In this document: positions 1 through 64,000 of the stretch, one piece after another
How positions within the stretch are numbered: position 1 is the stretch's first letter
Layout of the letters: each line of letters opens with the position of its first letter
IMG/VR virus record: IMGVR_UViG_3300038461_000101
Coordinates: 1 to 64,000 of that record
Length of the DNA: 64,000 bases
Origin: a virus
Strand: one strand, 5' to 3'
The notes under the pieces: generated by a model
Databases searched by the model: none
What the model saw: the letters and a program-made list of their open reading frames with translations, nothing else
Told to the model about the DNA's origin: nothing
Program-made: the position numbers and the translations under genes

Positions 1-1
1 G

Positions 2-511
2 GTAGGAGCAGTAACGATCATAATTCCATCCTTCAAGGCATCTGAAGCCCAGGCTCCGGCTGTTGGAGATCTAGCTACTTCAGTCATTGCAACTCAGCTT
101 GCCAAAGCCAATAATGTTACCCAGGTAATGAACTTGATGAGCAAGATTGGATTAAGAGAAGCATTTAATCATCTTGAAGCAGCCATCTATGCCCCCCACT
201 TCTTGCGCCCAAAGCACCAAGGTGACGATCCTTCTCCCAAAAAGATTGAAGATCTTATCAAGAAGGGTGCCTGTAATCCAATTGTGGTCTATCAATGTTC
301 TTCATGGGGACCTACCCGTGTCAAATTCGTGTGCTCGGTTACACCTGATGTGATGGTCGGCTTGGTAGTATCCCTTGATCCCAATGGCACAGATTGGATG
401 GTAACTGCCTTCCCTGGCTCAGTGGCATACTGGACTCCTGGCCTGTGGGATCCAATTACTGGCAATGGATTGACTGGCTGTACAAATATTGGAACGGTGG
501 TGCATCCATGA
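2..511 (+). CDS. Hypothetical protein, 5'-partial
   Basis: The reading frame is open from base 2 and ends at TGA 509-511, so the N-terminus lies outside the window; 169 residues are visible. The first visible residues are hydrophobic (VGAVTIII) and followed by an Ala-rich stretch, which could be the end of a signal or membrane segment. The C-terminal half is rich in Trp, Gly and Pro. I do not recognise the family. Its stop overlaps the next start by 4 bases (ATGA), so the two are probably translationally coupled. Confidence 0.6.
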   Translation, partial: VGAVTIIIPSFKASEAQAPAVGDLATSVIATQLAKANNVTQVMNLMSKIGLREAFNHLEAAIYAPHFLRPKHQGDDPSPKKIEDLIKKGACNPIVVYQCSSWGPTRVKFVCSVTPDVMVGLVVSLDPNGTDWMVTAFPGSVAYWTPGLWDPITGNGLTGCTNIGTVVHP

Positions 512-786
512 TTTACTATTTCGAGAAGATGGCAAAGACTGGTTTGGCTCATTGTCAGGTTTGCCATCAAGTGATTGAGAAAGATACTCCAAGGATGGGC
601 ATTGAGGGAACTTATGTACCTAAAGTATGGCCCTGTCATCAGCGTTGGGTCAAATGGTTCCATCTTGCTTGTTCTTATCAACCTATCCAGCATGTAATGC
701 GAGATGCTTTGAATGAAATGAAGATTGCTATTTGTGTATTCTTTACTCTCTTATTCTGGAAAGGAAAGGAGAACATCGAATTATGA
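508..786 (+). CDS. Small protein with PARP-type zinc finger
   Basis: A 92-aa protein. Residues 5-57 follow the PARP zinc-finger pattern: FEKMAKTG...C16-x2-C19 ... PRMGI ... W-F-H52-x2-C55. The Cys-Cys-His-Cys ligands, the KTG/KSG motif before the first Cys, the RM motif and the W-x-H-x-x-C end all fit zf-PARP. That finger recognises DNA nicks and breaks in eukaryotic PARP1 and DNA ligase III. The C-terminus (about residues 70-85) is hydrophobic. The ATG at 508 is chosen because it overlaps the previous stop and avoids a long overlap with the preceding gene. A DNA-nick-binding role is inference; no catalytic domain is attached. Confidence 0.7.
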   Translation: MIYYFEKMAKTGLAHCQVCHQVIEKDTPRMGIEGTYVPKVWPCHQRWVKWFHLACSYQPIQHVMRDALNEMKIAICVFFTLLFWKGKENIEL

Positions 787-1265
787 AGCTAATAACCATG
801 CGTATTGCAGATGTGCCTGATGCGGTGATGCAAGACGAAAAGCAGGTATTTGAGTTCAAGACTCCAGCCGATAAGGAACTGTTCTACCAAACCGTTGGCG
901 TGGATCCTTCCATGTTTATGAATGGCGACAATCGTCGCATTCCATGGGCGGCTTGGGACATCCTACGGCAGAAAGGCTGGTGGCACGATCATTCAGAGAA
1001 CCAATTCTTGATCTGGATGTATCCTGAAACCCAACTTGAAGAACTGGAACTTCGATGCCGACACATGGATTGGACTTACCAATACTCGGATGATCATCGT
1101 GTTTGGCAAGCTGGCGAATCTGCCATGGCAAAGATCCATAAGTTACTTGATGAGCTGGATAGTTTACCCGAAGCCCGAGTGATCTATTACCAGTACATGC
1201 CCGATTTCATGAAACCTAAGAAGGAGGAAAAACCTGATGAATCAACTGGTACCCCTACCGCCTGA
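783..1265 (+). CDS. Hypothetical acidic protein
   Basis: 160 aa. The start at ATG 783 follows a good SD (AAAGGAG) and overlaps the previous stop as ATGA. The product is acidic and Trp-rich, with a Lys/Glu-rich C-terminal tail (KPKKEEKPDE). No known domain is recognised. The gene belongs to a run of overlapping small genes of unknown function at the left end. Confidence 0.65.
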   Translation: MKLITMRIADVPDAVMQDEKQVFEFKTPADKELFYQTVGVDPSMFMNGDNRRIPWAAWDILRQKGWWHDHSENQFLIWMYPETQLEELELRCRHMDWTYQYSDDHRVWQAGESAMAKIHKLLDELDSLPEARVIYYQYMPDFMKPKKEEKPDESTGTPTA

Positions 1266-1710
1266 GAAAAAGCCTGATGGAATGTGGTATTGCGGTGCCT
1301 GTGGAAGAGTCTATCACGGGTATGAATTACATTGGGGCTCTCATGCCCAATGGACCTGTGGCGATTTCTTCTGTGGCGGCACAGTAATGAGCTTGCCCAT
1401 TGAATATAAGCGTGGTGATCAGATTGCCTATATCCCGGCCCACGCACAGGGAGATCCCAAACACCCTGATGTTCAATTTGGCTTTGTGACTTCGTTCAAG
1501 AATGGTACGGCCTGGTGCCGATATTGGTACAATGCCAAAGAACGTGCCCGGGCGGGAATTGAAGGTAACGAACCCGAGATGCGTACCACTGCCATTTCTG
1601 AAGGAACCATGCTGGATAACTTATTCCCGATCGTAACCGTGGAAAAGTACTTGGTTGAGGAATGGCTGGCAAAGATTGACCTTGAGAATGAAGTGGAGCA
1701 GCGTCGATGA
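1237..1710 (+). CDS. Zinc-ribbon protein, hypothetical
   Basis: 157 aa. A perfect SD (AAGGAGG) lies about 11 bases before ATG 1237, inside the end of the previous gene (29-base overlap). The N-terminal 45 residues hold CGACG and a second cysteine pair (TCGDFFCGG), consistent with a four-Cys zinc ribbon. Residues about 50-110 look like a small beta-barrel (RGDQIAYIPAH, GTAWCRYW). The function is unknown; nucleic-acid or protein binding would fit the ribbon. Confidence 0.65.
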   Translation: MNQLVPLPPEKKPDGMWYCGACGRVYHGYELHWGSHAQWTCGDFFCGGTVMSLPIEYKRGDQIAYIPAHAQGDPKHPDVQFGFVTSFKNGTAWCRYWYNAKERARAGIEGNEPEMRTTAISEGTMLDNLFPIVTVEKYLVEEWLAKIDLENEVEQRR

Positions 1711-2003
1711 TTATTGGCTATTTACCCGTTCACTCAATTGAAGATCTGCCAAGACAGATCCTGCCAGATAATGGGCGATTTCAAAAGTTCTTTGTTTGGG
1801 CTAAGTATGGTCCAGGGATTTTTGATAAGACCGACCATGTTGAAGCAACTCTCTGTAGCTTTGACTTTGACCCTCAAGCCTTACAATTTCATTCGTGGTT
1901 AGGCAAAGACCGTATTGACCATAAGAAGATCATTGGGTGGATGGAATTACCCCATGATTTAGAGAAAGCTCTTGAAGAGGTAAAAGATGCCAACTGTGGA
2001 TAG
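1707..2003 (+). CDS. Hypothetical protein
   Basis: 98 aa, with its start in ATGA overlap with the preceding gene. It has a mixed alpha/beta composition and a His/Asp-rich centre (HSWLGKDRIDHKKI). No recognisable family. The C-terminal 17 bases overlap the next gene. Confidence 0.6.
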   Translation: MIIGYLPVHSIEDLPRQILPDNGRFQKFFVWAKYGPGIFDKTDHVEATLCSFDFDPQALQFHSWLGKDRIDHKKIIGWMELPHDLEKALEEVKDANCG

Positions 2004-2271
2004 TTCTATTTCCTGGGTGCTGGTTACTTCTCCTAATCCAGATCATCCTGATACCGAGATCATCGGCCATTGGGAGAATAACCACGGCCAACAAGTAACT
2101 CCTCGGATTGGTGATATAGTTGATCCGCATACCTGTGATAAGCACTGGCTGGCAGCTTTGAAGTGCCTGGGTTTTGATGTGGACAATGTACCAGGCGATG
2201 GGACCTTCCTTCGAATCAGGTCAATCAATCAGCAATATCACAAACCAGTACGAGTTCGAGGGTATAGATAG
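1987..2271 (+). CDS. Hypothetical protein
   Basis: 94 aa. An SD (GAGG) about 10 bases upstream lies within the preceding gene. The sequence contains a GDIVDPHTCDKHW segment. It has no family I recognise. It is the last gene before a 41-base spacer that carries the first copy of the TTCCAATTGGAA palindrome. Confidence 0.55.
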   Translation: MPTVDSSISWVLVTSPNPDHPDTEIIGHWENNHGQQVTPRIGDIVDPHTCDKHWLAALKCLGFDVDNVPGDGTFLRIRSINQQYHKPVRVRGYR

Positions 2272-2289
2272 TCGGCTAATTTGCGATAT

Positions 2290-2301
2290 TTCCAATTGGA
2301 A
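2290..2301. repeat. TTCCAATTGGAA palindrome, copy 1 (intergenic)
   Basis: A perfect 12-bp palindrome in the 41-base spacer before the gene at 2313. Its last bases run directly into the AAGGAG ribosome binding site of that gene, so a bound protein could affect expression of it. Confidence 0.75.
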
Positions 2302-2312
2302 GGAGAGCATAT

Positions 2313-2798
2313 ATGGCGAATAGATGTGTGGTAATCAACCTGTGCGAACATGAACTTGACGAGAGTGTACTTCCCCTTGCTGATGAGTATTTCATAATCA
2401 AGATGAAGGTGCCTGACATTGACCAGCGCACCAAGATGATTGTTATCCTGGCTTTGCGTCATGTCCTTGACCAGATGCTGGATGATCCAGCCTGGAGTCT
2501 CCTGAATACCGTTTGCATAATCTTTCCTGCAGTCAGCACCAATGCAGTTCGTTTCGCATTCTTCCTGGCTCATGCCATGTTTGCCATGGGTGTGGAACCA
2601 AAGATGTGGGAAGAACTGTGGGGCCGACCGGGGCTTTACTTTGATTATGCAGACATAATGATGGAAGGTGTCGATTGCATCATCCAACATACGATGGCGC
2701 AATCTGTCTTGCCAGTCCCTGCGAAAGTACAGGGTGAATGGGTTCGTAAGAGCCTAGCCGATTTAGATAAGAGTAAAGGAGAGCACAAAGATGGATGA
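2313..2798 (+). CDS. Hypothetical protein
   Basis: 161 aa. ATG 2313 is preceded by AAGGAG at 7-8 bases spacing. It is mainly helical, with a hydrophobic centre (TVCIIFPAVSTNAVRFAFF, about residues 67-85) that could be a buried core or a membrane segment, and a basic C-terminal tail. Function unknown. Confidence 0.6.
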   Translation: MANRCVVINLCEHELDESVLPLADEYFIIKMKVPDIDQRTKMIVILALRHVLDQMLDDPAWSLLNTVCIIFPAVSTNAVRFAFFLAHAMFAMGVEPKMWEELWGRPGLYFDYADIMMEGVDCIIQHTMAQSVLPVPAKVQGEWVRKSLADLDKSKGEHKDG

Positions 2799-3111
2799 AA
2801 CTGTAATTACTGCTGCTTTTGATTTGGCCCAACAGACCAGGACCGAACTGGCTGAAGCCTGGGAGCGTAAGATCGTTGCTGAAACTGATGTTGAACAAGC
2901 CAAGTGGGTTGCCACCAATAATGGCAGCATGGCTGGTAAAAATGATCTTGAACGCAATGCCAGCTTCTTTTCCGACCCGGATCACAAGGCATTGCTGGAA
3001 GAGTTGTACGATCGTGAGCGTGAATTGGCAGTAGCAGTACGTAACAACGATATTGCCAAGCTCGGTGTGCAGCGGATCCAGGCCCTGATAAGCTGGACAA
3101 AGGGCGACTAA
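2791..3111 (+). CDS. Hypothetical coiled-coil protein
   Basis: 106 aa, overlapping the previous gene by 8 bases, with SD AAAGGAG. It is almost entirely helical and rich in Ala, Glu and Lys with heptad-like spacing (LAEAWERKIVAETDVEQAK; LLEELYDRERELAVAVR). It is probably a small coiled-coil accessory protein; the role is unknown. Confidence 0.6.
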   Translation: MDETVITAAFDLAQQTRTELAEAWERKIVAETDVEQAKWVATNNGSMAGKNDLERNASFFSDPDHKALLEELYDRERELAVAVRNNDIAKLGVQRIQALISWTKGD

Positions 3112-3377
3112 TGATCTGCGTTATCAATGACAGGGGAAGCACCTTGGTTGGTCAAGGTGTCTTCCCCAAGGTGAGAGCATGGGCACTCAAGGAATTGAGC
3201 AAAGTATTCTGCTTACCTGTCCATTCTTTGAAGCAGGGATTTGCCCTGGTCAAAGAGAGCGAGAATACCACAATGGATTTCTTCCAGGAGAGTGATTTTG
3301 TGGTCGAGTGCAAAGTCATTACCCAAGAGGAAGTCTTGCAACTTGTGAGTTATATCGAGGTTGAGAATGGCGCATAA
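3111..3377 (+). CDS. Hypothetical protein
   Basis: 88 aa. The start overlaps the previous TAA (TAATG). Short alpha/beta protein with no recognisable motif; its C-terminus overlaps the next gene by 11 bases. Confidence 0.55.
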   Translation: MICVINDRGSTLVGQGVFPKVRAWALKELSKVFCLPVHSLKQGFALVKESENTTMDFFQESDFVVECKVITQEEVLQLVSYIEVENGA

Positions 3378-3642
3378 GCTGCCCATCATTGGCTGGCTTG
3401 AGAACCGCAACGGCCTTGCCAATGTCTCTGCCCTGGAAACTTGGAATGATGGCTGGACCACAAAAGAGCAGGCCATGCGTGTGATCGTGGCTGCGCAAGA
3501 CAGCTTGGGCCGGTCATTGAGAGGAGGCTTATCAGCACCTGTTGAAGAGTTCATGCGAGTTCTGAAACCACGTTTCAAACAATGTGGCTACTTGATTATC
3601 AAGTTGCCTACCTTCAAACTATTTGAGAGGAGTAAATCATGA
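3367..3642 (+). CDS. Hypothetical protein
   Basis: 91 aa. ATG 3367 is preferred to the in-frame TTG at 3361 because it leaves a shorter overlap and has the usual start codon. The product is basic toward the C-terminus (RVLKPRFKQ, KLFERSKS). Family not recognised. Confidence 0.55.
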   Translation: MAHKLPIIGWLENRNGLANVSALETWNDGWTTKEQAMRVIVAAQDSLGRSLRGGLSAPVEEFMRVLKPRFKQCGYLIIKLPTFKLFERSKS

Positions 3643-4055
3643 AAACAACCCACATAACCCGAGATGGAAAAGGAATGCCCATTGCTGCAATGAAAGATGA
3701 TCATCTGGTGAATATGCTCAATCTGGTTTACCAGAAAGTCATGCTTATCAAGAATGCACGCAGCCAGGGCAAGCCCTTCGAAGCTCGGTTGTACGGTGTG
3801 CAGACCATTACCGATGAGAATGCTGCAGATCTAATCAATCAAGCCTTGAATGAAATGGCACCTTATTTCATTGAAGCCTATCTGCGGGATCTACCCGAGC
3901 CCAAGGAAATGCTTCGAGCTATCTTTGACCGAAGCAAGCGATTGGAAGGTTTTGACAATGTGCCTGTGTTGACTCAGCGCAGTTACACTGCTGCTGAACT
4001 TATTAAGCTGGCTACTGGAATTGAAGAGCCAGATCCTGACGAAGGCGATAGATAA
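3639..4055 (+). CDS. Hypothetical protein
   Basis: 138 aa with SD GAGGAG upstream. It is predicted to be helical and has an acidic C-terminus (EEPDPDEGDR). It sits immediately upstream of the SSB gene (11-base gap) and may be co-translated with it. No domain recognised. Confidence 0.6.
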   Translation: MKTTHITRDGKGMPIAAMKDDHLVNMLNLVYQKVMLIKNARSQGKPFEARLYGVQTITDENAADLINQALNEMAPYFIEAYLRDLPEPKEMLRAIFDRSKRLEGFDNVPVLTQRSYTAAELIKLATGIEEPDPDEGDR

Positions 4056-4066
4056 GGAGATGCAGA

Positions 4067-4516
4067 ATGTACCAAACAATCATCATCGTAGGTAATGTAG
4101 GGCGTGATCCCGAGATGCGCTATACGCCATCGGGCCAGGCAGTAACATCGTTTTCTGTGGCAACCAACCGGCAGTACACCAATAATGCCGGGGAAGTTGT
4201 GAAAGAGACCATCTGGTTCCGCATTTCGGCCTGGGGCAAGACCGGGGAAGTATGCAACCAGTATTTGCACAAGGGTTCCAAAGTGCTGGTCGAAGGGCGT
4301 TTGACTGCAGATCCTGCAACTGGTGGGCCACGTGTGTGGACCGGCCAGGATGGTTCCAGTCGGGCATCCTTTGAAGTTTCTGCTGCAACTGTGCGTTTCT
4401 TGTCCAGCAAGGCCGAGTCCACTGCTGGCGAAAATGCTGCTCCTGCAGGAGAAGCCGCTGAAGAAAGCAACTCTGCTTCCACTCCGGCTCCAGACGAAGG
4501 GGATATTCCCTTCTAG
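4067..4516 (+). CDS. ssb: Single-stranded DNA-binding protein (SSB)
   Basis: 149 aa, the usual length for bacterial or phage SSB. The N-terminal 110 residues form a typical OB fold: IIIVGNVGRDPEMRYTPSGQ at the start, then VTSFSVATNR, WFRISAWGKTGE and GSKVLVEGRL. A Gly/Ala/Glu-rich flexible linker follows. The protein ends in the acidic tip DEGDIPF, which in known SSBs docks replication and repair partners. It coats ssDNA during phage replication or recombination and likely works with the helicase (28587) and the annealing protein (34616). Start ATG 4067 has SD AAGGAG. An intrinsic terminator follows directly. Confidence 0.97.
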   Translation: MYQTIIIVGNVGRDPEMRYTPSGQAVTSFSVATNRQYTNNAGEVVKETIWFRISAWGKTGEVCNQYLHKGSKVLVEGRLTADPATGGPRVWTGQDGSSRASFEVSAATVRFLSSKAESTAGENAAPAGEAAEESNSASTPAPDEGDIPF

Positions 4517-4526
4517 GTAAAAGGAT

Positions 4527-4556
4527 GGGGAGGGGTGCGATCCCTCCCCTTTCTCT
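4527..4556 (+). terminator. Intrinsic terminator after ssb
   Basis: GGGGAGGG at 4527-4534 pairs with CCCTCCCC at 4542-4549 around a 7-nt loop, followed by a pyrimidine-rich TTTCTCT run. It lies 11 bases after the ssb stop, in one of the few non-coding gaps of the arm. Confidence 0.75.
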
Positions 4557-4793
4557 ATGATCATTCAATCTCAAAGCCCTCAGCATCAAGCAAGGATTGA
4601 CCGCACCTGCAAAAGATGTGGCTGGTGGGTCATATCTTTGTTCTTTGAGAGTGAAGGATTATGCTACTTATGTGGTACAGACAGCGGAGAGCAGAAAAAT
4701 GGCAAACCTAAATCTAGTGGTCCCGGAGGAGATCTGCCCCCAGGATTACCAAAGCATCATAACAAGAATCGAAAGCGCACTCGAAAATTCTGA
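4557..4793 (+). CDS. Small zinc-ribbon protein (uncertain 3' half)
   Basis: 78 aa. Residues 18-40 hold CKRC ... CYLC, a clean two-pair zinc ribbon. After about residue 48 the sequence becomes Lys/Pro/Gly-rich and unlike a folded domain. From 4699 the next reading frame is clearly coding, so the last 95 bases overlap it. There is no good SD before ATG 4557. Either this is a genuine short overlapping gene, or the ribbon is read into the next frame. Confidence 0.45.
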   Translation: MIIQSQSPQHQARIDRTCKRCGWWVISLFFESEGLCYLCGTDSGEQKNGKPKSSGPGGDLPPGLPKHHNKNRKRTRKF

Positions 4794-4968
4794 GTTGCCA
4801 CTCGGTTTACTAAATACCCCACCTGAATTACCCCATCTCTATGAAATGGTACGACAAGCCTTTGAAGGTGATCCAAGGATCAACTTTACCTATGACAAAG
4901 AACGAAGTGAACTCTGGCTTGTCAAACCTAATACTCGCAAATGGCGGAGGCCAAGATATGACTATTAG
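4699..4968 (+). CDS. Hypothetical protein
   Basis: 89 aa. ATG 4699 follows a GGAG about 9 bases upstream; codons upstream of it in the same frame do not look coding. It contains a NFTYDKERSELWLVKP strand-like segment and a basic C-terminus. Family unknown. Confidence 0.55.
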   Translation: MANLNLVVPEEICPQDYQSIITRIESALENSELPLGLLNTPPELPHLYEMVRQAFEGDPRINFTYDKERSELWLVKPNTRKWRRPRYDY

Positions 4969-5686
4969 AGATTTGTTCAAAGATAAGTCTGAATGGTATC
5001 GAATGGAAGAACGTGAGAAAACCACTTACCCTGTTGACAAAACGATACCAACAGGAAGTTGGTTGGATGCCGACCGGGTAATTGTCCGAGCCGGTTACTA
5101 TATTTCACCAACTGATATGCCCTATGATCTACTGCGTGAAGAGATCCTGGAAAGGATTGGCAAACAGGCTAAACAAGCTGAGATATGGCTCAACAAAGGC
5201 TTCAGTGCCACTGATGTAATAGGGAGAACTGATCTAATCCCCTTCTTCGAAGGGACATTATCCAAAGAAACTGTTTTGGCAGTTCTTCTATGCACTGGAG
5301 GCCAGGAAGAGATTGAACATCTTGCTCGAAGACATGCTTGGGAAATTCGTCGGCAGTGGATGCAAAAGCAGCCTGAATATGCCCATATCAGAACTTTCTG
5401 GTATGTAGATTGCCCTGGTTATATGGCGCAATATTATGACATCAAGATGAAGTTGATCGGCCAGCATTATCCAGGCGGCCACTTTGCCAGTTGGGAAGGC
5501 GAAGGAGATTATGAACCGCCTTCTTTGGATGTGGTAGGTCGGCAACAAGTCTACCGACTAAACGGATGGGCTGGTATCACCAGACCTTTTGATACGGAAG
5601 GCATGAAAGATTGGGATGTGTTCTTACATCCATTGGATCTCAAGTCTCATAGAGACTTGGATAAGATTTACCTTCAACCTAAATAG
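4958..5686 (+). CDS. Hypothetical protein
   Basis: 242 aa. ATG 4958 has SD GGAGG about 9 bases upstream and overlaps the previous gene by 11 bases; the frame is open further upstream but that part lies inside the previous gene. The protein is rich in Trp and Tyr, with a helical centre (residues 50-125) and a C-terminal part containing GHFASWEGEGDYEPP. No known family is recognised. Confidence 0.6.
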   Translation: MTIRDLFKDKSEWYRMEEREKTTYPVDKTIPTGSWLDADRVIVRAGYYISPTDMPYDLLREEILERIGKQAKQAEIWLNKGFSATDVIGRTDLIPFFEGTLSKETVLAVLLCTGGQEEIEHLARRHAWEIRRQWMQKQPEYAHIRTFWYVDCPGYMAQYYDIKMKLIGQHYPGGHFASWEGEGDYEPPSLDVVGRQQVYRLNGWAGITRPFDTEGMKDWDVFLHPLDLKSHRDLDKIYLQPK

Positions 5687-5695
5687 GAGGAACTC

Positions 5696-5965
5696 ATGAT
5701 CAAAAGTGTAGTCAATGTACGATCGGATCAGCTCGAAGATGGTGATGTGCTTGTAGTGACCGTGGCCTTTCATGTAGGCTACAAATTGCCTGATGGTAGG
5801 CCCACTGTTCGTGCTTACCGGTGCCCCTGGCCGAACCCTGAACTTGGGCAGGATGATGGTGTCCCTCAAGGGGACAATATCCTGAATGAGCACGTAGAAG
5901 AGTTGATGAAGGCACTGGCTCCTGTCCTGACCTGGGCCGATGCAGTCCCGGATCCCACCAATTAG
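5696..5965 (+). CDS. Hypothetical protein
   Basis: 89 aa with SD AGGAGG. The N-terminal half is strand-rich (DVLVVTVAFHVGYKL) and the C-terminal half is an acidic helix. Unknown function. Confidence 0.6.
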   Translation: MIKSVVNVRSDQLEDGDVLVVTVAFHVGYKLPDGRPTVRAYRCPWPNPELGQDDGVPQGDNILNEHVEELMKALAPVLTWADAVPDPTN

Positions 5966-5967
5966 CC

Positions 5968-6432
5968 ATGAAGAAATCACCAGCAGATAAGCTCGTCAAA
6001 GCTGCTCAGGCTGAAATTGAGCGTCAACAACGACTCATTCGATGGGCGCAAGAAGTATTCAATCTTGGCCTGATTTTACAGGCATTTCCTGAAGCTCGCT
6101 TCAGCTGGTCCTGGTCAAGTTATCTTTGCGTGGATCTGCCAGCTCGCTTCGAACTTGTGTCTGAGGTCAAGGAGTTTGTGAAGCTGCAATATCCCAATTG
6201 GAAGATCTATTATGAGCATCAGATCATTTGGGAAGACCAAAAGGCTGGTGGAATCTTCTTGCAGTATCAGGTGCCGACCGGAGTAAAGTATGAAATGGCT
6301 GAGATCCATTTTGACTTCAGGACTTCTACTCAAGGTTCAACCTGTGTCATGCACCGGATTGGATCCAAGCGCAAAACTGTGCCTATCTTTGAAATCACCT
6401 GTCAGCAAGCGATCGAGGAAGGATCATTCTAA
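5968..6432 (+). CDS. Hypothetical protein
   Basis: 154 aa, starting 2 bases after the previous stop. It has an N-terminal basic helix (KSPADKLVKAAQAEIERQQR) followed by a beta-rich aromatic core. A one-mismatch version of the palindrome (TCCCAATTGGAA) lies within it at 6192. No family recognised. Confidence 0.55.
   Translation: MKKSPADKLVKAAQAEIERQQRLIRWAQEVFNLGLILQAFPEARFSWSWSSYLCVDLPARFELVSEVKEFVKLQYPNWKIYYEHQIIWEDQKAGGIFLQYQVPTGVKYEMAEIHFDFRTSTQGSTCVMHRIGSKRKTVPIFEITCQQAIEEGSF
6192..6203. repeat. Palindrome variant TCCCAATTGGAA
   Basis: One mismatch from TTCCAATTGGAA, inside a coding region. A single-mismatch site is less significant than the exact copies. Confidence 0.3.
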
Positions 6433-6911
6433 TGAGCCAGATCCAGGATTATTATCTTCACACTGTGCATAAGCACTGGATGCTGAACTATCCTGAGTTG
6501 GAGAGAACTCATAACTTCATCCAGCTCATGTTTCCCCTGCAGGAGAAGAGTCAATATCATCCTGAAATGCCTACACTTACCCAGGCCGATATTACTTTCT
6601 TCGGAATGACAGCGATTAGGCAGCGTCTGTACATCTCTTCAGTGGTTATGCTTGGCTTCTATGGCTTTGAGTATTACAAGGGTGCTATCCATCGAGCTGG
6701 CAATTTTGATGCTCGTGCCGGGGAATGGTGTACTCCAAAGAACCATAACTTCCTTCGAATTACCCGAATGCTGAAAAGCATGACCTTATTGGGCTTGGAA
6801 TACGAAGCAATGATGTTCTTCTCTACCCTGTCTCTGATCTACAGTGGCTTCGGCAAAACAACCATTGGGAATGAGACTTATCATTACTGGATGGAGGCGA
6901 TCCAAAGATGA
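6432..6911 (+). CDS. OGFr (opioid growth factor receptor)-like domain protein
   Basis: 159 aa. The protein matches the OGFr conserved region in order: an early DYY segment, ELERTHNFIQLMFPL (family: E-x-x-H-x-Y-I-Q-W-L-F-P-L), then a TLTQADITFF segment. Further on come NHNFLRITRMLKSMTLLGLE and a closing EAMMFF segment. The domain is known from animal OGFr and from scattered bacterial and phage proteins, where its role is unknown. It fills nearly the whole protein. Start overlaps the previous stop (TAATG). Confidence 0.8.
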   Translation: MSQIQDYYLHTVHKHWMLNYPELERTHNFIQLMFPLQEKSQYHPEMPTLTQADITFFGMTAIRQRLYISSVVMLGFYGFEYYKGAIHRAGNFDARAGEWCTPKNHNFLRITRMLKSMTLLGLEYEAMMFFSTLSLIYSGFGKTTIGNETYHYWMEAIQR

Positions 6912-7156
6912 ACAAAGAATTGCTGGATGAAAAGTTCTATGAAGCGTACCACAATATCAATCCCTGCCAAGCAATACGCAAGTTCCTCGATGAACAATTC
7001 AAGGATGTCGATAATGCTCACCTGAAGGCTCTGAAGCACTATATTCGAGAGGATCTGGCAACCATTGACCCTATTACCAAGCAGGAGCATGAACTTCCCG
7101 GGATGGTCTATGGGATGATCTGTGAAGCATGGCGTAAGTTTCTAGAGTCTCTCTAA
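6908..7156 (+). CDS. Hypothetical helical protein
   Basis: 82 aa, ATGA overlap with the OGFr-like gene. All-helical composition (DEKFYEAYHNINPCQAIRKF). No motif recognised; co-transcribed with the OGFr-like protein. Confidence 0.55.
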   Translation: MNKELLDEKFYEAYHNINPCQAIRKFLDEQFKDVDNAHLKALKHYIREDLATIDPITKQEHELPGMVYGMICEAWRKFLESL

Positions 7157-7353
7157 TGGCTAAGAAAACCATGGGGCAGAGATTGCGTGATGCTGGTTTT
7201 GACTTGAGCTATTACAATCGGTCAGGCGGTCCTGGCAATGGGTACTGGAAAGTACGATGCTCTCAATGTGAAGCCCTGGTAATCAATGGAATGCCAACCC
7301 ACGAAACAGGTTGTCCTAATATTGTGAAAGACGAGAAAGAGGAGGAAGACTAA
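7156..7353 (+). CDS. Small zinc-binding protein
   Basis: 65 aa. A central C-S-Q-C pair plus H and C in THETGC give a likely single zinc site (C-x2-C-x13-H-x3-C). The C-terminus is very acidic (KDEKEEED). Start and stop codons overlap with both neighbours (TAATG). Confidence 0.6.
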   Translation: MAKKTMGQRLRDAGFDLSYYNRSGGPGNGYWKVRCSQCEALVINGMPTHETGCPNIVKDEKEEED

Positions 7354-7805
7354 TGCCTATCATCTATCATGTTCGTTACAACAAATTTGCGATCGACAAA
7401 TTCTTGGAAACGTCCCCTGGGTGCGATAGAGAGACTTGGTGGACATTTGACCCTCGGGATCGTTATTATGACATCGTTGAAACTAAAGAAGTCCCATACT
7501 TTATCGAATTTGCTTCAAGTTATCGGGGAGAATTTGACTTTGAGCTGACCTATCAAGGTGAACGTAAACGTGTCGAACTTCGCCTGTATAAGCAGGAATA
7601 TGAAGTAGGCGTATGGAATTACACCGCGGAAGAATTTGAAACTCAGGTCAATGGTGCCTGGATGATTCCACACTTTATGGGAGGATATGCACTTCCTGAT
7701 GATGTATTCGAAGTAATGAAACTTATGTATCCTAATGCTATTCGTGGGCACTATGATCACGAGAAACATGGTTGGGTAAAAGATGAACAAGCGCAAGTTT
7801 CCTGA
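7353..7805 (+). CDS. Hypothetical protein
   Basis: 150 aa with SD GAGGAGG. It is rich in aromatic and acidic residues and strand-like (YFIEFASSYRGEFDFELTY). Function unknown. Confidence 0.6.
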   Translation: MPIIYHVRYNKFAIDKFLETSPGCDRETWWTFDPRDRYYDIVETKEVPYFIEFASSYRGEFDFELTYQGERKRVELRLYKQEYEVGVWNYTAEEFETQVNGAWMIPHFMGGYALPDDVFEVMKLMYPNAIRGHYDHEKHGWVKDEQAQVS

Positions 7806-8142
7806 CCTTCAAGAGATGGAACCTATCCCACAAGATAGGTATGCTGAAGAAGCGGATTATGAGCCTGAAGTGCATGATGTTGCCCTGGTTGTGATCTTTG
7901 GGGAATTGAAGCTGAAAAGGCTTCTCGTCATTGCTGAAACCTGGGATCATAAGAACTTTGGCCGGGGGAAAAGGGAATACTACAAGACCTTCACTGAACC
8001 TGAAAGACGCATTATTGCCAGATGGCATCCGAATATCTACAACTGGTACCTGCGAACTGGTATTCCACATAAGGGAGTTCGGATGAAGTTGGGTGTTTAC
8101 GCCTTACTTTGTCGAGCTGCCAACTTCTTTGCAACCATATAG
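7783..8142 (+). CDS. Hypothetical protein
   Basis: 119 aa, overlapping the previous gene by 23 bases. Acidic N-terminus, central hydrophobic strand (VALVVIF), basic C-terminal half (GRGKREYYKTF, PERRIIARW). No recognised family. Confidence 0.5.
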   Translation: MNKRKFPDLQEMEPIPQDRYAEEADYEPEVHDVALVVIFGELKLKRLLVIAETWDHKNFGRGKREYYKTFTEPERRIIARWHPNIYNWYLRTGIPHKGVRMKLGVYALLCRAANFFATI

Positions 8143-8150
8143 GAGGATCC

Positions 8151-8435
8151 ATGAGTAGCACAGACCAACCCAAGTCAGCTTATGAGCTGCAGGATAGTGG
8201 CTACACTATCGCAAATATCAACACTGTAGATCCCAACGGCCATTCCTGGCTGATTGTGAAAGGAATTGAGGATCTTGCTTCTGCCAATTTCCCTGAGAAA
8301 ATGTCTATGCACGAAGCCCAGGGTGATGGCGATGAAACGTATGTCCAAATTGAATGGAGCAATGGTGCAATTACAAACCATTACAGCCTCATTTCTGTAA
8401 CTTGGAAGCCGCCCGAACCGGCCAAGGAGGGCTAA
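8151..8435 (+). CDS. Hypothetical protein
   Basis: 94 aa. ATG 8151 follows a perfect AGGAGG; the frame is open further upstream but overlaps the previous gene. Small beta-rich protein, unknown function. Confidence 0.6.
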   Translation: MSSTDQPKSAYELQDSGYTIANINTVDPNGHSWLIVKGIEDLASANFPEKMSMHEAQGDGDETYVQIEWSNGAITNHYSLISVTWKPPEPAKEG

Positions 8436-8975
8436 ATGCCTATTTTCAAGATAACTGTAAGAATTGCTGATGGTGATAACCGTTATGATAGGGTACATCT
8501 GGTCTTTGCTTCTGCAGAGAAGCTGGCCCGGGGAATGGTGATCCACGAAGAAGATCTGTGCAATCGCAAGATGTTTGCACCCTTCGAACGTCATGAGGAT
8601 GGGATGGTCTATCGCTGGCAGGAAATCTTCAAAGGTGGGTATCGGATCTTCGAGATCTGTGATGACCTGATTGAACCCTATCGCATGAAGGTACTTGGGT
8701 TGAATGTCAAGGTGGATGCCAACGAACTGATGCACCGGCCATGTCTTCCACTGAAATCCAGTGAGGCTTCTTGGCTTTGGAAGATGGATGATCGTCGGGA
8801 GTATTGGTGGTACCAGTGCGATACCGTGGTGGCCTGCGATTGTATGCCTGCAGAGGGCGATACTGACGATGTACACATTCACTCCTTCCCTTATTGGGAT
8901 ATTGGGTCCTGGAAGAAACAAATGGAGAGTGCTGGTTGGACTCTAGTCAAGGGTTGCTTTGATACGGAGGTATAG
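8436..8975 (+). CDS. Hypothetical protein
   Basis: 179 aa, starting directly after the previous stop with SD AAGGAGG. Contains Cys and His residues (VACDCMP, DDVHIHSF) that might bind metal, but with no recognisable arrangement. Family unknown. Confidence 0.6.
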   Translation: MPIFKITVRIADGDNRYDRVHLVFASAEKLARGMVIHEEDLCNRKMFAPFERHEDGMVYRWQEIFKGGYRIFEICDDLIEPYRMKVLGLNVKVDANELMHRPCLPLKSSEASWLWKMDDRREYWWYQCDTVVACDCMPAEGDTDDVHIHSFPYWDIGSWKKQMESAGWTLVKGCFDTEV

Positions 8976-9041
8976 ATGAACTTGTCTGAGCAAGAAACAA
9001 CGGAAACACATGATGGAAGAGATCTCTGCGATTATCAATAA
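8976..9041 (+). CDS. Possible 21-aa micro-ORF
   Basis: A 21-codon frame (MNLSEQETTET...) with an excellent SD (GGAGG, 7 bases spacing) starting right after the previous stop. It overlaps the start of the next gene by 32 bases, and that gene has only a weak SD of its own. It may act as a leader for translational coupling rather than as a functional peptide. Confidence 0.35.
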   Translation: MNLSEQETTETHDGRDLCDYQ

Positions 9042-9510
9042 TCATGGAGAGAGCTTCCAGAACGATGAAGGAATTGATGAAGATGTTTGCAATGAAACTG
9101 CAGATGAAGTATTGGAGTTCATGGTTGAAGAAATGACCAAGATGCAAACCACTCCAGTCGATGAAGCTGCGATCATCGAACTCAACATAGAAGAGATTGC
9201 TGACCGGTTTGGTTGTGATGAAGATGAACTTCCAGAAGCATTTGTGACCCTGTTACGCAAGAAGATCACCGATGCTTTCAAGGCTGATTATGACGATGAG
9301 ATCAAACATGCCTTTGCAGAATGGCCGGTTGGAGAACTTGCCAACTTGTTTGGTAATATGACCACAAACAGATTTTGGGATTGTAATTGCGAGAAGGACT
9401 ATATCCACCCTGCTGAAGAGACAACTCTTCAATGCTTTGTTTGTGGTGCCTTGCGAGTAAATCAGCCCGACTCCATGATGCGTGAAGTTATCCGGGCGGA
9501 GTTACTCTAA
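9010..9510 (+). CDS. Acidic protein with C-terminal zinc ribbon
   Basis: 166 aa. The N-terminal two thirds are strongly acidic and helical (NDEGIDEDVCNETADEVLEF). The C-terminal part has CNC ... CFVCG, a likely zinc ribbon. ATG 9010 lacks a strong SD and is probably reached from the micro-ORF at 8976. An acidic body with a ribbon could be a DNA mimic or protein-binding factor, but this is speculative. Confidence 0.6.
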   Translation: MMEEISAIINNHGESFQNDEGIDEDVCNETADEVLEFMVEEMTKMQTTPVDEAAIIELNIEEIADRFGCDEDELPEAFVTLLRKKITDAFKADYDDEIKHAFAEWPVGELANLFGNMTTNRFWDCNCEKDYIHPAEETTLQCFVCGALRVNQPDSMMREVIRAELL

Positions 9511-9869
9511 TGCCAGTCTTCATGTTTCGTACTACCAGTGCTTTCAAATGGGCTACTTATGAACCTGATCTTGGGCTCCTGGTATGCTCAACTTGCAAGA
9601 ATACCTATGATCCAGTCAAGTTTCAGACACACCATAAGTGCCCCCATTGCTTGAGGATACGTGATTGGCAAAGACTTCCTTGGGAAGTTCGTGCCAAGAG
9701 GTATATCAAGACAGCTAGTTTCTGTCCCTATTGCAGATCCATGAATATTGAAGGAGTACCACACTTTGAAAGTGATTGTGATTGGGCTGAACGTGAAGTT
9801 AAATGCCCTGATTGCGGTCGCTCCTGGAAAGAAGAGTTCAGAATGGTAAGTATAGAGGAGATTCCATGA
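9510..9869 (+). CDS. Double zinc-ribbon protein
   Basis: 119 aa with at least four CxxC pairs: CSTC, CPHC, CPYC and CPDC, plus H/C residues between them, so at least two zinc ribbons. Such arrays usually bind nucleic acid or proteins. The start overlaps the previous stop (TAATG). No specific family is assigned. Confidence 0.7.
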   Translation: MPVFMFRTTSAFKWATYEPDLGLLVCSTCKNTYDPVKFQTHHKCPHCLRIRDWQRLPWEVRAKRYIKTASFCPYCRSMNIEGVPHFESDCDWAEREVKCPDCGRSWKEEFRMVSIEEIP

Positions 9870-10138
9870 ACCCAACAGCTGTAAGGCTTGGAAAGAAAGT
9901 GGTAGATGGCCTGGTGAATGCTGTCCAGGCCCAAATTGATAGTGGTGATGTTCACGAAAACCAAGACTTTGAAATGTACCCAAAACTTGATAAGTGGCTA
10001 CAGGCCATGGAGAAGTCAATGGCTGCTTCTGAAGTATATCAAGTCAAGGATTACTTCAATGATCAAATGAAGCATTTGGATTACAGTCGTAAGGGAATTG
10101 CAGTGCATAACCAAGGACGCAAAAATGGCGATCTATAA
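9866..10138 (+). CDS. Hypothetical helical protein
   Basis: 90 aa. ATG 9866 has SD GAGGAG and overlaps the previous stop by 4 bases. All-helical, rich in Lys, Gln and Asp. Unknown. Confidence 0.6.
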   Translation: MNPTAVRLGKKVVDGLVNAVQAQIDSGDVHENQDFEMYPKLDKWLQAMEKSMAASEVYQVKDYFNDQMKHLDYSRKGIAVHNQGRKNGDL

Positions 10139-10355
10139 GTTACAACTTCCGCTTACCAGCAATGTGCCTGATCCCAAGGCCCTGGCTTATAAGCGAGATC
10201 GCAAATTCATGGTTGAAGTGCCAGTCGATCAGGCCCTGAAGGACTTCTTTGTGAAGTATGGTGGTAAATATTGTGTGAAGCTCTTTGTCTACGCCGAAAT
10301 TGGTGAAGATCATCTGCTTCACATTGAAAAAGTAGCTCCAGAACAAGGTTGGTAA
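10125..10355 (+). CDS. Hypothetical protein
   Basis: 76 aa. ATG 10125 follows an AGGA and overlaps the previous gene by 14 bases. Small alpha/beta protein (AIYKLQLPL; KYCVKLFVYAEI). Unknown. Confidence 0.55.
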   Translation: MAIYKLQLPLTSNVPDPKALAYKRDRKFMVEVPVDQALKDFFVKYGGKYCVKLFVYAEIGEDHLLHIEKVAPEQGW

Positions 10356-10385
10356 TATAGCTATTACTTTCAGCGAACAAGACCG

Positions 10386-10643
10386 ATGAAGATGCAATGC
10401 CCTGTTTGTGGTTTTGAGAAAGAGACCGATCGTGCCATGATGGATAACATAATGCTGGAAGAGCATTTTGAGTGCCCTGAGAAACATTATGAATACCATT
10501 TTGTAACCGGCTATACCCAGGAACTGATTGGAAAAGAAGAGTTCATCTTTTCTTACACCACTCCCTATACCAAATGGGAGAATGTTTCAAGATGGATTGC
10601 CATCTATTTAGAAAGGAGAAAACTTCGTGGTAGACACAAGTAA
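10386..10643 (+). CDS. Small zinc-binding protein
   Basis: 85 aa. CPVCGF near the N-terminus and a later H-F-E-C-P-E-K-H cluster suggest one zinc site. There is no clear SD before ATG 10386 and a 30-base gap precedes it, so the start is less certain than for its neighbours. Confidence 0.5.
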   Translation: MKMQCPVCGFEKETDRAMMDNIMLEEHFECPEKHYEYHFVTGYTQELIGKEEFIFSYTTPYTKWENVSRWIAIYLERRKLRGRHK

Positions 10644-10935
10644 TATGATCACCGGCCAGTTGATCTTCCGTGAAGCTGGCAAAGATGCGGGTATGTTTGG
10701 TCGAAAAAAGATGATGGTAGTCGGAATAGTAGATGTACCTGAAAGTTTCGATATTGAAGGTGAGTGCCAATATACGGTTTGGGCCATCCAGCCAAGGCCA
10801 GAACTTCAGTCACCTTTGACCAGGCCGCATATCGAATTGCACATTGAGACTGCTGCAGGTGTAATCAACCTTACCGAAGAGATTCACGGTGAAGGTCTTG
10901 GTGATACCCTTATGATGCCCATTTGGAGGACATAA
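10627..10935 (+). CDS. Hypothetical protein (GTG start)
   Basis: 102 aa. GTG 10627 is chosen because AAAGGAG lies 8 bases upstream. Beta-rich protein (MMVVGIVDVP; CQYTVWAI; HIELHIETAAGVINL). Unknown function. Confidence 0.55.
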   Translation: MVDTSNMITGQLIFREAGKDAGMFGRKKMMVVGIVDVPESFDIEGECQYTVWAIQPRPELQSPLTRPHIELHIETAAGVINLTEEIHGEGLGDTLMMPIWRT

Positions 10936-11225
10936 TGCCTATTCGGATCCAGAGAAGACGTACCAAAGGCTGGAAGATGCCCAAGGGAGCCAAAGTTGTT
11001 GATCGAACCAGTTTCTATGGGAACCAGTTTGTTGTTGGCAAAGATGGTACTGCCAAAGAGTGCGTTGAAAAATATGAACGTTATATCAAAGAATGGCGCG
11101 AAAAGGTGGGGGAAAGAATATATCACGAGTGGATTGATAAGTTGCGTGGTAAGGATCTGGTTTGTTGGTGTCCTCTTGACCAGTCCTGCCATGCTGATGT
11201 TCTTCTAAGGATGGCAAACGAATGA
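10935..11225 (+). CDS. DUF4326 family protein
   Basis: 96 aa. It matches the DUF4326 pattern end to end: RIQRRRTKGWKMPKGAKVV, then YGNQFVVG, a helix, LRGKDLVCWCPL and CHADVLL. The C-W-C ... C-H residues may form a metal or catalytic site. The family is common in phages and mobile DNA; its biochemical role is not known to me. ATG 10935 has SD GGAGG. Confidence 0.88.
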   Translation: MPIRIQRRRTKGWKMPKGAKVVDRTSFYGNQFVVGKDGTAKECVEKYERYIKEWREKVGERIYHEWIDKLRGKDLVCWCPLDQSCHADVLLRMANE

Positions 11226-11410
11226 ATACTGCAATTCAAACTCAGCATGTTGGTTACTTGATAATTATTTGGTTCTTGACCGGTACCTTTTTTGGGTATT
11301 CTCAAGCAAAATATACCCGGAAGAGAAAATCTGGAACTATCATATTTGCTCTATTGGTGGCATGTGCAATTGCTATAACTTTTTGGCTTTTTCAGCATCC
11401 AGGAGGATAA
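11222..11410 (+). CDS. Small membrane protein, two TM segments
   Basis: 62 aa. Two hydrophobic segments (GYLIIIWFLTGTFFGY, about residues 11-27, and IIFALLVACAIAITFWLF, about 40-57) flank a basic loop (KYTRKRKSG). The start overlaps the previous stop. It could be a holin-like or superinfection-exclusion protein; nothing in the context decides this. Confidence 0.6.
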   Translation: MNTAIQTQHVGYLIIIWFLTGTFFGYSQAKYTRKRKSGTIIFALLVACAIAITFWLFQHPGG

Positions 11411-11411
11411 C

Positions 11412-12008
11412 GTGAAAAGACTTATGTTGACTGCAGTAATTCGAGATGTGGCACCTGTATTTCACCTGCAGGAGCCATGCTCGTATCGAAGTGTACACAT
11501 CTCCTTGACCAACGATCAACTTGAAAGTCTCACACTGAGAAAGTTGAGAGATCAGGGAACTGTGACTATTGAAGAAGAAATAAGCCAGTGTTTTCTTGAA
11601 GAAGATAATCGACAGATAGAGACTCCAAAATCCCCCCGGGGTTTAGAGGCACTTTCTTTACCCCAGGTAAAAACGAAAATGGTTTTCGCAAAATGGTACG
11701 TGCTTGGTCTTACTTATGCGGAAATTCTCAGAAGCATTGAAGATCTTCACATTGAATGTGGTGCCGGGGATGATCAGTATGAAGCATATTTTCCAGATGA
11801 CATTGGCTGCATTGTAACCATCAAGAAATTGAGTGCCAGTGCTGATGAGCTGATGCGATGGGAAATCTCTATGACTTGCCCATCCAATGGTCTGGAAGAC
11901 AATGTGGGCTATTGGCTTAGCCCAATCAACTTGGAATGTCAGACCTATGATGAAAACTTTGCCGAGAAAAAGAGTGGCGATGTGGCATTGTTTGGAATTG
12001 AGCCATGA
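11412..12008 (+). CDS. Hypothetical protein (GTG start)
   Basis: 198 aa. GTG 11412 follows a perfect AGGAGG. The C-terminal half looks alpha/beta with a ECGAGDDQYEAYF segment. No recognised family. Confidence 0.6.
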   Translation: MKRLMLTAVIRDVAPVFHLQEPCSYRSVHISLTNDQLESLTLRKLRDQGTVTIEEEISQCFLEEDNRQIETPKSPRGLEALSLPQVKTKMVFAKWYVLGLTYAEILRSIEDLHIECGAGDDQYEAYFPDDIGCIVTIKKLSASADELMRWEISMTCPSNGLEDNVGYWLSPINLECQTYDENFAEKKSGDVALFGIEP

Positions 12009-12463
12009 TCTTCAATAAGATAGCCCAGGTGCCAGATGAGTTCTGTGAAGGTTGCAAACAAAAATGGCACAATAATTGCGCTGCATTCATGGCAGCTCAC
12101 AGCGATGAAGAATATGCTCAGAGAATTACGGGGGATCCTCTATGTATGAGTGCCAAGGCAACTGGAAAATACGATAATATCTTACTCTCTTTGAATGGTC
12201 GTATTTCAGGCCATTTACGATCGCACGTTGCCTATCTGGTTGAGTTCAGCAAGCCGGTCTATCTTCGGTGTTTCAAGGGACCGGCTATAGCAAGAGACAA
12301 AGCAAAGTTGGCTTTCTTCCAAGATGCCTTTGCCTTTACCTATTACAAGACACCCAACCGATCGCATGGCTATAACTTTGATGGCCTTTGGAATCTGGTT
12401 CAGAAGATCACAGATCCTGAAGGAGTGGTTATCTTTGATAAGAAGGAGTGGATCAAGAAATGA
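12005..12463 (+). CDS. Cysteine-containing hypothetical protein
   Basis: 152 aa, ATGA overlap upstream and ATGA overlap with the radical SAM gene downstream. The N-terminus has C-E-G-C plus H-x3-C (KWHNNC), a possible metal site. The tight coupling to the radical SAM gene suggests that it may be a partner or substrate-handling protein, but this is inference only. Confidence 0.55.
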   Translation: MIFNKIAQVPDEFCEGCKQKWHNNCAAFMAAHSDEEYAQRITGDPLCMSAKATGKYDNILLSLNGRISGHLRSHVAYLVEFSKPVYLRCFKGPAIARDKAKLAFFQDAFAFTYYKTPNRSHGYNFDGLWNLVQKITDPEGVVIFDKKEWIKK

Positions 12464-13392
12464 CGATAACAATCAAAGACTGCCAGGAAGATGGGATCTA
12501 CATCAATCTGGATCTCACCAAGAAGTGCAACTTTGAATGTGCTCATTGTGGTATGAGTGCTGGTCCTACTGTGCGCTCAGGCTACATGACCCATGAGGTG
12601 CTGCAGGAGGTGCGTAGGATGGTGGGCTGGTGCAATGAGCGAGAGATCAGGGTAACTCTCAACCTGATTGGTGGTGAACCTACTTTGAATTTGACTGAGT
12701 TCGCCCGGGTGCTGCGTGAACTAGACGACTTGGATGTTACTTTTGAAATGACCACCAATGGCTGGTGGATAGCCAGGAAGCACACTTTACTGCGCTTCAT
12801 GGATATTATCAGACCATATATCAAAGGTGATTGCTTTGATAATGGATTTTCAGTACGGATCTCTGACGATCAATATCATCGGTGGGAACGTCAGAAGCGT
12901 GGTGAGACTTACATGGAGAAAAGTCTGCTCGCGAATATTCATGACCTTTGGGATAACTTCTATGAGTACATCGAAGAAAATGATTACTATCGTCTTCCAG
13001 AACGCCCCCATGATGAATGTGGTTGGATCTATGTTGAAAAAGATTTTGATAAGCCTGTTGTTCCAATTGGAAGAGGAGCCGATTGCAATAGTCGGGCCGA
13101 TAAGTGCGATCACAATCACCACTTCAAGCTCACCTTTGAACCTCATGGTGAATTGACTGACATCTGCTGCAAGTTTTCAGTCTGTCGATTCGGCACAGTC
13201 AGTGATAACCCCCTGTATCTTTTGAACCTGGCTGACAAGTTTCTTAGGGAACGAAGTCCTGATTGTTGGAACTGCCTGGAGGCAGCTGAGGAGTGGAAGA
13301 AGGATCGTCTTGAGCAGGCTTGGCTGGAGGTGCAGACTGAGGTTCAGCTTGAACTTGACCAGCCTGATCCGCAGGAAGATCCAGATCTATAA
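12460..13392 (+). CDS. Radical SAM enzyme with extra C-terminal cysteines
   Basis: 310 aa. C23-x3-C27-x2-C30 (KKCNFECAHC) binds the 4Fe-4S cluster. GGEPTL at about residue 72 is the SAM-binding GGE motif, and a FEMTTNGWW strand follows. Between residues about 190 and 290 there are many further Cys (DCNSRADKC, DICCKFSVC, DCWNC), suggesting an auxiliary SPASM-like cluster region. Such proteins often modify peptides or act as maturases. ATG 12460 is preferred to GTG 12448 by SD spacing. The substrate is unknown. The last 149 bases overlap, antisense, the gene at 13244-13870. Confidence 0.88.
   Translation: MTITIKDCQEDGIYINLDLTKKCNFECAHCGMSAGPTVRSGYMTHEVLQEVRRMVGWCNEREIRVTLNLIGGEPTLNLTEFARVLRELDDLDVTFEMTTNGWWIARKHTLLRFMDIIRPYIKGDCFDNGFSVRISDDQYHRWERQKRGETYMEKSLLANIHDLWDNFYEYIEENDYYRLPERPHDECGWIYVEKDFDKPVVPIGRGADCNSRADKCDHNHHFKLTFEPHGELTDICCKFSVCRFGTVSDNPLYLLNLADKFLRERSPDCWNCLEAAEEWKKDRLEQAWLEVQTEVQLELDQPDPQEDPDL
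13061..13072. repeat. TTCCAATTGGAA palindrome, copy 2
   Basis: Exact copy inside the radical SAM gene, read as Pro-Ile-Gly in the coding frame. Confidence 0.75.
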
Positions 13393-13870
13393 CATCATCG
13401 CCAGCTTGTCTATTGCTTGGGTCAAACTCGACCACGGTCTTTGTCTGAGTAACTCTTGCCCGACCAGGACGCAGAGCCATGCCGGTGAGATATTCACGAG
13501 CCTCATTATGAATTTCAGTCGTGCCTACTCCCATGGTATTGCCAAGCGTAGTCTGCATTTGATGAAGACGTTCTTCCACTGCCAGTTTCATTGCGGTTGG
13601 AAGTTTGGGATCTTCAGCATCACGAAGTAGATTGGAGATCAAACGTTGCCTTGCTACTGCTACTGCATTGAATTGCCCTTCGATGATCTGGCGTTGGCTT
13701 TCAATTAGCTCTTTAGCTACGCCTTCATTCTCCTGTAGCATACGTCTGAATGTGCTGGTTGAGTATCCTGATCCCTGTGCTGCTTCTTCAAGAGTTTGCC
13801 CACTCATTACCTTTTGAAGAATTGCCAACATACCTAGCTTCTTGGCATCTGCCAAAACATTGCTCGTCAT
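13244..13870 (-). CDS. HTH protein, possible small terminase subunit
   Basis: 208 aa on the minus strand, the only leftward gene in this arm. Residues 25-45 form a helix-turn-helix (TLEEAAQGSGYSTSTFRRML). A long helical region (50-110) follows, then a Pro/Gln/Ala-rich disordered tail. N-terminal HTH plus oligomerisation helices plus a disordered tail is the layout of phage small terminases, but a transcription regulator is equally possible. SD GGAGG lies 7 bases before the start at 13870. Its 3' 149 bases are antisense to the radical SAM gene end. Confidence 0.65.
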   Translation of the reverse strand: MTSNVLADAKKLGMLAILQKVMSGQTLEEAAQGSGYSTSTFRRMLQENEGVAKELIESQRQIIEGQFNAVAVARQRLISNLLRDAEDPKLPTAMKLAVEERLHQMQTTLGNTMGVGTTEIHNEAREYLTGMALRPGRARVTQTKTVVEFDPSNRQAGDDVIDLDLPADQAGQVQAEPQSAPPAKPAQDDPSSTPQLPPGSSNNQDFVP

Positions 13871-13897
13871 AATTCACCTCCAGAAAGGAGACCCCCG
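13871..13897. promoter_or_regulatory. Divergent ribosome-binding region
   Basis: Only 27 bases separate the leftward start (13870) from the rightward start (13898). The spacer holds two SDs on opposite strands (CACCTCC read leftward, AAAGGAG read rightward). Promoters for this divergent pair must therefore lie inside the coding regions. Confidence 0.6.
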
Positions 13898-14071
13898 ATG
13901 AGAAGAAAGAAAAGAGTTCGTATCGTAGAAATGCCTCGTGAAGATCCTGAGATTGAGAAGTATATCATCAAGAAAGGTATCCCGGTTGAGATACCACAGC
14001 CTCACTTCGTGCCGCTGGAACAACCAGTCCAGGCACCAGTGCAAGTACCCAAGAAATGGAGTGTAACCTAA
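13898..14071 (+). CDS. Small basic protein
   Basis: 57 aa. ATG 13898 has SD AAAGGAG. The N-terminus is strongly basic (MRRKKRVRIVEMPRED) and the C-terminal half is Pro/Gln/Val-rich. It could be a nucleic-acid-binding peptide or a disordered linker protein. Stop TAA overlaps the next ATG (TAATG). Confidence 0.5.
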   Translation: MRRKKRVRIVEMPREDPEIEKYIIKKGIPVEIPQPHFVPLEQPVQAPVQVPKKWSVT

Positions 14072-14262
14072 TGGATGAAAAAGTAAGGCACTACATTGAG
14101 CTTGGAGTTCGAAGCATTATTGCAGAAGTACGACCTGACTATTGGCCTAAGGTTGTACAAGAAGTTGTCGATGCTTCGATGAAGAATCTTCCAAGTGGTG
14201 TCACTAAGCAAGCATTGATACGCGCTATTGAAATTGCAGTAAAAGATTTGGAGGCTAAATGA
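14071..14262 (+). CDS. Hypothetical helical protein
   Basis: 63 aa. ATG 14071 has GGAG 9 bases upstream. All-helical, with a segment LPSGVTKQALIRAIEIAVKD. Unknown. Confidence 0.55.
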   Translation: MDEKVRHYIELGVRSIIAEVRPDYWPKVVQEVVDASMKNLPSGVTKQALIRAIEIAVKDLEAK

Positions 14263-14828
14263 ACATTCTCTTCTTGAAAACTCTTGCAATGAATCCTAAT
14301 ACCCTGACCTATCACTCTCCTCAGCAGAAAGATTTCACCTGGGAAGGCGGGATCATGGTAGCCAAATGCGAAAAGTGTGCCCCACTTGGCACGATTGGTA
14401 TTGATTGCCACTGTGGGATTTATGGAAGCCCAAACCCCGAAGCGTTGACTGAGTATGCAGTTCATGAGACCTCATTCAATGCACTTCTCCAGGCTTACGG
14501 TCGGGTAGATGTGTGGACAGCTCCAGATGATCTCTGGTACTGCTATGTGCTTCGAGTGTGGGCGGCTCGGGTGATTGGGATTGTGGAAACAGATGGGCTG
14601 GACCTGCTGGCTCCTGATGCTCGTGGTCAGGCAGCCATCACTGCAGCTGGATATTTCAACTGTGGAATCTATTCCATTCCAATGGCGAAGGGGATGATTG
14701 ACATCACCTGGAAAGCACATCTGAATATTGAACCGTATGGAGCCAAACTTTCAGATCCTTGGCGTAATCCGATCTGGAACTGGCAGGATCCTTATGGTCT
14801 TTGGAAACCATTCGAAGAGAAGGAGTGA
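14259..14828 (+). CDS. Hypothetical protein with C-x-C-G-I motif
   Basis: 189 aa, ATGA overlap. Cys-rich N-terminal third (KCEKCAPLG ... CHCGIYG), then a strand pair reading YGRVDVW ... VIGIVETDG. The CxCGI segment followed by G-x-V-x-x-W resembles small phage proteins of unknown function. A second CGI occurs at FNCGIYS. No assigned activity. Confidence 0.55.
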   Translation: MNILFLKTLAMNPNTLTYHSPQQKDFTWEGGIMVAKCEKCAPLGTIGIDCHCGIYGSPNPEALTEYAVHETSFNALLQAYGRVDVWTAPDDLWYCYVLRVWAARVIGIVETDGLDLLAPDARGQAAITAAGYFNCGIYSIPMAKGMIDITWKAHLNIEPYGAKLSDPWRNPIWNWQDPYGLWKPFEEKE

Positions 14829-14829
14829 G

Positions 14830-15264
14830 ATGAAACCAATCAATTGGAAAGGAAGAACTATCTGGCACATGCCAACTTGGGTGTCAGATCTGTTTCAAGA
14901 AACCCTGCAGATGGATGCTCGGTCGTCCATGTTTGACATGACTCTTCGGCGTAGGATCCAACGGGGTTTGAACATTACTCATACCATGGCACCTGAAGAG
15001 TTTCTTCAGGCGGCTATGAATAGGCTCCGGTATTTCCTTGTGACAAATGCCGATGGCTATGCTTGCTATTACTTTGACACTGAAGAAGAACGTCGGCTTT
15101 GGTTGAAGAAGGCTATTGAAGACAACATCATCGAACTTGGGGAAGATGATGCTGTCTATCTTGACATGAATTTCATGAACCTGGTTGAAGATAAGATCAC
15201 AATGTATGCACCACCAACCGAAGATGTTCTAACGGAGGATCCAGATGAGCTTTCAGATTCATAA
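14830..15264 (+). CDS. Hypothetical protein
   Basis: 144 aa. ATG 14830 follows AAGGAG; codons upstream in the frame lie inside the previous gene. Helical with an acidic C-terminus. Unknown family. Confidence 0.6.
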   Translation: MKPINWKGRTIWHMPTWVSDLFQETLQMDARSSMFDMTLRRRIQRGLNITHTMAPEEFLQAAMNRLRYFLVTNADGYACYYFDTEEERRLWLKKAIEDNIIELGEDDAVYLDMNFMNLVEDKITMYAPPTEDVLTEDPDELSDS

Positions 15265-16033
15265 GCGTGCGTGTGGTTATCCAAAGGCCGGGAAGATCTA
15301 TCTCTATATCCCGGCTGGAGATGAGGGCAAGTTTGCTGGCAAGCCGACCTTTGCATTTGCACTGTGCCCGACTTGGCCGTTGCCTGATGGGTTTGGCTTG
15401 AGTGCTCAGGGGATGCAGCTCAGGCCCCAAATGCGAGATGGTCAACAGGTAATCAATGCGGAAGGCAAGCCAGTGTTCGATATGTGGGATTGGATTGGTG
15501 AAGGCCAGTATCCCAATCCTATGGATTGGTTCATGGAAATTACCAAATTGGGTTTCCATCAGCTGGTCCAGCGAACGTTGGAGTTTGACAAGCTGACACC
15601 AGAGTCCATGTATTATGCAGTGCATCGGCGTGCTCATATCTTCCGGGCACATGAACTGATGGGACAACTTCCAGCAGGGTTGATGCCTTGCCCCAAGCAT
15701 ATCCCACTCCATGACCTGCCCTCGCAGGATTATATCCGGGACGGAAGTGATACTTGCTTCCGTCTTTTGCAAACGGATCTGATGGGGAACAAGGAAGATG
15801 CTGGTACGCACATCACTCGGGGGATGCCATCCTTCAGTTACTTTGGATGGGTCACTCGCATTGAGCAGAAAGAAGATGAGTATCAAGCCGCCGCATACGT
15901 CAGTCTTCCAATTGGAAGATTGGCACAGTTTCTGGTTTACAAAGATCCTGCAGAAAACTCTCATGAGAAAGCCCTGGCAGAGCTGGAGAAATTGGATGCC
16001 AAGCTGCAACGGGTAAAGATCGTGGAGCTATAG
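15245..16033 (+). CDS. Hypothetical protein, 262 aa
   Basis: 262 aa with SD GGAGG inside the end of the previous gene (20-base overlap). The centre contains DMWDWIGEGQYPNPMDWF and a Cys/Pro/His segment (LMPCPKHIPLH). The C-terminus is a Lys/Glu helix. No family recognised. Palindrome copy 3 lies within the coding region. Confidence 0.6.
   Translation: MSFQIHKRACGYPKAGKIYLYIPAGDEGKFAGKPTFAFALCPTWPLPDGFGLSAQGMQLRPQMRDGQQVINAEGKPVFDMWDWIGEGQYPNPMDWFMEITKLGFHQLVQRTLEFDKLTPESMYYAVHRRAHIFRAHELMGQLPAGLMPCPKHIPLHDLPSQDYIRDGSDTCFRLLQTDLMGNKEDAGTHITRGMPSFSYFGWVTRIEQKEDEYQAAAYVSLPIGRLAQFLVYKDPAENSHEKALAELEKLDAKLQRVKIVEL
15906..15917. repeat. TTCCAATTGGAA palindrome, copy 3
   Basis: Exact copy inside the 262-aa gene, read as Pro-Ile-Gly. 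Confidence 0.75.
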
Positions 16034-16042
16034 GAGGATAAC

Positions 16043-16387
16043 ATGCCTGTTCAAACCATCAAGACTCGGGTTGTCGGAGTAACCTTTGAGAACCGACAAG
16101 AAGAAATCAAAAAGATTGAAGTTGGCGAAACCGTTCTCCTTATCCGGGAGCCAAGCAATCGCTTTGATAAGAATGCGATCAAGGTTGTGCGATTGAACCA
16201 TAATGATATTGGATACATCAAGAAAGAGATGGCAATTATCTTGGCTCCCAGGATGGATAATCCCCACAAACAGATTGAAGCCAAGGTAATCAACTGCAGC
16301 CGAGAAGATGCTTTTGCACCTTTCCACGTGATGATCCAATTTGATGTGCCCGAATTATTTGAAGACACCAAGGAGATTCCATGCTAA
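16043..16387 (+). CDS. Stand-alone HIRAN domain protein
   Basis: 114 aa, almost exactly one HIRAN domain: VVGVTFENRQEEI, GETVLLIREPSNRFDKNAIKV and IGYIKKEMA are the family's signature segments. In HLTF-type helicases HIRAN binds the 3'-OH end of ssDNA at stalled forks; stand-alone versions occur in phages and bacteria. SD AGGAGG precedes ATG 16043. A role in recognising damaged or replicating DNA is inferred from the family. Confidence 0.88.
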   Translation: MPVQTIKTRVVGVTFENRQEEIKKIEVGETVLLIREPSNRFDKNAIKVVRLNHNDIGYIKKEMAIILAPRMDNPHKQIEAKVINCSREDAFAPFHVMIQFDVPELFEDTKEIPC

Positions 16388-16956
16388 AGATTACCTACAA
16401 GGACACGGAAGGCAAGCACGTTGCTTATGTGATTGGTTCAAAGCCGGTCAAAGGCGGTGAGACTGACTATCAAGGCCCCCTGCAGGCTTGGGTGCTGAAC
16501 CATCCCTATGTGACCGTGTTGGATGCAGAGAGAACTGAAATAGTTGTTGAAAATTCCCCCGGGGTTGTAGCACAACCTGATATACGTGCGCTACTTGGAA
16601 TTGACATCAAGAAATTATGGGGGCTCTTCGATGGCAAGTCCAGTAGCCTGAATGGTAAGCAAATGGTGATGGGCCTGAAACCCAAGCAGCATCTTGACTT
16701 CCTGGCTGTCGATATGAAGTCTGGAGAATTGTCTATTGACTATGCACTGGATGGGGATACAATTGCTGTTGTCTACCAGGACACAGAGAAGTTCCAGCAG
16801 TGGACTCCCACTGCCGCCCTAATTGCATCATGTCCAGTGCTTCTTGAGACTCTCCGTGAAATTGCTGACGGAAAGCTTCCTTACGACCCTAGAGTGCTTG
16901 CTAATGCAGCACTCGCCTACATGGAAAGGATAATAGAAGATGGCAAAGCTGACTGA
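16381..16956 (+). CDS. Hypothetical protein
   Basis: 191 aa, overlapping the HIRAN gene by 7 bases and the ParB-like gene by 17. Beta-rich N-terminus, then a helical C-terminus. No known domain. Position suggests co-expression with HIRAN and ParB-like proteins. Confidence 0.6.
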   Translation: MLKITYKDTEGKHVAYVIGSKPVKGGETDYQGPLQAWVLNHPYVTVLDAERTEIVVENSPGVVAQPDIRALLGIDIKKLWGLFDGKSSSLNGKQMVMGLKPKQHLDFLAVDMKSGELSIDYALDGDTIAVVYQDTEKFQQWTPTAALIASCPVLLETLREIADGKLPYDPRVLANAALAYMERIIEDGKAD

Positions 16957-17755
16957 TCTCGTGATGGATGTGATGCACTGCTATGATGACCGATTGCCTA
17001 AGAATGAAGACCTCATGCGCGTCCCGCCTGAGGCTTCTTTCATTTCGGACATCATTGAACATGGGCAACTTCAACCGATCTTGATGTGCCATAATGATAC
17101 CGATGGTTGGTTCATCGGGTTTGGTCGTCGCCGGTTGATGGCAATCCGGGCAGCCTATGAGATGGTGGATGATGCTGGTCAGCACCTGCACGATGGTATG
17201 GTCCTCGTGCGTATTGGTGAGGGCCTGACAAAGAATGATGCAGCTATATTCTCCTTGACCGAGAATGCCCAACGGGAAGCCAATCCGATCTCCGACTATC
17301 TGGCAATCCGGCAACTGCTTTTCAGCAAGGAAGTCACCAGCTATGAGCAAATTGCACAGATGTTGCACATGACCAAGGCGTATGTGAAGACTGCTGATGA
17401 GAAGTTTGCACGTGTGCCAACATGGGCTCTTGAAGGGGTATTGAATGGCACGATCGCATTGAGCACTGCCATTGGGATTGGTAAGTTCCAGGCTCCCCGG
17501 CAGAAAGAAGTGAAGAAGATCTTCAAGGACAAGGGGAAGATTACCGGTGGGGATCTGGTTGATATTCGTCGGGCAATGCAAGCAGATTCCACTGCTCAAG
17601 TTACCAGTCTTCCAGGGACTGCTGCTCAAGCTCCAGATGGATTGCGCCAATATTTCAATCGGGATGAGCTGCTTGAAATCAAGGGCTTATTGGAAAATGG
17701 AGCCTATGTACCGGCAAAGAAGATCCTTGCTGCTTTGCTTGCTCAGAAAGAATAG
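16940..17755 (+). CDS. ParB-like DNA-binding protein
   Basis: 271 aa with SD AAAGGA. ParB/Srx fold N-terminus: IIEHGQLQPILM (box I), then GFGRRRLMAIRAA (the GERR-type nucleotide-binding box II) and SLTENAQREANPI. An HTH follows at about residues 130-160 (SYEQIAQMLHMTKAYVKT). The C-terminus is a short helical oligomerisation-like segment. ParB proteins bind palindromic parS sites and spread on DNA. No ParA is visible in the window, so a regulator, or a partition system with ParA elsewhere, is possible. It is a candidate reader of the TTCCAATTGGAA repeats. Confidence 0.88.
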   Translation: MAKLTDLVMDVMHCYDDRLPKNEDLMRVPPEASFISDIIEHGQLQPILMCHNDTDGWFIGFGRRRLMAIRAAYEMVDDAGQHLHDGMVLVRIGEGLTKNDAAIFSLTENAQREANPISDYLAIRQLLFSKEVTSYEQIAQMLHMTKAYVKTADEKFARVPTWALEGVLNGTIALSTAIGIGKFQAPRQKEVKKIFKDKGKITGGDLVDIRRAMQADSTAQVTSLPGTAAQAPDGLRQYFNRDELLEIKGLLENGAYVPAKKILAALLAQKE

Positions 17756-17757
17756 TC

Positions 17758-18108
17758 ATGGCTCACGCAGCTGTACCTTGGAAATGGGTGGCCTGGGGAC
17801 AGGCCATCTCAATCAATAGTCAGGAACTCTTGGGGCTTGCCTTTGTAAATCCCAAAGGCAATTGGGACGCTGGTATCCCGGCTTTGGGGGATGTTGAGAA
17901 TGCCAAGTTCATTGTTGATGCTGTCAATAACTTTGAAGAAATGCTTTGGATGCTGGAACGAGCTGAGATCTGGCTTGGGAAAATGATTGCCGATGAGGGG
18001 CACTTGAAATCTGTAGCACCCAAGCATTGCACTGATACATTGGAAGTGATCGAGGGGATATTGAATAGGTTGGATCCCAAGCGTGAAGTTCGTAAAGCGA
18101 GGGACTGA
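17758..18108 (+). CDS. Hypothetical protein
   Basis: 116 aa, two bases after the ParB-like gene. Helical C-terminal two thirds (NAKFIVDAVNNFEEMLWML). Function unknown; likely in one transcript with ParB. Confidence 0.55.
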   Translation: MAHAAVPWKWVAWGQAISINSQELLGLAFVNPKGNWDAGIPALGDVENAKFIVDAVNNFEEMLWMLERAEIWLGKMIADEGHLKSVAPKHCTDTLEVIEGILNRLDPKREVRKARD

Positions 18109-18299
18109 TGCCTAACGTCAAAGTAATTCGTTCTCTTAGACGATCGTATGGATATTCGCTCCAATGGGTGGGGCCAAACCCACCCACTTGGATCATGGGT
18201 CCTAATCATACCTGGGCTTGGTACCGCTACAAGCGAGATGCGTTAGCAAAAGCGGCCATATACAATGGAGGCACTGATGGCAACCAAGAAGCACAATAA
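18108..18299 (+). CDS. Small basic aromatic protein
   Basis: 63 aa, start overlapping the previous stop (TGATG). Basic and Trp/Tyr-rich (RSLRRSYGYSLQW, WAWYRYKRDAL). Possibly nucleic-acid binding; unknown. Confidence 0.5.
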   Translation: MPNVKVIRSLRRSYGYSLQWVGPNPPTWIMGPNHTWAWYRYKRDALAKAAIYNGGTDGNQEAQ

Positions 18300-19401
18300 T
18301 GGCTTAGAGTCTTTAGATTTGGCAGATCCAAAGATGTGGGAAACTCCAGAACCCTTGGAGTTTACTCCGCCAAGATGGATGTTCGAATCCTATCTTGGTG
18401 ATGAGAAGGATATGGCTCATGACATTTACTCAGCCACCTTCTGGAAGAAATTGAAGGATGATATTGATGATGCAAAAGCCAGGGGTGTAGAACCTCCGAA
18501 CATGAACGAGGTTGCACTCCGGGCCAGTGAGATTGCCAAGACTATCATGGCTGCTGCTGAGCATACCTCGGATGTTTCCGAGACTGCAAAGAGAGCATTC
18601 TTTACCTTGGTCTACAAGGTGAAGAAGAATAACTTGCAGCACTTAGCATTGGCAGAATATGACACGATCGAAGAATGGCTGACAGACAGGGTGGAAAATA
18701 TGTCGCCCTCTGCAGGTGAACTTGGGGACATCACCTTCATGATGAGTGAGGTATTCCCTATGTTGGAACGGGTAGGTCATGGCTTCGAACCAGAGAAGTT
18801 ACTCTCAATCAAGGAGAACTGGTCAAAGGCCCGGGCTTCCGTGCCTTATCTGCGCATGATTACCAATCGACACCGGGATGCCATTCAACCCATTGAGAAG
18901 CAGATCAACTTCACAGCCAGTCGTATCTCAGTTCTGGTTGCCAATAACCGAGACAGATCCCCTGATCATCCCAAGTTCAAGAAGACAGTAGTCAGGATTG
19001 AAGAACTGCGTACTGGCTTGAAGGGCTTGGAGAAAGAACACGAGAAGGTCTTGGTTGAAGAGACTGCGAAGTGGGAGAAGGGTGTTGAGAAGACCCTGAA
19101 TGTGATTGCCAATCCTGACATCAAACCTTGGGGTAAAGAAGGTGAGCTGACAGTGAAGGCTGCTCTATTCAAGGATGAGCAACGAACCCTGACTATGTAT
19201 GAAGGGTTCCAAGGAGTCCTTCCTGGCCGGTCGATCTTTGTTCTGATCTTGCCATCCCGTTATGAGCGCACGGTAGAGAGTAGCTTGAGTGGATTAGTGG
19301 AATGGAAACTTCTGGATCCTGCCATCATGAAGAACGAGATTGACAAAGCGTTGAAGAACAATCCCTTTGTGAACGAGAAAGCCGATGAAGACCTTGCCTA
19401 A
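18277..19401 (+). CDS. Hypothetical coiled-coil protein, 374 aa
   Basis: 374 aa. ATG 18277 is chosen over ATG 18265 because GGAGG sits 5-9 bases before it. Largely helical. Residues about 200-275 have a heptad-rich coiled coil (IRIEELRTGLKGLEKEHEK region). A C-terminal alpha/beta segment follows (GRSIFVLILPSRYERTV). No catalytic motif is visible. It could be a structural or recombination accessory protein; not identified. Confidence 0.6.
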   Translation: MATKKHNNGLESLDLADPKMWETPEPLEFTPPRWMFESYLGDEKDMAHDIYSATFWKKLKDDIDDAKARGVEPPNMNEVALRASEIAKTIMAAAEHTSDVSETAKRAFFTLVYKVKKNNLQHLALAEYDTIEEWLTDRVENMSPSAGELGDITFMMSEVFPMLERVGHGFEPEKLLSIKENWSKARASVPYLRMITNRHRDAIQPIEKQINFTASRISVLVANNRDRSPDHPKFKKTVVRIEELRTGLKGLEKEHEKVLVEETAKWEKGVEKTLNVIANPDIKPWGKEGELTVKAALFKDEQRTLTMYEGFQGVLPGRSIFVLILPSRYERTVESSLSGLVEWKLLDPAIMKNEIDKALKNNPFVNEKADEDLA

Positions 19402-19408
19402 AATGAAT

Positions 19409-19431
19409 GCCTCCTGCAAGGGGCAGGAGGC
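19409..19431 (+). promoter_or_regulatory. Hairpin sequestering a Shine-Dalgarno
   Basis: GCCTCCTGC (19409-19417) pairs perfectly with GCAGGAGGC (19423-19431) around a 5-nt loop. The 3' arm contains the GGAGG that would serve the micro-ORF starting at 19438. There is no U-tract, so it is more likely a translational switch, or an mRNA end, than a terminator. Confidence 0.5.
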
Positions 19432-19437
19432 AATCAG

Positions 19438-19512
19438 ATGAGAAAGAGCACCGGCAAGCCAGGAACCAGCTGGTGCTTGGACAGAGCATATTATCAACTA
19501 GGAGGCTTATGA
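19438..19512 (+). CDS. 24-aa micro-ORF downstream of the hairpin
   Basis: A 24-codon frame (MRKSTGKPGTSW...) whose SD GGAGG is 7 bases upstream inside a 9-bp hairpin. Its stop overlaps the next start as ATGA. It may be a leader peptide that couples translation to the gene at 19509. Peptide function unknown. Confidence 0.35.
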   Translation: MRKSTGKPGTSWCLDRAYYQLGGL

Positions 19513-19937
19513 AGTCAAGAGCATATTATCAGCGATTATTTACGCTGATCCATAAGATCTGTGACGAAAGAAAGCAGTTCTATAATACCGAAGTGATCTG
19601 GTTATCTCGCATGAGTGGGCGGAGTCTTCCAAAGTGTGCGATCTTCTTGAAGAATACTGGCAACACAATTCAGATCTATGTCATGTATGGCCTGAAGTAT
19701 ATCAAGCCTCAGTGCCAGCCCTTCATGACTCTTGAACCTGCAACTGTATTCCCTGACCGTTCTTGGAAATATCTTCCTGGGTGGGAGAAGAAAGTCGAAG
19801 AATGGCTCCTCAACAATAGTGTTCAGAAGGAGGATCTATATGCAAGCCTTCGAAGGTATACTGCAAAAACTGAAAACGGGCGACAAGCGTGGAGCAATCC
19901 AAGAGTACGCCGAGCTGAAAGGCATTTCCCTGAATGA
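19509..19937 (+). CDS. Hypothetical protein
   Basis: 142 aa. ATG 19509 has a perfect AGGAGG. Basic helical N-terminus, strand-rich centre (TIQIYVMYGLKYI), Arg-rich C-terminus. The last 98 bases overlap the next gene, so the C-terminal 30 residues may be less constrained. Unknown. Confidence 0.55.
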   Translation: MKSRAYYQRLFTLIHKICDERKQFYNTEVIWLSRMSGRSLPKCAIFLKNTGNTIQIYVMYGLKYIKPQCQPFMTLEPATVFPDRSWKYLPGWEKKVEEWLLNNSVQKEDLYASLRRYTAKTENGRQAWSNPRVRRAERHFPE

Positions 19938-20040
19938 AGCTGAGCGGGCCATCAATAACCTGCTCGCTGCAACTGATGAAGATTTAGCCGTGAAAGGAAC
20001 CGTAAACAATGAACCGCATGAGCATTACCGCAGACGATGA
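19840..20040 (+). CDS. Small helical protein
   Basis: 66 aa. ATG 19840 has AAGGAGG. The segment GDKRGAIQEYAELKGISLNEAERAI resembles a small three-helix bundle; the codons upstream in frame do not look coding. Unknown role. Confidence 0.6.
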   Translation: MQAFEGILQKLKTGDKRGAIQEYAELKGISLNEAERAINNLLAATDEDLAVKGTVNNEPHEHYRRR

Positions 20041-20338
20041 TGCAGCCAAGTTGAAGCTCAACTTGGATGCTCACTTGAACAAGAATGGTTGGCAGTGGTG
20101 TCTGGTATCTACTCTTACTCCGGGTGTAGTACGGATCCAGATGGGTGCTGCCGATCAAGGAGATGAGTTTGATGAACCCTGGCGCAAGTGCTTTGAAGGT
20201 GCAACTCCTGAAGAAGCTATTGCCATGGCTGAAGAGTTCATCACCAGAGTGAGTGCCCAGGAATATTCTGAAAGGGCTATGGAAAAATGGAGTGACGGTC
20301 CTTCAGGTGGTGACGAGGATGGAGATCCCCATGAATGA
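20009..20338 (+). CDS. Hypothetical protein
   Basis: 109 aa with SD AAAGGA. Alpha/beta, with an EEAIAMAEEFITRV helix and an acidic, Gly/Asp-rich C-terminus. It overlaps both neighbours. Family not recognised. Confidence 0.55.
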   Translation: MNRMSITADDDAAKLKLNLDAHLNKNGWQWCLVSTLTPGVVRIQMGAADQGDEFDEPWRKCFEGATPEEAIAMAEEFITRVSAQEYSERAMEKWSDGPSGGDEDGDPHE

Positions 20339-20897
20339 AGCCGCAATTCGCTTAGATGTCTATCATGCCCTGCAAAATCAGTTCCATCTCTGGCCTGTAC
20401 ATGGCAGGGATGGCATCATCTGTCCCAACTGTCACCACAAGATATTGCCCGATTCACCGGGCCGACCGGACGTGCTTGGGCTCAATCGGTATGGCCCTAC
20501 AATTGTGTACGAGACCAAAGACATCAACGATGCTAAGGGCGAGAAGAGCCTGCCTTTTGCACAGATAAGTGAAGAGCAGATGCGCTGGCTGGATGGATGG
20601 GTTACGATCACCGAGGAAGAAAAGATGTGGCACTTCCAGCCCCTGGCATACCTTGCGATTGGTACTACCCTTCCGCACCATCGACAGCTTTGGGTCATTG
20701 ACTGGCAGATATTCAGGGCTGAGATCATGGCTCCAGCTGCAGAATTGGGGAAGAAGTCAGTGGGTATTCCCCGGCTGCAGGAGTATTTCAAGCCTTATGA
20801 ATTGAAGAAAGTTACTGGTGGTTGGGAGTTCCCAATGGGGCATTCTATCTGGCAATGCCTACCAAATGTAACCAGAAAGGATGTGATAGATGCTTGA
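20331..20897 (+). CDS. PD-(D/E)XK nuclease, resolvase-like
   Basis: 188 aa. D47 (GRPDVLGL), then E61-x-K63 (VYETKD) on a following strand and Q78 (QISEEQMRWLDGW) make the classical PD-(D/E)XK catalytic set. The FAQISEEQ helix is typical of RecU/VRR-NUC-like and phage Holliday-junction resolvase-like nucleases. A CPNCH cluster at residues 31-35 may bind zinc. ATG 20331 has GGAG upstream. It probably processes branched DNA during phage recombination, possibly with the Mgm101-like annealer. Confidence 0.8.
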   Translation: MNEAAIRLDVYHALQNQFHLWPVHGRDGIICPNCHHKILPDSPGRPDVLGLNRYGPTIVYETKDINDAKGEKSLPFAQISEEQMRWLDGWVTITEEEKMWHFQPLAYLAIGTTLPHHRQLWVIDWQIFRAEIMAPAAELGKKSVGIPRLQEYFKPYELKKVTGGWEFPMGHSIWQCLPNVTRKDVIDA

Positions 20898-21048
20898 GTT
20901 TCTCGTCTGGATTTCCAGAGCATTCTTGTTCGGCTTTCTTAGTCTGACCGATAGTGAATATCGTAGACAACGGAAAGAACTTGACAGGCATAATGCCTGG
21001 GTCGAGCGCGTAATTGAGTATCACCAGAAGGAGGTCAAGGATGGCTAA
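20890..21048 (+). CDS. Small membrane protein with coiled tail
   Basis: 52 aa. One N-terminal TM helix (FLVWISRAFLFGFLSL, residues 4-19) followed by a charged helix (SEYRRQRKELDRHNAWVERV). SD AAAGGA precedes ATG 20890, and both ends overlap its neighbours by 8 bases. The single-pass topology with a charged tail resembles small phage membrane proteins; unknown function. Confidence 0.55.
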   Translation: MLEFLVWISRAFLFGFLSLTDSEYRRQRKELDRHNAWVERVIEYHQKEVKDG

Positions 21049-21307
21049 GTCACGGATCATAACTGACCGGTACAAAATCTCGCCTTATGAAGCTGGCGAA
21101 TTGGATGAAGCATGGGGGCATGGAGAGAAGGCCCTGCAGGGGGCAATTATGGTAGCCCAGGAACGTTCCCGGCTATGGGTGGTACCCTGTAAGTGGGCTG
21201 CAGTCTACAAAGATGATGGAAGTATTTTGGTGACTAGGAAACGCAATGCTCCAGAGAAGAAAGCCTTTGAAGATACACTCAAGGTTCTGGATAAGGTATT
21301 TTCATGA
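21041..21307 (+). CDS. Hypothetical protein
   Basis: 88 aa. ATG 21041 follows AAGGAGG. It has a strand-rich centre (RLWVVPCKWAAVYKDDGSILV) with basic residues. Unknown. Confidence 0.6.
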   Translation: MAKSRIITDRYKISPYEAGELDEAWGHGEKALQGAIMVAQERSRLWVVPCKWAAVYKDDGSILVTRKRNAPEKKAFEDTLKVLDKVFS

Positions 21308-21780
21308 TCACCTATGATGTAGCTGTATCTTTGATTGAAGATCTGATTGTCAAGGTGGGCAATAATGAACAAATTGCAGATCCAAGAGAGTCCCGAATAA
21401 TGATGGATGTTCAGTCGCTTCGAGAGATGCGACATGAGATGGAAGAGATCTTTGCTTACCTGCAGATGTTCAATAATATTCTGCATATCAAGGATGCCCA
21501 TGGTGGAGATGATTCCATCATTCTCTATCCCACGCTGAGTCCTCACACCATCACAGTGGATCTGAACTTGCTTTGGGGTGATCAGTGTCCTATTTGTGAG
21601 CACCAAGAAACATCTGGTGCTGGAGAGAAAGCCGTCTGTTTGAATTGTGGTTTCCCATTCAAGTTTGGATGGCAGAAGAACGAGAAAGCAATTGAGCATT
21701 GGGCATTCCATTACTCACAGCGGCGGGAAAATATAGTGGAACGTTTCGTAGATGCACTCTCGCCTCTAAGGATGGATTAG
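21304..21780 (+). CDS. Zinc-ribbon protein
   Basis: 158 aa. CPICEH and CLNCGF (16-residue spacing) form a zinc ribbon in the C-terminal third, after a helical N-terminal half. Start is an ATGA overlap. Unknown role. Confidence 0.62.
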   Translation: MITYDVAVSLIEDLIVKVGNNEQIADPRESRIMMDVQSLREMRHEMEEIFAYLQMFNNILHIKDAHGGDDSIILYPTLSPHTITVDLNLLWGDQCPICEHQETSGAGEKAVCLNCGFPFKFGWQKNEKAIEHWAFHYSQRRENIVERFVDALSPLRMD

Positions 21781-22002
21781 ATGGACAAGCATGAGCAGGT
21801 GAGCTTTGTAAGAAATCTGGTCGATGAGATCCAGGAAAAATTGATGATAGATATAATCGCCGGTCGCATTCCAAGCGATTGGGATGGGATTGAGCTGCGT
21901 CGATTACTTGCCAGTCGGTTCCAGGGAGGAGCCAACAGGTTCGTCCTAACAGGGAAGCGGCTGAGAAAATACAACAATGATGTGATCGTCAATGACCTAT
22001 GA
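21781..22002 (+). CDS. Hypothetical protein
   Basis: 73 aa, directly after the previous stop. Helical, with GRIPSDWDGIELRRLLASRF, which resembles a small DNA- or protein-binding module; not identified. Confidence 0.55.
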   Translation: MDKHEQVSFVRNLVDEIQEKLMIDIIAGRIPSDWDGIELRRLLASRFQGGANRFVLTGKRLRKYNNDVIVNDL

Positions 22003-22181
22003 AAAGATTGCGGATCCAATGCCACAAAAGACGCTTCGATGAGGTGGGTGCCAAGATGGTTATTGCTGCTGCCAAGCACTCAAAGGATTCCAAGCGGCAA
22101 GAAGTGCGTTATTACTGGTGCCAAGCCTGTAAAGCATATCATGTCACCAGCCAGGAGAAACAACATCGGAGGAAAAAGTGA
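21999..22181 (+). CDS. Small basic zinc-finger-like protein
   Basis: 60 aa, highly basic. C8 and then W-C-Q-A-C ... Y-H give a possible Cys/His zinc site, with Lys/Arg-rich flanks (SQEKQHRRKK). It resembles short phage proteins with a single finger that may bind nucleic acid. Confidence 0.55.
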   Translation: MKRLRIQCHKRRFDEVGAKMVIAAAKHSKDSKRQEVRYYWCQACKAYHVTSQEKQHRRKK

Positions 22182-22747
22182 GTAGCAATGACAGCATAAT
22201 CCTGTTCATGTGTCCTCAGTGCGGCACGATGAGTTGGCAAGCTGGTACTTGCATTCAGTGTGAAGTGAAGATGGAGGCCAAGAGATTCATTCCCGAGCCA
22301 ATAACAGAGGCAGTGGATCTCATAGACAATCCCATCAGACATATCTTCCTGTTCGCAACCGGCCATTATGTACGATCGGTAGGGGAAGATTTGAGCACGG
22401 AGCCAATGATCATCGACGTGATGAAGATTGTTGAGAGAGCCTTTGACCTAAAGGATCCGTCCAACGATGACATCTTCAAGCTCATTCTTCCCTGGGCCTG
22501 GAGTAGTCTGGGCGGTCCAATGGACTTCCAGGAAATGATCCTCTTCCTTCGAAGGCTATATGAGAACATCGGTGCCAATCATGAGATTGAACTGGCAGGA
22601 GTAGATGAGGGGATTTGCCAAATGCTACTGGTCATTCTTGGCATTCGGTATACAAAAGATTCCTTGATCCTGGGGTATCCTGATCCTAAGATATTGCCCG
22701 TGGTTTCAGGAGATAACCGCAAATACAGGCGGAGAGAGGAGGGCTAG
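22178..22747 (+). CDS. Zinc-ribbon protein (GTG start)
   Basis: 189 aa. The N-terminal ribbon MCPQCGTM ... CIQCE is followed by a helical domain. GTG 22178 overlaps the previous stop as GTGA and has GGAGG upstream. No family assigned. Confidence 0.6.
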   Translation: MSSNDSIILFMCPQCGTMSWQAGTCIQCEVKMEAKRFIPEPITEAVDLIDNPIRHIFLFATGHYVRSVGEDLSTEPMIIDVMKIVERAFDLKDPSNDDIFKLILPWAWSSLGGPMDFQEMILFLRRLYENIGANHEIELAGVDEGICQMLLVILGIRYTKDSLILGYPDPKILPVVSGDNRKYRRREEG

Positions 22748-22956
22748 TGGCAACTGCCTTCAGCACAAATGTGGGTAAGGCTACAATTTCTCTTGATGTG
22801 ACAGGCTGTGTGGATTGTGGAACAATGGGTTCATCTGGCTGGTTCCCGGCCAGGTACATGACATTGAGATTTGGAAAGAAGGATTTCAAGCTGACAATCT
22901 GGCGATGCGCTGATTGTCAGGCCAAAAAAGGACCAGTACAGGAGGCTATGCTATGA
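22747..22956 (+). CDS. Small zinc-ribbon protein (GTG start)
   Basis: 69 aa. CVDCGT near residue 21 and CADCQAK near residue 54 form a ribbon with a strand-rich insert. GTG 22747 overlaps the previous TAG; SD GAGGAGGG. Confidence 0.6.
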   Translation: MATAFSTNVGKATISLDVTGCVDCGTMGSSGWFPARYMTLRFGKKDFKLTIWRCADCQAKKGPVQEAML

Positions 22957-23159
22957 CTTTTCCAATTGGAAAAACTGAAGAACAGGCGACAAAACTTTGC
23001 GATGTCTGTGAGCAGAATGTGGCAGTGGTGGGCTGTGAGGATGGTAAGTATCACTGCTTTGATTGCTGTATGGAAGATGGTTATGATCCGGCTACTGGTC
23101 AACCCTTCAACGATGATGTAGCAGATGAGGATGAAGGCGATGAAGATAATAGCGATTGA
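22953..23159 (+). CDS. Small zinc-binding acidic protein
   Basis: 68 aa. CDVCEQ and HCFDCC form a ribbon, followed by a very acidic tail (DDVADEDEGDEDNSD). ATG 22953 has SD AGGAGG. Palindrome copy 4 spans codons 3-7. Confidence 0.6.
   Translation: MTFPIGKTEEQATKLCDVCEQNVAVVGCEDGKYHCFDCCMEDGYDPATGQPFNDDVADEDEGDEDNSD
22960..22971. repeat. TTCCAATTGGAA palindrome, copy 4
   Basis: Exact copy at codons 3-7 of the gene starting at 22953, close enough to the start to affect its translation or transcription. Confidence 0.75.
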
Positions 23160-23331
23160 TTCCAAGGGCATCTCAGAAGAGATGAGCGTTACTCGGATTG
23201 AGCAAGGCAAGGCCAAAATTGTCATGCCAGATGGACAGATCTATTATGTCTATCGGAACCAGATGATGCAAGCCTTAGTCGGCTTGACTATACCTGAACC
23301 AAAGGACGAACCTGATGTTCAAGGTTCCTGA
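23140..23331 (+). CDS. Hypothetical protein
   Basis: 63 aa. ATG 23140 is favoured over the in-frame ATGs at 23125 and 23131 because AGGATGAAGG lies upstream; the choice is uncertain. Small beta protein (GKAKIVMPDGQIYYVYRN), SH3-like in composition. Unknown. Confidence 0.5.
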   Translation: MKIIAIDSKGISEEMSVTRIEQGKAKIVMPDGQIYYVYRNQMMQALVGLTIPEPKDEPDVQGS

Positions 23332-23689
23332 GCAGTATCGGCTACGTGTAGGGAGGATGGGCTCCGGCCCATCTTCCGGTCACAATGGAGTGTTCATCGT
23401 TCCATCACCAAGCAAGAATGGTAGGACACTAATCATAATTGCCAGCGATGGCCTGGGATGGGAACATGCCAGTATCCATGTGGAAAGAAAAGATGGTGAA
23501 ATGCAAACTCCCTATTGGGAAGAGATGTGCTTCGTAAAGGATCTCTTTTGGGATGAAGATGATGTGGTGGTGCAATATCATCCAGCCAAGCGTGACTATG
23601 TGAACGTGCATCCAAACACACTGCATCTATGGCGACCGACCGGGGGCTTCAACGGCCAGTTCATGATGCCTCCATTGAAGCTGTTATAA
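23315..23689 (+). CDS. Conserved phage protein (WEH...HLWRP type)
   Basis: 124 aa. It carries SDGLGWEHASI, then TPYWEEMCFVKDLFW, VVQYHPAKRDYVNVHP and LHLWRPTGG. This arrangement is the hallmark of a widespread phage protein family (annotated, as I recall, as DUF7694). The conserved Trp, His and Glu residues suggest a binding pocket, but no function is known to me. Confidence 0.72.
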   Translation: MFKVPEQYRLRVGRMGSGPSSGHNGVFIVPSPSKNGRTLIIIASDGLGWEHASIHVERKDGEMQTPYWEEMCFVKDLFWDEDDVVVQYHPAKRDYVNVHPNTLHLWRPTGGFNGQFMMPPLKLL

Positions 23690-23734
23690 GAAGAAAAGAT
23701 GAGTGCCATGGTAGACCAAGAAAGGAGGTTGGCG

Positions 23735-24262
23735 ATGGTCAAAGTTGATCCCAAGAAAGTGAAAGTCAATCCGAACCAAACGATCGAAAGGTTATTGAGA
23801 ATTGCTCAAGACAATGGCATGACGGAAAAAGTATTGAAGGAAGAGATCTTGAAGTGTACCGGCAAGGCTGCCTTCAATGCAAAGAATTGGCAGAAGTATC
23901 TCCAGCTTATTTCCAATTGGAGATTCTTCCATCCAGCTCCTCGGATACCGTCTCCGCCTTGTCCAATTTGTGGAGCAAGTCAGGGTGTGGATAGTTCCCT
24001 GGCTGGTCTGTATAAGGCACATTCTCCATCCATGCGTGGTTTGCGTTGCAATGCCAACAAGCATCATTTCTTCATGATGATGGAAGTTGATCGGTTGGTA
24101 AAGATGAAAGGGATTACACTTGAGGAAGCAATTCAAAGAGTCAAAGAAACTGACGCACGGTTACAAAAATACCTTCAGGAGAGAGAGAGTATATGTACAA
24201 TCCTAGGCCCATGCAACGTAACATCTCCATCGACTTCTTTGCAAGGCGTACCCATTTCTTAG
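23735..24262 (+). CDS. Zinc-binding protein
   Basis: 175 aa. ATG 23735 has a perfect AAAGGAGG; the ATG at 23699 has none. A basic N-terminus is followed by a CPICG pair and a later C ... H (LRCNANKHHF), a likely zinc site, then a helix. The C-terminal 23 codons overlap the next gene. The SNW codons at 23911 carry a near-palindrome. Confidence 0.6.
   Translation: MVKVDPKKVKVNPNQTIERLLRIAQDNGMTEKVLKEEILKCTGKAAFNAKNWQKYLQLISNWRFFHPAPRIPSPPCPICGASQGVDSSLAGLYKAHSPSMRGLRCNANKHHFFMMMEVDRLVKMKGITLEEAIQRVKETDARLQKYLQERESICTILGPCNVTSPSTSLQGVPIS
23911..23922. repeat. Palindrome variant TTCCAATTGGAG
   Basis: One mismatch (last base) from the 12-bp palindrome, in coding sequence read as Ser-Asn-Trp. Confidence 0.4.
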
Positions 24263-25272
24263 ATCACATGGCCTCCGTCTGGATGGCATTACCACCCAGG
24301 ATGCGAGGCCGATTCTATATCCCTGAAGTGCTGCGTACTTATGCACTGAAGAAAGGTGTAGCTGAGCAAGGCATGTTTCTGCTTACCTGCAGGAATGAGC
24401 GACCAACCAGCTGCGTGACACCACCCTTTGGCCTGAACCCGATCGTTACATCTGCCTATGGCGACATGGAAATGGTCGGCTCCTACGATCGTAGGCCCCT
24501 GATCCTTATGGAGCATGGGGTTGGTCTGACTTTCAACAACCGGCAGGGCGTTACCAATCCTGGCTATGGTGGCGGGATGGGCAATCGTGCCTGGGTAAGT
24601 CTCTTCTTGTCCCCAAATGATTACATTGCAGCCAAGACAAGAGCAGCATTCCCTGACGCACCGATCACTGTAATTGGTACTCCGAAACTGGATCATTGGC
24701 TGGAAGCCTTCAAGCATCCTGTAAAGCGTCGGCCTGACAATCCAGTGATTTGTGTCTCGTTCCATTGGGATGGATCTGGTGTGGCTCCGGAAGCCGGAAA
24801 TGCTTGGGAACACTATCGCCGGTTCCTACCTGAACTGATGAAGCATTACAAAGTTATCGGCCATGGACATCCCAAATTCTTGGAACAACTGACCTATGCC
24901 TACACAAAATTGGGGATCCCTGTGGTCAATGACTTCGAAGATGTGATGCAGCAAGCTGATGTGTACGTGAATGATTGCAGTTCGACCATGTATGAGTTCT
25001 TAGTCACTGGTAAACCGGTCGTGGTAATGAATGCCCCTTGGTTTCGTAAGAATGTGTTTCATGGCATTCGTTTTTGGGATTACTCTGAGCCAGGGCCGGT
25101 CGCTGAAGGACCCGAGCAACTGATTGAAGCCATTGAGCGTGCTCTGGTCTATGACGAGCACGATATTCGAACCCGTAGAAGATACGTGAAAGATCTGTAT
25201 CCTAACTTAGGCTCAGCCGCCAAGACTGCAGCCCATGCCATCCGAGATTTCTGCTACGATCCCGAAGACTAA
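24193..25272 (+). CDS. CDP-glycerol transferase-like GT-B protein
   Basis: 359 aa with SD GGAGAG. The C-terminal half has the features of the CDP-glycerol:poly(glycerophosphate) transferase (TagB/TagF) family. A HGHPKF segment sits at about residue 221, then VNDCSSTMYEFLVTGKPVVV at about 255-275. The N-terminal half carries LMEHGVGLTF. In bacteria these enzymes polymerise teichoic acids. In phages related GT-B proteins may modify host envelope or phage DNA. Its direct junction with the DNA methyltransferase (8 bases) makes a role in DNA modification worth considering; this is inference. Confidence 0.75.
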   Translation: MYNPRPMQRNISIDFFARRTHFLDHMASVWMALPPRMRGRFYIPEVLRTYALKKGVAEQGMFLLTCRNERPTSCVTPPFGLNPIVTSAYGDMEMVGSYDRRPLILMEHGVGLTFNNRQGVTNPGYGGGMGNRAWVSLFLSPNDYIAAKTRAAFPDAPITVIGTPKLDHWLEAFKHPVKRRPDNPVICVSFHWDGSGVAPEAGNAWEHYRRFLPELMKHYKVIGHGHPKFLEQLTYAYTKLGIPVVNDFEDVMQQADVYVNDCSSTMYEFLVTGKPVVVMNAPWFRKNVFHGIRFWDYSEPGPVAEGPEQLIEAIERALVYDEHDIRTRRRYVKDLYPNLGSAAKTAAHAIRDFCYDPED

Positions 25273-25280
25273 GGAGTTGA

Positions 25281-26774
25281 ATGAAAACAATTGACGCTGC
25301 TGATCTATTCTGCGGAGCCGGTGGTACATCCACCGGCCTTGCTTTAGCTGTTGAAGAGATGGGTATTCATTTGAAGTTGCTTGCCATCAATCACTGGCAG
25401 TTGGCTATTGATACCCATAGTGCAAACCATCCTAATGCGATCCATCAATGCGTGAACCTGGATAACGTGGATCCTCGCAAGGCTGTGCCTTCGGGGAAAC
25501 TTGACATCTTGATTGCTTCTCCTGAGTGTATGCACCATAGCAATGCTCGTGGTGGCCGACCGATGAACGATCAGTCCAGGGCCAGCGCATGGCTGATACT
25601 TCGATGGGCTGAGGCTTTGTTCATTCGCAATATCCTGATTGAGAACATCCCTGAGTTCATGGATTGGGGGCCATTGAGTGCCAAGGGTAGACCAATCAAG
25701 AAGCTGAAAGGTACCACCTTCAGGGCTTTCATTGAGTCTCTGAAGTCTTTGAATTACCATGTCGATTACCGGGTGATCAACTGTGCTAACTATGGAGATC
25801 CTACCACTCGGCATCGGCTATTCATCATGGCAAGTAAGGCTCGCAAACCAGTATGGCCGGAGCCAACCCATCTGCAGCACGGTGCGGATATGTTTGGTAC
25901 TTACCAGCCCTGGAAGACTGCCAAGGAGATCATTGATTGGGATCATAAGGGCAAAAGTATCTATGCAAGGAAGAAGCCGCTATCTCCCAACACAATGCGC
26001 AGAATCATGGTGGGTCTTACCAAGTTTGGTGGTGGTGCTTTTGTAATAGGCCAGCAAACACCTGCAGCTCCTCGATCGGTGGATAGGCCATTACCTACAG
26101 TAGCAGGAGCTGGTGCAATTTCTCTAGTGCAACCTTTCATCTTTGAGATGGAGCATACTGGCCTCAAGTCTGGTGATAAGCATCGCTGCCATAATATCGA
26201 CCGGCCACTACCTACCGTAACCGGTAAGGGACAATGGGGATTGATTGAGCCCTATCTGGTGGAATTTCATGGCACTGGAGAAGATGGCCGGGAAAGAGTT
26301 CGCTCTCTGGATGAACCCATGCCAACCGTCTTGGGAGCCAATGTGTATGCCCTGGCTGAGCCAATGCTTATTCAGATGAATGGCACAGATCCAGGCCAGC
26401 TTGACCATTCGGCCAAGTCGATCAATGAACCGGTGCCCACTCTGACTGGTGGGAATAAGTTTGCCCTGGCACAACCCTACATCGTTGAATATTATGGGTC
26501 AGCCACTGCAGTTCCCATCACGGATCCATTGCCAACAGTTACCAGTAAGAGCCGGTTTGCCCTGGCAGATCCCATTATCATGGAAGACAAGAATGGCAAG
26601 AGATATTTGGTTGATGTTCTCTTCCGAATGCTTTCCATCAAAGAGCTTGCTGCTGCAACTTCGTTCCCTGCTGACTATATCTTCAAGGGAACTCACAATG
26701 ATGTCGTAAAACAGATCGGTAATGCTGTGCCAGTCAACACTGCAAGAGCACTGACACATTCCCTCTTGTCATAA
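25281..26774 (+). CDS. dcm: DNA (cytosine-5) methyltransferase
   Basis: 497 aa. Motif I is DLFCGAGGTSTGLALA. Motif IV is SPECMHHSNARGG with catalytic C83 in a PEC instead of the usual PPC. Motif VI is IENIPEF, motif VIII GDPTTRHRLFI, and motif X QIGNAVPVNTARAL. Between VIII and X, five repeats of the type (D/E)xP(L/M/V)PT(V/L)xG...LxxP (about residues 265-440) form an unusual target-recognition region. This matches the phage ASPECxxHS subgroup of C5 methylases. It transfers methyl groups to cytosine in phage DNA, protecting it from restriction or providing the base for further modification. No cognate endonuclease is visible. Confidence 0.93.
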   Translation: MKTIDAADLFCGAGGTSTGLALAVEEMGIHLKLLAINHWQLAIDTHSANHPNAIHQCVNLDNVDPRKAVPSGKLDILIASPECMHHSNARGGRPMNDQSRASAWLILRWAEALFIRNILIENIPEFMDWGPLSAKGRPIKKLKGTTFRAFIESLKSLNYHVDYRVINCANYGDPTTRHRLFIMASKARKPVWPEPTHLQHGADMFGTYQPWKTAKEIIDWDHKGKSIYARKKPLSPNTMRRIMVGLTKFGGGAFVIGQQTPAAPRSVDRPLPTVAGAGAISLVQPFIFEMEHTGLKSGDKHRCHNIDRPLPTVTGKGQWGLIEPYLVEFHGTGEDGRERVRSLDEPMPTVLGANVYALAEPMLIQMNGTDPGQLDHSAKSINEPVPTLTGGNKFALAQPYIVEYYGSATAVPITDPLPTVTSKSRFALADPIIMEDKNGKRYLVDVLFRMLSIKELAAATSFPADYIFKGTHNDVVKQIGNAVPVNTARALTHSLLS

Positions 26775-26820
26775 TCTGGATACAGATGTATCATCTAGTC
26801 ACCAGGAAAGGAAAGCTGCT

Positions 26821-27111
26821 ATGGATACCCGTAGTGCGTTGCAATTAGTGTTAGATCAAGTTGACTATACCCGAGGAGCTTGCACTGTAACCGAGATGGT
26901 TGGTGCTGTTCTCCCCGAAGAAACGATCGCAATGGCCCGTGCATCTTTGGCTGAAGCCTATACAAAGGCACTTCAGTTCATTGATATGCCCGTGGATGAC
27001 ATTGTGAAGGCCATCTATGAGAAGTATTCGGAGGCCCTGCCTGATATGTCTCAAGAGGATCTTGCCAAAGTCATCAAGATTGTGTTCGAATACGAAGGGA
27101 GTTTTCTATGA
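26821..27111 (+). CDS. Hypothetical helical protein
   Basis: 96 aa with SD AAAGGAAAG. It follows a 46-base gap holding a small inverted repeat (GATACAGATGTATC). All-helical. It opens a block leading to the helicase loader; unknown function. Confidence 0.55.
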   Translation: MDTRSALQLVLDQVDYTRGACTVTEMVGAVLPEETIAMARASLAEAYTKALQFIDMPVDDIVKAIYEKYSEALPDMSQEDLAKVIKIVFEYEGSFL

Positions 27112-27653
27112 GTCCAGTTGGTTATATGGATCCTGATTGGGAACAAGGCGGTCAGAAGAGACCAGCCTGGGCCAAGCCCAAAACCGAACTGGCAAAGGAA
27201 GCACTGGCTATCAGTGGTAGGCAATACTTCCGGGGCCAGACAAAGCATGATAGTGAATTTGCTTTGTGGGATGCTCAAGAACAAATGGCTATCGGGGCAA
27301 CTGATGATAGTTATCTTCACCTGATGTGGATCCGGCACAATATGGAACTTGGGCAAAAGAAACGGGCTGATTTGATCCCGGTTTCTTTCCAGTGGTTGCT
27401 CAGGAAGATCTGTGACCATGAAGCCATGGTGGACTGGAAAGCAAAGAACCGCAGCCGGGTCCTGGATGAACGTGGTAAGGCCGTGCTTGGTCAATTCAAC
27501 CGGGCGGCTGAGCTGGCTCGTGATGAAGGTAAAGCTACTCGTGCCAAGGAAGAACTTGGACTGCAGAAAGCTTGTAGCAAGGTCTACCATGCTGCCTTGT
27601 ACGCCAAGGGGGATCGTTACTGTGGAGTGTGCCACCAAGAATTGGAGATGTAG
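27108..27653 (+). CDS. Hypothetical protein with C-terminal CxxC
   Basis: 181 aa, ATGA overlap. Basic and helical, with a C-terminal YCGVCHQELEM that could bind zinc together with a partner. Located two genes upstream of the helicase loader, so possibly a replication accessory factor (inference). Confidence 0.58.
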   Translation: MSPVGYMDPDWEQGGQKRPAWAKPKTELAKEALAISGRQYFRGQTKHDSEFALWDAQEQMAIGATDDSYLHLMWIRHNMELGQKKRADLIPVSFQWLLRKICDHEAMVDWKAKNRSRVLDERGKAVLGQFNRAAELARDEGKATRAKEELGLQKACSKVYHAALYAKGDRYCGVCHQELEM

Positions 27654-27740
27654 ATGGATTTCATTGCAGGACTTATCTTCACGGTTCTCATGCTGATCGT
27701 CTGGATTGCCGAAGCAATTGAGAACAGAAAGAAGAAATAA
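27654..27740 (+). CDS. 28-aa single-pass membrane peptide
   Basis: 28 aa: FIAGLIFTVLMLIVWIA is one TM helix, followed by ENRKKK. GGAG lies upstream, and its TAA overlaps the loader ATG (TAATG), so translation of the loader is probably coupled to it. The single TM plus a Lys tail fits a membrane-anchored micropeptide. Confidence 0.5.
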   Translation: MDFIAGLIFTVLMLIVWIAEAIENRKKK

Positions 27741-28600
27741 TGGTTCAGACCGTAGCTATATTGAAGAGCTATAACATCTGGATGCACCAGGCCCCCCGGC
27801 TTCTGGAGAAATATGGCTATACTTTTCCTTCTCCAGTTGGGGTATGGGAGAAACTGACCGGTCCTCTTTGCCCTGAATGCAATGGGTATCCTACCATGGA
27901 AGATAGCAAAGGCAATTGGATTTACTGTGTGTGTGCCTTATCCAGATGGCTGGATACCCATAAGAATGATTGCCAGCTTTTTGAAACTCCAGTTCCTGCA
28001 GTATCTCTTGATGATCTCAAGCCTTTCAGTAATCACAATAGCCCAAAGAAAGGTGAAGAAGATCTCCGGGTCTTGCTTTCCTTCGTGCGCAAATGGATGC
28101 AGAGACCTCGACGCTGGATGTGGATTGAAGGTGGCACTGGTACTGGTAAAAGCCATGTTCTCATGGCAATCAAAACAGCCTTGCCCAAAATAGCTTTCTA
28201 TATTGGGGCTGAAAGGTTTTCATCTGAGTGCTTCCGAACAATGGAGCACAAGGTTCTTACCGAAGGTGGCGATGAAGTTACCCTGGACGATTTCATTACT
28301 CGATTATCCACGGTGCCTATTCTGTTGTTTGATGATTGGGGATTAGAGCATCGAACTTCCTTTGTGACTGACCAACTGGCAGCAGTGATCAACAATCGTG
28401 TCCGGTTCCCGGATGAGTTTGTGACTATTGTTACTTCGAACATGCAGCTTGCCAAACTCCTACATTCTGGAGATCAAGCCATTGAACGGATTGCCAGCCG
28501 AATGAGCGACAGTCAGTATTGCGATTTCTTTACTCTCTCCCAGGCAGATTATCGTCGCCCCACTACTTTCGCAGAAGGGAGTGGGTATGCTCAAAGATAG
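27740..28600 (+). CDS. AAA+ helicase loader (DnaC-like)
   Basis: 286 aa. An N-terminal zinc site (C44-x2-C47 ... C63-x-C65) precedes the AAA+ core. Walker A is GGTGTGKS (131-138), Walker B ILLFDDWG (about 194-201), sensor I TIVTSN, and an IASRMSD segment supplies the likely arginine. This is the DnaC/IstB layout. It loads the replicative helicase onto ssDNA; the DnaB-like helicase overlaps its end by 14 bases. The zinc module before the AAA+ domain resembles the primosomal DnaI-type organisation. Confidence 0.9.
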   Translation: MVQTVAILKSYNIWMHQAPRLLEKYGYTFPSPVGVWEKLTGPLCPECNGYPTMEDSKGNWIYCVCALSRWLDTHKNDCQLFETPVPAVSLDDLKPFSNHNSPKKGEEDLRVLLSFVRKWMQRPRRWMWIEGGTGTGKSHVLMAIKTALPKIAFYIGAERFSSECFRTMEHKVLTEGGDEVTLDDFITRLSTVPILLFDDWGLEHRTSFVTDQLAAVINNRVRFPDEFVTIVTSNMQLAKLLHSGDQAIERIASRMSDSQYCDFFTLSQADYRRPTTFAEGSGYAQR

Positions 28601-29438
28601 ATCCAGAAAGATCAGTGTTATTGCTGATGCTGTCATCAAAGATACACAGGAAATGATGCAGCATCCAGAGTTATATCGGCCCATCAAAACTCAGCTGGAT
28701 GAGCTGGACAAAGCGATCGGTGGCTTGGTGTTTCCTGCCTATTATGTGATCGGTGGGAAGTGGAAGACCTGTAAGACGATCATCGCTCAGCATCTTGCAA
28801 CCGTTCTGGCCGCATCTGAACGTGGTCGGGTGGATTACTTCATGCTGGAAGAAGTGGCTGAGCAGTTGGGCCTTCGAAGTCTCACCCGGCATACCAGCCA
28901 TGTAACTCGAAACCAGTTCAGAGATCTGAATATTGGTGAGCAGGACTGGAAGGATATTCATACTTCCCGAGCCATGCTGGAGAATATCGACCTATGGGTT
29001 GATGACACCGTGCGCACGGCAGCCGGTATCATTGAGCAAGCCAAGCAGAGAGGATCCAAATATGTCGTGATAGATTACTTGCAGCTCTTAGAAGATAAGT
29101 ATGGGCACTCAGAAGCAGAACGGCTTGAATATGTTTCCAGACTTTTCATTGCTGCTCGTAATACCTTGAAGATCACTTTCATTGTGGTCTACCAAATGAA
29201 TGAGAAGGGTAAGGCGCATGGCACTCGGTCAATCTATCGGGATGCAGACATGGCAATTGAGATCAAGGCCGTGGATGATACTGTGCGTACTGAGAATGTA
29301 GATGGAGTGGTAAGCATCATTGTCTTGCCCTCTCGTATTGCCCCGAGTGGCACCGGAATAATCAATCTTGCTTATTCAGGCTCCCACTCCCGAATAACCA
29401 ATGTCCCTAAACTGGACCCACAACTGGAGTTGATATGA
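28587..29438 (+). CDS. DnaB-like replicative helicase core
   Basis: 283 aa, only the RecA-like C-terminal domain of DnaB (full DnaB is about 450 aa). KYVVIDYLQLLED (159-170) is the DnaB Walker B. FIVVYQMNEKGK and TRSIYRDADMAIEI match the DnaB H3/H4 region. The P-loop is degenerate: GGKWKTCKT (56-64) has Cys where the invariant Gly before Lys-Thr is expected. ATG 28587 is chosen over GTG 28581 by SD spacing. It is likely the phage fork helicase; it could also be a RepA- or RadA-type ATPase. Confidence 0.82.
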   Translation: MLKDRSRKISVIADAVIKDTQEMMQHPELYRPIKTQLDELDKAIGGLVFPAYYVIGGKWKTCKTIIAQHLATVLAASERGRVDYFMLEEVAEQLGLRSLTRHTSHVTRNQFRDLNIGEQDWKDIHTSRAMLENIDLWVDDTVRTAAGIIEQAKQRGSKYVVIDYLQLLEDKYGHSEAERLEYVSRLFIAARNTLKITFIVVYQMNEKGKAHGTRSIYRDADMAIEIKAVDDTVRTENVDGVVSIIVLPSRIAPSGTGIINLAYSGSHSRITNVPKLDPQLELI

Positions 29439-29962
29439 TCCCTGACAATACTGCTATTCGTGAGAAATTCGCTGTCATGGCGAAGGATGAATTTGAGTCC
29501 TACCTTACCTACCTTGACCTGCATTGGGTGGGATGGGACTGTGAAGTGAATGAGCTTTCTGAGGGCTTCAAGGTGGCCTGGAAGTCTCATATCGTGGTAC
29601 CCAATTCCAAGGCACCTGATTCTCATATCGACATTCCCACATCAGGTGTGTTCTATTTCAAGGAAGATGCTACCAAGTTCCACTTCCGCCAGATGTATGC
29701 CATGGTGATCGGCGTTCAGCTACATCCCCGGTCGCCCATGTTCAACTGGATCTTGGAACAAGAGCAAGCCTATCGCTTGCAGGATCCTGATCATGACAAC
29801 ATCCTGGAAGTGGTTCTTCGAAGCGTCCTTACTTCGATGATACTTTCAGGGGTAAGACGACCGGAGATCCTGGGCGCATTCCTGGAGCAGTGCCACTTCG
29901 ATTACAACGTGGCCCGTACCGTGGACATTATGACCAAGGGCAAGCGGTTGAAGAGGCATTGA
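29435..29962 (+). CDS. Hypothetical protein
   Basis: 175 aa, ATGA overlap with the helicase. Mixed alpha/beta, with a basic C-terminal KGKRLKRH. Context suggests a replication-related role; no domain recognised. Confidence 0.55.
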   Translation: MIPDNTAIREKFAVMAKDEFESYLTYLDLHWVGWDCEVNELSEGFKVAWKSHIVVPNSKAPDSHIDIPTSGVFYFKEDATKFHFRQMYAMVIGVQLHPRSPMFNWILEQEQAYRLQDPDHDNILEVVLRSVLTSMILSGVRRPEILGAFLEQCHFDYNVARTVDIMTKGKRLKRH

Positions 29963-30387
29963 TGAATAGGCGACAGACTCTTGCCTCTGAGTTGTTCTTG
30001 TTGATTGCTGCTCCCAAGGTCCAGTTCATGCTTTGGAAGTTCAGGTTTCATATCTGGCTGGCTGCCAAAGAATATAGCTGGCAGATGAAGAACCTCAAGA
30101 TAGCAATGAAGGCGGTTGACAACAAACAGGAATTGGAGTCCATTAATCAGCCTAACTGCTTGTATCTGGCAATTAGTGAAGTGGAAGGATCCATCAAGTT
30201 GTCTGGCTTCTACGCCAACAGCGACAAAGAATTTCAGAAAGAATGCCGCAAGGTTCCTGGCATTGCTTTCATGATCATCTCTCTTGCCAATCTGCGAACA
30301 CAGTTGATTGACAATTACTTCCGAAGAAAGTCCGTCGATTTTCAGAGAGAGCAGATGGCAAAGAATGGTGGCTTTTACGTGCATTAG
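29962..30387 (+). CDS. Hypothetical helical protein
   Basis: 141 aa. ATG 29962 overlaps the previous TGA (TGATG). Basic and helical with a YFRRKSVDFQREQ segment. Unknown. Confidence 0.55.
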   Translation: MNRRQTLASELFLLIAAPKVQFMLWKFRFHIWLAAKEYSWQMKNLKIAMKAVDNKQELESINQPNCLYLAISEVEGSIKLSGFYANSDKEFQKECRKVPGIAFMIISLANLRTQLIDNYFRRKSVDFQREQMAKNGGFYVH

Positions 30388-30395
30388 GAGATCCT

Positions 30396-30653
30396 ATGGA
30401 TATGACTGAATTGCAAGTGCTCAAAGGTGTGTATGACCATATCTCGATGCGCCGGATCAGCGTGTTGATTGGCAAAACATTGAGAACGGTTCAACGGCTC
30501 TGTTTCCAATTGGAAAAAGAAGGGTACATCAGTAATCCTTGGAAGCCAGGGGAGCCTCGGGTAGCTGTGGCTCGAACCCTGACAGCCAAGGGGAAGTTGG
30601 TATTGGCCCAGGAAGGGCTGATCCCTTACGAGAAATCCAATGGAAGCCGATAG
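30396..30653 (+). CDS. Winged-helix DNA-binding protein
   Basis: 85 aa with SD TAGGAG. A MarR/HTH-like fold: ISMRRISVLIGKTLRTVQRL is the HTH and CFQLEKEGYI the recognition helix end leading into the wing. It is probably a small transcription regulator. Palindrome copy 5 lies within its own gene, in the recognition-helix codons (Phe-Gln-Leu-Glu). Confidence 0.75.
   Translation: MDMTELQVLKGVYDHISMRRISVLIGKTLRTVQRLCFQLEKEGYISNPWKPGEPRVAVARTLTAKGKLVLAQEGLIPYEKSNGSR
30504..30515. repeat. TTCCAATTGGAA palindrome, copy 5
   Basis: Exact copy inside the winged-helix gene in a different codon phase (TTC CAA TTG GAA) from the Pro-Ile-Gly copies. Confidence 0.75.
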
Positions 30654-31083
30654 TATTACCAGCCTTACTCAGCATGTCTCTTTACTTGTTCCTGACAAGG
30701 AATGGTTTGAGCGGGGCTGTAGAATGGCTGTAGCCAGGATTGAGCAGACAATCGCCAAGGAAATGTTTGAAGAACTCAAACGGACCCAAGGCCGATGTGT
30801 ATTAGAGTATGTAATTGAGTCCTGGGATGATTATGCTGCTGCCTGCAGAGTTTTCAAAGGCCATTATCAGATCGTGGTATTGGCTCCTCATCAAATTCAA
30901 CTGCCAACCTTCGTCTACCTTGACCACAATGGGGAAGAAGAATGGAAGTGTCCTTATTGTGGTGCCATCAACAAAATGACCGCAACTTATTGCGGTGAGA
31001 AGCATGAACACGCTCATGGGTGTGGACACCCAAGAGAGAAAGAGAGATTTGCCGGTGAATACGCAAGCTTACATGCTGGATGA
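30640..31083 (+). CDS. Zinc-ribbon protein
   Basis: 147 aa. The C-terminal third has CPYCGA ... YCGEKHEHAHGCGH, a Cys/His zinc cluster. Helical N-terminal two thirds. Overlaps neighbours at both ends. Function unknown. Confidence 0.62.
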   Translation: MEADSITSLTQHVSLLVPDKEWFERGCRMAVARIEQTIAKEMFEELKRTQGRCVLEYVIESWDDYAAACRVFKGHYQIVVLAPHQIQLPTFVYLDHNGEEEWKCPYCGAINKMTATYCGEKHEHAHGCGHPREKERFAGEYASLHAG

Positions 31084-31459
31084 AGAAGTAAAACAGTTCG
31101 TAATCAGTTGTCGTCGTCGGGCTCGTGTCAACAATGATCCTGGTAAGTGCACCTGGAAGCAACGTACCTGTTTGCTTCTAACAATTGAAGCTGCTTTGAT
31201 CGACCCGAAGAATCGGGATAGAGTGCTGTCGGCCATCACTGGTCTTGACATCAAATCACAGAACCAGCTCACGTTCTGGTATCACTCGGTCCTTATTGAC
31301 GAGACAAAGGATGGTAAAGCAGATGGAATCCTCGGACGCATTGAGGCAGTTGTTACACAGTACCCTGTCCAACAGGCGTACAAAATATATCCCTGGGATC
31401 GGCCCGGTATTGATCTGCCCGTTCTGCAGCAAGCCAATTCGCAAGGGGCAAATCTATGA
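31055..31459 (+). CDS. Hypothetical protein (start uncertain)
   Basis: About 134 aa from GTG 31055, or 128 aa from ATG 31073; neither has a strong SD. Helical and basic. The last 137 bases overlap the next gene in another frame, and there this frame no longer looks constrained while the other encodes CPFC, so the true C-terminus is doubtful. Confidence 0.45.
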   Translation: MNTQAYMLDEEVKQFVISCRRRARVNNDPGKCTWKQRTCLLLTIEAALIDPKNRDRVLSAITGLDIKSQNQLTFWYHSVLIDETKDGKADGILGRIEAVVTQYPVQQAYKIYPWDRPGIDLPVLQQANSQGANL

Positions 31460-31796
31460 CATGCACGAGGGACTCATATCGAGAGGCCAGGTTCAGAAAT
31501 CGAATAACCCGGATCTCATATTCCATCCCTGTAATCTGGTTTTTAGGCATCACAATAGTCAACGCTGTTACCATACTGGCGGTGTGGGTGGTGATGAGGG
31601 CTTTCAGATTAGTGCCGTCTATCTGGTAGAGTACGAAGGAATGGAAAAAGTCAGGGACTGGCTCTATTCGCTGATCCCTGAGTTTGAAGTGGTGGCAGCT
31701 CAGGCGTTTCGCCGGTTCAACCTGCTATATCCGATGAAATCATCGGTATATCAGATGCCTCATGAGTTTCATGATGCTCATGGGAAACCAGCTTAG
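31323..31796 (+). CDS. HNH-like zinc protein
   Basis: 157 aa from ATG 31323 (AAGG 9-12 bases upstream). CPFCSKPI followed by GQIYDMHEGLISRG, IFHPCNLVFRHHNSQRC and HTGG has the spacing of HNH-type proteins with flanking zinc cysteines (H ... N ... H). Similar phage proteins are annotated as HNH endonuclease-like. Whether it cuts DNA cannot be decided from sequence. It may be frameshift-fused to the preceding frame. Confidence 0.6.
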   Translation: MESSDALRQLLHSTLSNRRTKYIPGIGPVLICPFCSKPIRKGQIYDMHEGLISRGQVQKSNNPDLIFHPCNLVFRHHNSQRCYHTGGVGGDEGFQISAVYLVEYEGMEKVRDWLYSLIPEFEVVAAQAFRRFNLLYPMKSSVYQMPHEFHDAHGKPA

Positions 31797-31822
31797 GCTG
31801 TGGTTCTGAAGGAGAGTAGAGC

Positions 31823-32407
31823 ATGTTCAATTTCAAGCCGAAGGATACAAATAAGCCAGCAAAGAAGGTCCCCTTCTTCGAGGATGCTACAGCTGCCAAT
31901 GGTTGGGCTGGCATCAACACTGGCAAAAGCATTGATACACTCAAGTCAGAGATCATTTCTGCCATGAGCAAATTGGGAGGCTTGGTAACAGGCTTCGAAC
32001 TTGGTACCTGGGGCACCCCGGATGTTCTTCGAGAGGGCTACAGGATCCATTATGTGGTGGAATCTCCTGATGGGCATCATGTCCCTGGTTACATTGATGT
32101 AGCCGGTCTTCCAATCAAGCCGGTAGAAAGATATGACAATAGGCGCAGACGCACTACAGAACAGAAGCAGGAGGATGCTCTCAAGGCCGCTCTCTGGAAT
32201 GTGAAGGAATGCCTTGATCATATGTGGAAGCTGCAGTTGCTTTCACCGGGGTTTGCTGCATTGATGCCCTTCATGATTGCCACGAAGGGCGTAAACTTGA
32301 CTCAGCTTTGGAGTGAAACTTCAACCATGAAGCCACTCTTGCCTATGGCAGATGACTTCAAGGCTGAGACCGGAGATATTATTGATGGTCAAGTAAAGGA
32401 TATGTAA
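31823..32407 (+). CDS. Hypothetical protein
   Basis: 194 aa with SD AAGGAG. Basic N-terminus, strand-rich centre (YRIHYVVESPDGHHVPGY) and helical C-terminus. Not recognised. Confidence 0.6.
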   Translation: MFNFKPKDTNKPAKKVPFFEDATAANGWAGINTGKSIDTLKSEIISAMSKLGGLVTGFELGTWGTPDVLREGYRIHYVVESPDGHHVPGYIDVAGLPIKPVERYDNRRRRTTEQKQEDALKAALWNVKECLDHMWKLQLLSPGFAALMPFMIATKGVNLTQLWSETSTMKPLLPMADDFKAETGDIIDGQVKDM

Positions 32408-32408
32408 G

Positions 32409-32609
32409 ATGAGTAAAAAATCTTTGCAGGTATTTGAACAAAAGGATTTGATATTGCCTACTTTGCATTTGTCAAAGCCCTGTCACATTTCGATTTCTCT
32501 TTCTCGTACACGAATCTATCTCACAATTGGTCCTCGTGATTGGGAGTGGGATAGGCAGACTGGAGAATTGATTGGAGCAGGTACTTCTTTGGTATCGGAG
32601 AATAGATGA
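32409..32609 (+). CDS. Hypothetical protein
   Basis: 66 aa, starting 1 base after the previous stop; strand-rich (CHISISLSRTRIYLTIGP). Unknown. Confidence 0.5.
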   Translation: MSKKSLQVFEQKDLILPTLHLSKPCHISISLSRTRIYLTIGPRDWEWDRQTGELIGAGTSLVSENR

Positions 32610-32833
32610 TGACAAACAATACACCCAGGAAAGCCCGAGATACCAAAAGGGTTTTCCTGTCTACTACGATCGTATGCCCTGTGTGTGGAAAGATGATCGA
32701 CAAACTCCCTTCGGGGATGCAAGAAGCAATCTCTGATCGTGACCGGCTGATCTGTAACCATTGTGATGAGAATATCATCGTGCGGGTTATGGGTGGTCAG
32801 CACTGGACCAGAGAAGAAGCACCCGAGTATTAG
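32606..32833 (+). CDS. Small zinc-ribbon protein
   Basis: 75 aa. CPVCGKM and CNHCDEN form a ribbon. The start has two consecutive ATGs (32606, 32609) and overlaps the previous stop. Unknown role. Confidence 0.6.
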   Translation: MMTNNTPRKARDTKRVFLSTTIVCPVCGKMIDKLPSGMQEAISDRDRLICNHCDENIIVRVMGGQHWTREEAPEY

Positions 32834-33391
32834 ATGGCAACCGGGGATGTCCATCTCAAAGCTATTACCAGAGCAATCATCCCTGTCTGGATGGTTGCAG
32901 GTATATTCTTGGTTTTGATACAGAACTGGACTCCCTGTTTTGTTTCCCTGGGCTTATTCTTTCTGGTCTGTCGATATGTGGATCCCGATATGGACTCTTT
33001 CTCTACACTGGCTGCCGAATGGCGCATCAAAAGAGAATTGAATTTGCTTGGTGTATACATGGCCGGTTGGTGGACTATCTATGCGGCTCAGATGGATTGG
33101 ATCCTACGAAAAGGAAGCCATCGAAGTTGGTTGACCCATTCCATCCTTCCCGGTACTTTGACCAGAGTGATCTGGTTCGATCTTCCCTTTGTATTTCCAA
33201 TGGCCTGGCTGAGCAATAAGTATCCCTGGGTGATAGCCAATATTTACCCGGCAATTCCACAGGTTTTGCTTGGACAGTTCCTTGCTTTCGCAATTGGTGA
33301 TATGATACATCTGTATCTGGATGATATGCTACCATTCTTCAGATACCACAAAGAGGAAAACCATAATGAATTTACCAATCATAGGAAATGA
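32834..33391 (+). CDS. DUF2227-like metal-binding membrane protein
   Basis: 185 aa. DPDMDSF follows a first membrane pair (VWMVAGIFLVLIQNW; CFVSLGLFFLVC). Then GWWTIYA, a HRSWLTHSILPGT His-rich motif, and further hydrophobic segments. The order PD-x-D ... W-W-x-x-Y-A ... HR-x-x-x-(S/T)H ... GT-x-x-R matches DUF2227, putative metal-binding membrane proteins related to YdjM-type hydrolases. A membrane-associated hydrolase role is inferred. Confidence 0.7.
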   Translation: MATGDVHLKAITRAIIPVWMVAGIFLVLIQNWTPCFVSLGLFFLVCRYVDPDMDSFSTLAAEWRIKRELNLLGVYMAGWWTIYAAQMDWILRKGSHRSWLTHSILPGTLTRVIWFDLPFVFPMAWLSNKYPWVIANIYPAIPQVLLGQFLAFAIGDMIHLYLDDMLPFFRYHKEENHNEFTNHRK

Positions 33392-34301
33392 AGATGAAAC
33401 ACTTGTCCAAGCTGAACTTGTTCGTATGGAAGGCCACGAACAGATCTATCGGCGCACCCATCCGTTTCCCGAGCCTAAGAGACTTAGTTTTCTTCGGGAT
33501 TTGGGCATTGAAGCGGTCTCTACTTTCCTGTCTGGCGTTGGCGGTCTGGTTCTGGCTGGTGTTCGTACTGCTACCGTGTTTTACCTCTCTGAGGCAAACC
33601 TATTATCTACCTATACTATTGCCGGTGCTTTCGCTGCTGGCTTCAAGGCGGCAGCTCCTGGAGTGGCTACGGTATCCGCCCTTCTCGCTGTAGAAGGGAC
33701 ACTGTTTGCCAAGGGATTGAAAGCCGGTCGACTCAAGGGGGAAAGCAAGAATGCAAAATGGGACATGATCTTTGCCTTTGCAATATCTCTCATCGCTGGT
33801 GTGATCTCATCCACGACACTGGTCAGGAATGTGCCTGATGTACTGGCAACTTTCTTGAGCTGGTCACTGGTGATCATCACAGGCTTTGGGGCAACTGTAC
33901 TGGCCTACTATGGGGCTGAGAACCTGGGTTCAATCTTTCATACCTGGGGCGACATGCTTACAGCTGCTCAGCTTGAGTTTGAAGCAGTGGAAGCAGAGTG
34001 GTTTTCCAAGATGCAGAATGACTATCGCAATAAGGGTCGGACTGCCATCTTTGGGCTTGAGAAATATAGTGCCAAGAAAGGAGATGACGAAGTACCCGTT
34101 GAAAGAGAAGTAGATCAAGGCGTAATTGATACTGTGCGTATTTGGCTTGCTGATAATGGTTTGAATGCCTCGCAAGTTGGTGGCAACCGGGATATGTATT
34201 CGGTAACTCCATCCGACATTGCCCGGGCCTGTAATTTGAAATCTGATTCTGTTCGTCCAGCCCTCTTCCGGCTTCGGAAGATGGAAACTCAAGCAACTTA
34301 G
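33366..34301 (+). CDS. Membrane protein with C-terminal wHTH
   Basis: 311 aa. ATG 33366 has GAGG upstream. Four or five hydrophobic segments fall between residues about 40 and 195 (for example TFLSGVGGLVLAGVRTATVF and WSLVIITGFGATVLAYYG). A soluble C-terminal region follows, ending in a winged-helix-like segment (VTPSDIARACNLKSDSVRPA, about residues 275-300). Membrane plus DNA-binding domains in one chain suggest a membrane-tethered regulator or DNA anchor; unusual and unassigned. Confidence 0.65.
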   Translation: MNLPIIGNEDETLVQAELVRMEGHEQIYRRTHPFPEPKRLSFLRDLGIEAVSTFLSGVGGLVLAGVRTATVFYLSEANLLSTYTIAGAFAAGFKAAAPGVATVSALLAVEGTLFAKGLKAGRLKGESKNAKWDMIFAFAISLIAGVISSTTLVRNVPDVLATFLSWSLVIITGFGATVLAYYGAENLGSIFHTWGDMLTAAQLEFEAVEAEWFSKMQNDYRNKGRTAIFGLEKYSAKKGDDEVPVEREVDQGVIDTVRIWLADNGLNASQVGGNRDMYSVTPSDIARACNLKSDSVRPALFRLRKMETQAT

Positions 34302-34313
34302 AAGGAGGTTGTT

Positions 34314-34601
34314 ATGTCAATTGGTGATGTCCCTGTAGCAGGTCGTGATACACAATACAGTCAGGCATTGGGCGAGTTGGGTGAAACAATTTCTCAGCTC
34401 CTGCAGACACGTGATGAAATGGAGAAGCGATTACAGCGAGTTATGCGCCCCGCTCCCGCCAATGGCAATCTCATTGAAACAGGTCCTGCTACACCTCCTG
34501 TGCCAATGGCTCCATTTGTGCTTGACATCAAAGAACAAACTGGTCGCATCAAGCAGGTGATCAGTCAAATGAGAGCGATGATGTCGCTCATCGAGATCTA
34601 A
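34314..34601 (+). CDS. Hypothetical coiled-coil protein
   Basis: 95 aa with SD AAGGAGG. Two helices (LGELGETISQLLQTRDEMEKR; LDIKEQTGRIKQVISQMRAM) flank a Pro-rich linker. It sits just upstream of the annealing protein and may be its partner (inference). Confidence 0.58.
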   Translation: MSIGDVPVAGRDTQYSQALGELGETISQLLQTRDEMEKRLQRVMRPAPANGNLIETGPATPPVPMAPFVLDIKEQTGRIKQVISQMRAMMSLIEI

Positions 34602-34615
34602 TCAAGGAGGTTGTG

Positions 34616-35500
34616 ATGCCTAAAAAAGATGATAAGAACGAAGTGCTAGAAGGTCAGGTTGCTGATGTTCCGGGATCTGAACCACCGGAGCCCGAAGTTC
34701 CAACTGAAGCAAGTATCAAGCCAGACATGGTGAATGTAAAAAATAACGAGATCGTTCCCCATGGAGCAAATGATATTCCAATTCCCAAGGGTGCTACTCC
34801 TTTGGAGATGGTCAAGGTCGAAACCATTGGCACCTTGAAGCTAAGTGCACATGCTGAAGAAGTGCTCAATCGTAAGATGGAGCCGGAAATAGTGTGCATC
34901 CGACCAAACGATGGCATTCTCTATATGCCATGGACGTTCTATGCTTCCCGGCTAAACGAGGCTTTTGGTATTGGACATTGGGGCTTGATGCCACAGGGAT
35001 CCCCTCAGATAACCAAGCAAAGTCCCAAGCAGGATCTTGTGGTTTGGGGATTTGCTCTCTTTGTCGAAGGAATCTTCATCAGCTTTGCCATTGGCGAGAT
35101 GTCCTACAATACGACAAATGCTAAGATGTCCTATGCAGATGCTGCCGAAGGTGCCAAAAGTAATTCCCTGGCCCGTAACTGCAAGAACTTGGGTATGACA
35201 CTTGAGTTATGGGATAAGGAATGGTGCGAAGAATGGAAAAGGAAATTCGCAAGGAAAAATGGTGATGATTGGGTCAGGCAGATACCCAAGAAGCCAGTCG
35301 ATACTATAGCTACCGTGAAGGCATTATGGATTGCCCAGGCCATTGATAAGGGTATCCTGATTGACCGCAAGGATGAAGGTGGCTTCAAGATCCTGACTAC
35401 CTTATTGGGTGAGACCTACACCAAATTGAGTGATGAAAATCTGGCCGCCAATAAGAAGGCTGGCCTTGAGTTGATCGCCGGGTGGAAACCTTCGCTCTAG
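34616..35500 (+). CDS. Mgm101/Rad52-superfamily annealing protein
   Basis: 294 aa. ATG 34616 has AAGGAGG. The disordered acidic N-terminus (1-70) is followed by the Mgm101 core: IVCIRPNDGILYMPWTFYA, RLNEAFGIGHWGL, GEMSYNTTNAKMSYADAAEG and AKSNSLARNCKNLGMTLELW. This matches mitochondrial Mgm101 nearly motif by motif. The family anneals complementary ssDNA and is used by phages for recombination or end circularisation. Likely partners here are SSB (4067) and the PD-(D/E)XK nuclease (20331). Confidence 0.88.
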   Translation: MPKKDDKNEVLEGQVADVPGSEPPEPEVPTEASIKPDMVNVKNNEIVPHGANDIPIPKGATPLEMVKVETIGTLKLSAHAEEVLNRKMEPEIVCIRPNDGILYMPWTFYASRLNEAFGIGHWGLMPQGSPQITKQSPKQDLVVWGFALFVEGIFISFAIGEMSYNTTNAKMSYADAAEGAKSNSLARNCKNLGMTLELWDKEWCEEWKRKFARKNGDDWVRQIPKKPVDTIATVKALWIAQAIDKGILIDRKDEGGFKILTTLLGETYTKLSDENLAANKKAGLELIAGWKPSL

Positions 35501-35509
35501 GCGAGTAAT

Positions 35510-35521
35510 TTCCAATTGGAA
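35510..35521. repeat. TTCCAATTGGAA palindrome, copy 6 (intergenic)
   Basis: Exact copy in the 61-base gap between the annealing gene and the next gene, overlapping the 5' arm of a hairpin. Confidence 0.75.
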
Positions 35522-35537
35522 GATAGGGGGATCTTCC
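35518..35537 (+). terminator. Hairpin in intergenic gap
   Basis: GGAAGAT (35518-35524) pairs with ATCTTCC (35531-35537) around a 6-nt A/G loop. The following ATCTTATTAT is only weakly U-rich. It could be a weak terminator after the annealing gene; its 5' arm shares bases with palindrome copy 6, so protein binding and hairpin could compete. Confidence 0.4.
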
Positions 35538-35561
35538 ATCTTATTATGAGAGGAGCACATT

Positions 35562-35933
35562 ATGTTGGACCATGTATCTTTTGACGGTTTGGTTGTGGCC
35601 GGTTCTACCAGATGGTCGAAGCACAAGACAAACTTCACCGTGTCTGGTGATTATGCCGCTTGTCCAGAGATTGAGTCTCAGTCCCTGGCACAGTACAAGC
35701 GTTCTGAAACTGCAGTGCATGTGACAGTCTTTGTCTCTGAAAACGAGAAGATTGAATGTGACGCTTACATCGCTACAGTAGCCACTGACTGGATCCAGGA
35801 CAAGACCAAGGTTACTTTCTCGGTCTCTGGTACCAAGAAGTTCGAAGGATCTGCCAGCGTCCTGGGCACCTGGGATGAGAAGGAAGTGCCAGTAACTGTT
35901 ACGATCGAACCTCTTCAGAAGGCATTGGTATGA
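35562..35933 (+). CDS. Beta-rich hypothetical protein
   Basis: 123 aa with SD GAGGAG. Almost entirely beta (FTVSGDYAACP, AVHVTVFVSENEKIECDAYI, KVTFSVSGTKKFEGSASV), like a small beta-sandwich. It ends in ATGA overlap with the SPL-type radical SAM gene and may be its partner. Confidence 0.6.
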   Translation: MLDHVSFDGLVVAGSTRWSKHKTNFTVSGDYAACPEIESQSLAQYKRSETAVHVTVFVSENEKIECDAYIATVATDWIQDKTKVTFSVSGTKKFEGSASVLGTWDEKEVPVTVTIEPLQKALV

Positions 35934-36721
35934 GCTACGGTCTGATCTATGAGCCTCGGGGTGCCGCCCGGGAATATGCTCAGCTGGCCTGTAATGTCTA
36001 CCATGGTTGCGAACATGGGTGCCGATATTGTTTCGGCCCCAATGTTCTGCGCCAGGAGAAAACCACATTCCACGAACAGGCTGGAGAACGTCCCAACTTC
36101 CTTGTGCAATTGAAGAAGGATGCTGCAAGGTTACGCGATCAAGGTGTGAAGGGTCAGGTGCATCTTTGCTTTACCACGGATCCTTACCAGCCAATGGATG
36201 TGAAGCTCGGAATTACTCGAAGCACGATTGAAGTTCTCCATGCAAATGGTTTCAGTGTAGCCATCTTGACCAAGGGAGGTAGTAGATCCCTGAAGGACAT
36301 TGATTTGTTTGGCCCCACTGATGCCATGGCAGCCACGATTACCTATGCTAGGGATGAGGACAGTCTGCGCGAAGAACCCAATGCTGCTCTCCCACAGGAT
36401 CGTCTGGATGCTCTGAAGATATTCCATAATGCCCATGTTCCCACATGGATCTCCTGTGAACCAGTCCTGGACCCCAAGCAGACCTTGTATTGCATTGAAC
36501 TGATGCACTATTGGGTGGACCATGTGAAGGTTGGAAAACTCAACCATGATCCCAAGCGGGAAGCCACGATTGACTGGTACAAGTTTGCCAAGAATGCAGT
36601 GAAATTACTGGAACGCCTGGGCTATAAGCGCATTCTGGATCCGGATGATGCAGTCAGGGCCACCAATGATAACCGAACTTTCTATGTGAAGTCCGGGCTT
36701 GTCAAATTTCTGGAGGCTTAG
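35930..36721 (+). CDS. SPL-like radical SAM protein
   Basis: 263 aa. C27-x3-C31-x2-C34 (GCEHGCRYC) binds the 4Fe-4S cluster. HLCFTTDPYQPMD, VAILTKGGSRSL, WISCEPVLDPKQ and HVKVGKLNH are the conserved segments of the spore-photoproduct-lyase/SplB-like (Rv2578c-type) radical SAM family. Members repair DNA photoproducts or have unknown substrates. Here the gene sits with DNA recombination genes, which fits a DNA-repair role, but the catalytic specificity cannot be read from sequence. Confidence 0.87.
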   Translation: MSYGLIYEPRGAAREYAQLACNVYHGCEHGCRYCFGPNVLRQEKTTFHEQAGERPNFLVQLKKDAARLRDQGVKGQVHLCFTTDPYQPMDVKLGITRSTIEVLHANGFSVAILTKGGSRSLKDIDLFGPTDAMAATITYARDEDSLREEPNAALPQDRLDALKIFHNAHVPTWISCEPVLDPKQTLYCIELMHYWVDHVKVGKLNHDPKREATIDWYKFAKNAVKLLERLGYKRILDPDDAVRATNDNRTFYVKSGLVKFLEA

Positions 36722-36952
36722 ATGGATACCGGTGATGGAAGATTTGCTCCTCTGCAAGTACCTGAAAGCGCAGACAAGCTCTTGGCCGAGCAACAACTTC
36801 GAATAGCTCAGGAAGCATTGGAGGCGCAGTTTACGGGTCACGGTGGATGGTTTCAGGTTGGCGAAATTGTTGTGATCAAAGATAGTCGGTTCCGGGTGAA
36901 GTCAATCAAACCAACCGAACTCCGATTGAAGTTGCTTCCGAAGGAGGGATGA
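36722..36952 (+). CDS. Small KOW/SH3-like protein
   Basis: 76 aa, starting directly after the radical SAM stop with GGAGG upstream. Helical N-terminus, then GGWFQVGEIVVIKDSRFRVKS, which looks like a KOW/SH3-type barrel. Unknown role. Confidence 0.55.
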   Translation: MDTGDGRFAPLQVPESADKLLAEQQLRIAQEALEAQFTGHGGWFQVGEIVVIKDSRFRVKSIKPTELRLKLLPKEG

Positions 36953-37353
36953 TGCCAATCAAACCGAAGGGTATTGTTACTCGAAGTAATGACCCCAAAG
37001 AAGGCTTTGCCAAGATAGGAGAGCCTCAGGTTCAGATCGTGGCCTGGTGTCCGGACAAATATGCCAAAGTTCCTCCCACTCAGGTTCACTTCATCATGCA
37101 CTGGCCGGTCGAACTCTCTGACCTACCTCCGCTGGTCATTCGCTTCAAAGGCCCGGATACTCTTGGTTTCTTCATCGAAGAACTGATGAAGTATCGCCGG
37201 ACTGTATGGCCTAATTGTGAAAAAGTGACCGGAGAGCAATCCCCGGCCTCACTTGAAATGGAACTGCCAGAAGTATGTAATTGCGGTAAACCTTATCCAC
37301 ATTCTGGCTATTGTCCATTCTGTGGAACCCATCGAAGGGAAGGTGCTGGATGA
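36949..37353 (+). CDS. Protein with C-terminal zinc ribbon
   Basis: 134 aa. ATG ATG at 36949; SD AAGGAGG. The C-terminal CNCGKPYPHSGYCPFCG is a compact zinc ribbon; the N-terminal 100 residues are alpha/beta. Unknown. Confidence 0.6.
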   Translation: MMPIKPKGIVTRSNDPKEGFAKIGEPQVQIVAWCPDKYAKVPPTQVHFIMHWPVELSDLPPLVIRFKGPDTLGFFIEELMKYRRTVWPNCEKVTGEQSPASLEMELPEVCNCGKPYPHSGYCPFCGTHRREGAG

Positions 37354-37724
37354 GTTTCTTTCATAAGCATTCCTGGAAACTTACCATCTATGTCTATTCC
37401 CGGGAAAAGCGTATGGTTCGGGAATGTTATCACTGTCCTGTTGTGCAGTCAGAAGTAGTTGATCGACGTACCGGCCAACGCAGATGGATAGATGGTGATG
37501 TGTGGTCAAGGAATGATACGGTCTATATCGTCTGCGAAAATGAGCAGCAATACCATGCTGTAGCCAACCAGATTGGAATTTTCAATCACCAACGATGTGC
37601 TCGGTTGATCAGTACCGATATGCTCCGAGGAATGCGAGACCCCATCATTATCTTTGCAGGACAGTGGTGGGAGAATGAAATCATCCAGGATCCGTACTTC
37701 ACGGCCATCCTGAATGGGTTATAA
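37350..37724 (+). CDS. Hypothetical protein
   Basis: 124 aa, ATGA overlap. Contains CYHCPV and scattered His; alpha/beta with VYIVCENEQQYHAVANQIG and DPIIIFAGQWWEN segments that resemble a Rossmann-like half domain. Not identified. Confidence 0.55.
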   Translation: MSFFHKHSWKLTIYVYSREKRMVRECYHCPVVQSEVVDRRTGQRRWIDGDVWSRNDTVYIVCENEQQYHAVANQIGIFNHQRCARLISTDMLRGMRDPIIIFAGQWWENEIIQDPYFTAILNGL

Positions 37725-37759
37725 TGCAGCCAATCAGACAGAGAAAAGGAGAATAGAGT

Positions 37760-38095
37760 ATGAATATCAAGTTAGCAGAAGCGTTATTGCGGCGGAAAGA
37801 ATTGCAAGCTAAGGTGGATCAGCTCCATACCATCCTCCCGGCACAGCTTTACGAACTGAAGGTTGCTCGGCGCAACATCAATGAGACCGTTGACGACATC
37901 ACGGCCCAGGTGCCTCGCCTGAATGCAGCCCAGGTCACTTCCGAGTATGACTTCTATGCTCGGCAGCTGCGCCTCGTGGATGCGGCCATCCAGCAAGCAA
38001 ATTGGACGACCACCCTGGAAGTGGGCGAATCTGTCATGGCTGATTGGTCTGGCCCTGCAGCTGTGCAGGGTTCCACTCTTCCTTTGAAGAAATAG
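37760..38095 (+). CDS. DIP1984-like coiled-coil protein
   Basis: 111 aa with SD AAAGGAG. NIKLAEALLRRKELQAKVDQ opens a long coiled coil, followed by LRLVDAAIQQANWTT; this resembles the DIP1984 family of small bacterial and phage proteins of unknown function. It is the last protein gene of the rightward arm; its stop lies 4 bases before the structured RNA. Confidence 0.62.
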   Translation: MNIKLAEALLRRKELQAKVDQLHTILPAQLYELKVARRNINETVDDITAQVPRLNAAQVTSEYDFYARQLRLVDAAIQQANWTTTLEVGESVMADWSGPAAVQGSTLPLKK

Positions 38096-38098
38096 AAT

Positions 38099-38417
38099 GT
38101 TTGGCGGGTCTCTGGTGATTGAGAGTGCGTTGGGTAAAGGCCGCTCGGAGCCTAAATCCGTAGGGAATGGCCGTTCCCATAGCGAACTGAAGCAGAACAG
38201 TAAACCTGCGCCTCCAATGCTAATGGAGCATTCGAAATGTCCACCACGTTGGGCACTTTGAACCGGGCACCGGTTGCCTTGAAGCCGGGTAACTCCGATT
38301 ATCCTAACCACTACTCTTTCATATCCGATTGGCCGACTGTGATTATCTGAGAACTCCGACTGTGATCCAGCCCGACTAACCAAGCCCAGGCTCTCTTTCA
38401 CCAGAGACCCGCCAAAC
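38099..38417 (+). ncRNA. Candidate structured RNA of about 320 nt
   Basis: 38099-38118 is perfectly complementary to 38398-38417 (20 bp). A symmetric TT/TT internal loop follows, then 5 more bp (38121-38125 with 38391-38395). Inside are hairpins at 38163-38178 (5 bp), 38192-38209 (4 bp, 10-nt loop), 38212-38228 (5 bp) and 38261-38275 (6 bp, 3-nt loop), and a possible long-range helix 38129-38134/38371-38376. An 11-nt repeat CCGACTGTGAT occurs at 38334 and 38357; its ACTGT can pair with ACAGT in the 38192 hairpin loop. No long reading frame fills it. A GNRA-loop terminator follows. It does not look like tmRNA, RNase P RNA, 6S RNA or tRNA to me. It may be processed from the arm's read-through transcript. 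Confidence 0.65.
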
Positions 38418-38429
38418 CCATATAATCAA

Positions 38430-38461
38430 AACCGCCTCCAGCAATGGAGGCGGTTCTTATT
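38430..38461 (+). terminator. Bidirectional intrinsic terminator
   Basis: AACCGCCTCCA and TGGAGGCGGTT (38430-38440, 38445-38455) form an 11-bp stem with a GCAA (GNRA) tetraloop. CTTATTTT follows on the + strand; on the - strand the stem is followed by TTGATTATA. It ends both the rightward arm and the convergent leftward arm. Confidence 0.9.
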
Positions 38462-38482
38462 TTAGTGCTAGATCAAAATTAT

Positions 38483-38899
38483 CTAATGAATACCCTTGGG
38501 GCCGGTTGCACCAGTTGGACCCTGAGGATAGATCTTGGAATGATATTTGGTAAGCACTTGCATATTGCGCTTCAAGACTGCCACTTGGACATCAACAGGT
38601 TGTGGCAGGATCATGAAGACTGGCTGGTTCACGATAATGAACATGAGCATGGTGGCAACGTAGGTAGACCATGTTACCGGCTGAGTGGCCGTGATCACAC
38701 CAAGTTGGATCAGCAAGGTGATCACAGCTCCGGTCGCCAGAGTCACGCCGAGCATAATTAGGCTCTTATAGCCAGCCAGGAGCCCTGCATACCAGACCCG
38801 GAAGACCGGGATCCAGGCAAAGGTGGCTGCCAGCACCAGGCCAGCGATCGCTGCAATACCAACGGGGGTAAAACTTACGGGCGGAATTACGATATTCAT
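38483..38899 (-). CDS. Holin-like membrane protein with collagen-like tip
   Basis: 138 aa. The start at 38899 has SD AAAGGAG. Three hydrophobic segments: about residues 11-30, 40-66 (SLIMLGVTLATGAVITLLI) and 76-98 (MLMFIIVNQPVFMIL). Size, topology and position next to lysozyme and an XhlA-like gene fit a holin. The C-terminus ends in [15 protein letters not shown], three collagen-type Gly-x-y triplets, which is odd for a holin and echoes the collagen fibre at 44572-47268. Last gene of the leftward arm. Confidence 0.65.
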   Translation of the reverse strand: MNIVIPPVSFTPVGIAAIAGLVLAATFAWIPVFRVWYAGLLAGYKSLIMLGVTLATGAVITLLIQLGVITATQPVTWSTYVATMLMFIIVNQPVFMILPQPVDVQVAVLKRNMQVLTKYHSKIYPQGPTGATGPKGIH

Positions 38900-38912
38900 T
38901 TTGCTCTCCTTT

Positions 38913-38940
38913 ACTATATCCGGCCATGGCCGGTTGACAA
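38913..38940 (-). promoter_or_regulatory. Palindrome CCGGCCATGGCCGG with promoter-like flanks
   Basis: A 14-bp palindrome (38920-38933) in the gap before the holin-like gene. On the - strand it lies between TTGTCA (38935-38940) and TATAGT (38913-38918), a 16-bp spacing close to sigma70 boxes, which would make it an operator within the spacer. The start site would fall within the SD, which weakens the promoter reading. Confidence 0.35.
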
Positions 38941-38953
38941 ACCGTTTACACAA

Positions 38954-39379
38954 TCATACCCCTTTTAGCAGAACGTGAATGACCAATAGGACAAACGAGA
39001 TGGAGCTGATGACAAAGCCCCCAACGGCCAATCCAGTTGCCAGGTTGACAGACTTCGTTGATGCTTTTGTGTCTAACGTCAACTTGAAGTCTTGTAGGGA
39101 ACGTATCTCTAGCTCAATTTGTTTTTGATATAACTCATGTGACTCCTTGGTGAAATAGGTAGCACGCTGATCGCGCAGGGCTTCCCGCAATTCATTCATG
39201 CCATCAAGCCGCTTGTCCATTGCTGCAAGTGCGAGTCTACGAGCTTCTTCCATGGAGTCTATTCGTGTTTTGAATAATTCCTCCACCTTGGAGATCCATA
39301 AGGTAAAGAACTTCTCCAATGCAAGCAAAGTCATGCCTCCTACATGCTCAGGTTTACAACTTGGATCAGGGTTTGACAT
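38954..39379 (-). CDS. XhlA-like coiled-coil/TM protein
   Basis: 141 aa from ATG 39379. The frame is open upstream but that part overlaps the lysozyme gene. A long charged coiled coil (residues about 20-110) is followed by one C-terminal TM segment (VGGFVISSISFVLLVIHVLL). This layout matches XhlA-type cell-lysis proteins or spanin-like accessories. It overlaps the lysozyme gene by 14 bases. Confidence 0.6.
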   Translation of the reverse strand: MSNPDPSCKPEHVGGMTLLALEKFFTLWISKVEELFKTRIDSMEEARRLALAAMDKRLDGMNELREALRDQRATYFTKESHELYQKQIELEIRSLQDFKLTLDTKASTKSVNLATGLAVGGFVISSISFVLLVIHVLLKGV

Positions 39380-40211
39380 AGCTCCATCCTGCTGGCATAA
39401 CATGCCCACAATTTGGACAAAGAAGTGCTGGAGTAGGTGGTGGTGGTACAACTGGAGCCGGAAGAGTTTTCGCCCAATCAATATCCAGAGACTTGCCTTC
39501 GCCTATTCCGGGTGGTGTCGGCCAGATTGGGATGGCATTTCCATTACCAGCATATTGCCACTTATCCCAATCTTTCCAGGGGGGAGGAACCTTGATGTAT
39601 TGCTGTGCAGCATACCAGGCCAGCCAGAACTTATAGGCAGCCCAACCGGGATCGGGTGTCATCCACTGTAGCCAGTAGTAATAGCCGCTATAGATGTCAG
39701 GGGTCAATCCCAATCCTTTCTGAACACCAGTGAGCCAGTTCCAGACGTTGCCTTCAACAACAGCCCTGCTCATGGTCAATGGTTGGCTCAGGCTCATCAA
39801 CCTGTATTTCAAGGGCCTTCGAGGAGAACCGATCAGTCTGCGTGTTTTGGGCATTACGTCGATGATCACGCCTCGGTTGCCACCATACTTGGTTGCATAA
39901 TTGGTGGGATCCATTTCAAGGTCGAGTACAGGGGCTGCCTGACCTGGATCTGGTTTCATCAACGAAATGAAGAAGGCAGTCTGGAGAGGAAGAGAGAAAC
40001 GCCAGTCAAGGAAGGCGTATCCGCCCCATGGCAATCCAACTGCTTCTGCACCAGCTCGGTATTCCAGGAAGCGTTTGTCGATATTCGTACCCCAACAAAC
40101 ACGCAGATAGACGAAACTGTAAAGAGCCTTGAGCTTTACAAAGTCTACCGGCCCGTTGTATTCCGAAAGATCACAGAAAGCATAATAGGCCGCCAAATCA
40201 GTTGGGTTCAT
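39366..40211 (-). CDS. GH25 lysozyme (endolysin)
   Basis: 281 aa. CDLSEYNG (D14), FVYLRVCWG, GGYAFLDWR and PVLDLEMD (D97, E99) are the glycoside hydrolase 25 strands and catalytic acids. The fold is completed by YSGYYYWLQW, WLAWYAA and WQYAGNG segments. GH25 enzymes cut the muramic acid-GlcNAc bond of peptidoglycan. After a Pro-rich hinge (PVVPPPPTP) the C-terminus carries CPNCGH, a zinc-ribbon-like end instead of a usual wall-binding domain. A basic segment at about residues 115-145 looks like an insertion. It is the likely endolysin released by the neighbouring holin. Confidence 0.88.
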   Translation of the reverse strand: MNPTDLAAYYAFCDLSEYNGPVDFVKLKALYSFVYLRVCWGTNIDKRFLEYRAGAEAVGLPWGGYAFLDWRFSLPLQTAFFISLMKPDPGQAAPVLDLEMDPTNYATKYGGNRGVIIDVMPKTRRLIGSPRRPLKYRLMSLSQPLTMSRAVVEGNVWNWLTGVQKGLGLTPDIYSGYYYWLQWMTPDPGWAAYKFWLAWYAAQQYIKVPPPWKDWDKWQYAGNGNAIPIWPTPPGIGEGKSLDIDWAKTLPAPVVPPPPTPALLCPNCGHVMPAGWSYVKP

Positions 40212-40948
40212 AATGCCTTCAGATCTGCCAGTAACTGGCTGTAATTGAAACCGGGCGCATATTCTGGCTTCAGGGCTTCTTCAGGGAGGATGGCATATGC
40301 CTCCTCCACACAGCAGTCCCACCAGGACCAGGTTGCCCGTTGAACAGCACCCCAGGTAAGGACACTGACGCTGGAGCTGTCATAGGTGGTGGCAAAGACT
40401 GCATGACCATCTTGCGTCAATGGCCCCGGAGTCCATTCTTTACCTTCATTGAAGTCCTTGATGCAGTTTTCCTGCACCTGGAACCCAATATATACCCCAC
40501 CATATAACCAGTTTGCCAACATGATCTGGTCATGGTTTGTGGGCTTGATGCTAACAAAGGCACCAATCTTTTCACCAAAGACCGAATGCTTACGGATGTA
40601 ATTCAATACATCCAACTCGTTTAGCCCATTATCTATACCATGGGCCAACCAGAGATACTTGGCGATAACGCTCCGGGATGAAGCAATTTCTTTCTTTCCC
40701 AGGAGCCCATGGTAGATCGTAGACGCATGGGCTACACCAGCGAACGTACAGTCCCCGTACCGATCATTTCCATCCATTGGAAAAAGCACGGATGGATCTG
40801 AGATCTTCAAGTTCTGGTACACCCGGGTAAGAGAACTATATGCAGTTGGGGGTGTTGGGAAAGTCACTCCAAGATAATTCTCAAAGTTCAGGGTACGGTA
40901 ATGGGGATCGTTCTTTACAGCCAACTTGCCAAACTTCAGGTCGTTCAT
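40208..40948 (-). CDS. Papain-like cysteine peptidase domain protein
   Basis: 246 aa. NDRYGDCTFAGVAHAS puts C67 at the start of a helix, and TQDGHAVFATTYD supplies H182; this Cys/His pair with spacing of about 115 residues fits papain/C39-like peptidases often found in phage lysis or tail cassettes. The start is in ATGA overlap with the lysozyme end. It may cut peptidoglycan stems or process virion proteins; not decided. Confidence 0.68.
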   Translation of the reverse strand: MNDLKFGKLAVKNDPHYRTLNFENYLGVTFPTPPTAYSSLTRVYQNLKISDPSVLFPMDGNDRYGDCTFAGVAHASTIYHGLLGKKEIASSRSVIAKYLWLAHGIDNGLNELDVLNYIRKHSVFGEKIGAFVSIKPTNHDQIMLANWLYGGVYIGFQVQENCIKDFNEGKEWTPGPLTQDGHAVFATTYDSSSVSVLTWGAVQRATWSWWDCCVEEAYAILPEEALKPEYAPGFNYSQLLADLKAL

Positions 40949-41172
40949 TGAGGTTCCTCCTTATAGGGTGCTACTTGGAACTGGACAACGATTAGGCTTC
41001 CAGAGATATTGCCGACCGTCATTGGTGCCAGGGCTGGTACAGCGGCATGTGTCCAGCCAGTTTTCCGACAGAGCTCAATGTACATCTGATTGAACTCGTC
41101 AGCCGTGTAGGTCTTCTTTTCTCTGAGGACTTTTGCTACTGCTTCCTCGATCTGCGGAGTTTTCTTATCCAT
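40945..41172 (-). CDS. Hypothetical protein
   Basis: 75 aa. ATG 41172 has AAGGA. It has a helical N-terminus (QIEEAVAKVLREKKTYTADEF) and a strand-rich C-terminus. It precedes the peptidase with ATGA overlap and might be a chaperone or inhibitor for it; no evidence beyond position. Confidence 0.55.
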   Translation of the reverse strand: MDKKTPQIEEAVAKVLREKKTYTADEFNQMYIELCRKTGWTHAAVPALAPMTVGNISGSLIVVQFQVAPYKEEPQ

Positions 41173-41183
41173 ATATATCCTTT

Positions 41184-42737
41184 CTATGAGGCGAATGCGC
41201 CAACACTGGCGGCTGCAGGAAGTCTGCGGCTGCGCCAATAACTGCCAAAGAGTGGGCTAATCGAACCAGTTGTTGCAGTAGCTTGGATCTTCAATGAAGT
41301 ACCTGCATTATTCTTTAGCCAGATTTTGAAGTGAGCATAATGTGTAGCGGCTGATAGAGAAGCTGTCGTAATTGTATATACTGCTGAAGTAGTCATTGCT
41401 TGAGCCTCAAGCATTGTAGCAGTTCCTGGAACTGCAGTCACACCAACAACCGGTGACATCTCAAAGAACACATTCATCTCGGTTGGTGCACCACTATTGG
41501 TCAACGTCCATACAATGGTAGATGCAGTGACCTTAGTAAACCATAATTCAATCTCGATTAAGTAATAGGCACTGGCTACCAGTGGGATGTTTGATGTCGT
41601 TCCAAAGAAGTTGGCAATGGTTGTTATCGAACCTGCTGAACTTTGCAGACTAAAGAATTGCTCAACAGGGATAATGCCACGGCCAGAGGTTACTTCATTG
41701 GTCATGTAGGAGTTGATGGAGTCATATTCTCGGGCTCCAGCCACCTGAGCAGAGAGAAGAATACCCGTTCCTTGGTAATAGGCAGGAGCCTGACCTGCAG
41801 TAGCGGTTCCAACCATGAATTTGACAGTACCCGTAAAGATAGCACCAGCTAGGAGAGCGCAAGCCAATAAGGTTTGTGCCTGAGCTACGGTCATGGCGAT
41901 AATGTCGCCTGTAGCAATTCTTCCTACAAAAGTGCTGGCCGGGACAGACATGGCAACTGGAGCCGCAGATCCTGATGTGTTATTTACTACCACTGTATCG
42001 GTAGCAATCGTTCCAAGATCACCAATCATATAAGCCAGAAGAGTTTTTGCCTGAGTAACTGTCATGGCTATGATGTTGCCAGATGCGATGCGGCCAACAA
42101 AAGTACTCGCTGCAACCGCCACAGCAGTAATAACGGCTGAACCGGCAGTGGCATTTGCCATAATGGTATTTGCAGCAACTGCAGCAAGATCACCGACCGC
42201 ATATGCAAGTAAGGTTTTTGCATTTGCCACAGACATGGCCGTGACACTACCGGAAGCCAAACGTCCTACGAAAGTGCTGGCAGCAATTGCGATCGCTGCT
42301 GGAGCTGCAGCACCTCCTGTATTATTTCCCATCAGGGTAGCATCAGCTACTGTGGCAAAATCTGCAAAGGTATAAGCCAACATCGTCTTTTGTTGGGCAA
42401 CGGTAAGGGCAACAACATGGCCTCCAGTAATGCGACCTATCACGGTTTGGGCTGGAACTGCGATTGCTACTGGTGCTGCATCCCCTGCTGTATTGTTGGC
42501 AAGAACAGTATCCGTGGCAATTACTGCCAGATCTCCAATGGCATAGGCAAGAAGGGTTTTGACCTGAGCAACTGAAAGGTCATCTATATGGCCCCCGGTA
42601 ATGCGTCCAAGCAGGGTCTGCTCAGCAAGGGTTACTGCTGAGGGAACTGCTGCACTGGCTGTGGCGTTGGCAAGGACTGTATCAGCTGCTTGCGTGTAAA
42701 GTTGCTTTAGCTTGATGCCTGTTGGTGTCGCTGGCAT
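41184..42737 (-). CDS. Tail fibre protein with 57-aa tandem repeats
   Basis: 517 aa. The N-terminal half contains five copies of a 57-aa repeat starting (L/F)(L/V/I)GR(I/L)x(S/T/G)G, each with a TVAQAKTLLAY helix and a VLANNTAGxAAPVAIAV strand segment (from about residue 42). The last copy is partial. The C-terminal 200 residues are a beta-rich head (WTLTNSGAPTEMNVFFEM; TTASLSAATHYAHFKIWL). Repeats plus a beta head are typical of fibre or decoration proteins for host binding. SD AAGGAA. Confidence 0.72.
   Translation of the reverse strand: MPATPTGIKLKQLYTQAADTVLANATASAAVPSAVTLAEQTLLGRITGGHIDDLSVAQVKTLLAYAIGDLAVIATDTVLANNTAGDAAPVAIAVPAQTVIGRITGGHVVALTVAQQKTMLAYTFADFATVADATLMGNNTGGAAAPAAIAIAASTFVGRLASGSVTAMSVANAKTLLAYAVGDLAAVAANTIMANATAGSAVITAVAVAASTFVGRIASGNIIAMTVTQAKTLLAYMIGDLGTIATDTVVVNNTSGSAAPVAMSVPASTFVGRIATGDIIAMTVAQAQTLLACALLAGAIFTGTVKFMVGTATAGQAPAYYQGTGILLSAQVAGAREYDSINSYMTNEVTSGRGIIPVEQFFSLQSSAGSITTIANFFGTTSNIPLVASAYYLIEIELWFTKVTASTIVWTLTNSGAPTEMNVFFEMSPVVGVTAVPGTATMLEAQAMTTSAVYTITTASLSAATHYAHFKIWLKNNAGTSLKIQATATTGSISPLFGSYWRSRRLPAAASVGAFAS
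41860..42614 (-). repeat. 171-bp coding tandem repeats
   Basis: Five diverged repeats of 171 bp (57 codons), the last partial, inside the fibre gene. Copy boundaries are marked by the GR(I/L) motif. Such arrays can gain or lose units by recombination, changing fibre length. Confidence 0.65.
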
Positions 42738-43845
42738 TGGGATATTCCTTTTTTAGCCAATTCATATTGGTCTTTTCTGGATACTCTTTGTTCCATCCTT
42801 CCTTCTCCAGAAGGGAAGACAATCTATTGAAATACTCTCTATACATCATGCCACAGTGATCCATGGAAAAGTTGGCAATTGCATATTTTCGAATGACTTT
42901 GGGTTCAAAGTTTTCCAGATGTTGAGCTGCCCAAACAAAGTCATCTCTTACTGCACATCGCCAACCAGTTACTCCATGAATGATGGTCTCGGGATACACC
43001 CCAAAGTTGGATACGATCACTGGTGTTCCCGACATAGCTGCTTCGATAGTAACTCCCCCGAATGGTTCAAGATAGATGGTAGGCGAGAAGACTGCCTGGG
43101 CCTCGGCCAGGAGTTTTGCACGCTGTTTTGGATCATTGATCGGACCGAGGAACTCGATGTTTTTCCAATTGGAAAGTTCGACATCTTCCAGCTTTCCCTG
43201 ACCGGCTATGACCAATTTCTTCCCAAGCTGCTTGCAAATATCGGCTGCAATGTTGATACCCTTGCGATAGATCAACCGGCCAAGGTAAAGGAAGTAATCT
43301 TCTCGCTTGTCGGCAACGTAGAAGGCACGTGGATCAAAGTAATTGGGGATAACAGTGTCGAACCAGCGTCCGTTCTCGATCCCCTGCTTTCCATAGATGA
43401 AGTTCATCCAGGCATTACTTTCAAAGACAACATAGGGGGCAAAGGTTCCTGGATAACCCACGCCCGATTCTACCTGTAGGGGATAATCGGTCAGCCCACG
43501 GCTGATGTCGATCTGTCCAAAGGGGTAAAGGATTATGTCCTGGGGAGTTGAGTTGGCTCGGATCTCCCGAATGGCATTGATATTGAAGAGGCGGGAAGCA
43601 TCAGTTTCATCAATGTTATAGAAGTCTTCTGGCTTGACGTTCCCATAATCAATATCCCAATGCTTTCGAGAAAGAACCGTGATGTGCTTGCAACCAACTT
43701 CAGCCCCTTCAGTTCCATAATGGATTACTTCGAACCCCTCCTTTGGAAGCATCTTGCTGAGTTTCCAAACCTTCTGAGTATAGGCGCAGGTTTGCCACTT
43801 AGGAGAGGTGATTGTATGTGGAAGTCCGATCAGGTGAATTTTCAT
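42682..43845 (-). CDS. GT4-family glycosyltransferase
   Basis: 387 aa, GT-B fold. YFLYLGRLIYRKGINIAADI starts the C-terminal domain; KKLVIAGQGK, FLGPINDP and LEPFGGVTIEAAMSGTPVIV (E-x7-E motif) are GT4 hallmarks of nucleotide-sugar binding. It sits among tail-fibre genes and overlaps the repeat fibre gene by 56 bases. It probably glycosylates virion fibres or host receptors; DNA modification is less likely from location. Palindrome copy 7 lies within it. Confidence 0.87.
   Translation of the reverse strand: MKIHLIGLPHTITSPKWQTCAYTQKVWKLSKMLPKEGFEVIHYGTEGAEVGCKHITVLSRKHWDIDYGNVKPEDFYNIDETDASRLFNINAIREIRANSTPQDIILYPFGQIDISRGLTDYPLQVESGVGYPGTFAPYVVFESNAWMNFIYGKQGIENGRWFDTVIPNYFDPRAFYVADKREDYFLYLGRLIYRKGINIAADICKQLGKKLVIAGQGKLEDVELSNWKNIEFLGPINDPKQRAKLLAEAQAVFSPTIYLEPFGGVTIEAAMSGTPVIVSNFGVYPETIIHGVTGWRCAVRDDFVWAAQHLENFEPKVIRKYAIANFSMDHCGMMYREYFNRLSSLLEKEGWNKEYPEKTNMNWLKKEYPNASDTNRHQAKATLHASS
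43163..43174. repeat. TTCCAATTGGAA palindrome, copy 7
   Basis: Exact copy inside the glycosyltransferase gene, read as Ser-Asn-Trp in the - strand frame. Confidence 0.75.
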
Positions 43846-43846
43846 T

Positions 43847-44641
43847 TTAGAGTATCCCGTATATGGCCTTTAGATATAGTTCAACATCATTGCGGTGAGA
43901 ATCACTTATGCTTTCATGATAGCACAAAAATGCTGCCATATCGCCATTGTATTTGCCATCGTTGCCAAGGTTGATGGTACCGATCGTAGGATCATTCCAG
44001 TTCCAGGTAGCCAGATCTGGATTGGTATGAGTGGTTATAAGAGAACCATTCTTATAATACTTTACAGTTCGTCCAGTTACTACATCCTGCGTATGGACAA
44101 ACTCAAGTATGACTGGATTGGTATCAGGCAACGTGAAGTCAACCGTATCGGCTCCAGTATCATCCCACTGTCCAGTGCTATAGTTACGCAGCCATTCTGG
44201 ACCAGTGTTGGGTGCACCATCAAAGATACCTATTGGATTGACAGTGGCAGGCTTGAGCACAAAGAAGTAGGAGGAACTGTTTCCTGGAGCCATTGTAGCA
44301 AACTTGAGATAGAGTGAATTGGCACCGTCAAAGCGATAGACTGATCGACCATTGATAATGTTGGTCTTGTAGGTCGGTCTATTCGCTGCCGATGTCTGCA
44401 AACCGTGCATGGCAGCTGCACTTTGATCGGTTGCCTTGTAAACTGTATCTCCATCCACGCAGAGAGTAACACCATTGTCCTTGTAGGATTGGAGTCGAGC
44501 TTCCACCCAGGTTGACAGGTTGGTCTGGTAGGCCAGGGCTGGATCTGTATTGGTAATTGCCTTTTGGATGCTCACAAATAACATCGTAGTACCAGTACAA
44601 ACGAAGGTGAGTAGATCAACCGAGTTCTTATAAGTGGACAA
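43847..44641 (-). CDS. Fibre C-terminal part: LamG-like lectin domain (frameshifted)
   Basis: Open from TTG 44641; the first ATG is 44584, neither with an SD. The frame remains open to at least 44668, reading [24 protein letters not shown]. This is the expected continuation of the conserved fibre domain that begins in the gene to its right and is cut there. The rest (about residues 60-265) is a concanavalin/LamG-like module: RSVYRFDGANSLYLKF, SSYFFVLKPA, GRTVKYYKNGSLI. It is therefore probably the C-terminal part of a single fibre protein reached by a -1 frameshift, or separated by an indel. Confidence 0.7.
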   Translation of the reverse strand: MSTYKNSVDLLTFVCTGTTMLFVSIQKAITNTDPALAYQTNLSTWVEARLQSYKDNGVTLCVDGDTVYKATDQSAAAMHGLQTSAANRPTYKTNIINGRSVYRFDGANSLYLKFATMAPGNSSSYFFVLKPATVNPIGIFDGAPNTGPEWLRNYSTGQWDDTGADTVDFTLPDTNPVILEFVHTQDVVTGRTVKYYKNGSLITTHTNPDLATWNWNDPTIGTINLGNDGKYNGDMAAFLCYHESISDSHRNDVELYLKAIYGIL

Positions 44642-47268
44642 GGATGGTGCGGTATTGGAGGGCCAGTAAAAGGCAGAGTTCCAGAAGTAATGGTTCGGCC
44701 ACCAGTACCATCCTGAATGATCTCAAGGAAGTATTGTTGACCGGCCACCATATTACTTGGAAGACCCATGATGCGACTGGCTCCAAGAGTAACCTTAGCA
44801 CTTCCAAGAGAGCAGTCCCAGGCAATTGTGGCTGCATCTGTGAGTGTCTGGAAGTTGGTTCCACCACTGGCTACTACCTGAACCCATCCAGCATTCTTTC
44901 GAGCATATTGATTGCCATCGGTCGGAGCTTCTGGCATTCCAGCCCAGGTTGACATATGTCCATAGGACACGATGATCACATCGGTCGACTCCGGGGCTAC
45001 TGCCATGGTGAATGTACCAGCAGCAGGATTGGTTTCTACCCATCCCTCAGAGGATCCTTGGGTAAGAGCCTGACCGTTGAGAAGTACCAGTAAAGTGCCT
45101 GAGACATAAGAACCCTGCGAAACCGTGTAAAGGCAGTTCACACTGTTTCTGGCACCTGCTAGTGTGCCATAAGATGGAGTAGTACCACCAGCCTCATCAA
45201 TGTAGAAAGTATTGCTGGCAGGGCCTGATGCTCCCGATGGGCCTGTAGGACCGCTTGCACCAGGGGCACCTGAAGCTCCAGAAGGTCCCGTTGCTCCAGT
45301 TGGACCTCCTGCTGGGCCGGTTGGGCCTGAAGGTCCGGTTGGACCCGATGGCCCGGAAGGACCAGTTGCACCATTAGAACCTGCAGTTCCTGATGGCCCT
45401 GTGGCACCGGTTGGGCCACCTGCTGGACCCGTAGCACCAGATGGACCAGCTGCTCCTGATGGGCCTGTATTTCCTGTGGCACCCTGACCGCCCGCTGGCC
45501 CGGTAAGTCCCTGTGGCCCTGTAGGGCCTGAAGGACCCTGTGGCCCGGTAAAGCTGGCTCCCGTAGCTCCCTGAGGGCCTGTAGCTCCTGTGGGGCCACC
45601 AGCAGGGCCTGTTTGTCCGATAGGCCCGGTCGGGCCACTAGGCCCATTACTTCCTGCAGGCCCGGTCGATCCAATTTCACCAGTAACATTCAAAGTCCAT
45701 GTACCAAGAGTTCCAGTACCTACGAATAGATCAGAAGTGAAATGAACAGTCGATCCATCCCAGGATGTGATGATACCTTCCATCCAATGGGTAGTGTCGT
45801 AGACTGCTCTAATGCGCATTCCAATATTCCAGCCAACAGCAGCAGCAGTAAGAAAAGCCTTGTCGCCCGTTCCCAATAAGACAGATGTTGTTGAAGTGGC
45901 CTTTAGGCCAAGGCCATTAGTACCATTGGTACCAGAAGTTCCAGATGCACCAATCGGCCCGGTGGGACCAGAAGGACCTGTCAATCCAATTTCACCCGCA
46001 ATACCTAATGACCAGATGGCATATTCATTTGGAGCACCACTACAAATATCAACGGTGATCTCAGCAGTAGGATAGTTCCATCCAGTCAGAACACCTTCCA
46101 TCCAGAATGCAGGTGAAGCAGTAGCACGGATCCTTTGATAAGCAATCCAGCCAGTATTATTTCCAATCGTAAAGGTTTTTACACCAAGCCCGATCGTTTG
46201 GTTGGTTGTGGAAGAACTGGTTATCCCAAGTCCAGTTGGACCACTGGCTCCTGTAGGACCTCCAGGCCCTGTGGGGCCAGAGTGTCCTGAAGCACCTGAT
46301 GGTCCTGTTGCTCCGGTCGGGCCTCCAGCGGGGCCAGTAGCTCCTGCAGGTCCAGAAGGCCCGGTAGCACCAGTCGGCCCTCCTGCAGGGCCAGTAGCAC
46401 CGGCTGGCCCGGTTGCACCACTAGGCCCGGATGGGCCAGTTGGTCCTGAATGACCAGACGCACCCGATGGGCCGCTTGGCCCGGTCGGGCCACCAGGATC
46501 TCCCGGTGCACCAGGAATACCAATACCAGGAGGCCCTACGGGGCCTGAAGGTCCGGTCGGCCCGGTGGCTCCTGCAGGCCCGGATGGGCCAGAGGGTCCA
46601 GTTGGTCCAGAAGGGCCACCATTGGGGCCTGTAGGCCCTGTGGCTCCCGTAGGCCCACCAGCAGGCCCGGTTGGTCCTGTGGGGCCTGTAGCACCTCCTG
46701 GCGAACCTGCAGGGCCACTTGCACCTATGGGGCCAGTATTCCCAGGCTCACCAGCAATAACAATGTTCCAGGCTGAGTAAGTACCACTACCTTTGATGCG
46801 ATCAGCCTGAATATGTAGATCTCCCCATATATTCGAGAAGAATGTGCATGGGCCTTCAAGCCAATTATTTTCATCAAAGGCTGCTCGTAAACGAACTCCG
46901 ATCGCAAAAGCTGCTGTAAGAGGTGCGCCAATGAAGTGAGCATCACCAAGGGCAATGGTAATACTGGTGGTAGATGTTCCAATAACTCCCGGGCCAGTGG
47001 CTCCCGTAGCTCCTGGAGTTGCAGGGCCGGTTGGCCCTGAATGACCAGATGGCCCGGTTGGACCTGTGGCACCACCAGCAGGGCCAGTGGGACCGCTTGG
47101 ACCAGTGGCTCCAGGTGAACCAGCGATCAACGCTGCATGTTCGGCTGCAGTCAAATGATAGGCTTCAACGGGGCCGGTAAGAGATGGAGCTTTACCACCT
47201 TGAAGACCAGCGAGGTCATTATGGTTGAAGGATCCAGCAGTGCTTTTAGGAGTGGGTACGCCAGCCAT
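44572..47268 (-). CDS. Collagen-like tail fibre, N-terminal part
   Basis: 898 aa as read. N-terminal anchor (1-50), then blocks of Gly-x-y triplets dominated by GPTGPSG and GATGPAG. These are interrupted by three similar beta modules of about 85 aa (STTS...LGDxxF...WMEG...W). The last 140 residues form the conserved fibre domain ([38 protein letters not shown]), which breaks at codon 867 (44668-44670). From there this frame reads PPIPHHPCP, unlike the family, while the -1 frame continues correctly into the 43847 gene. A shifted product would be about 1140 aa. SD GAGG. Confidence 0.85.
44665..44675 (-). other. Likely -1 frameshift site in fibre gene
   Basis: On the - strand the sequence CCT TTT ACT at 44665-44673 marks the break: slipping back one base after TTT gives TAC TGG CCC and restores the conserved domain. 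The TTTT run could be a slippery site or a sequencing or mutational indel. Confidence 0.6.
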
Positions 47269-47275
47269 TGGAACC

Positions 47276-48829
47276 TCAGTTCATTTCCAGGATTGCTTCA
47301 ACTTCATTGATCCGAATAGGAATGCCACCAATGTAGTAACCATGTGTTCCCACAAAGGCAAAACCATTGACGATGATTGCCCAACTTCCATAGGTGGCAT
47401 TTGAAAATAGAGAAACTGGAATGAAATCTTGGAACACACCACCCTGGCTGAATATGGCAATTCCATACCAGTTATCAGAAAGTCTTTTGGCCCAGCAGAG
47501 AATATTGTTTGTGTCGGAATCTAATCGGTTGAAGGCAGTTTTGATGTCATAACCAGTTTCAATCAAGGGGATCATGGAGTGTTGGATGTAATCAGTTAGA
47601 TAGATTCGATTGTCATGCCCCTTCTCGAAACCCATATACTGCATTTCCATACCAGTTTCAGTAAGTATGTGGGCATCTATTTTGTAAGGATAGGGAGTGC
47701 CATATGCAGCAGCCGACATGGGATAAGCTGATTGTGAAGTTATTACCTCATAATGATTGTCGGCTTCCACATGGTAACTTGCAACATATTCACAGTAGAG
47801 AAAGAATGAGTTTGCTGGAGAAGTAAATCCATCTGTAAGGCCAGCTCCGCCACTACCAGATGGAGGAGATTGATAAGAAGGCCATCCAGGAAATACGTCA
47901 ACGGTTAGCACTGGATCATAGGTAATTTCCTGAACAGTTGTGGGTGTAAGTGTTTTGTCGGATAGATCAAATCCAGCCCATTCATATTTGTAGAGGCCAA
48001 GAGCAGCCAACCAGTAGGTACCATGTCTATCCCAGGGGCCACTACCATAAGGAATTGCGATCGCTGCTCTTACAATGAAACCACCATTCCCCAAATGAGA
48101 TGCAACAACTCCTCCAGCTATATTATCGGCAGGTGAAGACCACCAAGAACCATTGTGTGCAAAATTATAGTTTGCCATCAACATTTCTTTTTGTATACCA
48201 AACGAGGCTTCTGCAAAGTTAGCAATCACTCCAGCAAGATGAAAATAACCTCCCTGATTATTCATCATATTTCCATATCCAGAGCTTGCCTCTTCTACAA
48301 AACCTGCAATGAAATCACCACTCCTTGTGTTCTCATTGAACCCACTGTCATGACTGAAGAAAATGTTTCCTGGAGTTGCAAATTCAAAATTGAAAGTATT
48401 TTCAAGAACCCATACAGAAGTGCTAACATTGAGTACACCAAAATCCCATTGGGAAAGATAGGTAGTTGATCCCGCAGGGATATTGGCAGTATCTCTGACT
48501 AGCACTCTGAACTCATACTTGGATATTTTTTTGATGCCAGCACAATAGATATTGGCAGGTGGAATGGTAACCTCATAAGTTTCGGCAATTGAAAGTTCGT
48601 CTTCGCTTAGATAAATTACATGAAGTTCCACGGAATAATCTTCAGCTACTTTTGTCCAGGCGACTCCTTTGTCATTTGGATTGCTAAAGACACACAGACT
48701 TATTCCACCCCAATCAGTTTGATAATCAACTACTCCAAGATCTAATCCCATGTATGGGGCAACGCCATTCATGGGAACTCGATCAGAAGGATTCCACCAT
48801 ATGTAATCGCTCACACCGAGATAATTCAT
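47276..48829 (-). CDS. Tail/receptor-binding structural protein
   Basis: 517 aa. ATG 48829 (ATGA overlap with the gene to its right) is preferred over TTG 48853. Beta-rich, high in Gly, Ser, Tyr and Trp, without Cys clusters, and in the tail operon. No family is recognised. It could be a receptor-binding protein or baseplate decoration. Confidence 0.6.
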   Translation of the reverse strand: MNYLGVSDYIWWNPSDRVPMNGVAPYMGLDLGVVDYQTDWGGISLCVFSNPNDKGVAWTKVAEDYSVELHVIYLSEDELSIAETYEVTIPPANIYCAGIKKISKYEFRVLVRDTANIPAGSTTYLSQWDFGVLNVSTSVWVLENTFNFEFATPGNIFFSHDSGFNENTRSGDFIAGFVEEASSGYGNMMNNQGGYFHLAGVIANFAEASFGIQKEMLMANYNFAHNGSWWSSPADNIAGGVVASHLGNGGFIVRAAIAIPYGSGPWDRHGTYWLAALGLYKYEWAGFDLSDKTLTPTTVQEITYDPVLTVDVFPGWPSYQSPPSGSGGAGLTDGFTSPANSFFLYCEYVASYHVEADNHYEVITSQSAYPMSAAAYGTPYPYKIDAHILTETGMEMQYMGFEKGHDNRIYLTDYIQHSMIPLIETGYDIKTAFNRLDSDTNNILCWAKRLSDNWYGIAIFSQGGVFQDFIPVSLFSNATYGSWAIIVNGFAFVGTHGYYIGGIPIRINEVEAILEMN

Positions 48830-49452
48830 TCTTGTGCTCCCAGGGTGAGACAAACCATTGCTCTTGTTGAAGCATTGAAGGCTGAAATATCAATCCAAAG
48901 CCAGTCGCCTTCAGGTAATAAGACTTGGGCAAATGAAAGTTCAGTGCTTCCTGTAAGACCAGCCACAAGATCTGATGCCATCACATCTACACCAGTTGCA
49001 CCGATCGTATGTCTATCTTCCACGTTGAAGGTGAACGAGGTGCCATTGATAACAAAAGCATCTATCCGAAGAAGAATACGATCCTTTGGTATTCGCCCTC
49101 CTGCTACACCACCAATACCAACAAAGGTAATAGGCCATGAATAAGTGTAGATGTTAGCAATGAAGATGGGTTCAGGAACTGGAGCTTTTGCTGAAGTAGG
49201 AGTTGGCAATTTACCAGCAGGAAGAACAGGATCTGGTAGGGTTTGGGTTTGCACAAAAGGTGTGCCAGTCTGATAGTTGACTATTACCAGTTGACCTAGG
49301 GAAGGAGTGGGGCCAACATAGCGCAACTTATTCATTCGAGTGCCAGTACCAGATAGCCGAACAGAAACATAAGGTCCCAAGACATTGGTCACGATCGCCG
49401 GGATCATCTTCTGTTTGGATAATTTAGTAATGGACTTCGAGAGTTCGCTCAT
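48826..49452 (-). CDS. Baseplate/tail protein with OB-like N-terminus
   Basis: 208 aa. MIPAIVTNVLGPYVSVRL ... GQLVIVNYQTG resembles the N-terminal OB barrel of phage baseplate or spike proteins. A Pro-rich linker then joins a beta-sandwich-like C-terminal half. ATGA overlaps on both sides. Assignment rests on composition and context. Confidence 0.55.
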   Translation of the reverse strand: MSELSKSITKLSKQKMIPAIVTNVLGPYVSVRLSGTGTRMNKLRYVGPTPSLGQLVIVNYQTGTPFVQTQTLPDPVLPAGKLPTPTSAKAPVPEPIFIANIYTYSWPITFVGIGGVAGGRIPKDRILLRIDAFVINGTSFTFNVEDRHTIGATGVDVMASDLVAGLTGSTELSFAQVLLPEGDWLWIDISAFNASTRAMVCLTLGAQE

Positions 49453-50429
49453 GCGAGGTTCTTCCTTCCGTTCATGGTCATGGAAAACGAACCATTCTCA
49501 AGGGAAATTTGAATGTCTTCGATGATGGCATCTTCGGTGATATGGGTTTTGGTACCGGCCACAATCAAATCGAAGTGCATCAAATCGGAGATCTCCGGTC
49601 GGGGATCCAGACGCATTTGAGCCGTGATTGGAGTTCGATGTTCCAGGGCAATCTCTTGGATAGTATGAGTGGCTTCTACTGCACCAATATCCAACTCTGA
49701 GAGTTGGTAAAGTCTGGTAATGAACCCAACCTGCTCAGCAGCCAGGGCATAAGTCGAGATACCTACATCGTAGTAGTAGACCAAACCATCTGAGGAAATA
49801 TCGTTGTTGTTGACCTGCTTGTTGTCATAACTCCAAACATGGTTGGCTGCCACGGTGTCTTTGATGGTGTGATAGGTGAAGGCAATTGCCCGGTCGGTTT
49901 CAGGGAAGATCCAGACTGGCCGTTGCTGGTAGATCGACTGCAGGGCATTGTCACCAGTGGTTTCATAGTCCACATACACAGCATCACGCCAATCAGGAAT
50001 CTCTTCTCTGCGAATGTTGGTGAGTGTCACGGCACCACCTAGGGCTTTGAGATCGGCCACCGTGGTGTAATCGGCATACTTGGTCAGGGCCATGACGTAG
50101 GAGTAAACCCATCGGTTGTTGCAGTAAACCGAGATTGCTACATCGTGAATATAGATCCAGACATCCAACGCTGGATTAGTGGTATTTCCAATTGGAAAAT
50201 CGGATGTGTCAACGATTGTGCCACCAAGAAGAGTGGATACTTGCATATACCGATTTCCACCATGAGTGGTCGTGCCAATTTGAATAGTGAGAACCTTGTA
50301 TCCCTTATCGGGATCTGTGTTCTCTTTTCCAAATGCAGCAATGCCCTGGATGTCGGTTTCCAGAAGCAAGGAAATTGCATCATTGACGGTATAGGTGTAG
50401 CGCAGGGAGAAGGCACCGTTCTTGTTCAT
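49449..50429 (-). CDS. Tail structural protein
   Basis: 326 aa, beta-rich, in ATGA-type overlap with both neighbours. An N-terminal jelly-roll-like half (AFSLRYTYTVNDAISLLLET) and a C-terminal half with ITEDAIIEDIQISLENGSFS resemble baseplate hub or Tal-like chains. Palindrome copy 8 lies inside. Not identified further. Confidence 0.55.
   Translation of the reverse strand: MNKNGAFSLRYTYTVNDAISLLLETDIQGIAAFGKENTDPDKGYKVLTIQIGTTTHGGNRYMQVSTLLGGTIVDTSDFPIGNTTNPALDVWIYIHDVAISVYCNNRWVYSYVMALTKYADYTTVADLKALGGAVTLTNIRREEIPDWRDAVYVDYETTGDNALQSIYQQRPVWIFPETDRAIAFTYHTIKDTVAANHVWSYDNKQVNNNDISSDGLVYYYDVGISTYALAAEQVGFITRLYQLSELDIGAVEATHTIQEIALEHRTPITAQMRLDPRPEISDLMHFDLIVAGTKTHITEDAIIEDIQISLENGSFSMTMNGRKNLA
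50186..50197. repeat. TTCCAATTGGAA palindrome, copy 8
   Basis: Exact copy in a tail gene, read as Pro-Ile-Gly on the - strand. Confidence 0.75.
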
Positions 50430-53371
50430 ACACTCACCGTGCCATTCTGTGCAAGAGGAGCTGAGGCAATCAGATGATCACCCGGGAAGCGTGCCTGAGT
50501 TCCCGAAAGTCGAGTTACTTTGTCCAGTAAACCTTCGATGGTATTGTCTTCATCGCCACTGGTTCCCATGAAGCCAAGCAGGGTCACAGAATCGTTATGG
50601 TCTATGTAAACGAATGAGCCGGTCGTGTGTTGTACTTCTGTCTTGGTGGTGTCGATCAAAGCTACTCCAGTAAGGCCATTGGTAAGCCAAACCTTTTCCT
50701 CGCAACTGTCATTGGCACCTTCAGGGATTACATCATTCAGGCCATAGATACGCATTCTCTCTAATTGCCATACCACTACACCCCCGGTTGTAACCCAGGG
50801 TTTAAAGAAGGTCTGGTCAGCTATCCAGGAATAACCATTGTCAGTGCAGACAATTGCACCTGCAAAGAGGGCATGGTTGGAGTCGTCGGAGATCCATTCA
50901 AAATCGAAAATCTCAACGGCCCGAATGCCAGTATAGTGGTAACTGTCATAGAGATCGGTGTTATATCCATTCCAATTCAGAATAGCCCTGAGTTGATAGG
51001 GACCACGGATCTGGTCATAGGTAAAGAAGGTGTTCTTTCCTGAGAAGTTGTAGATGTAATCATCGACAGAGATCTTGCCAGATGATGGGAAGACACCGAA
51101 GGCAGATGCTCCAGTCTCAGGATCAATGTCACAGGGCATGACTGGTATCTGGTTGCCAGATGAAAAGAAGCCACAGCAGCGGAACTTTGGTGGATCTATG
51201 ATGGCCCAAACTCCAGTATGGTAGATGTATGAGCCGGAGGCATCTGTGTCGATGTTCTCTGGAGAAGATGAAACAATAGGCACTTCATAGGTGATTGGAG
51301 TATCGGATGTCTTCCAGGAATAAGACAGCATGGAGCCTCGTTGAGGCCATGTCGCTGCAGCGATCGCTTTGTATTCCACGCCAAAGAGACCATCCCGGTG
51401 CCAGAAACGAATATCATATGTGCCACCATCCTGGATGCCAGCTTCAGCCACTTCAAAGAGTGTGTACCGAATGCCATAGCGGATCTTGGCAATTCCAATG
51501 TAACCGGGGCGCATGTAGCCTGCAATGAAGTTATCCTTATCGGTGCCCAAGCCAAGAAGACCCGCAAAGGTGTATGGACCCACGATCGTAAATCGACCGG
51601 TCTCTTCAAAGTTCCAGGCATTCCATGGAGAGAAAGCAAACAGAATTTGGGGAACACCTTTTTGCTGAGTGGTGATCTTGCTATCTACCACAGTGAAGCC
51701 CAGGGTAGCTGATGGAATGTATTCCACCACGATCCCGGGCATTTCAATTCGAGAGAGATAGTAAGTGGTGTTGCCTGAGCCAGAGATAACACGCACTCCA
51801 AGTTTCAGGATCTTCCATCCCTGGCCGGGATTGGTAAGAGTGAAGGAAACAGGGAATGAGCCAGCCCGGGCACCCGCCGCAAACCAGGTCTGAGGTGGAT
51901 TGGCATGGGCTGAGGTGAGATTACCTATCAGGGTAACAAGCGTGGAAACATTTCCACTGAGATCCTGAACCTGAACAAGCCCATAGAAAGTATCGTTGGG
52001 GGTGTTGGTAGGAGTGGAATCGGCCACATTCGGATTGGTGGAAGGGATACCAGCCCTGGACCAGCCATAGATATTGATCACATAGCTGGCAGCATCTTCA
52101 AAGATTGGATATGAAGTGGCAAGGCCAGATTCCAAAAGGTCATTTCCCCAGGTATCTGTAGTGGTACTTCCAGCGTGGGTTTGGCGGGTATAACCCTCAG
52201 GATCTGAAGTGGGTGAAAGATCTTGAGTAAGTGACCAGCGTTGACCGGCTCCTCCATCCACGTTGGAGAGTGAGTCAAGGGTAAGGCAGGGTGTTTGGAG
52301 ATATTGTTTGCCCTGCCATTCCATGTAATAAGGATGGGTCATAACACTGGTGTGCCAGGGGCCATCTGCTTCCAGTTGGATGGACATCTTTCGCAATCCA
52401 TTTGCCCAATTACGATCGACCGCAGAGATAACCACATCGTAGTATTTCACCCATTCGGGGTTGGCATTGGCTGTTACGATACCGATCTCCAGTTTGGCAA
52501 ACCCACCTTCTACTACCAAGGGATTGGTATAGTATTCTTCCTTCCCTGATTTGATGTCTGCCACCCATCCCTGAGTTACGGATCCCGAGAGATTTCTCAT
52601 GACGATGGCGATATTTTCTGTAGCTTCGCCAATGATCTGGTAAGGGGCACTTGTTCGATAGGTATGAGTGGTATTGTAGAAAACAATCTGGCCGGTACCA
52701 GTCTCATATCTGGCACCAAAGCGATCATCCACAATGCTGACCAGCACCCGCCGATCCAGAGAGAATGTAAATCCGTTATCAGAATAGGTGAACAAGGTCC
52801 ATCGGGCATCATTCTGGAACTGGTCTTTTCGATAGAACTTGCCGACCATGAAGATGCGACTGTTGTAGACGAAAACGCTTGAGATGTCGAAGCTGCTCAT
52901 ATCTTCAGGGATGGCCGTGAAGAAGTCTGACCATGTACCATCCCGATTGTTGGCATTCAGTTTGTAATAAGCTCCTATAACTGCTCCATTGAAAGCTGTG
53001 AAATAGGCAAAGACCTTATCTCCAAGCAATACTGCGCCACCATAAGAGAGATGGCAGGTATCTGTATCTGCAGTCAGCACGTTCACTGGATCGAAAATCC
53101 TACCTGGAGAAACATGGGAAGCGGCCAGATCGTCTATGAAGGCCAGCCTGACAGCACCTTCATCGTAATAGAACTTTACTCCCTGAGTGCCAGAGACTGG
53201 ATAGGTCACATAACCGGCTCCTGATACTGGAGCCAGCGAGGGTGTGTAGACTTCGGCCTGCAGATCATCGGCACCAAAATAGACACGAGACTTATATGCA
53301 GTAAGTCTCGATTTTGCTTTGATGCCAACCAGAGCAAGGGCTGCAGGAATTGCTGCTGTCGTGGTTCTCAT
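50426..53371 (-). CDS. Large tail/baseplate protein, 981 aa
   Basis: 981 aa from ATG 53371 (ATGA overlap with the gene to its right). Beta-rich throughout: the N-terminal region resembles a propeller-like set of repeats (FFTAIPEDMSSFDISSVFVY, WTLFTYSDNGFTFSLDRRV) and the middle has lectin-like sandwiches (TPNDTFYGLVQVQDLSGNVS). The size and position after the tape measure and small tail gene fit the central fibre, tip or Tal-like protein that contacts the host. No enzyme motif is seen. Confidence 0.62.
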   Translation of the reverse strand: MRTTTAAIPAALALVGIKAKSRLTAYKSRVYFGADDLQAEVYTPSLAPVSGAGYVTYPVSGTQGVKFYYDEGAVRLAFIDDLAASHVSPGRIFDPVNVLTADTDTCHLSYGGAVLLGDKVFAYFTAFNGAVIGAYYKLNANNRDGTWSDFFTAIPEDMSSFDISSVFVYNSRIFMVGKFYRKDQFQNDARWTLFTYSDNGFTFSLDRRVLVSIVDDRFGARYETGTGQIVFYNTTHTYRTSAPYQIIGEATENIAIVMRNLSGSVTQGWVADIKSGKEEYYTNPLVVEGGFAKLEIGIVTANANPEWVKYYDVVISAVDRNWANGLRKMSIQLEADGPWHTSVMTHPYYMEWQGKQYLQTPCLTLDSLSNVDGGAGQRWSLTQDLSPTSDPEGYTRQTHAGSTTTDTWGNDLLESGLATSYPIFEDAASYVINIYGWSRAGIPSTNPNVADSTPTNTPNDTFYGLVQVQDLSGNVSTLVTLIGNLTSAHANPPQTWFAAGARAGSFPVSFTLTNPGQGWKILKLGVRVISGSGNTTYYLSRIEMPGIVVEYIPSATLGFTVVDSKITTQQKGVPQILFAFSPWNAWNFEETGRFTIVGPYTFAGLLGLGTDKDNFIAGYMRPGYIGIAKIRYGIRYTLFEVAEAGIQDGGTYDIRFWHRDGLFGVEYKAIAAATWPQRGSMLSYSWKTSDTPITYEVPIVSSSPENIDTDASGSYIYHTGVWAIIDPPKFRCCGFFSSGNQIPVMPCDIDPETGASAFGVFPSSGKISVDDYIYNFSGKNTFFTYDQIRGPYQLRAILNWNGYNTDLYDSYHYTGIRAVEIFDFEWISDDSNHALFAGAIVCTDNGYSWIADQTFFKPWVTTGGVVVWQLERMRIYGLNDVIPEGANDSCEEKVWLTNGLTGVALIDTTKTEVQHTTGSFVYIDHNDSVTLLGFMGTSGDEDNTIEGLLDKVTRLSGTQARFPGDHLIASAPLAQNGTVSV

Positions 53372-53796
53372 GAAGTAGGTTCCGTTTCTGCCGTGATGCA
53401 AAGGAAAACGACCTGCACGTAATACCAGGCTTCCAGTCCTTCCAGGGCAGTTGCAAAGGGCTTAGGCTGAACCTGTTGGCTGAAGATAACTTGAAAGGTT
53501 TCTCCAAAGAAATCCACAAGGGTCAGGATATTGGTTGGAGTTCCGCCAGGGTCGTTGTATTTGAAGAACCGGATGAGGTCAGCATAGGTGCCACGATCAC
53601 CATCATCTTCGTCATAGCGCAGACGCAGGGTGAAGTTCCATAAGCGAAAGATACTACCCATACTTACATCAAGATCACCATCCAAGGTGACTTGAAGATC
53701 CTGCTTCTTGTCGAACTCTTCGATGTAACCATCGGCTATGGCATAGAACTGCTTTGAGAGAGATCCATTACTGTTGGTGAGAGTGAAGTATTTCAT
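53368..53796 (-). CDS. Small tail protein downstream of tape measure
   Basis: 142 aa with SD GAGG. MKYFTLTNSNGSLSKQFYAI opens a beta-rich protein (SIFRLWNFTLRLRYDEDDGD). The position directly after the giant tail gene is where distal-tail (Dit-like) or minor tail proteins lie. Identification is from context. Confidence 0.58.
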   Translation of the reverse strand: MKYFTLTNSNGSLSKQFYAIADGYIEEFDKKQDLQVTLDGDLDVSMGSIFRLWNFTLRLRYDEDDGDRGTYADLIRFFKYNDPGGTPTNILTLVDFFGETFQVIFSQQVQPKPFATALEGLEAWYYVQVVFLCITAETEPTS

Positions 53797-53803
53797 GGTT
53801 GCC

Positions 53804-56800
53804 TCAATTGTTTAGGTCCTGGGCAACGGTTCGAATAATGAAGTCTCGAATCTTTTCATTGCCGATGAAGATCTGAATGACCTGTGGTGTATTCCCGCCA
53901 CCAGTTCCCCTTGCAAGAGATAGGGAATGGTTCAGGGAAGAACCCTTGAGCTGGCTATTGGGGGTGACATTGAAACCACCACCAGGAAGGGCCGTAACCA
54001 ATTCTTCATAGCCAGTTGGAATACCAGAGAGACTATCACCAACAATGGCTGAGCCACCAGGTCTTACTGAACCACCAGCAGCGCATTTGACAGAGTTATG
54101 GGTGAGCATTTTCTCTGCATAATATTCATGCTGGCCGCCAACAACCATGGTGTAGGTTGGAACTTCAACTTCTGTATAGGACATGTCGATGATAGATTCA
54201 TAACCTTCTTCGAAGGTAAGGATCTCATCTCCAATTTCCAGACCACCAATAATATCCAGACCATAATAGGATTTTTCAGAAGCCAGGGGATCAATGGATT
54301 TCCAACCGTGGCGAGTATACATTGGGTGATCGTTGGTTAGATTGAGAATCTGACCACTGGCAAACTTGATAGTCCAAATACCTTCTCGGATCGGTTGGAT
54401 AAGGCCATGTACTTCAACACCTTCCTTTTCGAAGTGATCATTCTTTCCCATGACTATATCGCCAAGTTTCACATCTTCAATGGCCCTTTCGGAGCCATCA
54501 CCCATCAGGATCTTGGTACCAGCCAGAAAGCAGCACAATCTTCCTTCATCGGTTGGAATAGGAAGACCAAGAGCTTTCATGATGTCTTTCCAGGCTTGCA
54601 CTAATCCAGCGTCAAGAAGAGCTACTGCTCCAGCAGCCTTGGCAGCATCAGTTGAGAGATCAAGTTCAGTTGTGGACAGATCCTTTTGGTCCTTGGCAGC
54701 CTGAGCTGCAATACCAGCGGACTCTGTAGCAAGTTTCTGCTGTTCAACGAAGTTGGCCCGGGCAAGCTTGATGGATTGCAGTTCCAGATCCATCTGTACT
54801 GCATAGAACTCTTTGGCCTTATCTAACTGTTGCTGTTGAAGTTGCTTGGTCTCTTCGAACTGTTTGATCTGCAGTTTGTATTGTGCTTCCTGGAGAGCCC
54901 ACTGTTGTTTTTGATAGCCAAACTCAGTCTGACGTTGACTGGTTTGCATGTTGTATTCAGTGATGTTCTCTTTCTGCTGCATTTCTCCGAGTCGACGTTC
55001 ACGGCCAGAAGTGAAACGAGCTTGTTCTTTGTACATAGTCTGGCTGAAGCCAAATTGCTGAGCAGCCATAGCCGTATTGAAACCAAACTCTTCGGTTCCT
55101 TGTGCACGACCAAGAGCCATTCCTTGGGCCTGTAACCCCATGGATTGATAGAACTGACTGGACTGCAGGTTGATTTGTTTCTGCTGCATTCCAAAGCCGA
55201 ATTGGGTTTGTGCAATTCCAAGAGCACGCTGAGCATCTTCAATACCCCATTGTCCACCACCCTGGGAAGTGAAACTACCAGTACCGGGAATACTCCAGGA
55301 AACCTTACCAGTATTGAGACCGAAATTGCCACCGGTTTGCGGATTGACCAAACCAGCATAGTTCTGTAATCCCACTCCTGTAGTAAAGGCAAGATTAGCT
55401 GCAATACCTTGTTGCTGAACTCCAACTCCAGCCATGGCAAGTTCATAATTCTTGGCAATCGCAGTCTGTTGTACTTTGATGGATCCACCGGCAGCAGCGG
55501 CGGCCATGTAGGGATTATTTTCCCAACCAGCTCCGAAAATCTTTCCAGCCATTTCACTGGAACTTGGACCACCAAGAATACCCAAACTAGATGTTCCATA
55601 GGCCATACCAGTAAGTTGGCCGCCTGGAGTTACATCAGTTCTGGCAAGATTATAGGCAGGCATGGTTCCACCACCCATAAGAGGTAGGGGTGCCATCTTG
55701 TTGTAATTGATGCCATACTTGGCAGCAGCCACACCAAATCCAAGTGGGTTCTTCTGAGAGATCATCTCCCACATGGTATAGTCCTGGAAAGGAATAGTAT
55801 ATCCAGTGGGAGCTACATCCTGAACCCTTTTGATTGCTTCAGGACCAGCTAGGGGCGCAGTAGGAGCAACGGCTGGAGGAGTAATCCCAATATCATTATT
55901 GTTGAGAGCATTGATGAGATTGTCTCTCGTTGAAGGTTGAGGTGAAAGACTACTTGGGACCGCAGTTGCTCTTTCTCCTCCAATGTTTGCAAATTTCAAT
56001 ACATGATTTACTACATCCATAATAGATTTAGGTATTGGATTCTTGGAGAAGTAGTCTTTTTCAGATATGCCTGGACTTACTGAAGGCTTATTGCCTTGAG
56101 CAGCTTTGGCCGCCAGATCTGACTTGAGTTTTTGAAGATCGACCGAAGTGTTTCCAAGAGTGGCAGCAGTTTTTGTAATGGTCAATGGAGGGGTGGATAA
56201 TGTAGTAGCAGGACTACCATTGATAGACTCATGACCACTTGTAGTAGTTGGAGGTCCAAAAGCAGCAGCGATTTTAGCAACCATTTCAGCATCACCCGCT
56301 GTAGCTGCCTGCATACCCATGGTATTGGCGAGATTATCTCGGCGTGCTTCAAGACTAGCATAGGAATTGGCCTGATTTTGCATTACTTGAGCAGCACCAA
56401 TTGTCTGCTGCATAGGTGCAAGATCAAGAGGATTGATACCTGTAGGAATGCCAAGCATTGTCTGAGCAGTAAATTTCTGAGAAGCTGCCTGATAATATTG
56501 AGTTGTTGTCTGATCCAGACCACCCCATGCCTGAGCCCAGGTGTTCATTTGTGTCATTTGGGCCTGAGAAGGAGTCCCTGAAGTAGCCAATCGCCCCATC
56601 TCGGACCATCGCAGACTTGGCATATTTCCAAGAGTAGCAGCACCTGCAGCGAACAGTTTCTGTTCTTGCATACTCATTGGAACTTTCTCATTGTTGAGTT
56701 GATTGGCTACGATCGTAGCGGCCAGGCTTGGTTGATTTCTGGTACCAGTGATCTGTGCTTGAGGATAACCAAGACCATAGAGAAGGTTCTGGTAAGCTCC

Positions 56801-59800
56801 TAAGTAATCAACACCCTGAGCATATCCCTCTGCCATACGTTGTGCCCCAACCTGAGAGAGTGGAGCTGTTGGATTTTGCACCATGAAAGTTGCAGGAGCA
56901 ATCAGAGTTTCCTGGGTACCCTTATATCCTTTGTCTACCATGTTGGTAGCAAGGGCTGCAGCGGCCTCGGTTGGAGATCCTACAGAAGCCATGAAACCCA
57001 TTGCTTTGGCAAAAGATGATGGAGTACCAGTTTCACTAAGAGCAGCTGTAGCTCCCTTATACATTGTACTGGATTGCTGGATAGCAGCCAGTTTTGTAGC
57101 AGATCCCTGGATACCAAGAGCTGTACCGATCTTGGCAGTCTCGGTTGAGAAGTATGCTTCTATGTCCGATCCCATGAAACCATAGGTCAAGTTGGTATTA
57201 TTACCTGGCATTGCTCTTGCAGCGGCATAACCTACCGATGTAGTATCCCGGGCCTCAGCAGAAGCAACAAAGGATCCTACACCTACTGCCAATGCTGCTG
57301 CCAATCCTAACTTAGCTCCAGCACCTGGATTGGTTTCTGCAAGTTTCGGGAATGCACTTTGGAGATAGAACTCACTGGCACCGGCTGCAGCTACACCTGC
57401 AAATATTGATTGACCCAATGCCATAGGTGTGGGGTTCTTGGCACTCCAAACATCCATCATCTGTTGAGGAGTTTGTCCACCATAACGGGCTGCCATTTGT
57501 GAGGCTGCATAAGCTGCCGGAGACACAAAGGGTGCATTGGCACCAAGAACACCATTGGCATAATTCGCCATAGCCTGCTGAGCCTGCTGAGCTTCAGGGG
57601 CACCATAACCAACACCTTCAGTGATAATGCCAGCAATACTTCTGGCATACATCAAGCCAAATCCACCAAGAGCTTTACGAGCAAATCTTGCAAATGGGGA
57701 CATGGCAGCATTGACAGCTATGGCTTTGTCGCCCTGCATTTCGGCTGATGTTTGTTCGAGTAGGCCCTGGTCAGCCTGAGTAATCATGCCACCATTAGCT
57801 TTGGTTCTGGCAGAGATCTCAGCCACAGTTGCCACATTAGAAGCAAGTCTGGACTCAGCAAGTGGACCCTTGAGGGCTGCTTGAGCTTTCTCAAAAGCTT
57901 CACCAGTACTCTTTACGGCAGCGGCATGTTGAGTTACTGATTTGGTATCATCTCTTAAAGCGGCTGCATGGGCTACTGCTGTCTTCTGTAATTCATCCAC
58001 GGCTGCCTGGGCAGCTGGATTGAGTTGTGTTCTCTTCTCAAAGGATCCACTCAAAACATCAGCACCACTTTCACCCTTGATGGCTTTCAGTGTACCGGCC
58101 ATCTGAGTGAAGGAATCTGGTAGGGCTGCCTTGGTGACATCACCAGTTAGACCCGACTGCATTCTCACAACTGCATTAGCTACACCAGCAAGTTCTGGAT
58201 TGGTTCGAAGGATCCCTTGAAGGGCTTGGGCTTTTTCTTGATAACCCATTCCTGGATTGAAGAGGCCTCGTTGGGCCATTGCCGCATTGAGTTTGGCAAA
58301 GTCCTGTCCTCCAGTACCTACTCCAGAGACCAGATTATTGATTTGGTTCAGCTGCTCAACATTGCTTGTGATCGAACCAAGAACTCCCTGCAGACCAAAA
58401 CCTACATTGATTGCATGACCTAACTGGCCGGGAGCTTCTTCAGCAGCCTCAGTATTTTCAATCATTGCCCGTTCACTAGGCGATATATCAATAGGATCTG
58501 CAAAGGAAGTAGCTACAGATCCCATGATCACTTTCTTCTTGATATTCGCCAATGTCTTGATACGGGCAGCTTCAGGGGCCAACTTACCAATTAGTCGAAG
58601 AGCATTGGGACCACCAAGCCCCTTACCTACACCTTCAACAATTTCTTTTGTGGTGGGTGGATTGCCAGTGCGAGGAAGAAGATTCTCTGCTTCCAGAATG
58701 TCCTGAATACGATTGACCGTTTCAGTGCCAGTAACATCCTCACCCATATCGGTTACAGGACCAGCCATGCCAATGGCAGCCAGGGCTGCTTGGATTGCAT
58801 CCTTGGCTACTCCATGGCTCATTCTGAATATCTGTGAAGCTTCATTCCCGAGCATAACTTTCTCGACATCGGGATTGTAGGTCGTGGAACCAGGTTCAGC
58901 CAGATAGGAACTTACTCGCTGATTTTGGTTATTGAAAACAGGGATCTCGTTGGTTCTGAAATGACCAATGATGGTATCGCCTTCGCCACCGTAGAAGTTG
59001 ATCCTTCCACCTTGGCGAGGAATGATTGTTTCACCAGCCTGAACCGTAATATCTCCATGACCTTCAGCATCTTTTCGACCATGTAGATCTTCAGGACGAA
59101 TGGGGCCACCAGTATCGAATCGCTTATCACCACTCTCTGATTTCTTGGGCCACTTTGGAATTTCAGGGCCGCCTGATTCTGGCTTAGGAGGCCAGGGATA
59201 GGCTGTCTCATCACCAAAGGGAATTTCTGGAATGTCATCCCAATTGAAGTTATCAGGTCCATCCAGAGGAGTTGGAGTTTTCGGAAGTTGTCTGGCCGCA
59301 TCTCTCTTCGCTTTTTGGTTGGCTTTCCATTCTGCAAGCCATTTGGCATATTCTGCAGGATCTGAAATGTGACCAGATTTTGTCGGCCCATTGCCAGATG
59401 TTCCAATTGGAAGATCGGTAGATGTAGTGGGTGGACCCATTGGAGGAAGACCCTGATTGGGTACACCCGTAGGAAGTGAAGCCAAAACTTCTCCCTGCAG
59501 GGGAGTAAGCCTCAAAGCTGATTCAATTACTTTAGTAGGAGTAACTTGACCAAGTGCATTCTTGGCAAGCTGATTGGCACCCTTATGGAGCAATTGGATG
59601 GTCTTCCCCATCTGTGCTTCAACTTTTTTGTCAGCCAGGACCGCTGCATCGGCAGGTGACATTGGGGTAGCAGCCCTTGCCCCATAGGTTCCCATGAGTT
59701 CTTCAAGAACTGCTTCAGGAGCCATTCCTTTGGCTTCAGCGAATGGTGTGATCAGGTCTCTTATTTCCTGGTCGGCATAGGTATAAGCATCGACTGGAGA

Positions 59801-62800
59801 AATACCTCTGGACACGGCTCGTTGAGCATACATATGAGCCTTGTAATCAATGGCACTGACAACGGTATTTTCCTCTGGAAGAGTATAGGGAATGCCATAA
59901 TTGTTTGCCAGGGTTATCAGTTGACTGCGGGTAATGCTATCGGGAATATCTCCAATTGATTTGGAGATCATGGCTGCAGGAACATTTACCTTGCGTTGAA
60001 GAAGGTTGATGATACCAGCCGCCCGAGTAATGGCTTCAACGTGGAACTTGTTCTCAAAGACGTTCCTTGCAATCCTGGACTCGTTTAGGAACTTCTCTTC
60101 TTGAGATCCAGGGGCCGGTTTCTGATATTCCAAACCTTCTGCTTTTCGAGTGGCTGCAGTAACAAAGGGTAGGAAAGCTGGTAGGCTCATCATAGATTGG
60201 GTGAATGGTTTGCGTTGTCTCTGACCAAGTTCTGTCGAGACATCTGCCAGTCGATGCAACCCATGCTCAGCCAATTCTTTGGAGCTGTAGAGATTCCCCG
60301 TGTCTGGATTTACTGGATCACCAGTCAGAGTATTGATATGGTTGGTGATTGCAACCAGATACTGGCTGCTCAGATCCTTGGAGGGATCGGCGGCTTCCAG
60401 CTTCTTTTGAAGAATAGATTCCTGGCCTGGATAACTGAATGCCTGAGCCAGAAATTCAGGACTGGCAATTTCAAAACCTTCTCCCTTACCACCCACCTTG
60501 ATCTTGGTTGTCATCATGGCTGCGATAGAACCAAGAGCATTCACTACCTGGGGCTGGTCAAGTGTTTGTAGTGGAATTGCCATTCGGTTGGTTCGGCCAC
60601 GTTCATTGACCACGTTGCTACCAATAATTAGCTCGGCCTCACCAGTTCTTTCATTCAATCCAAAGCGAGACTTGGCAATGGCACCGGCCCAACCAACACC
60701 TTGGGTTTCCTGACCAAGATTTGTCTTATCCAAGGGGAATTGATAGAAGGACTGCATTCCTGCATAGATCCGAGATTGAGCTTCTTCGGAGTAACCAGAA
60801 GCAGCCATTGTAGGAATGACAACTCGACGGATGTTATAGGATTCGCCCATGCCAATTTGGGCATACCAGGAGTTCAGACCGGCACTAATCACATCCCCAT
60901 ATTTCTTCCAACCAGCCTTCTTGATGGTTTCTCCAATGACGTTGAAGTTGGGATCCACTAGATCATTGACAGCCTTTACAGCACCACTGGCAAGATCGGC
61001 TTGTTCAGGGCGGAACATCTTTGACTCAATATCGAAGGTTCCTTTGGTAGTGAGGCGTTGACGGTTCTTCAGTTCCTGGAATGCTTTGCCTTGTTCAGCA
61101 TTGCCACCCATGACAAAAGCACCTACCACAGGATCATAGTCAAAGTCACCTACACCTACGCTGGCAAATTGCTGAGAGACAAAGAGAGCACCCTTGAACT
61201 CTGGACTGTGAAGAAGCTGGTTCATGAACTTGCCACCAGTGCGGTTGCGCATCTCCTCGTCACCAAGGAGATTGACACCCATAATACTTTCCAGTTCAGT
61301 GCCCTGCGGATAACGAAGCATGAAACCCTGCAGTGGGCCACCCATGGACAATTCCTTCATAGCCTGCTTCATATCCTTGCGCCGAACACCACCTGCTTCC
61401 AGTAACTTTCGGCGTTCTGCAGGTGGCAACCAGACTTCATCAGGGCCTAAGGCACCTAAGTAACCAAACCGACCACCCCAACCAGTAGGCATAGGTCGGT
61501 TATGGACAGCCTTATAAGCCTCACCACCACCTTGGAAAATATCTCTCCATTGATCGAACAAACCTTTTACTGCAGTCTGACCATATTCCTGGAGTTTCTC
61601 AGGAGCTGTGCCAGAGAAGGCTTGGAGTTGGGCAAGTTTCTCAATGCCCTTACCCCACGTTCTGGTAACACCACCGATCTCTTCTCCGGTAGGGCCCTTG
61701 AACTGCAGTTCCTTGACGGTCAGGGGGTTCATGTCATAGGTATTGGAAAGCGGAAAATAGAGTAAGCGATTATCACCTTCCTTGATGTCAAGGATCCCGG
61801 CCATCCGATCGAGGGTTTCCTCGGTCATATTGCGACCACCACCGGTCGCTCCAACGATACCAGCCATAGCCAGGGCTTTGCCCTGATCTACTTCGATATA
61901 GGAAGTAGGGAGAATAGCGGGGGTTTGACCTTCACTTACACCCATCTGCCAGGAAACAAATGCTGAGGCTGCGGTGAGTGCCTTAGCCTGGGCTCCCTGA
62001 TGCTGGATTGGTTTTGAAACATCCAGCCCCATCTCTGAAGCAAATTCTGGAAATTTGGCTGTAATAGATCGGGCCAACTCTTCATTGGCACCATGCCCAT
62101 GCACAAATTCCAATTGCCGGGGAAGAGCTGTACGAGCGATCATTGCATGACCAGAAGCAATTTGAGAAAGGGTGATCATGTCTGATCGACCCAATGCTTC
62201 CTGCCCAATCAATGCTTTGGCGGCTGCCTGAACATCAATTGTTCCACCTGTTTTGAATTGGTTCAGAACAGCGTCAATGTCTGCCTGGGTAGCTCCTGGT
62301 TTTTTGCCTCGAACACTTCTGGCTGTAATCTGTTGAATGAACTCAAGGTTGGCCGGATGAGTAGGCCCATAGGGTACTTCGATGTTTGGGAGATACCCAA
62401 TTCCGAAACTCTTCAGGTTGAATAGATTGCGTCTTCGTTGTTTCTCATTTGCCATATCGACATCAACGAAGACCTTCTGGAATACATCCAGACCAAGGCC
62501 CTCTGAAGGTTCTTTCCAACCTCCACCAGCTGCATTGAACTTTTGGGCGATCTCTTCCCAATCGGTTGTCTCATTGCTTTTTCCCAACCAACGAGACACT
62601 TTGTAGGCTGCATTGCTGGCATCGCCTTCTGTTTGTCTACTATAGGAACGGAAGATTCCTGCCAATTGCGATCGTGATTGGTATCCTAAGATACCTTCGG
62701 TGATTGCAGAACCACCTTTCATTTCCCCGGTCACGTATTGAACATTTAGATTGCCAGTGCCCAGGGGAACTTTCAATCTTTCACCAGTTGGGGTGAGAGA

Positions 62801-64000
62801 GTATTTGTAGCCAAGACCACCTACTTTGGTAGGCACATCATAGCCAACCCCACCAATGTCAAGTGAAACCTTATCAATGCCAAGAGCACGAACAGCCCAT
62901 CCGGTTCGAGCAGTTATATCTCTGGCAACATCTTCAGTGGATACAGCATTGAGATCCGTCATTGGCACAGGAGCCCCGGTATCCTTGTGCATGAAGGCTG
63001 GAATAGTCATTGAGATTTGAGTTGGAGAAAATTTGGAAGATCCTGTTTTGAAGGTTAGTGGATCACCATTGATTGTTCCTGCACTATAGGTATGCCCAGG
63101 AAGGTATCGTTTCCCACGAATGTCCTTGATCTGAAGGGGACTGTTTGGACCAGCCAATGATCGTATATCTTCAATGGGAACATTGACTGGCTCAGTAGTA
63201 GGATACCCATATGTCTTTTCTCTTTGGGCTCCTGGCATGACCATCGCAAGACCACCACCACCAATGAATGTGGGGGTGAATAAGACATTTCCAATCTCAT
63301 TTACTCTTGGTTCGGCTTCTCCTGGAACTCTCAAAGTGGCAATTCCATAACTTGGAGCATATCGGTTCATGATGGGTTGAGGCTGGTTTTCAACCAGTTC
63401 ATCACGACCTTCGAGATGGATCCAGTGATAGGGTTTGGCTCCGCCACGACCATAATCAATGCTTGGAACGCCCACCATCTTTTCAGCATTTCGAAGACCA
63501 TAGACCATATCAGTGGTCGCATCATATTCACCAATGGGACTGAGGTTGGCTTTCTTATCCAATGCCATACCAATCCCACGAGCATCTTGCCAACGAACAC
63601 CAGGTGCATGAAGAGGATCTATGGGGCCATAGCCGGTCATCAATTTCATGTTCAGCATCTTGAGAGCATCCTGCTGCTCGTAGGGTGCCAATTTGGTTTG
63701 GTCAAATTTTTGGGTTACTACATTGATGCCCTGGACTTCCCTATTCTCAACCGCCTGGAAGGAGTTCCATGGAGTACGACTATATTTACGAGTGTTAAAC
63801 TCGGCATTTAGAGCAGTATTAGGACTTTCTCCTATACCCTTATAGAATGTTGTCCAGGCATTTTTGATAGAAGATGCAAGATTCTCCAAAGGTGTAGTGA
63901 TTTCATCTCGAACATCATTTTTGGAAAAATAAGTAAGGGTATGGGTGGATGGAATTACAACAGCACTACCACGTTCTTCCTGGTTCCCGATCATTGGCAC
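53804..64000 (-). CDS. Giant tail protein: RNAP-like N-part, tape-measure-like C-part, 5'-partial
   Basis: At least 3398 aa, open at the window edge (GTG at base 64000, so the N-terminus may lie beyond). Residues about 830-1110 carry an RNA-polymerase-like order of motifs: GRFGYLGALGPDEVWLPP (R844), MLRYPQGTELESI (R896), VGVGDFDYDPVVGAFV (952-956), then WYAQIGMGESYNIRRVV and FYQFPLDKTN. A Pro-rich linker spans about 1515-1640. After it come a GETIIPR motif, helical regions with hydrophobic stretches near 2120 and 2230, and a Gln-rich coiled coil at about 2900-3130. A mini-intein occupies 3157-3302. The end (CAAGGSVRPGGSAIVGD ... GGGFNVTPN) is typical of tape-measure C-termini. Tape measures set tail length and are ejected with the DNA. 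Confidence 0.85.
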   Translation of the reverse strand: MPMIGNQEERGSAVVIPSTHTLTYFSKNDVRDEITTPLENLASSIKNAWTTFYKGIGESPNTALNAEFNTRKYSRTPWNSFQAVENREVQGINVVTQKFDQTKLAPYEQQDALKMLNMKLMTGYGPIDPLHAPGVRWQDARGIGMALDKKANLSPIGEYDATTDMVYGLRNAEKMVGVPSIDYGRGGAKPYHWIHLEGRDELVENQPQPIMNRYAPSYGIATLRVPGEAEPRVNEIGNVLFTPTFIGGGGLAMVMPGAQREKTYGYPTTEPVNVPIEDIRSLAGPNSPLQIKDIRGKRYLPGHTYSAGTINGDPLTFKTGSSKFSPTQISMTIPAFMHKDTGAPVPMTDLNAVSTEDVARDITARTGWAVRALGIDKVSLDIGGVGYDVPTKVGGLGYKYSLTPTGERLKVPLGTGNLNVQYVTGEMKGGSAITEGILGYQSRSQLAGIFRSYSRQTEGDASNAAYKVSRWLGKSNETTDWEEIAQKFNAAGGGWKEPSEGLGLDVFQKVFVDVDMANEKQRRRNLFNLKSFGIGYLPNIEVPYGPTHPANLEFIQQITARSVRGKKPGATQADIDAVLNQFKTGGTIDVQAAAKALIGQEALGRSDMITLSQIASGHAMIARTALPRQLEFVHGHGANEELARSITAKFPEFASEMGLDVSKPIQHQGAQAKALTAASAFVSWQMGVSEGQTPAILPTSYIEVDQGKALAMAGIVGATGGGRNMTEETLDRMAGILDIKEGDNRLLYFPLSNTYDMNPLTVKELQFKGPTGEEIGGVTRTWGKGIEKLAQLQAFSGTAPEKLQEYGQTAVKGLFDQWRDIFQGGGEAYKAVHNRPMPTGWGGRFGYLGALGPDEVWLPPAERRKLLEAGGVRRKDMKQAMKELSMGGPLQGFMLRYPQGTELESIMGVNLLGDEEMRNRTGGKFMNQLLHSPEFKGALFVSQQFASVGVGDFDYDPVVGAFVMGGNAEQGKAFQELKNRQRLTTKGTFDIESKMFRPEQADLASGAVKAVNDLVDPNFNVIGETIKKAGWKKYGDVISAGLNSWYAQIGMGESYNIRRVVIPTMAASGYSEEAQSRIYAGMQSFYQFPLDKTNLGQETQGVGWAGAIAKSRFGLNERTGEAELIIGSNVVNERGRTNRMAIPLQTLDQPQVVNALGSIAAMMTTKIKVGGKGEGFEIASPEFLAQAFSYPGQESILQKKLEAADPSKDLSSQYLVAITNHINTLTGDPVNPDTGNLYSSKELAEHGLHRLADVSTELGQRQRKPFTQSMMSLPAFLPFVTAATRKAEGLEYQKPAPGSQEEKFLNESRIARNVFENKFHVEAITRAAGIINLLQRKVNVPAAMISKSIGDIPDSITRSQLITLANNYGIPYTLPEENTVVSAIDYKAHMYAQRAVSRGISPVDAYTYADQEIRDLITPFAEAKGMAPEAVLEELMGTYGARAATPMSPADAAVLADKKVEAQMGKTIQLLHKGANQLAKNALGQVTPTKVIESALRLTPLQGEVLASLPTGVPNQGLPPMGPPTTSTDLPIGTSGNGPTKSGHISDPAEYAKWLAEWKANQKAKRDAARQLPKTPTPLDGPDNFNWDDIPEIPFGDETAYPWPPKPESGGPEIPKWPKKSESGDKRFDTGGPIRPEDLHGRKDAEGHGDITVQAGETIIPRQGGRINFYGGEGDTIIGHFRTNEIPVFNNQNQRVSSYLAEPGSTTYNPDVEKVMLGNEASQIFRMSHGVAKDAIQAALAAIGMAGPVTDMGEDVTGTETVNRIQDILEAENLLPRTGNPPTTKEIVEGVGKGLGGPNALRLIGKLAPEAARIKTLANIKKKVIMGSVATSFADPIDISPSERAMIENTEAAEEAPGQLGHAINVGFGLQGVLGSITSNVEQLNQINNLVSGVGTGGQDFAKLNAAMAQRGLFNPGMGYQEKAQALQGILRTNPELAGVANAVVRMQSGLTGDVTKAALPDSFTQMAGTLKAIKGESGADVLSGSFEKRTQLNPAAQAAVDELQKTAVAHAAALRDDTKSVTQHAAAVKSTGEAFEKAQAALKGPLAESRLASNVATVAEISARTKANGGMITQADQGLLEQTSAEMQGDKAIAVNAAMSPFARFARKALGGFGLMYARSIAGIITEGVGYGAPEAQQAQQAMANYANGVLGANAPFVSPAAYAASQMAARYGGQTPQQMMDVWSAKNPTPMALGQSIFAGVAAAGASEFYLQSAFPKLAETNPGAGAKLGLAAALAVGVGSFVASAEARDTTSVGYAAARAMPGNNTNLTYGFMGSDIEAYFSTETAKIGTALGIQGSATKLAAIQQSSTMYKGATAALSETGTPSSFAKAMGFMASVGSPTEAAAALATNMVDKGYKGTQETLIAPATFMVQNPTAPLSQVGAQRMAEGYAQGVDYLGAYQNLLYGLGYPQAQITGTRNQPSLAATIVANQLNNEKVPMSMQEQKLFAAGAATLGNMPSLRWSEMGRLATSGTPSQAQMTQMNTWAQAWGGLDQTTTQYYQAASQKFTAQTMLGIPTGINPLDLAPMQQTIGAAQVMQNQANSYASLEARRDNLANTMGMQAATAGDAEMVAKIAAAFGPPTTTSGHESINGSPATTLSTPPLTITKTAATLGNTSVDLQKLKSDLAAKAAQGNKPSVSPGISEKDYFSKNPIPKSIMDVVNHVLKFANIGGERATAVPSSLSPQPSTRDNLINALNNNDIGITPPAVAPTAPLAGPEAIKRVQDVAPTGYTIPFQDYTMWEMISQKNPLGFGVAAAKYGINYNKMAPLPLMGGGTMPAYNLARTDVTPGGQLTGMAYGTSSLGILGGPSSSEMAGKIFGAGWENNPYMAAAAAGGSIKVQQTAIAKNYELAMAGVGVQQQGIAANLAFTTGVGLQNYAGLVNPQTGGNFGLNTGKVSWSIPGTGSFTSQGGGQWGIEDAQRALGIAQTQFGFGMQQKQINLQSSQFYQSMGLQAQGMALGRAQGTEEFGFNTAMAAQQFGFSQTMYKEQARFTSGRERRLGEMQQKENITEYNMQTSQRQTEFGYQKQQWALQEAQYKLQIKQFEETKQLQQQQLDKAKEFYAVQMDLELQSIKLARANFVEQQKLATESAGIAAQAAKDQKDLSTTELDLSTDAAKAAGAVALLDAGLVQAWKDIMKALGLPIPTDEGRLCCFLAGTKILMGDGSERAIEDVKLGDIVMGKNDHFEKEGVEVHGLIQPIREGIWTIKFASGQILNLTNDHPMYTRHGWKSIDPLASEKSYYGLDIIGGLEIGDEILTFEEGYESIIDMSYTEVEVPTYTMVVGGQHEYYAEKMLTHNSVKCAAGGSVRPGGSAIVGDSLSGIPTGYEELVTALPGGGFNVTPNSQLKGSSLNHSLSLARGTGGGNTPQVIQIFIGNEKIRDFIIRTVAQDLNN
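54095..54532 (-). other. Mini-intein (Hint domain) in giant tail protein
   Basis: 146 codons. Block A: C1-F-L-A-G-T-K-I. Block B: NLTNDHPMYT (T-x-x-H). Blocks F/G: HEYYAEKMLTHN followed by Ser+1. All splicing residues (Cys1, block-B Thr/His, penultimate His, terminal Asn, Ser+1) are present. No homing-endonuclease domain. Splicing would join ...GRLC to SVKCAAGG, rebuilding the conserved tape-measure end. Confidence 0.85.
59401..59412. repeat. TTCCAATTGGAA palindrome, copy 9
   Basis: Exact copy in the giant tail gene, read as Pro-Ile-Gly within the Pro-rich linker. Confidence 0.75.
60670..61485 (-). other. RNA-polymerase-like double-psi-barrel signature region
   Basis: Within the giant gene, in order on the - strand: GRF (61466-61474), RYP (61307-61315), DFDYD (61133-61147) and a later YQFPLDK (about 60730). 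In beta'-type, YonO/QDE-1-type and crAss-like phage RNA polymerases the same order occurs: a first barrel, R-x-P, then D-(F/Y)-D-x-D binding catalytic Mg. DFDYD replaces the common DFDGD. Confidence 0.5.

Follow-up and report, generated by a model that had tools for sequence, protein, structure and literature searches.

The window (the whole stretch of DNA that was analysed) covered positions 1-64000 of a virus record 88,723 bases in length. The ORF at 508..786 on the plus strand (stop codon included) started with ATG, stopped with TGA and encoded a putative zf-PARP protein of 92 aa. The original prediction had described the finger as a whole 92-aa protein, and the frame was indeed complete. 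An upstream ORF (2..511, plus strand), truncated by the start of the record, and a downstream ORF (783..1265, plus strand), 160 aa long when counted from its ATG at 783, each shared a 4-nt ATGA overlap with the finger gene, which lay within a run of co-directional small ORFs. With these overlaps on both sides and the co-directional run, ORF 508-786 looks like a real gene. The upstream ORF had no Pfam or PHROG family match. The downstream ORF matched phrog_16661, a family of unknown function (E 1.3e-4), gave a weak Pfam match below the cut-off (E 0.088) and had no match in IMG/VR. Pfam and PHROG searches of the ORFs on either side, extending to 2.8 kb, found no recognised repair domain.

The record encoded an SPP1-type portal (E 1.3e-9) and a protein with similarity to terminase large subunits (E 8.3e-5), by which it is a tailed phage, in line with the finger having been called phage-encoded. 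A protein of 3466 aa was taken for the tape measure, judged from its size and place. SSB, a DnaB-like helicase (DnaB_C), a C5 cytosine methylase and a DnaC-like loader were also encoded in the record. A Mgm101-type (mitochondrial genome maintenance) annealing protein was located at 34613-35500 on the plus strand (E 5e-33). Other genes of the plus strand encoded two radical SAM proteins (12448-13392 and 35930-36721), a CDP-glycerol glycerophosphotransferase-like protein (24193-25272) and a 119-aa protein (9510-9869) with several CxxC pairs and nine weak Pfam matches, mainly zinc ribbons, all below the cut-off. The giant tape-measure-like protein contained, close to its C terminus, a putative Hint segment that resembles an intein and is roughly 146 aa long (54095-54532, minus strand). 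This segment began with CFLAGTKI, terminated with HN, after which S came next, and matched Pfam Hom_end_hint above the cut-off (E 4.8e-8). Outside the window, a run of ORFs at 74819-78355 of the record (minus strand) resembled glycosyltransferases and methyltransferases by eye. INPHARED searches with the first 25 kb of the phage (megablast) and with a 2398-aa part of the tape-measure-like protein (tblastn) found nothing similar.

The Pfam match to the zf-PARP domain spanned residues 8-68 (529..711, plus strand). The zinc ligands C16, C19, H52 and C55 formed the C-x2-C-x32-H-x2-C arrangement exactly as originally described, with the first pair, C16-x2-C19, at 553..564 and the second pair, W50-x-H52-x2-C55, at 655..672, both on the plus strand and both aligning with PARP1 Zn1 and Zn2. 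The KTG, RM and W-x-H-x-x-C context that had been reported was likewise present as K10-T11-G12, R29-M30 (592..597, plus strand) and W50-F-H52-L-A-C55, within the longer strings AKTGxAxC, IxKDxxRM and WxHxxC. Alignment showed that R29, I23, K25 and A9-K10 were common to the phage finger and both PARP1 fingers. R29 corresponds to PARP1 R34, and its position was invariant in a 94-row alignment whose rows had been selected for Arg there. Leu13 (544..546, plus strand) was aligned with R18, the phosphate-grip arginine of PARP1 Zn1. The loop of residues 35-49 contained Y36, V40, W41 and W47 and differed in length from the PARP1 Zn1 loop that bears the base-stacking F44. Residues 1-56 had a net charge of +3, and hydropathy marked a short hydrophobic stretch, IAICVFFTLLFW, at residues 73-84 (724..759, plus strand).

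A search against zf-PARP had been named as a check of the PARP-type assignment. The protein matched zf-PARP (PF00645) with an E value of 1.7e-7, and Pfam offered no other family at E up to 10; the score of 32.4 bits was under the curated gathering cut-off of 39.3, a conservative threshold for automatic assignment. Among the 24 zf-PARP matches listed for genomes from the same phylum as a Myxococcales seed genome, 11 were also below this cut-off, and in nine of these cases the match was the second of two tandem fingers. Searching the PDB with phmmer at E up to 10 produced 12 sequences, namely 10 of PARP1 (best E 4.2e-4), one DNA ligase III (E 0.19) and one unrelated cytochrome c3 (E 0.036). Used as a profile, the 94-row alignment found 15 distinct PDB sequences at E up to 0.01, of which 14 were PARP and one was DNA ligase III. 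This alignment consisted of the window protein and 93 of 142 non-redundant prokaryotic fragments (156 before redundancy removal), all selected for the full motif, which accounts for the invariance of the ligands in it.

An HMM from the 93 bacterial and archaeal finger fragments, built after removing the window row from the alignment in which it had originally been included, scored the phage protein at 40.1 bits. The same HMM gave a best score of 10.0 bits with 2000 free shuffles (1847 reported), 17.3 bits with 2000 shuffles in which C, H and W were kept fixed, and 6.0 bits with 131 further ORFs from the phage record taken longest-first (79 reported). No match to the finger protein was found in PHROGs (E up to 1), NCBIfam (E up to 10) or PADLOC (E up to 1). 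A Pfam search of the phage record (E up to 0.001) found no other finger of this type, and zf-PARP alone was found in the 92-aa protein, with no ADP-ribosyltransferase domain. On criteria other than the Pfam cut-off, the protein is judged a genuine, divergent zf-PARP member, and its membership of the family is regarded as very probable.

The AlphaFold model made with the 94-row alignment had a mean pLDDT of 79.2, with values of 90-98 in the first five ten-residue blocks and of at most 53 beyond residue 70. The hydrophobic stretch was modelled poorly, the block of residues 71-80 averaging 53 and residues 80-92 falling below 50. In a Foldseek search of this model against the PDB, rows 1-28 were all PARP or ligase III fingers, with a best E value of 1.5e-3 at a probability of 1.00 and no match at E 0.001 or better. 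Structural comparison gave a best Z of 7.7 (rmsd 4.1, 63 aligned residues), and a Z below 8 may reflect merely a common arrangement; weaker matches included a C1 domain (Z 5.7) and RING domains (Z up to 4.9). A single-sequence AlphaFold control produced a low-confidence helical model with a mean pLDDT of 54, so the fold result leans on the supplied alignment. Neither outcome named as refuting the original prediction, a missing zf-PARP match or a different fold, was seen; the reservations are the sub-cut-off Pfam score and the single-sequence model, which was uninformative. The predicted PARP-finger fold is a homology-supported prediction rather than independent proof. Sequence searches and the alignment-guided prediction agree on a PARP-type finger, as had been proposed.

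The finger had also been called eukaryotic, a description that is too narrow. Among the matches listed, zf-PARP was carried by Myxococcales (Myxococcota), Planctomycetota, Acidobacteria, Melainabacteria/Obscuribacterales and others, and by Asgard archaea (Heimdall-, Loki-, Thor- and Hodarchaeota). Genome contigs were scanned with a DNA pattern that covered the first part of the finger, up to about its half, and fixed much of the motif, including Arg or Ser before the first Cys; at least 118 stretches were returned. These held at least 116 ORFs, of which at least 108 had the full CCHC pattern (eight did not) and at least 48 had the pattern twice. The full-motif prokaryotic ORFs included at least 11 shorter than 177 aa (64-176 aa), some truncated by the ends of their loci, and further short prokaryotic fingers may exist. 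The Pfam zf-PARP model matched six of seven chosen genomes and none of 14 control genomes. With the seed included, it matched 11 of 146 genomes in the phylum of the Myxococcales genome and 10 of 149 in that of the Planctomycetes genome; in the phylum of the Anaerolineae genome the seed was the only match among 151 genomes. Every match drawn with the Pfam model lay in an open frame of 177 aa or longer, and several of these frames held a second finger. The bacterial and Asgard-archaeal loci L020-L137 and L139-L185 held proteins with one or two PARP-type fingers, the pairs often about 270 bp apart. A search of the genome contigs with a 3-row alignment yielded 67 candidates and confirmed none although the family is present in those contigs, so confirmation was strict.

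The phage protein was compared with 158 fingers (the 156 fragments and two PARP1 stretches). The nearest was that of L084, a Melainabacteria MAG, with 35% identity over 69 aa in an alignment that extended beyond the last ligand to residue 75. The five best bacterial genomes matched at E 2.1e-6 to 6.7e-4, and PARP1 was outside the 20 best fingers. Since the closest fingers were bacterial and PARP1 ranked outside the 20 best, the comparison suggests, though it does not prove, that the phage finger derived from a bacterial branch of the zf-PARP family.

Searches for relatives in phages and plasmids returned little. With the phage finger as tblastn query, seven weak records were found in INPHARED (best E 0.3, none covering 80%) and four in PLSDB (best E 0.2), and the best of the latter, a Rhizobium record, looked phosphoesterase-like when its translation was read by eye and had no such finger. 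Of two prokaryotic fingers searched against INPHARED, one gave two Campylobacter phage records at E 7 and the other none. One IMG/VR match was discarded because it was limited to a short segment around MRDALNEM, lay in an unrelated ORF and came from a 6.2-kb record without a zf-PARP match. None of 15 stretches from an IMG/VR pattern scan was a PARP finger by eye after translation, and none of the 52 and 79 candidate stretches from further scans was confirmed. Another pattern scan returned no stretch though the window fits the pattern, the window's own and near records possibly having been excluded. These IMG/VR scans do not prove that viral relatives are absent.

The BFVD structural search showed PARP-type or zf-PARP names in medusaviruses (A0A3T1CWW9, 224 aa), an ascovirus (A0A2Z5UZP5, 111 aa) and an uncultured Caudovirales phage (A0A6J5LY28, 104 aa), the last named 'PARP-type domain-containing protein', and uncharacterised phage proteins scored similarly to the named ones. 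A0A8S5SH99 was a further phage protein in this search. As to the statement that the finger is rarely seen in phages, our scans found no other, but a phage protein already bears the PARP-type name, and the statement has to be tempered. According to the accessible part of a review, PARP enzymes occur in four dsDNA viruses, two of them phages, and 28 PARP homologues occur across 27 bacterial species; that part makes no mention of stand-alone fingers (PMC4245714). In a literature search of mostly open-access coverage, no paper was found that linked PARP-type zinc finger or zf-PARP with phage or bacterial.

The original prediction further presented the finger as sensing DNA nicks. R18 and R122 of PARP1 make up the phosphate grip, which is described in the accessible text of one paper as key to DNA binding (PMC8150716). 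At the R18 position, 42 of 43 prokaryotic fingers had Arg and one had Lys, and the phage finger had Leu. The 43 fingers came from loci drawn with the Pfam model and filtered for Arg near the R29 position; one of 44 candidates was dropped and identical fingers were counted once, and some of the loci came from seed genomes picked via the genome-contig pattern scan or share its contigs. By alignment, the phage finger lacks one main residue of nick sensing, and with Leu13 in place of the grip arginine nick sensing is unproven. Of all its features, the replacement of the grip residue is of most interest.

The open frame and the family relationship are established, and the function has to be weighed between readings. 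Tentatively, with confidence close to evenly balanced, we favour a stand-alone zf-PARP finger, probably of bacterial-branch origin, whose likeliest job would be that of a DNA-break-binding accessory; DNA-break binding in itself is held with slightly less than even confidence. The protein would be expressed together with the neighbouring small genes, and zinc held by C16, C19, H52 and C55 would build a compact finger, with a helix after it. Acting as a small DNA-binding accessory, it may recognise DNA discontinuities (nicks, ends or gaps) during phage replication and recombination, alongside SSB, the Mgm101-type annealing protein, DnaB and the DnaC-like loader. This job was rated likeliest because the finger retains further conserved positions and genes for recombination and annealing occur in the phage. 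Leu13 counts against a simple copy of the PARP1 mechanism, and with the grip arginine replaced DNA binding would need R29 together with the further basic residues K10, K25, K39, R46 and K49 and the aromatic loop that precedes the WxHxxC motif, or else a partner. The sub-cut-off Pfam score, the reliance of the fold result on the alignment, the longer frames of the Pfam-model matches and the flanking ORFs free of recognised repair domains also weigh against the favoured reading.

A close rival, considered a serious contender and nearly as likely as the DNA-break-binding accessory, holds that the fold and ancestry are the same and that the finger was repurposed as a small protein-binding zinc module without DNA-break binding, for example for a host or phage replication protein. 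Leu13 at a position where all 43 prokaryotic fingers have Arg or Lys, the importance of the R18/R122 grip in the accessible account (PMC8150716), the hydrophobic C-terminal stretch and the presence of a single short protein, as against Pfam-model matches in frames of at least 177 aa, all point this way. The sharing of R29, I23, K25 and A9-K10 with both PARP1 fingers and the net charge of +3 over residues 1-56 speak against this rival, as does the fact that no partner was identified. Convergence, in which an unrelated treble-clef or zinc-ribbon protein came to resemble zf-PARP, is quite improbable. The sub-cut-off Pfam score, the C1 and RING domains among the weaker structural matches (Z up to 5.7) and the CxxC pairs of other small phage ORFs would fit it, but it is largely refuted by a signal that survived the C/H/W-fixed shuffles (40.1 against at most 17.3 bits) and that covers the non-ligand residues A9, K10, I23, K25 and R29. 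That ORF 508-786 is not a real gene, as the lack of a whole-protein homologue in the IMG/VR and INPHARED collections searched might suggest, is hardly credible, given that the domain match keeps all the ligands, that the adjoining ORFs on both sides overlap it by 4 nt and that it sits in a co-directional gene run.

Beyond these readings, it is conceivable, though rather unlikely, that a single-finger phage branch of zf-PARP gave up the grip arginine and turned a DNA-break sensor into another phage tool, for protein binding or for recognition of another DNA structure. PARP-type fingers are best known as components of eukaryotic repair enzymes. The phage protein is a divergent single-finger member of a known family, and its novelty is modest because the family is wider than eukaryotes and a named phage precedent exists. 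A natural 92-aa stand-alone finger and its prokaryotic relatives would offer small models of what a single finger is capable of and of the origin of the family, and a copy that keeps the motif with a changed grip arginine tests how much DNA-break recognition needs that residue.

Compared with known systems, the phage finger resembles PARP1 Zn1 and Zn2 in its CCHC ligands, the C-x2-C and WxHxxC motifs, the AK[ST] start, the IxK and R positions and, as modelled, the predicted fold. It differs from PARP1 in the spacing between the ligand pairs (x32 against x28 in Zn1), in L13 against R18, and in being one finger alone in 92 aa without a PARP catalytic domain. The zinc finger of DNA ligase III belongs to the same family by sequence and fold; that finger is part of a ligase, whereas the phage finger stands alone. 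The viral BFVD proteins have a similar predicted fold, two of them at near-equal length, and, compared by name and fold, are weak matches (E 1.2e-3 to 2.5e-2, 17-32% identity). The closest by sequence among the 158 fingers compared are those of bacterial zf-PARP proteins, for example from Melainabacteria (L084), Obscuribacterales (L090) and two proteobacterial MAGs (L125 and L083). The frames in the five best bacterial genomes are at least 183 aa long, against 92 aa in the phage, and the bacterial fingers have Arg or Lys at the position of phage Leu13.
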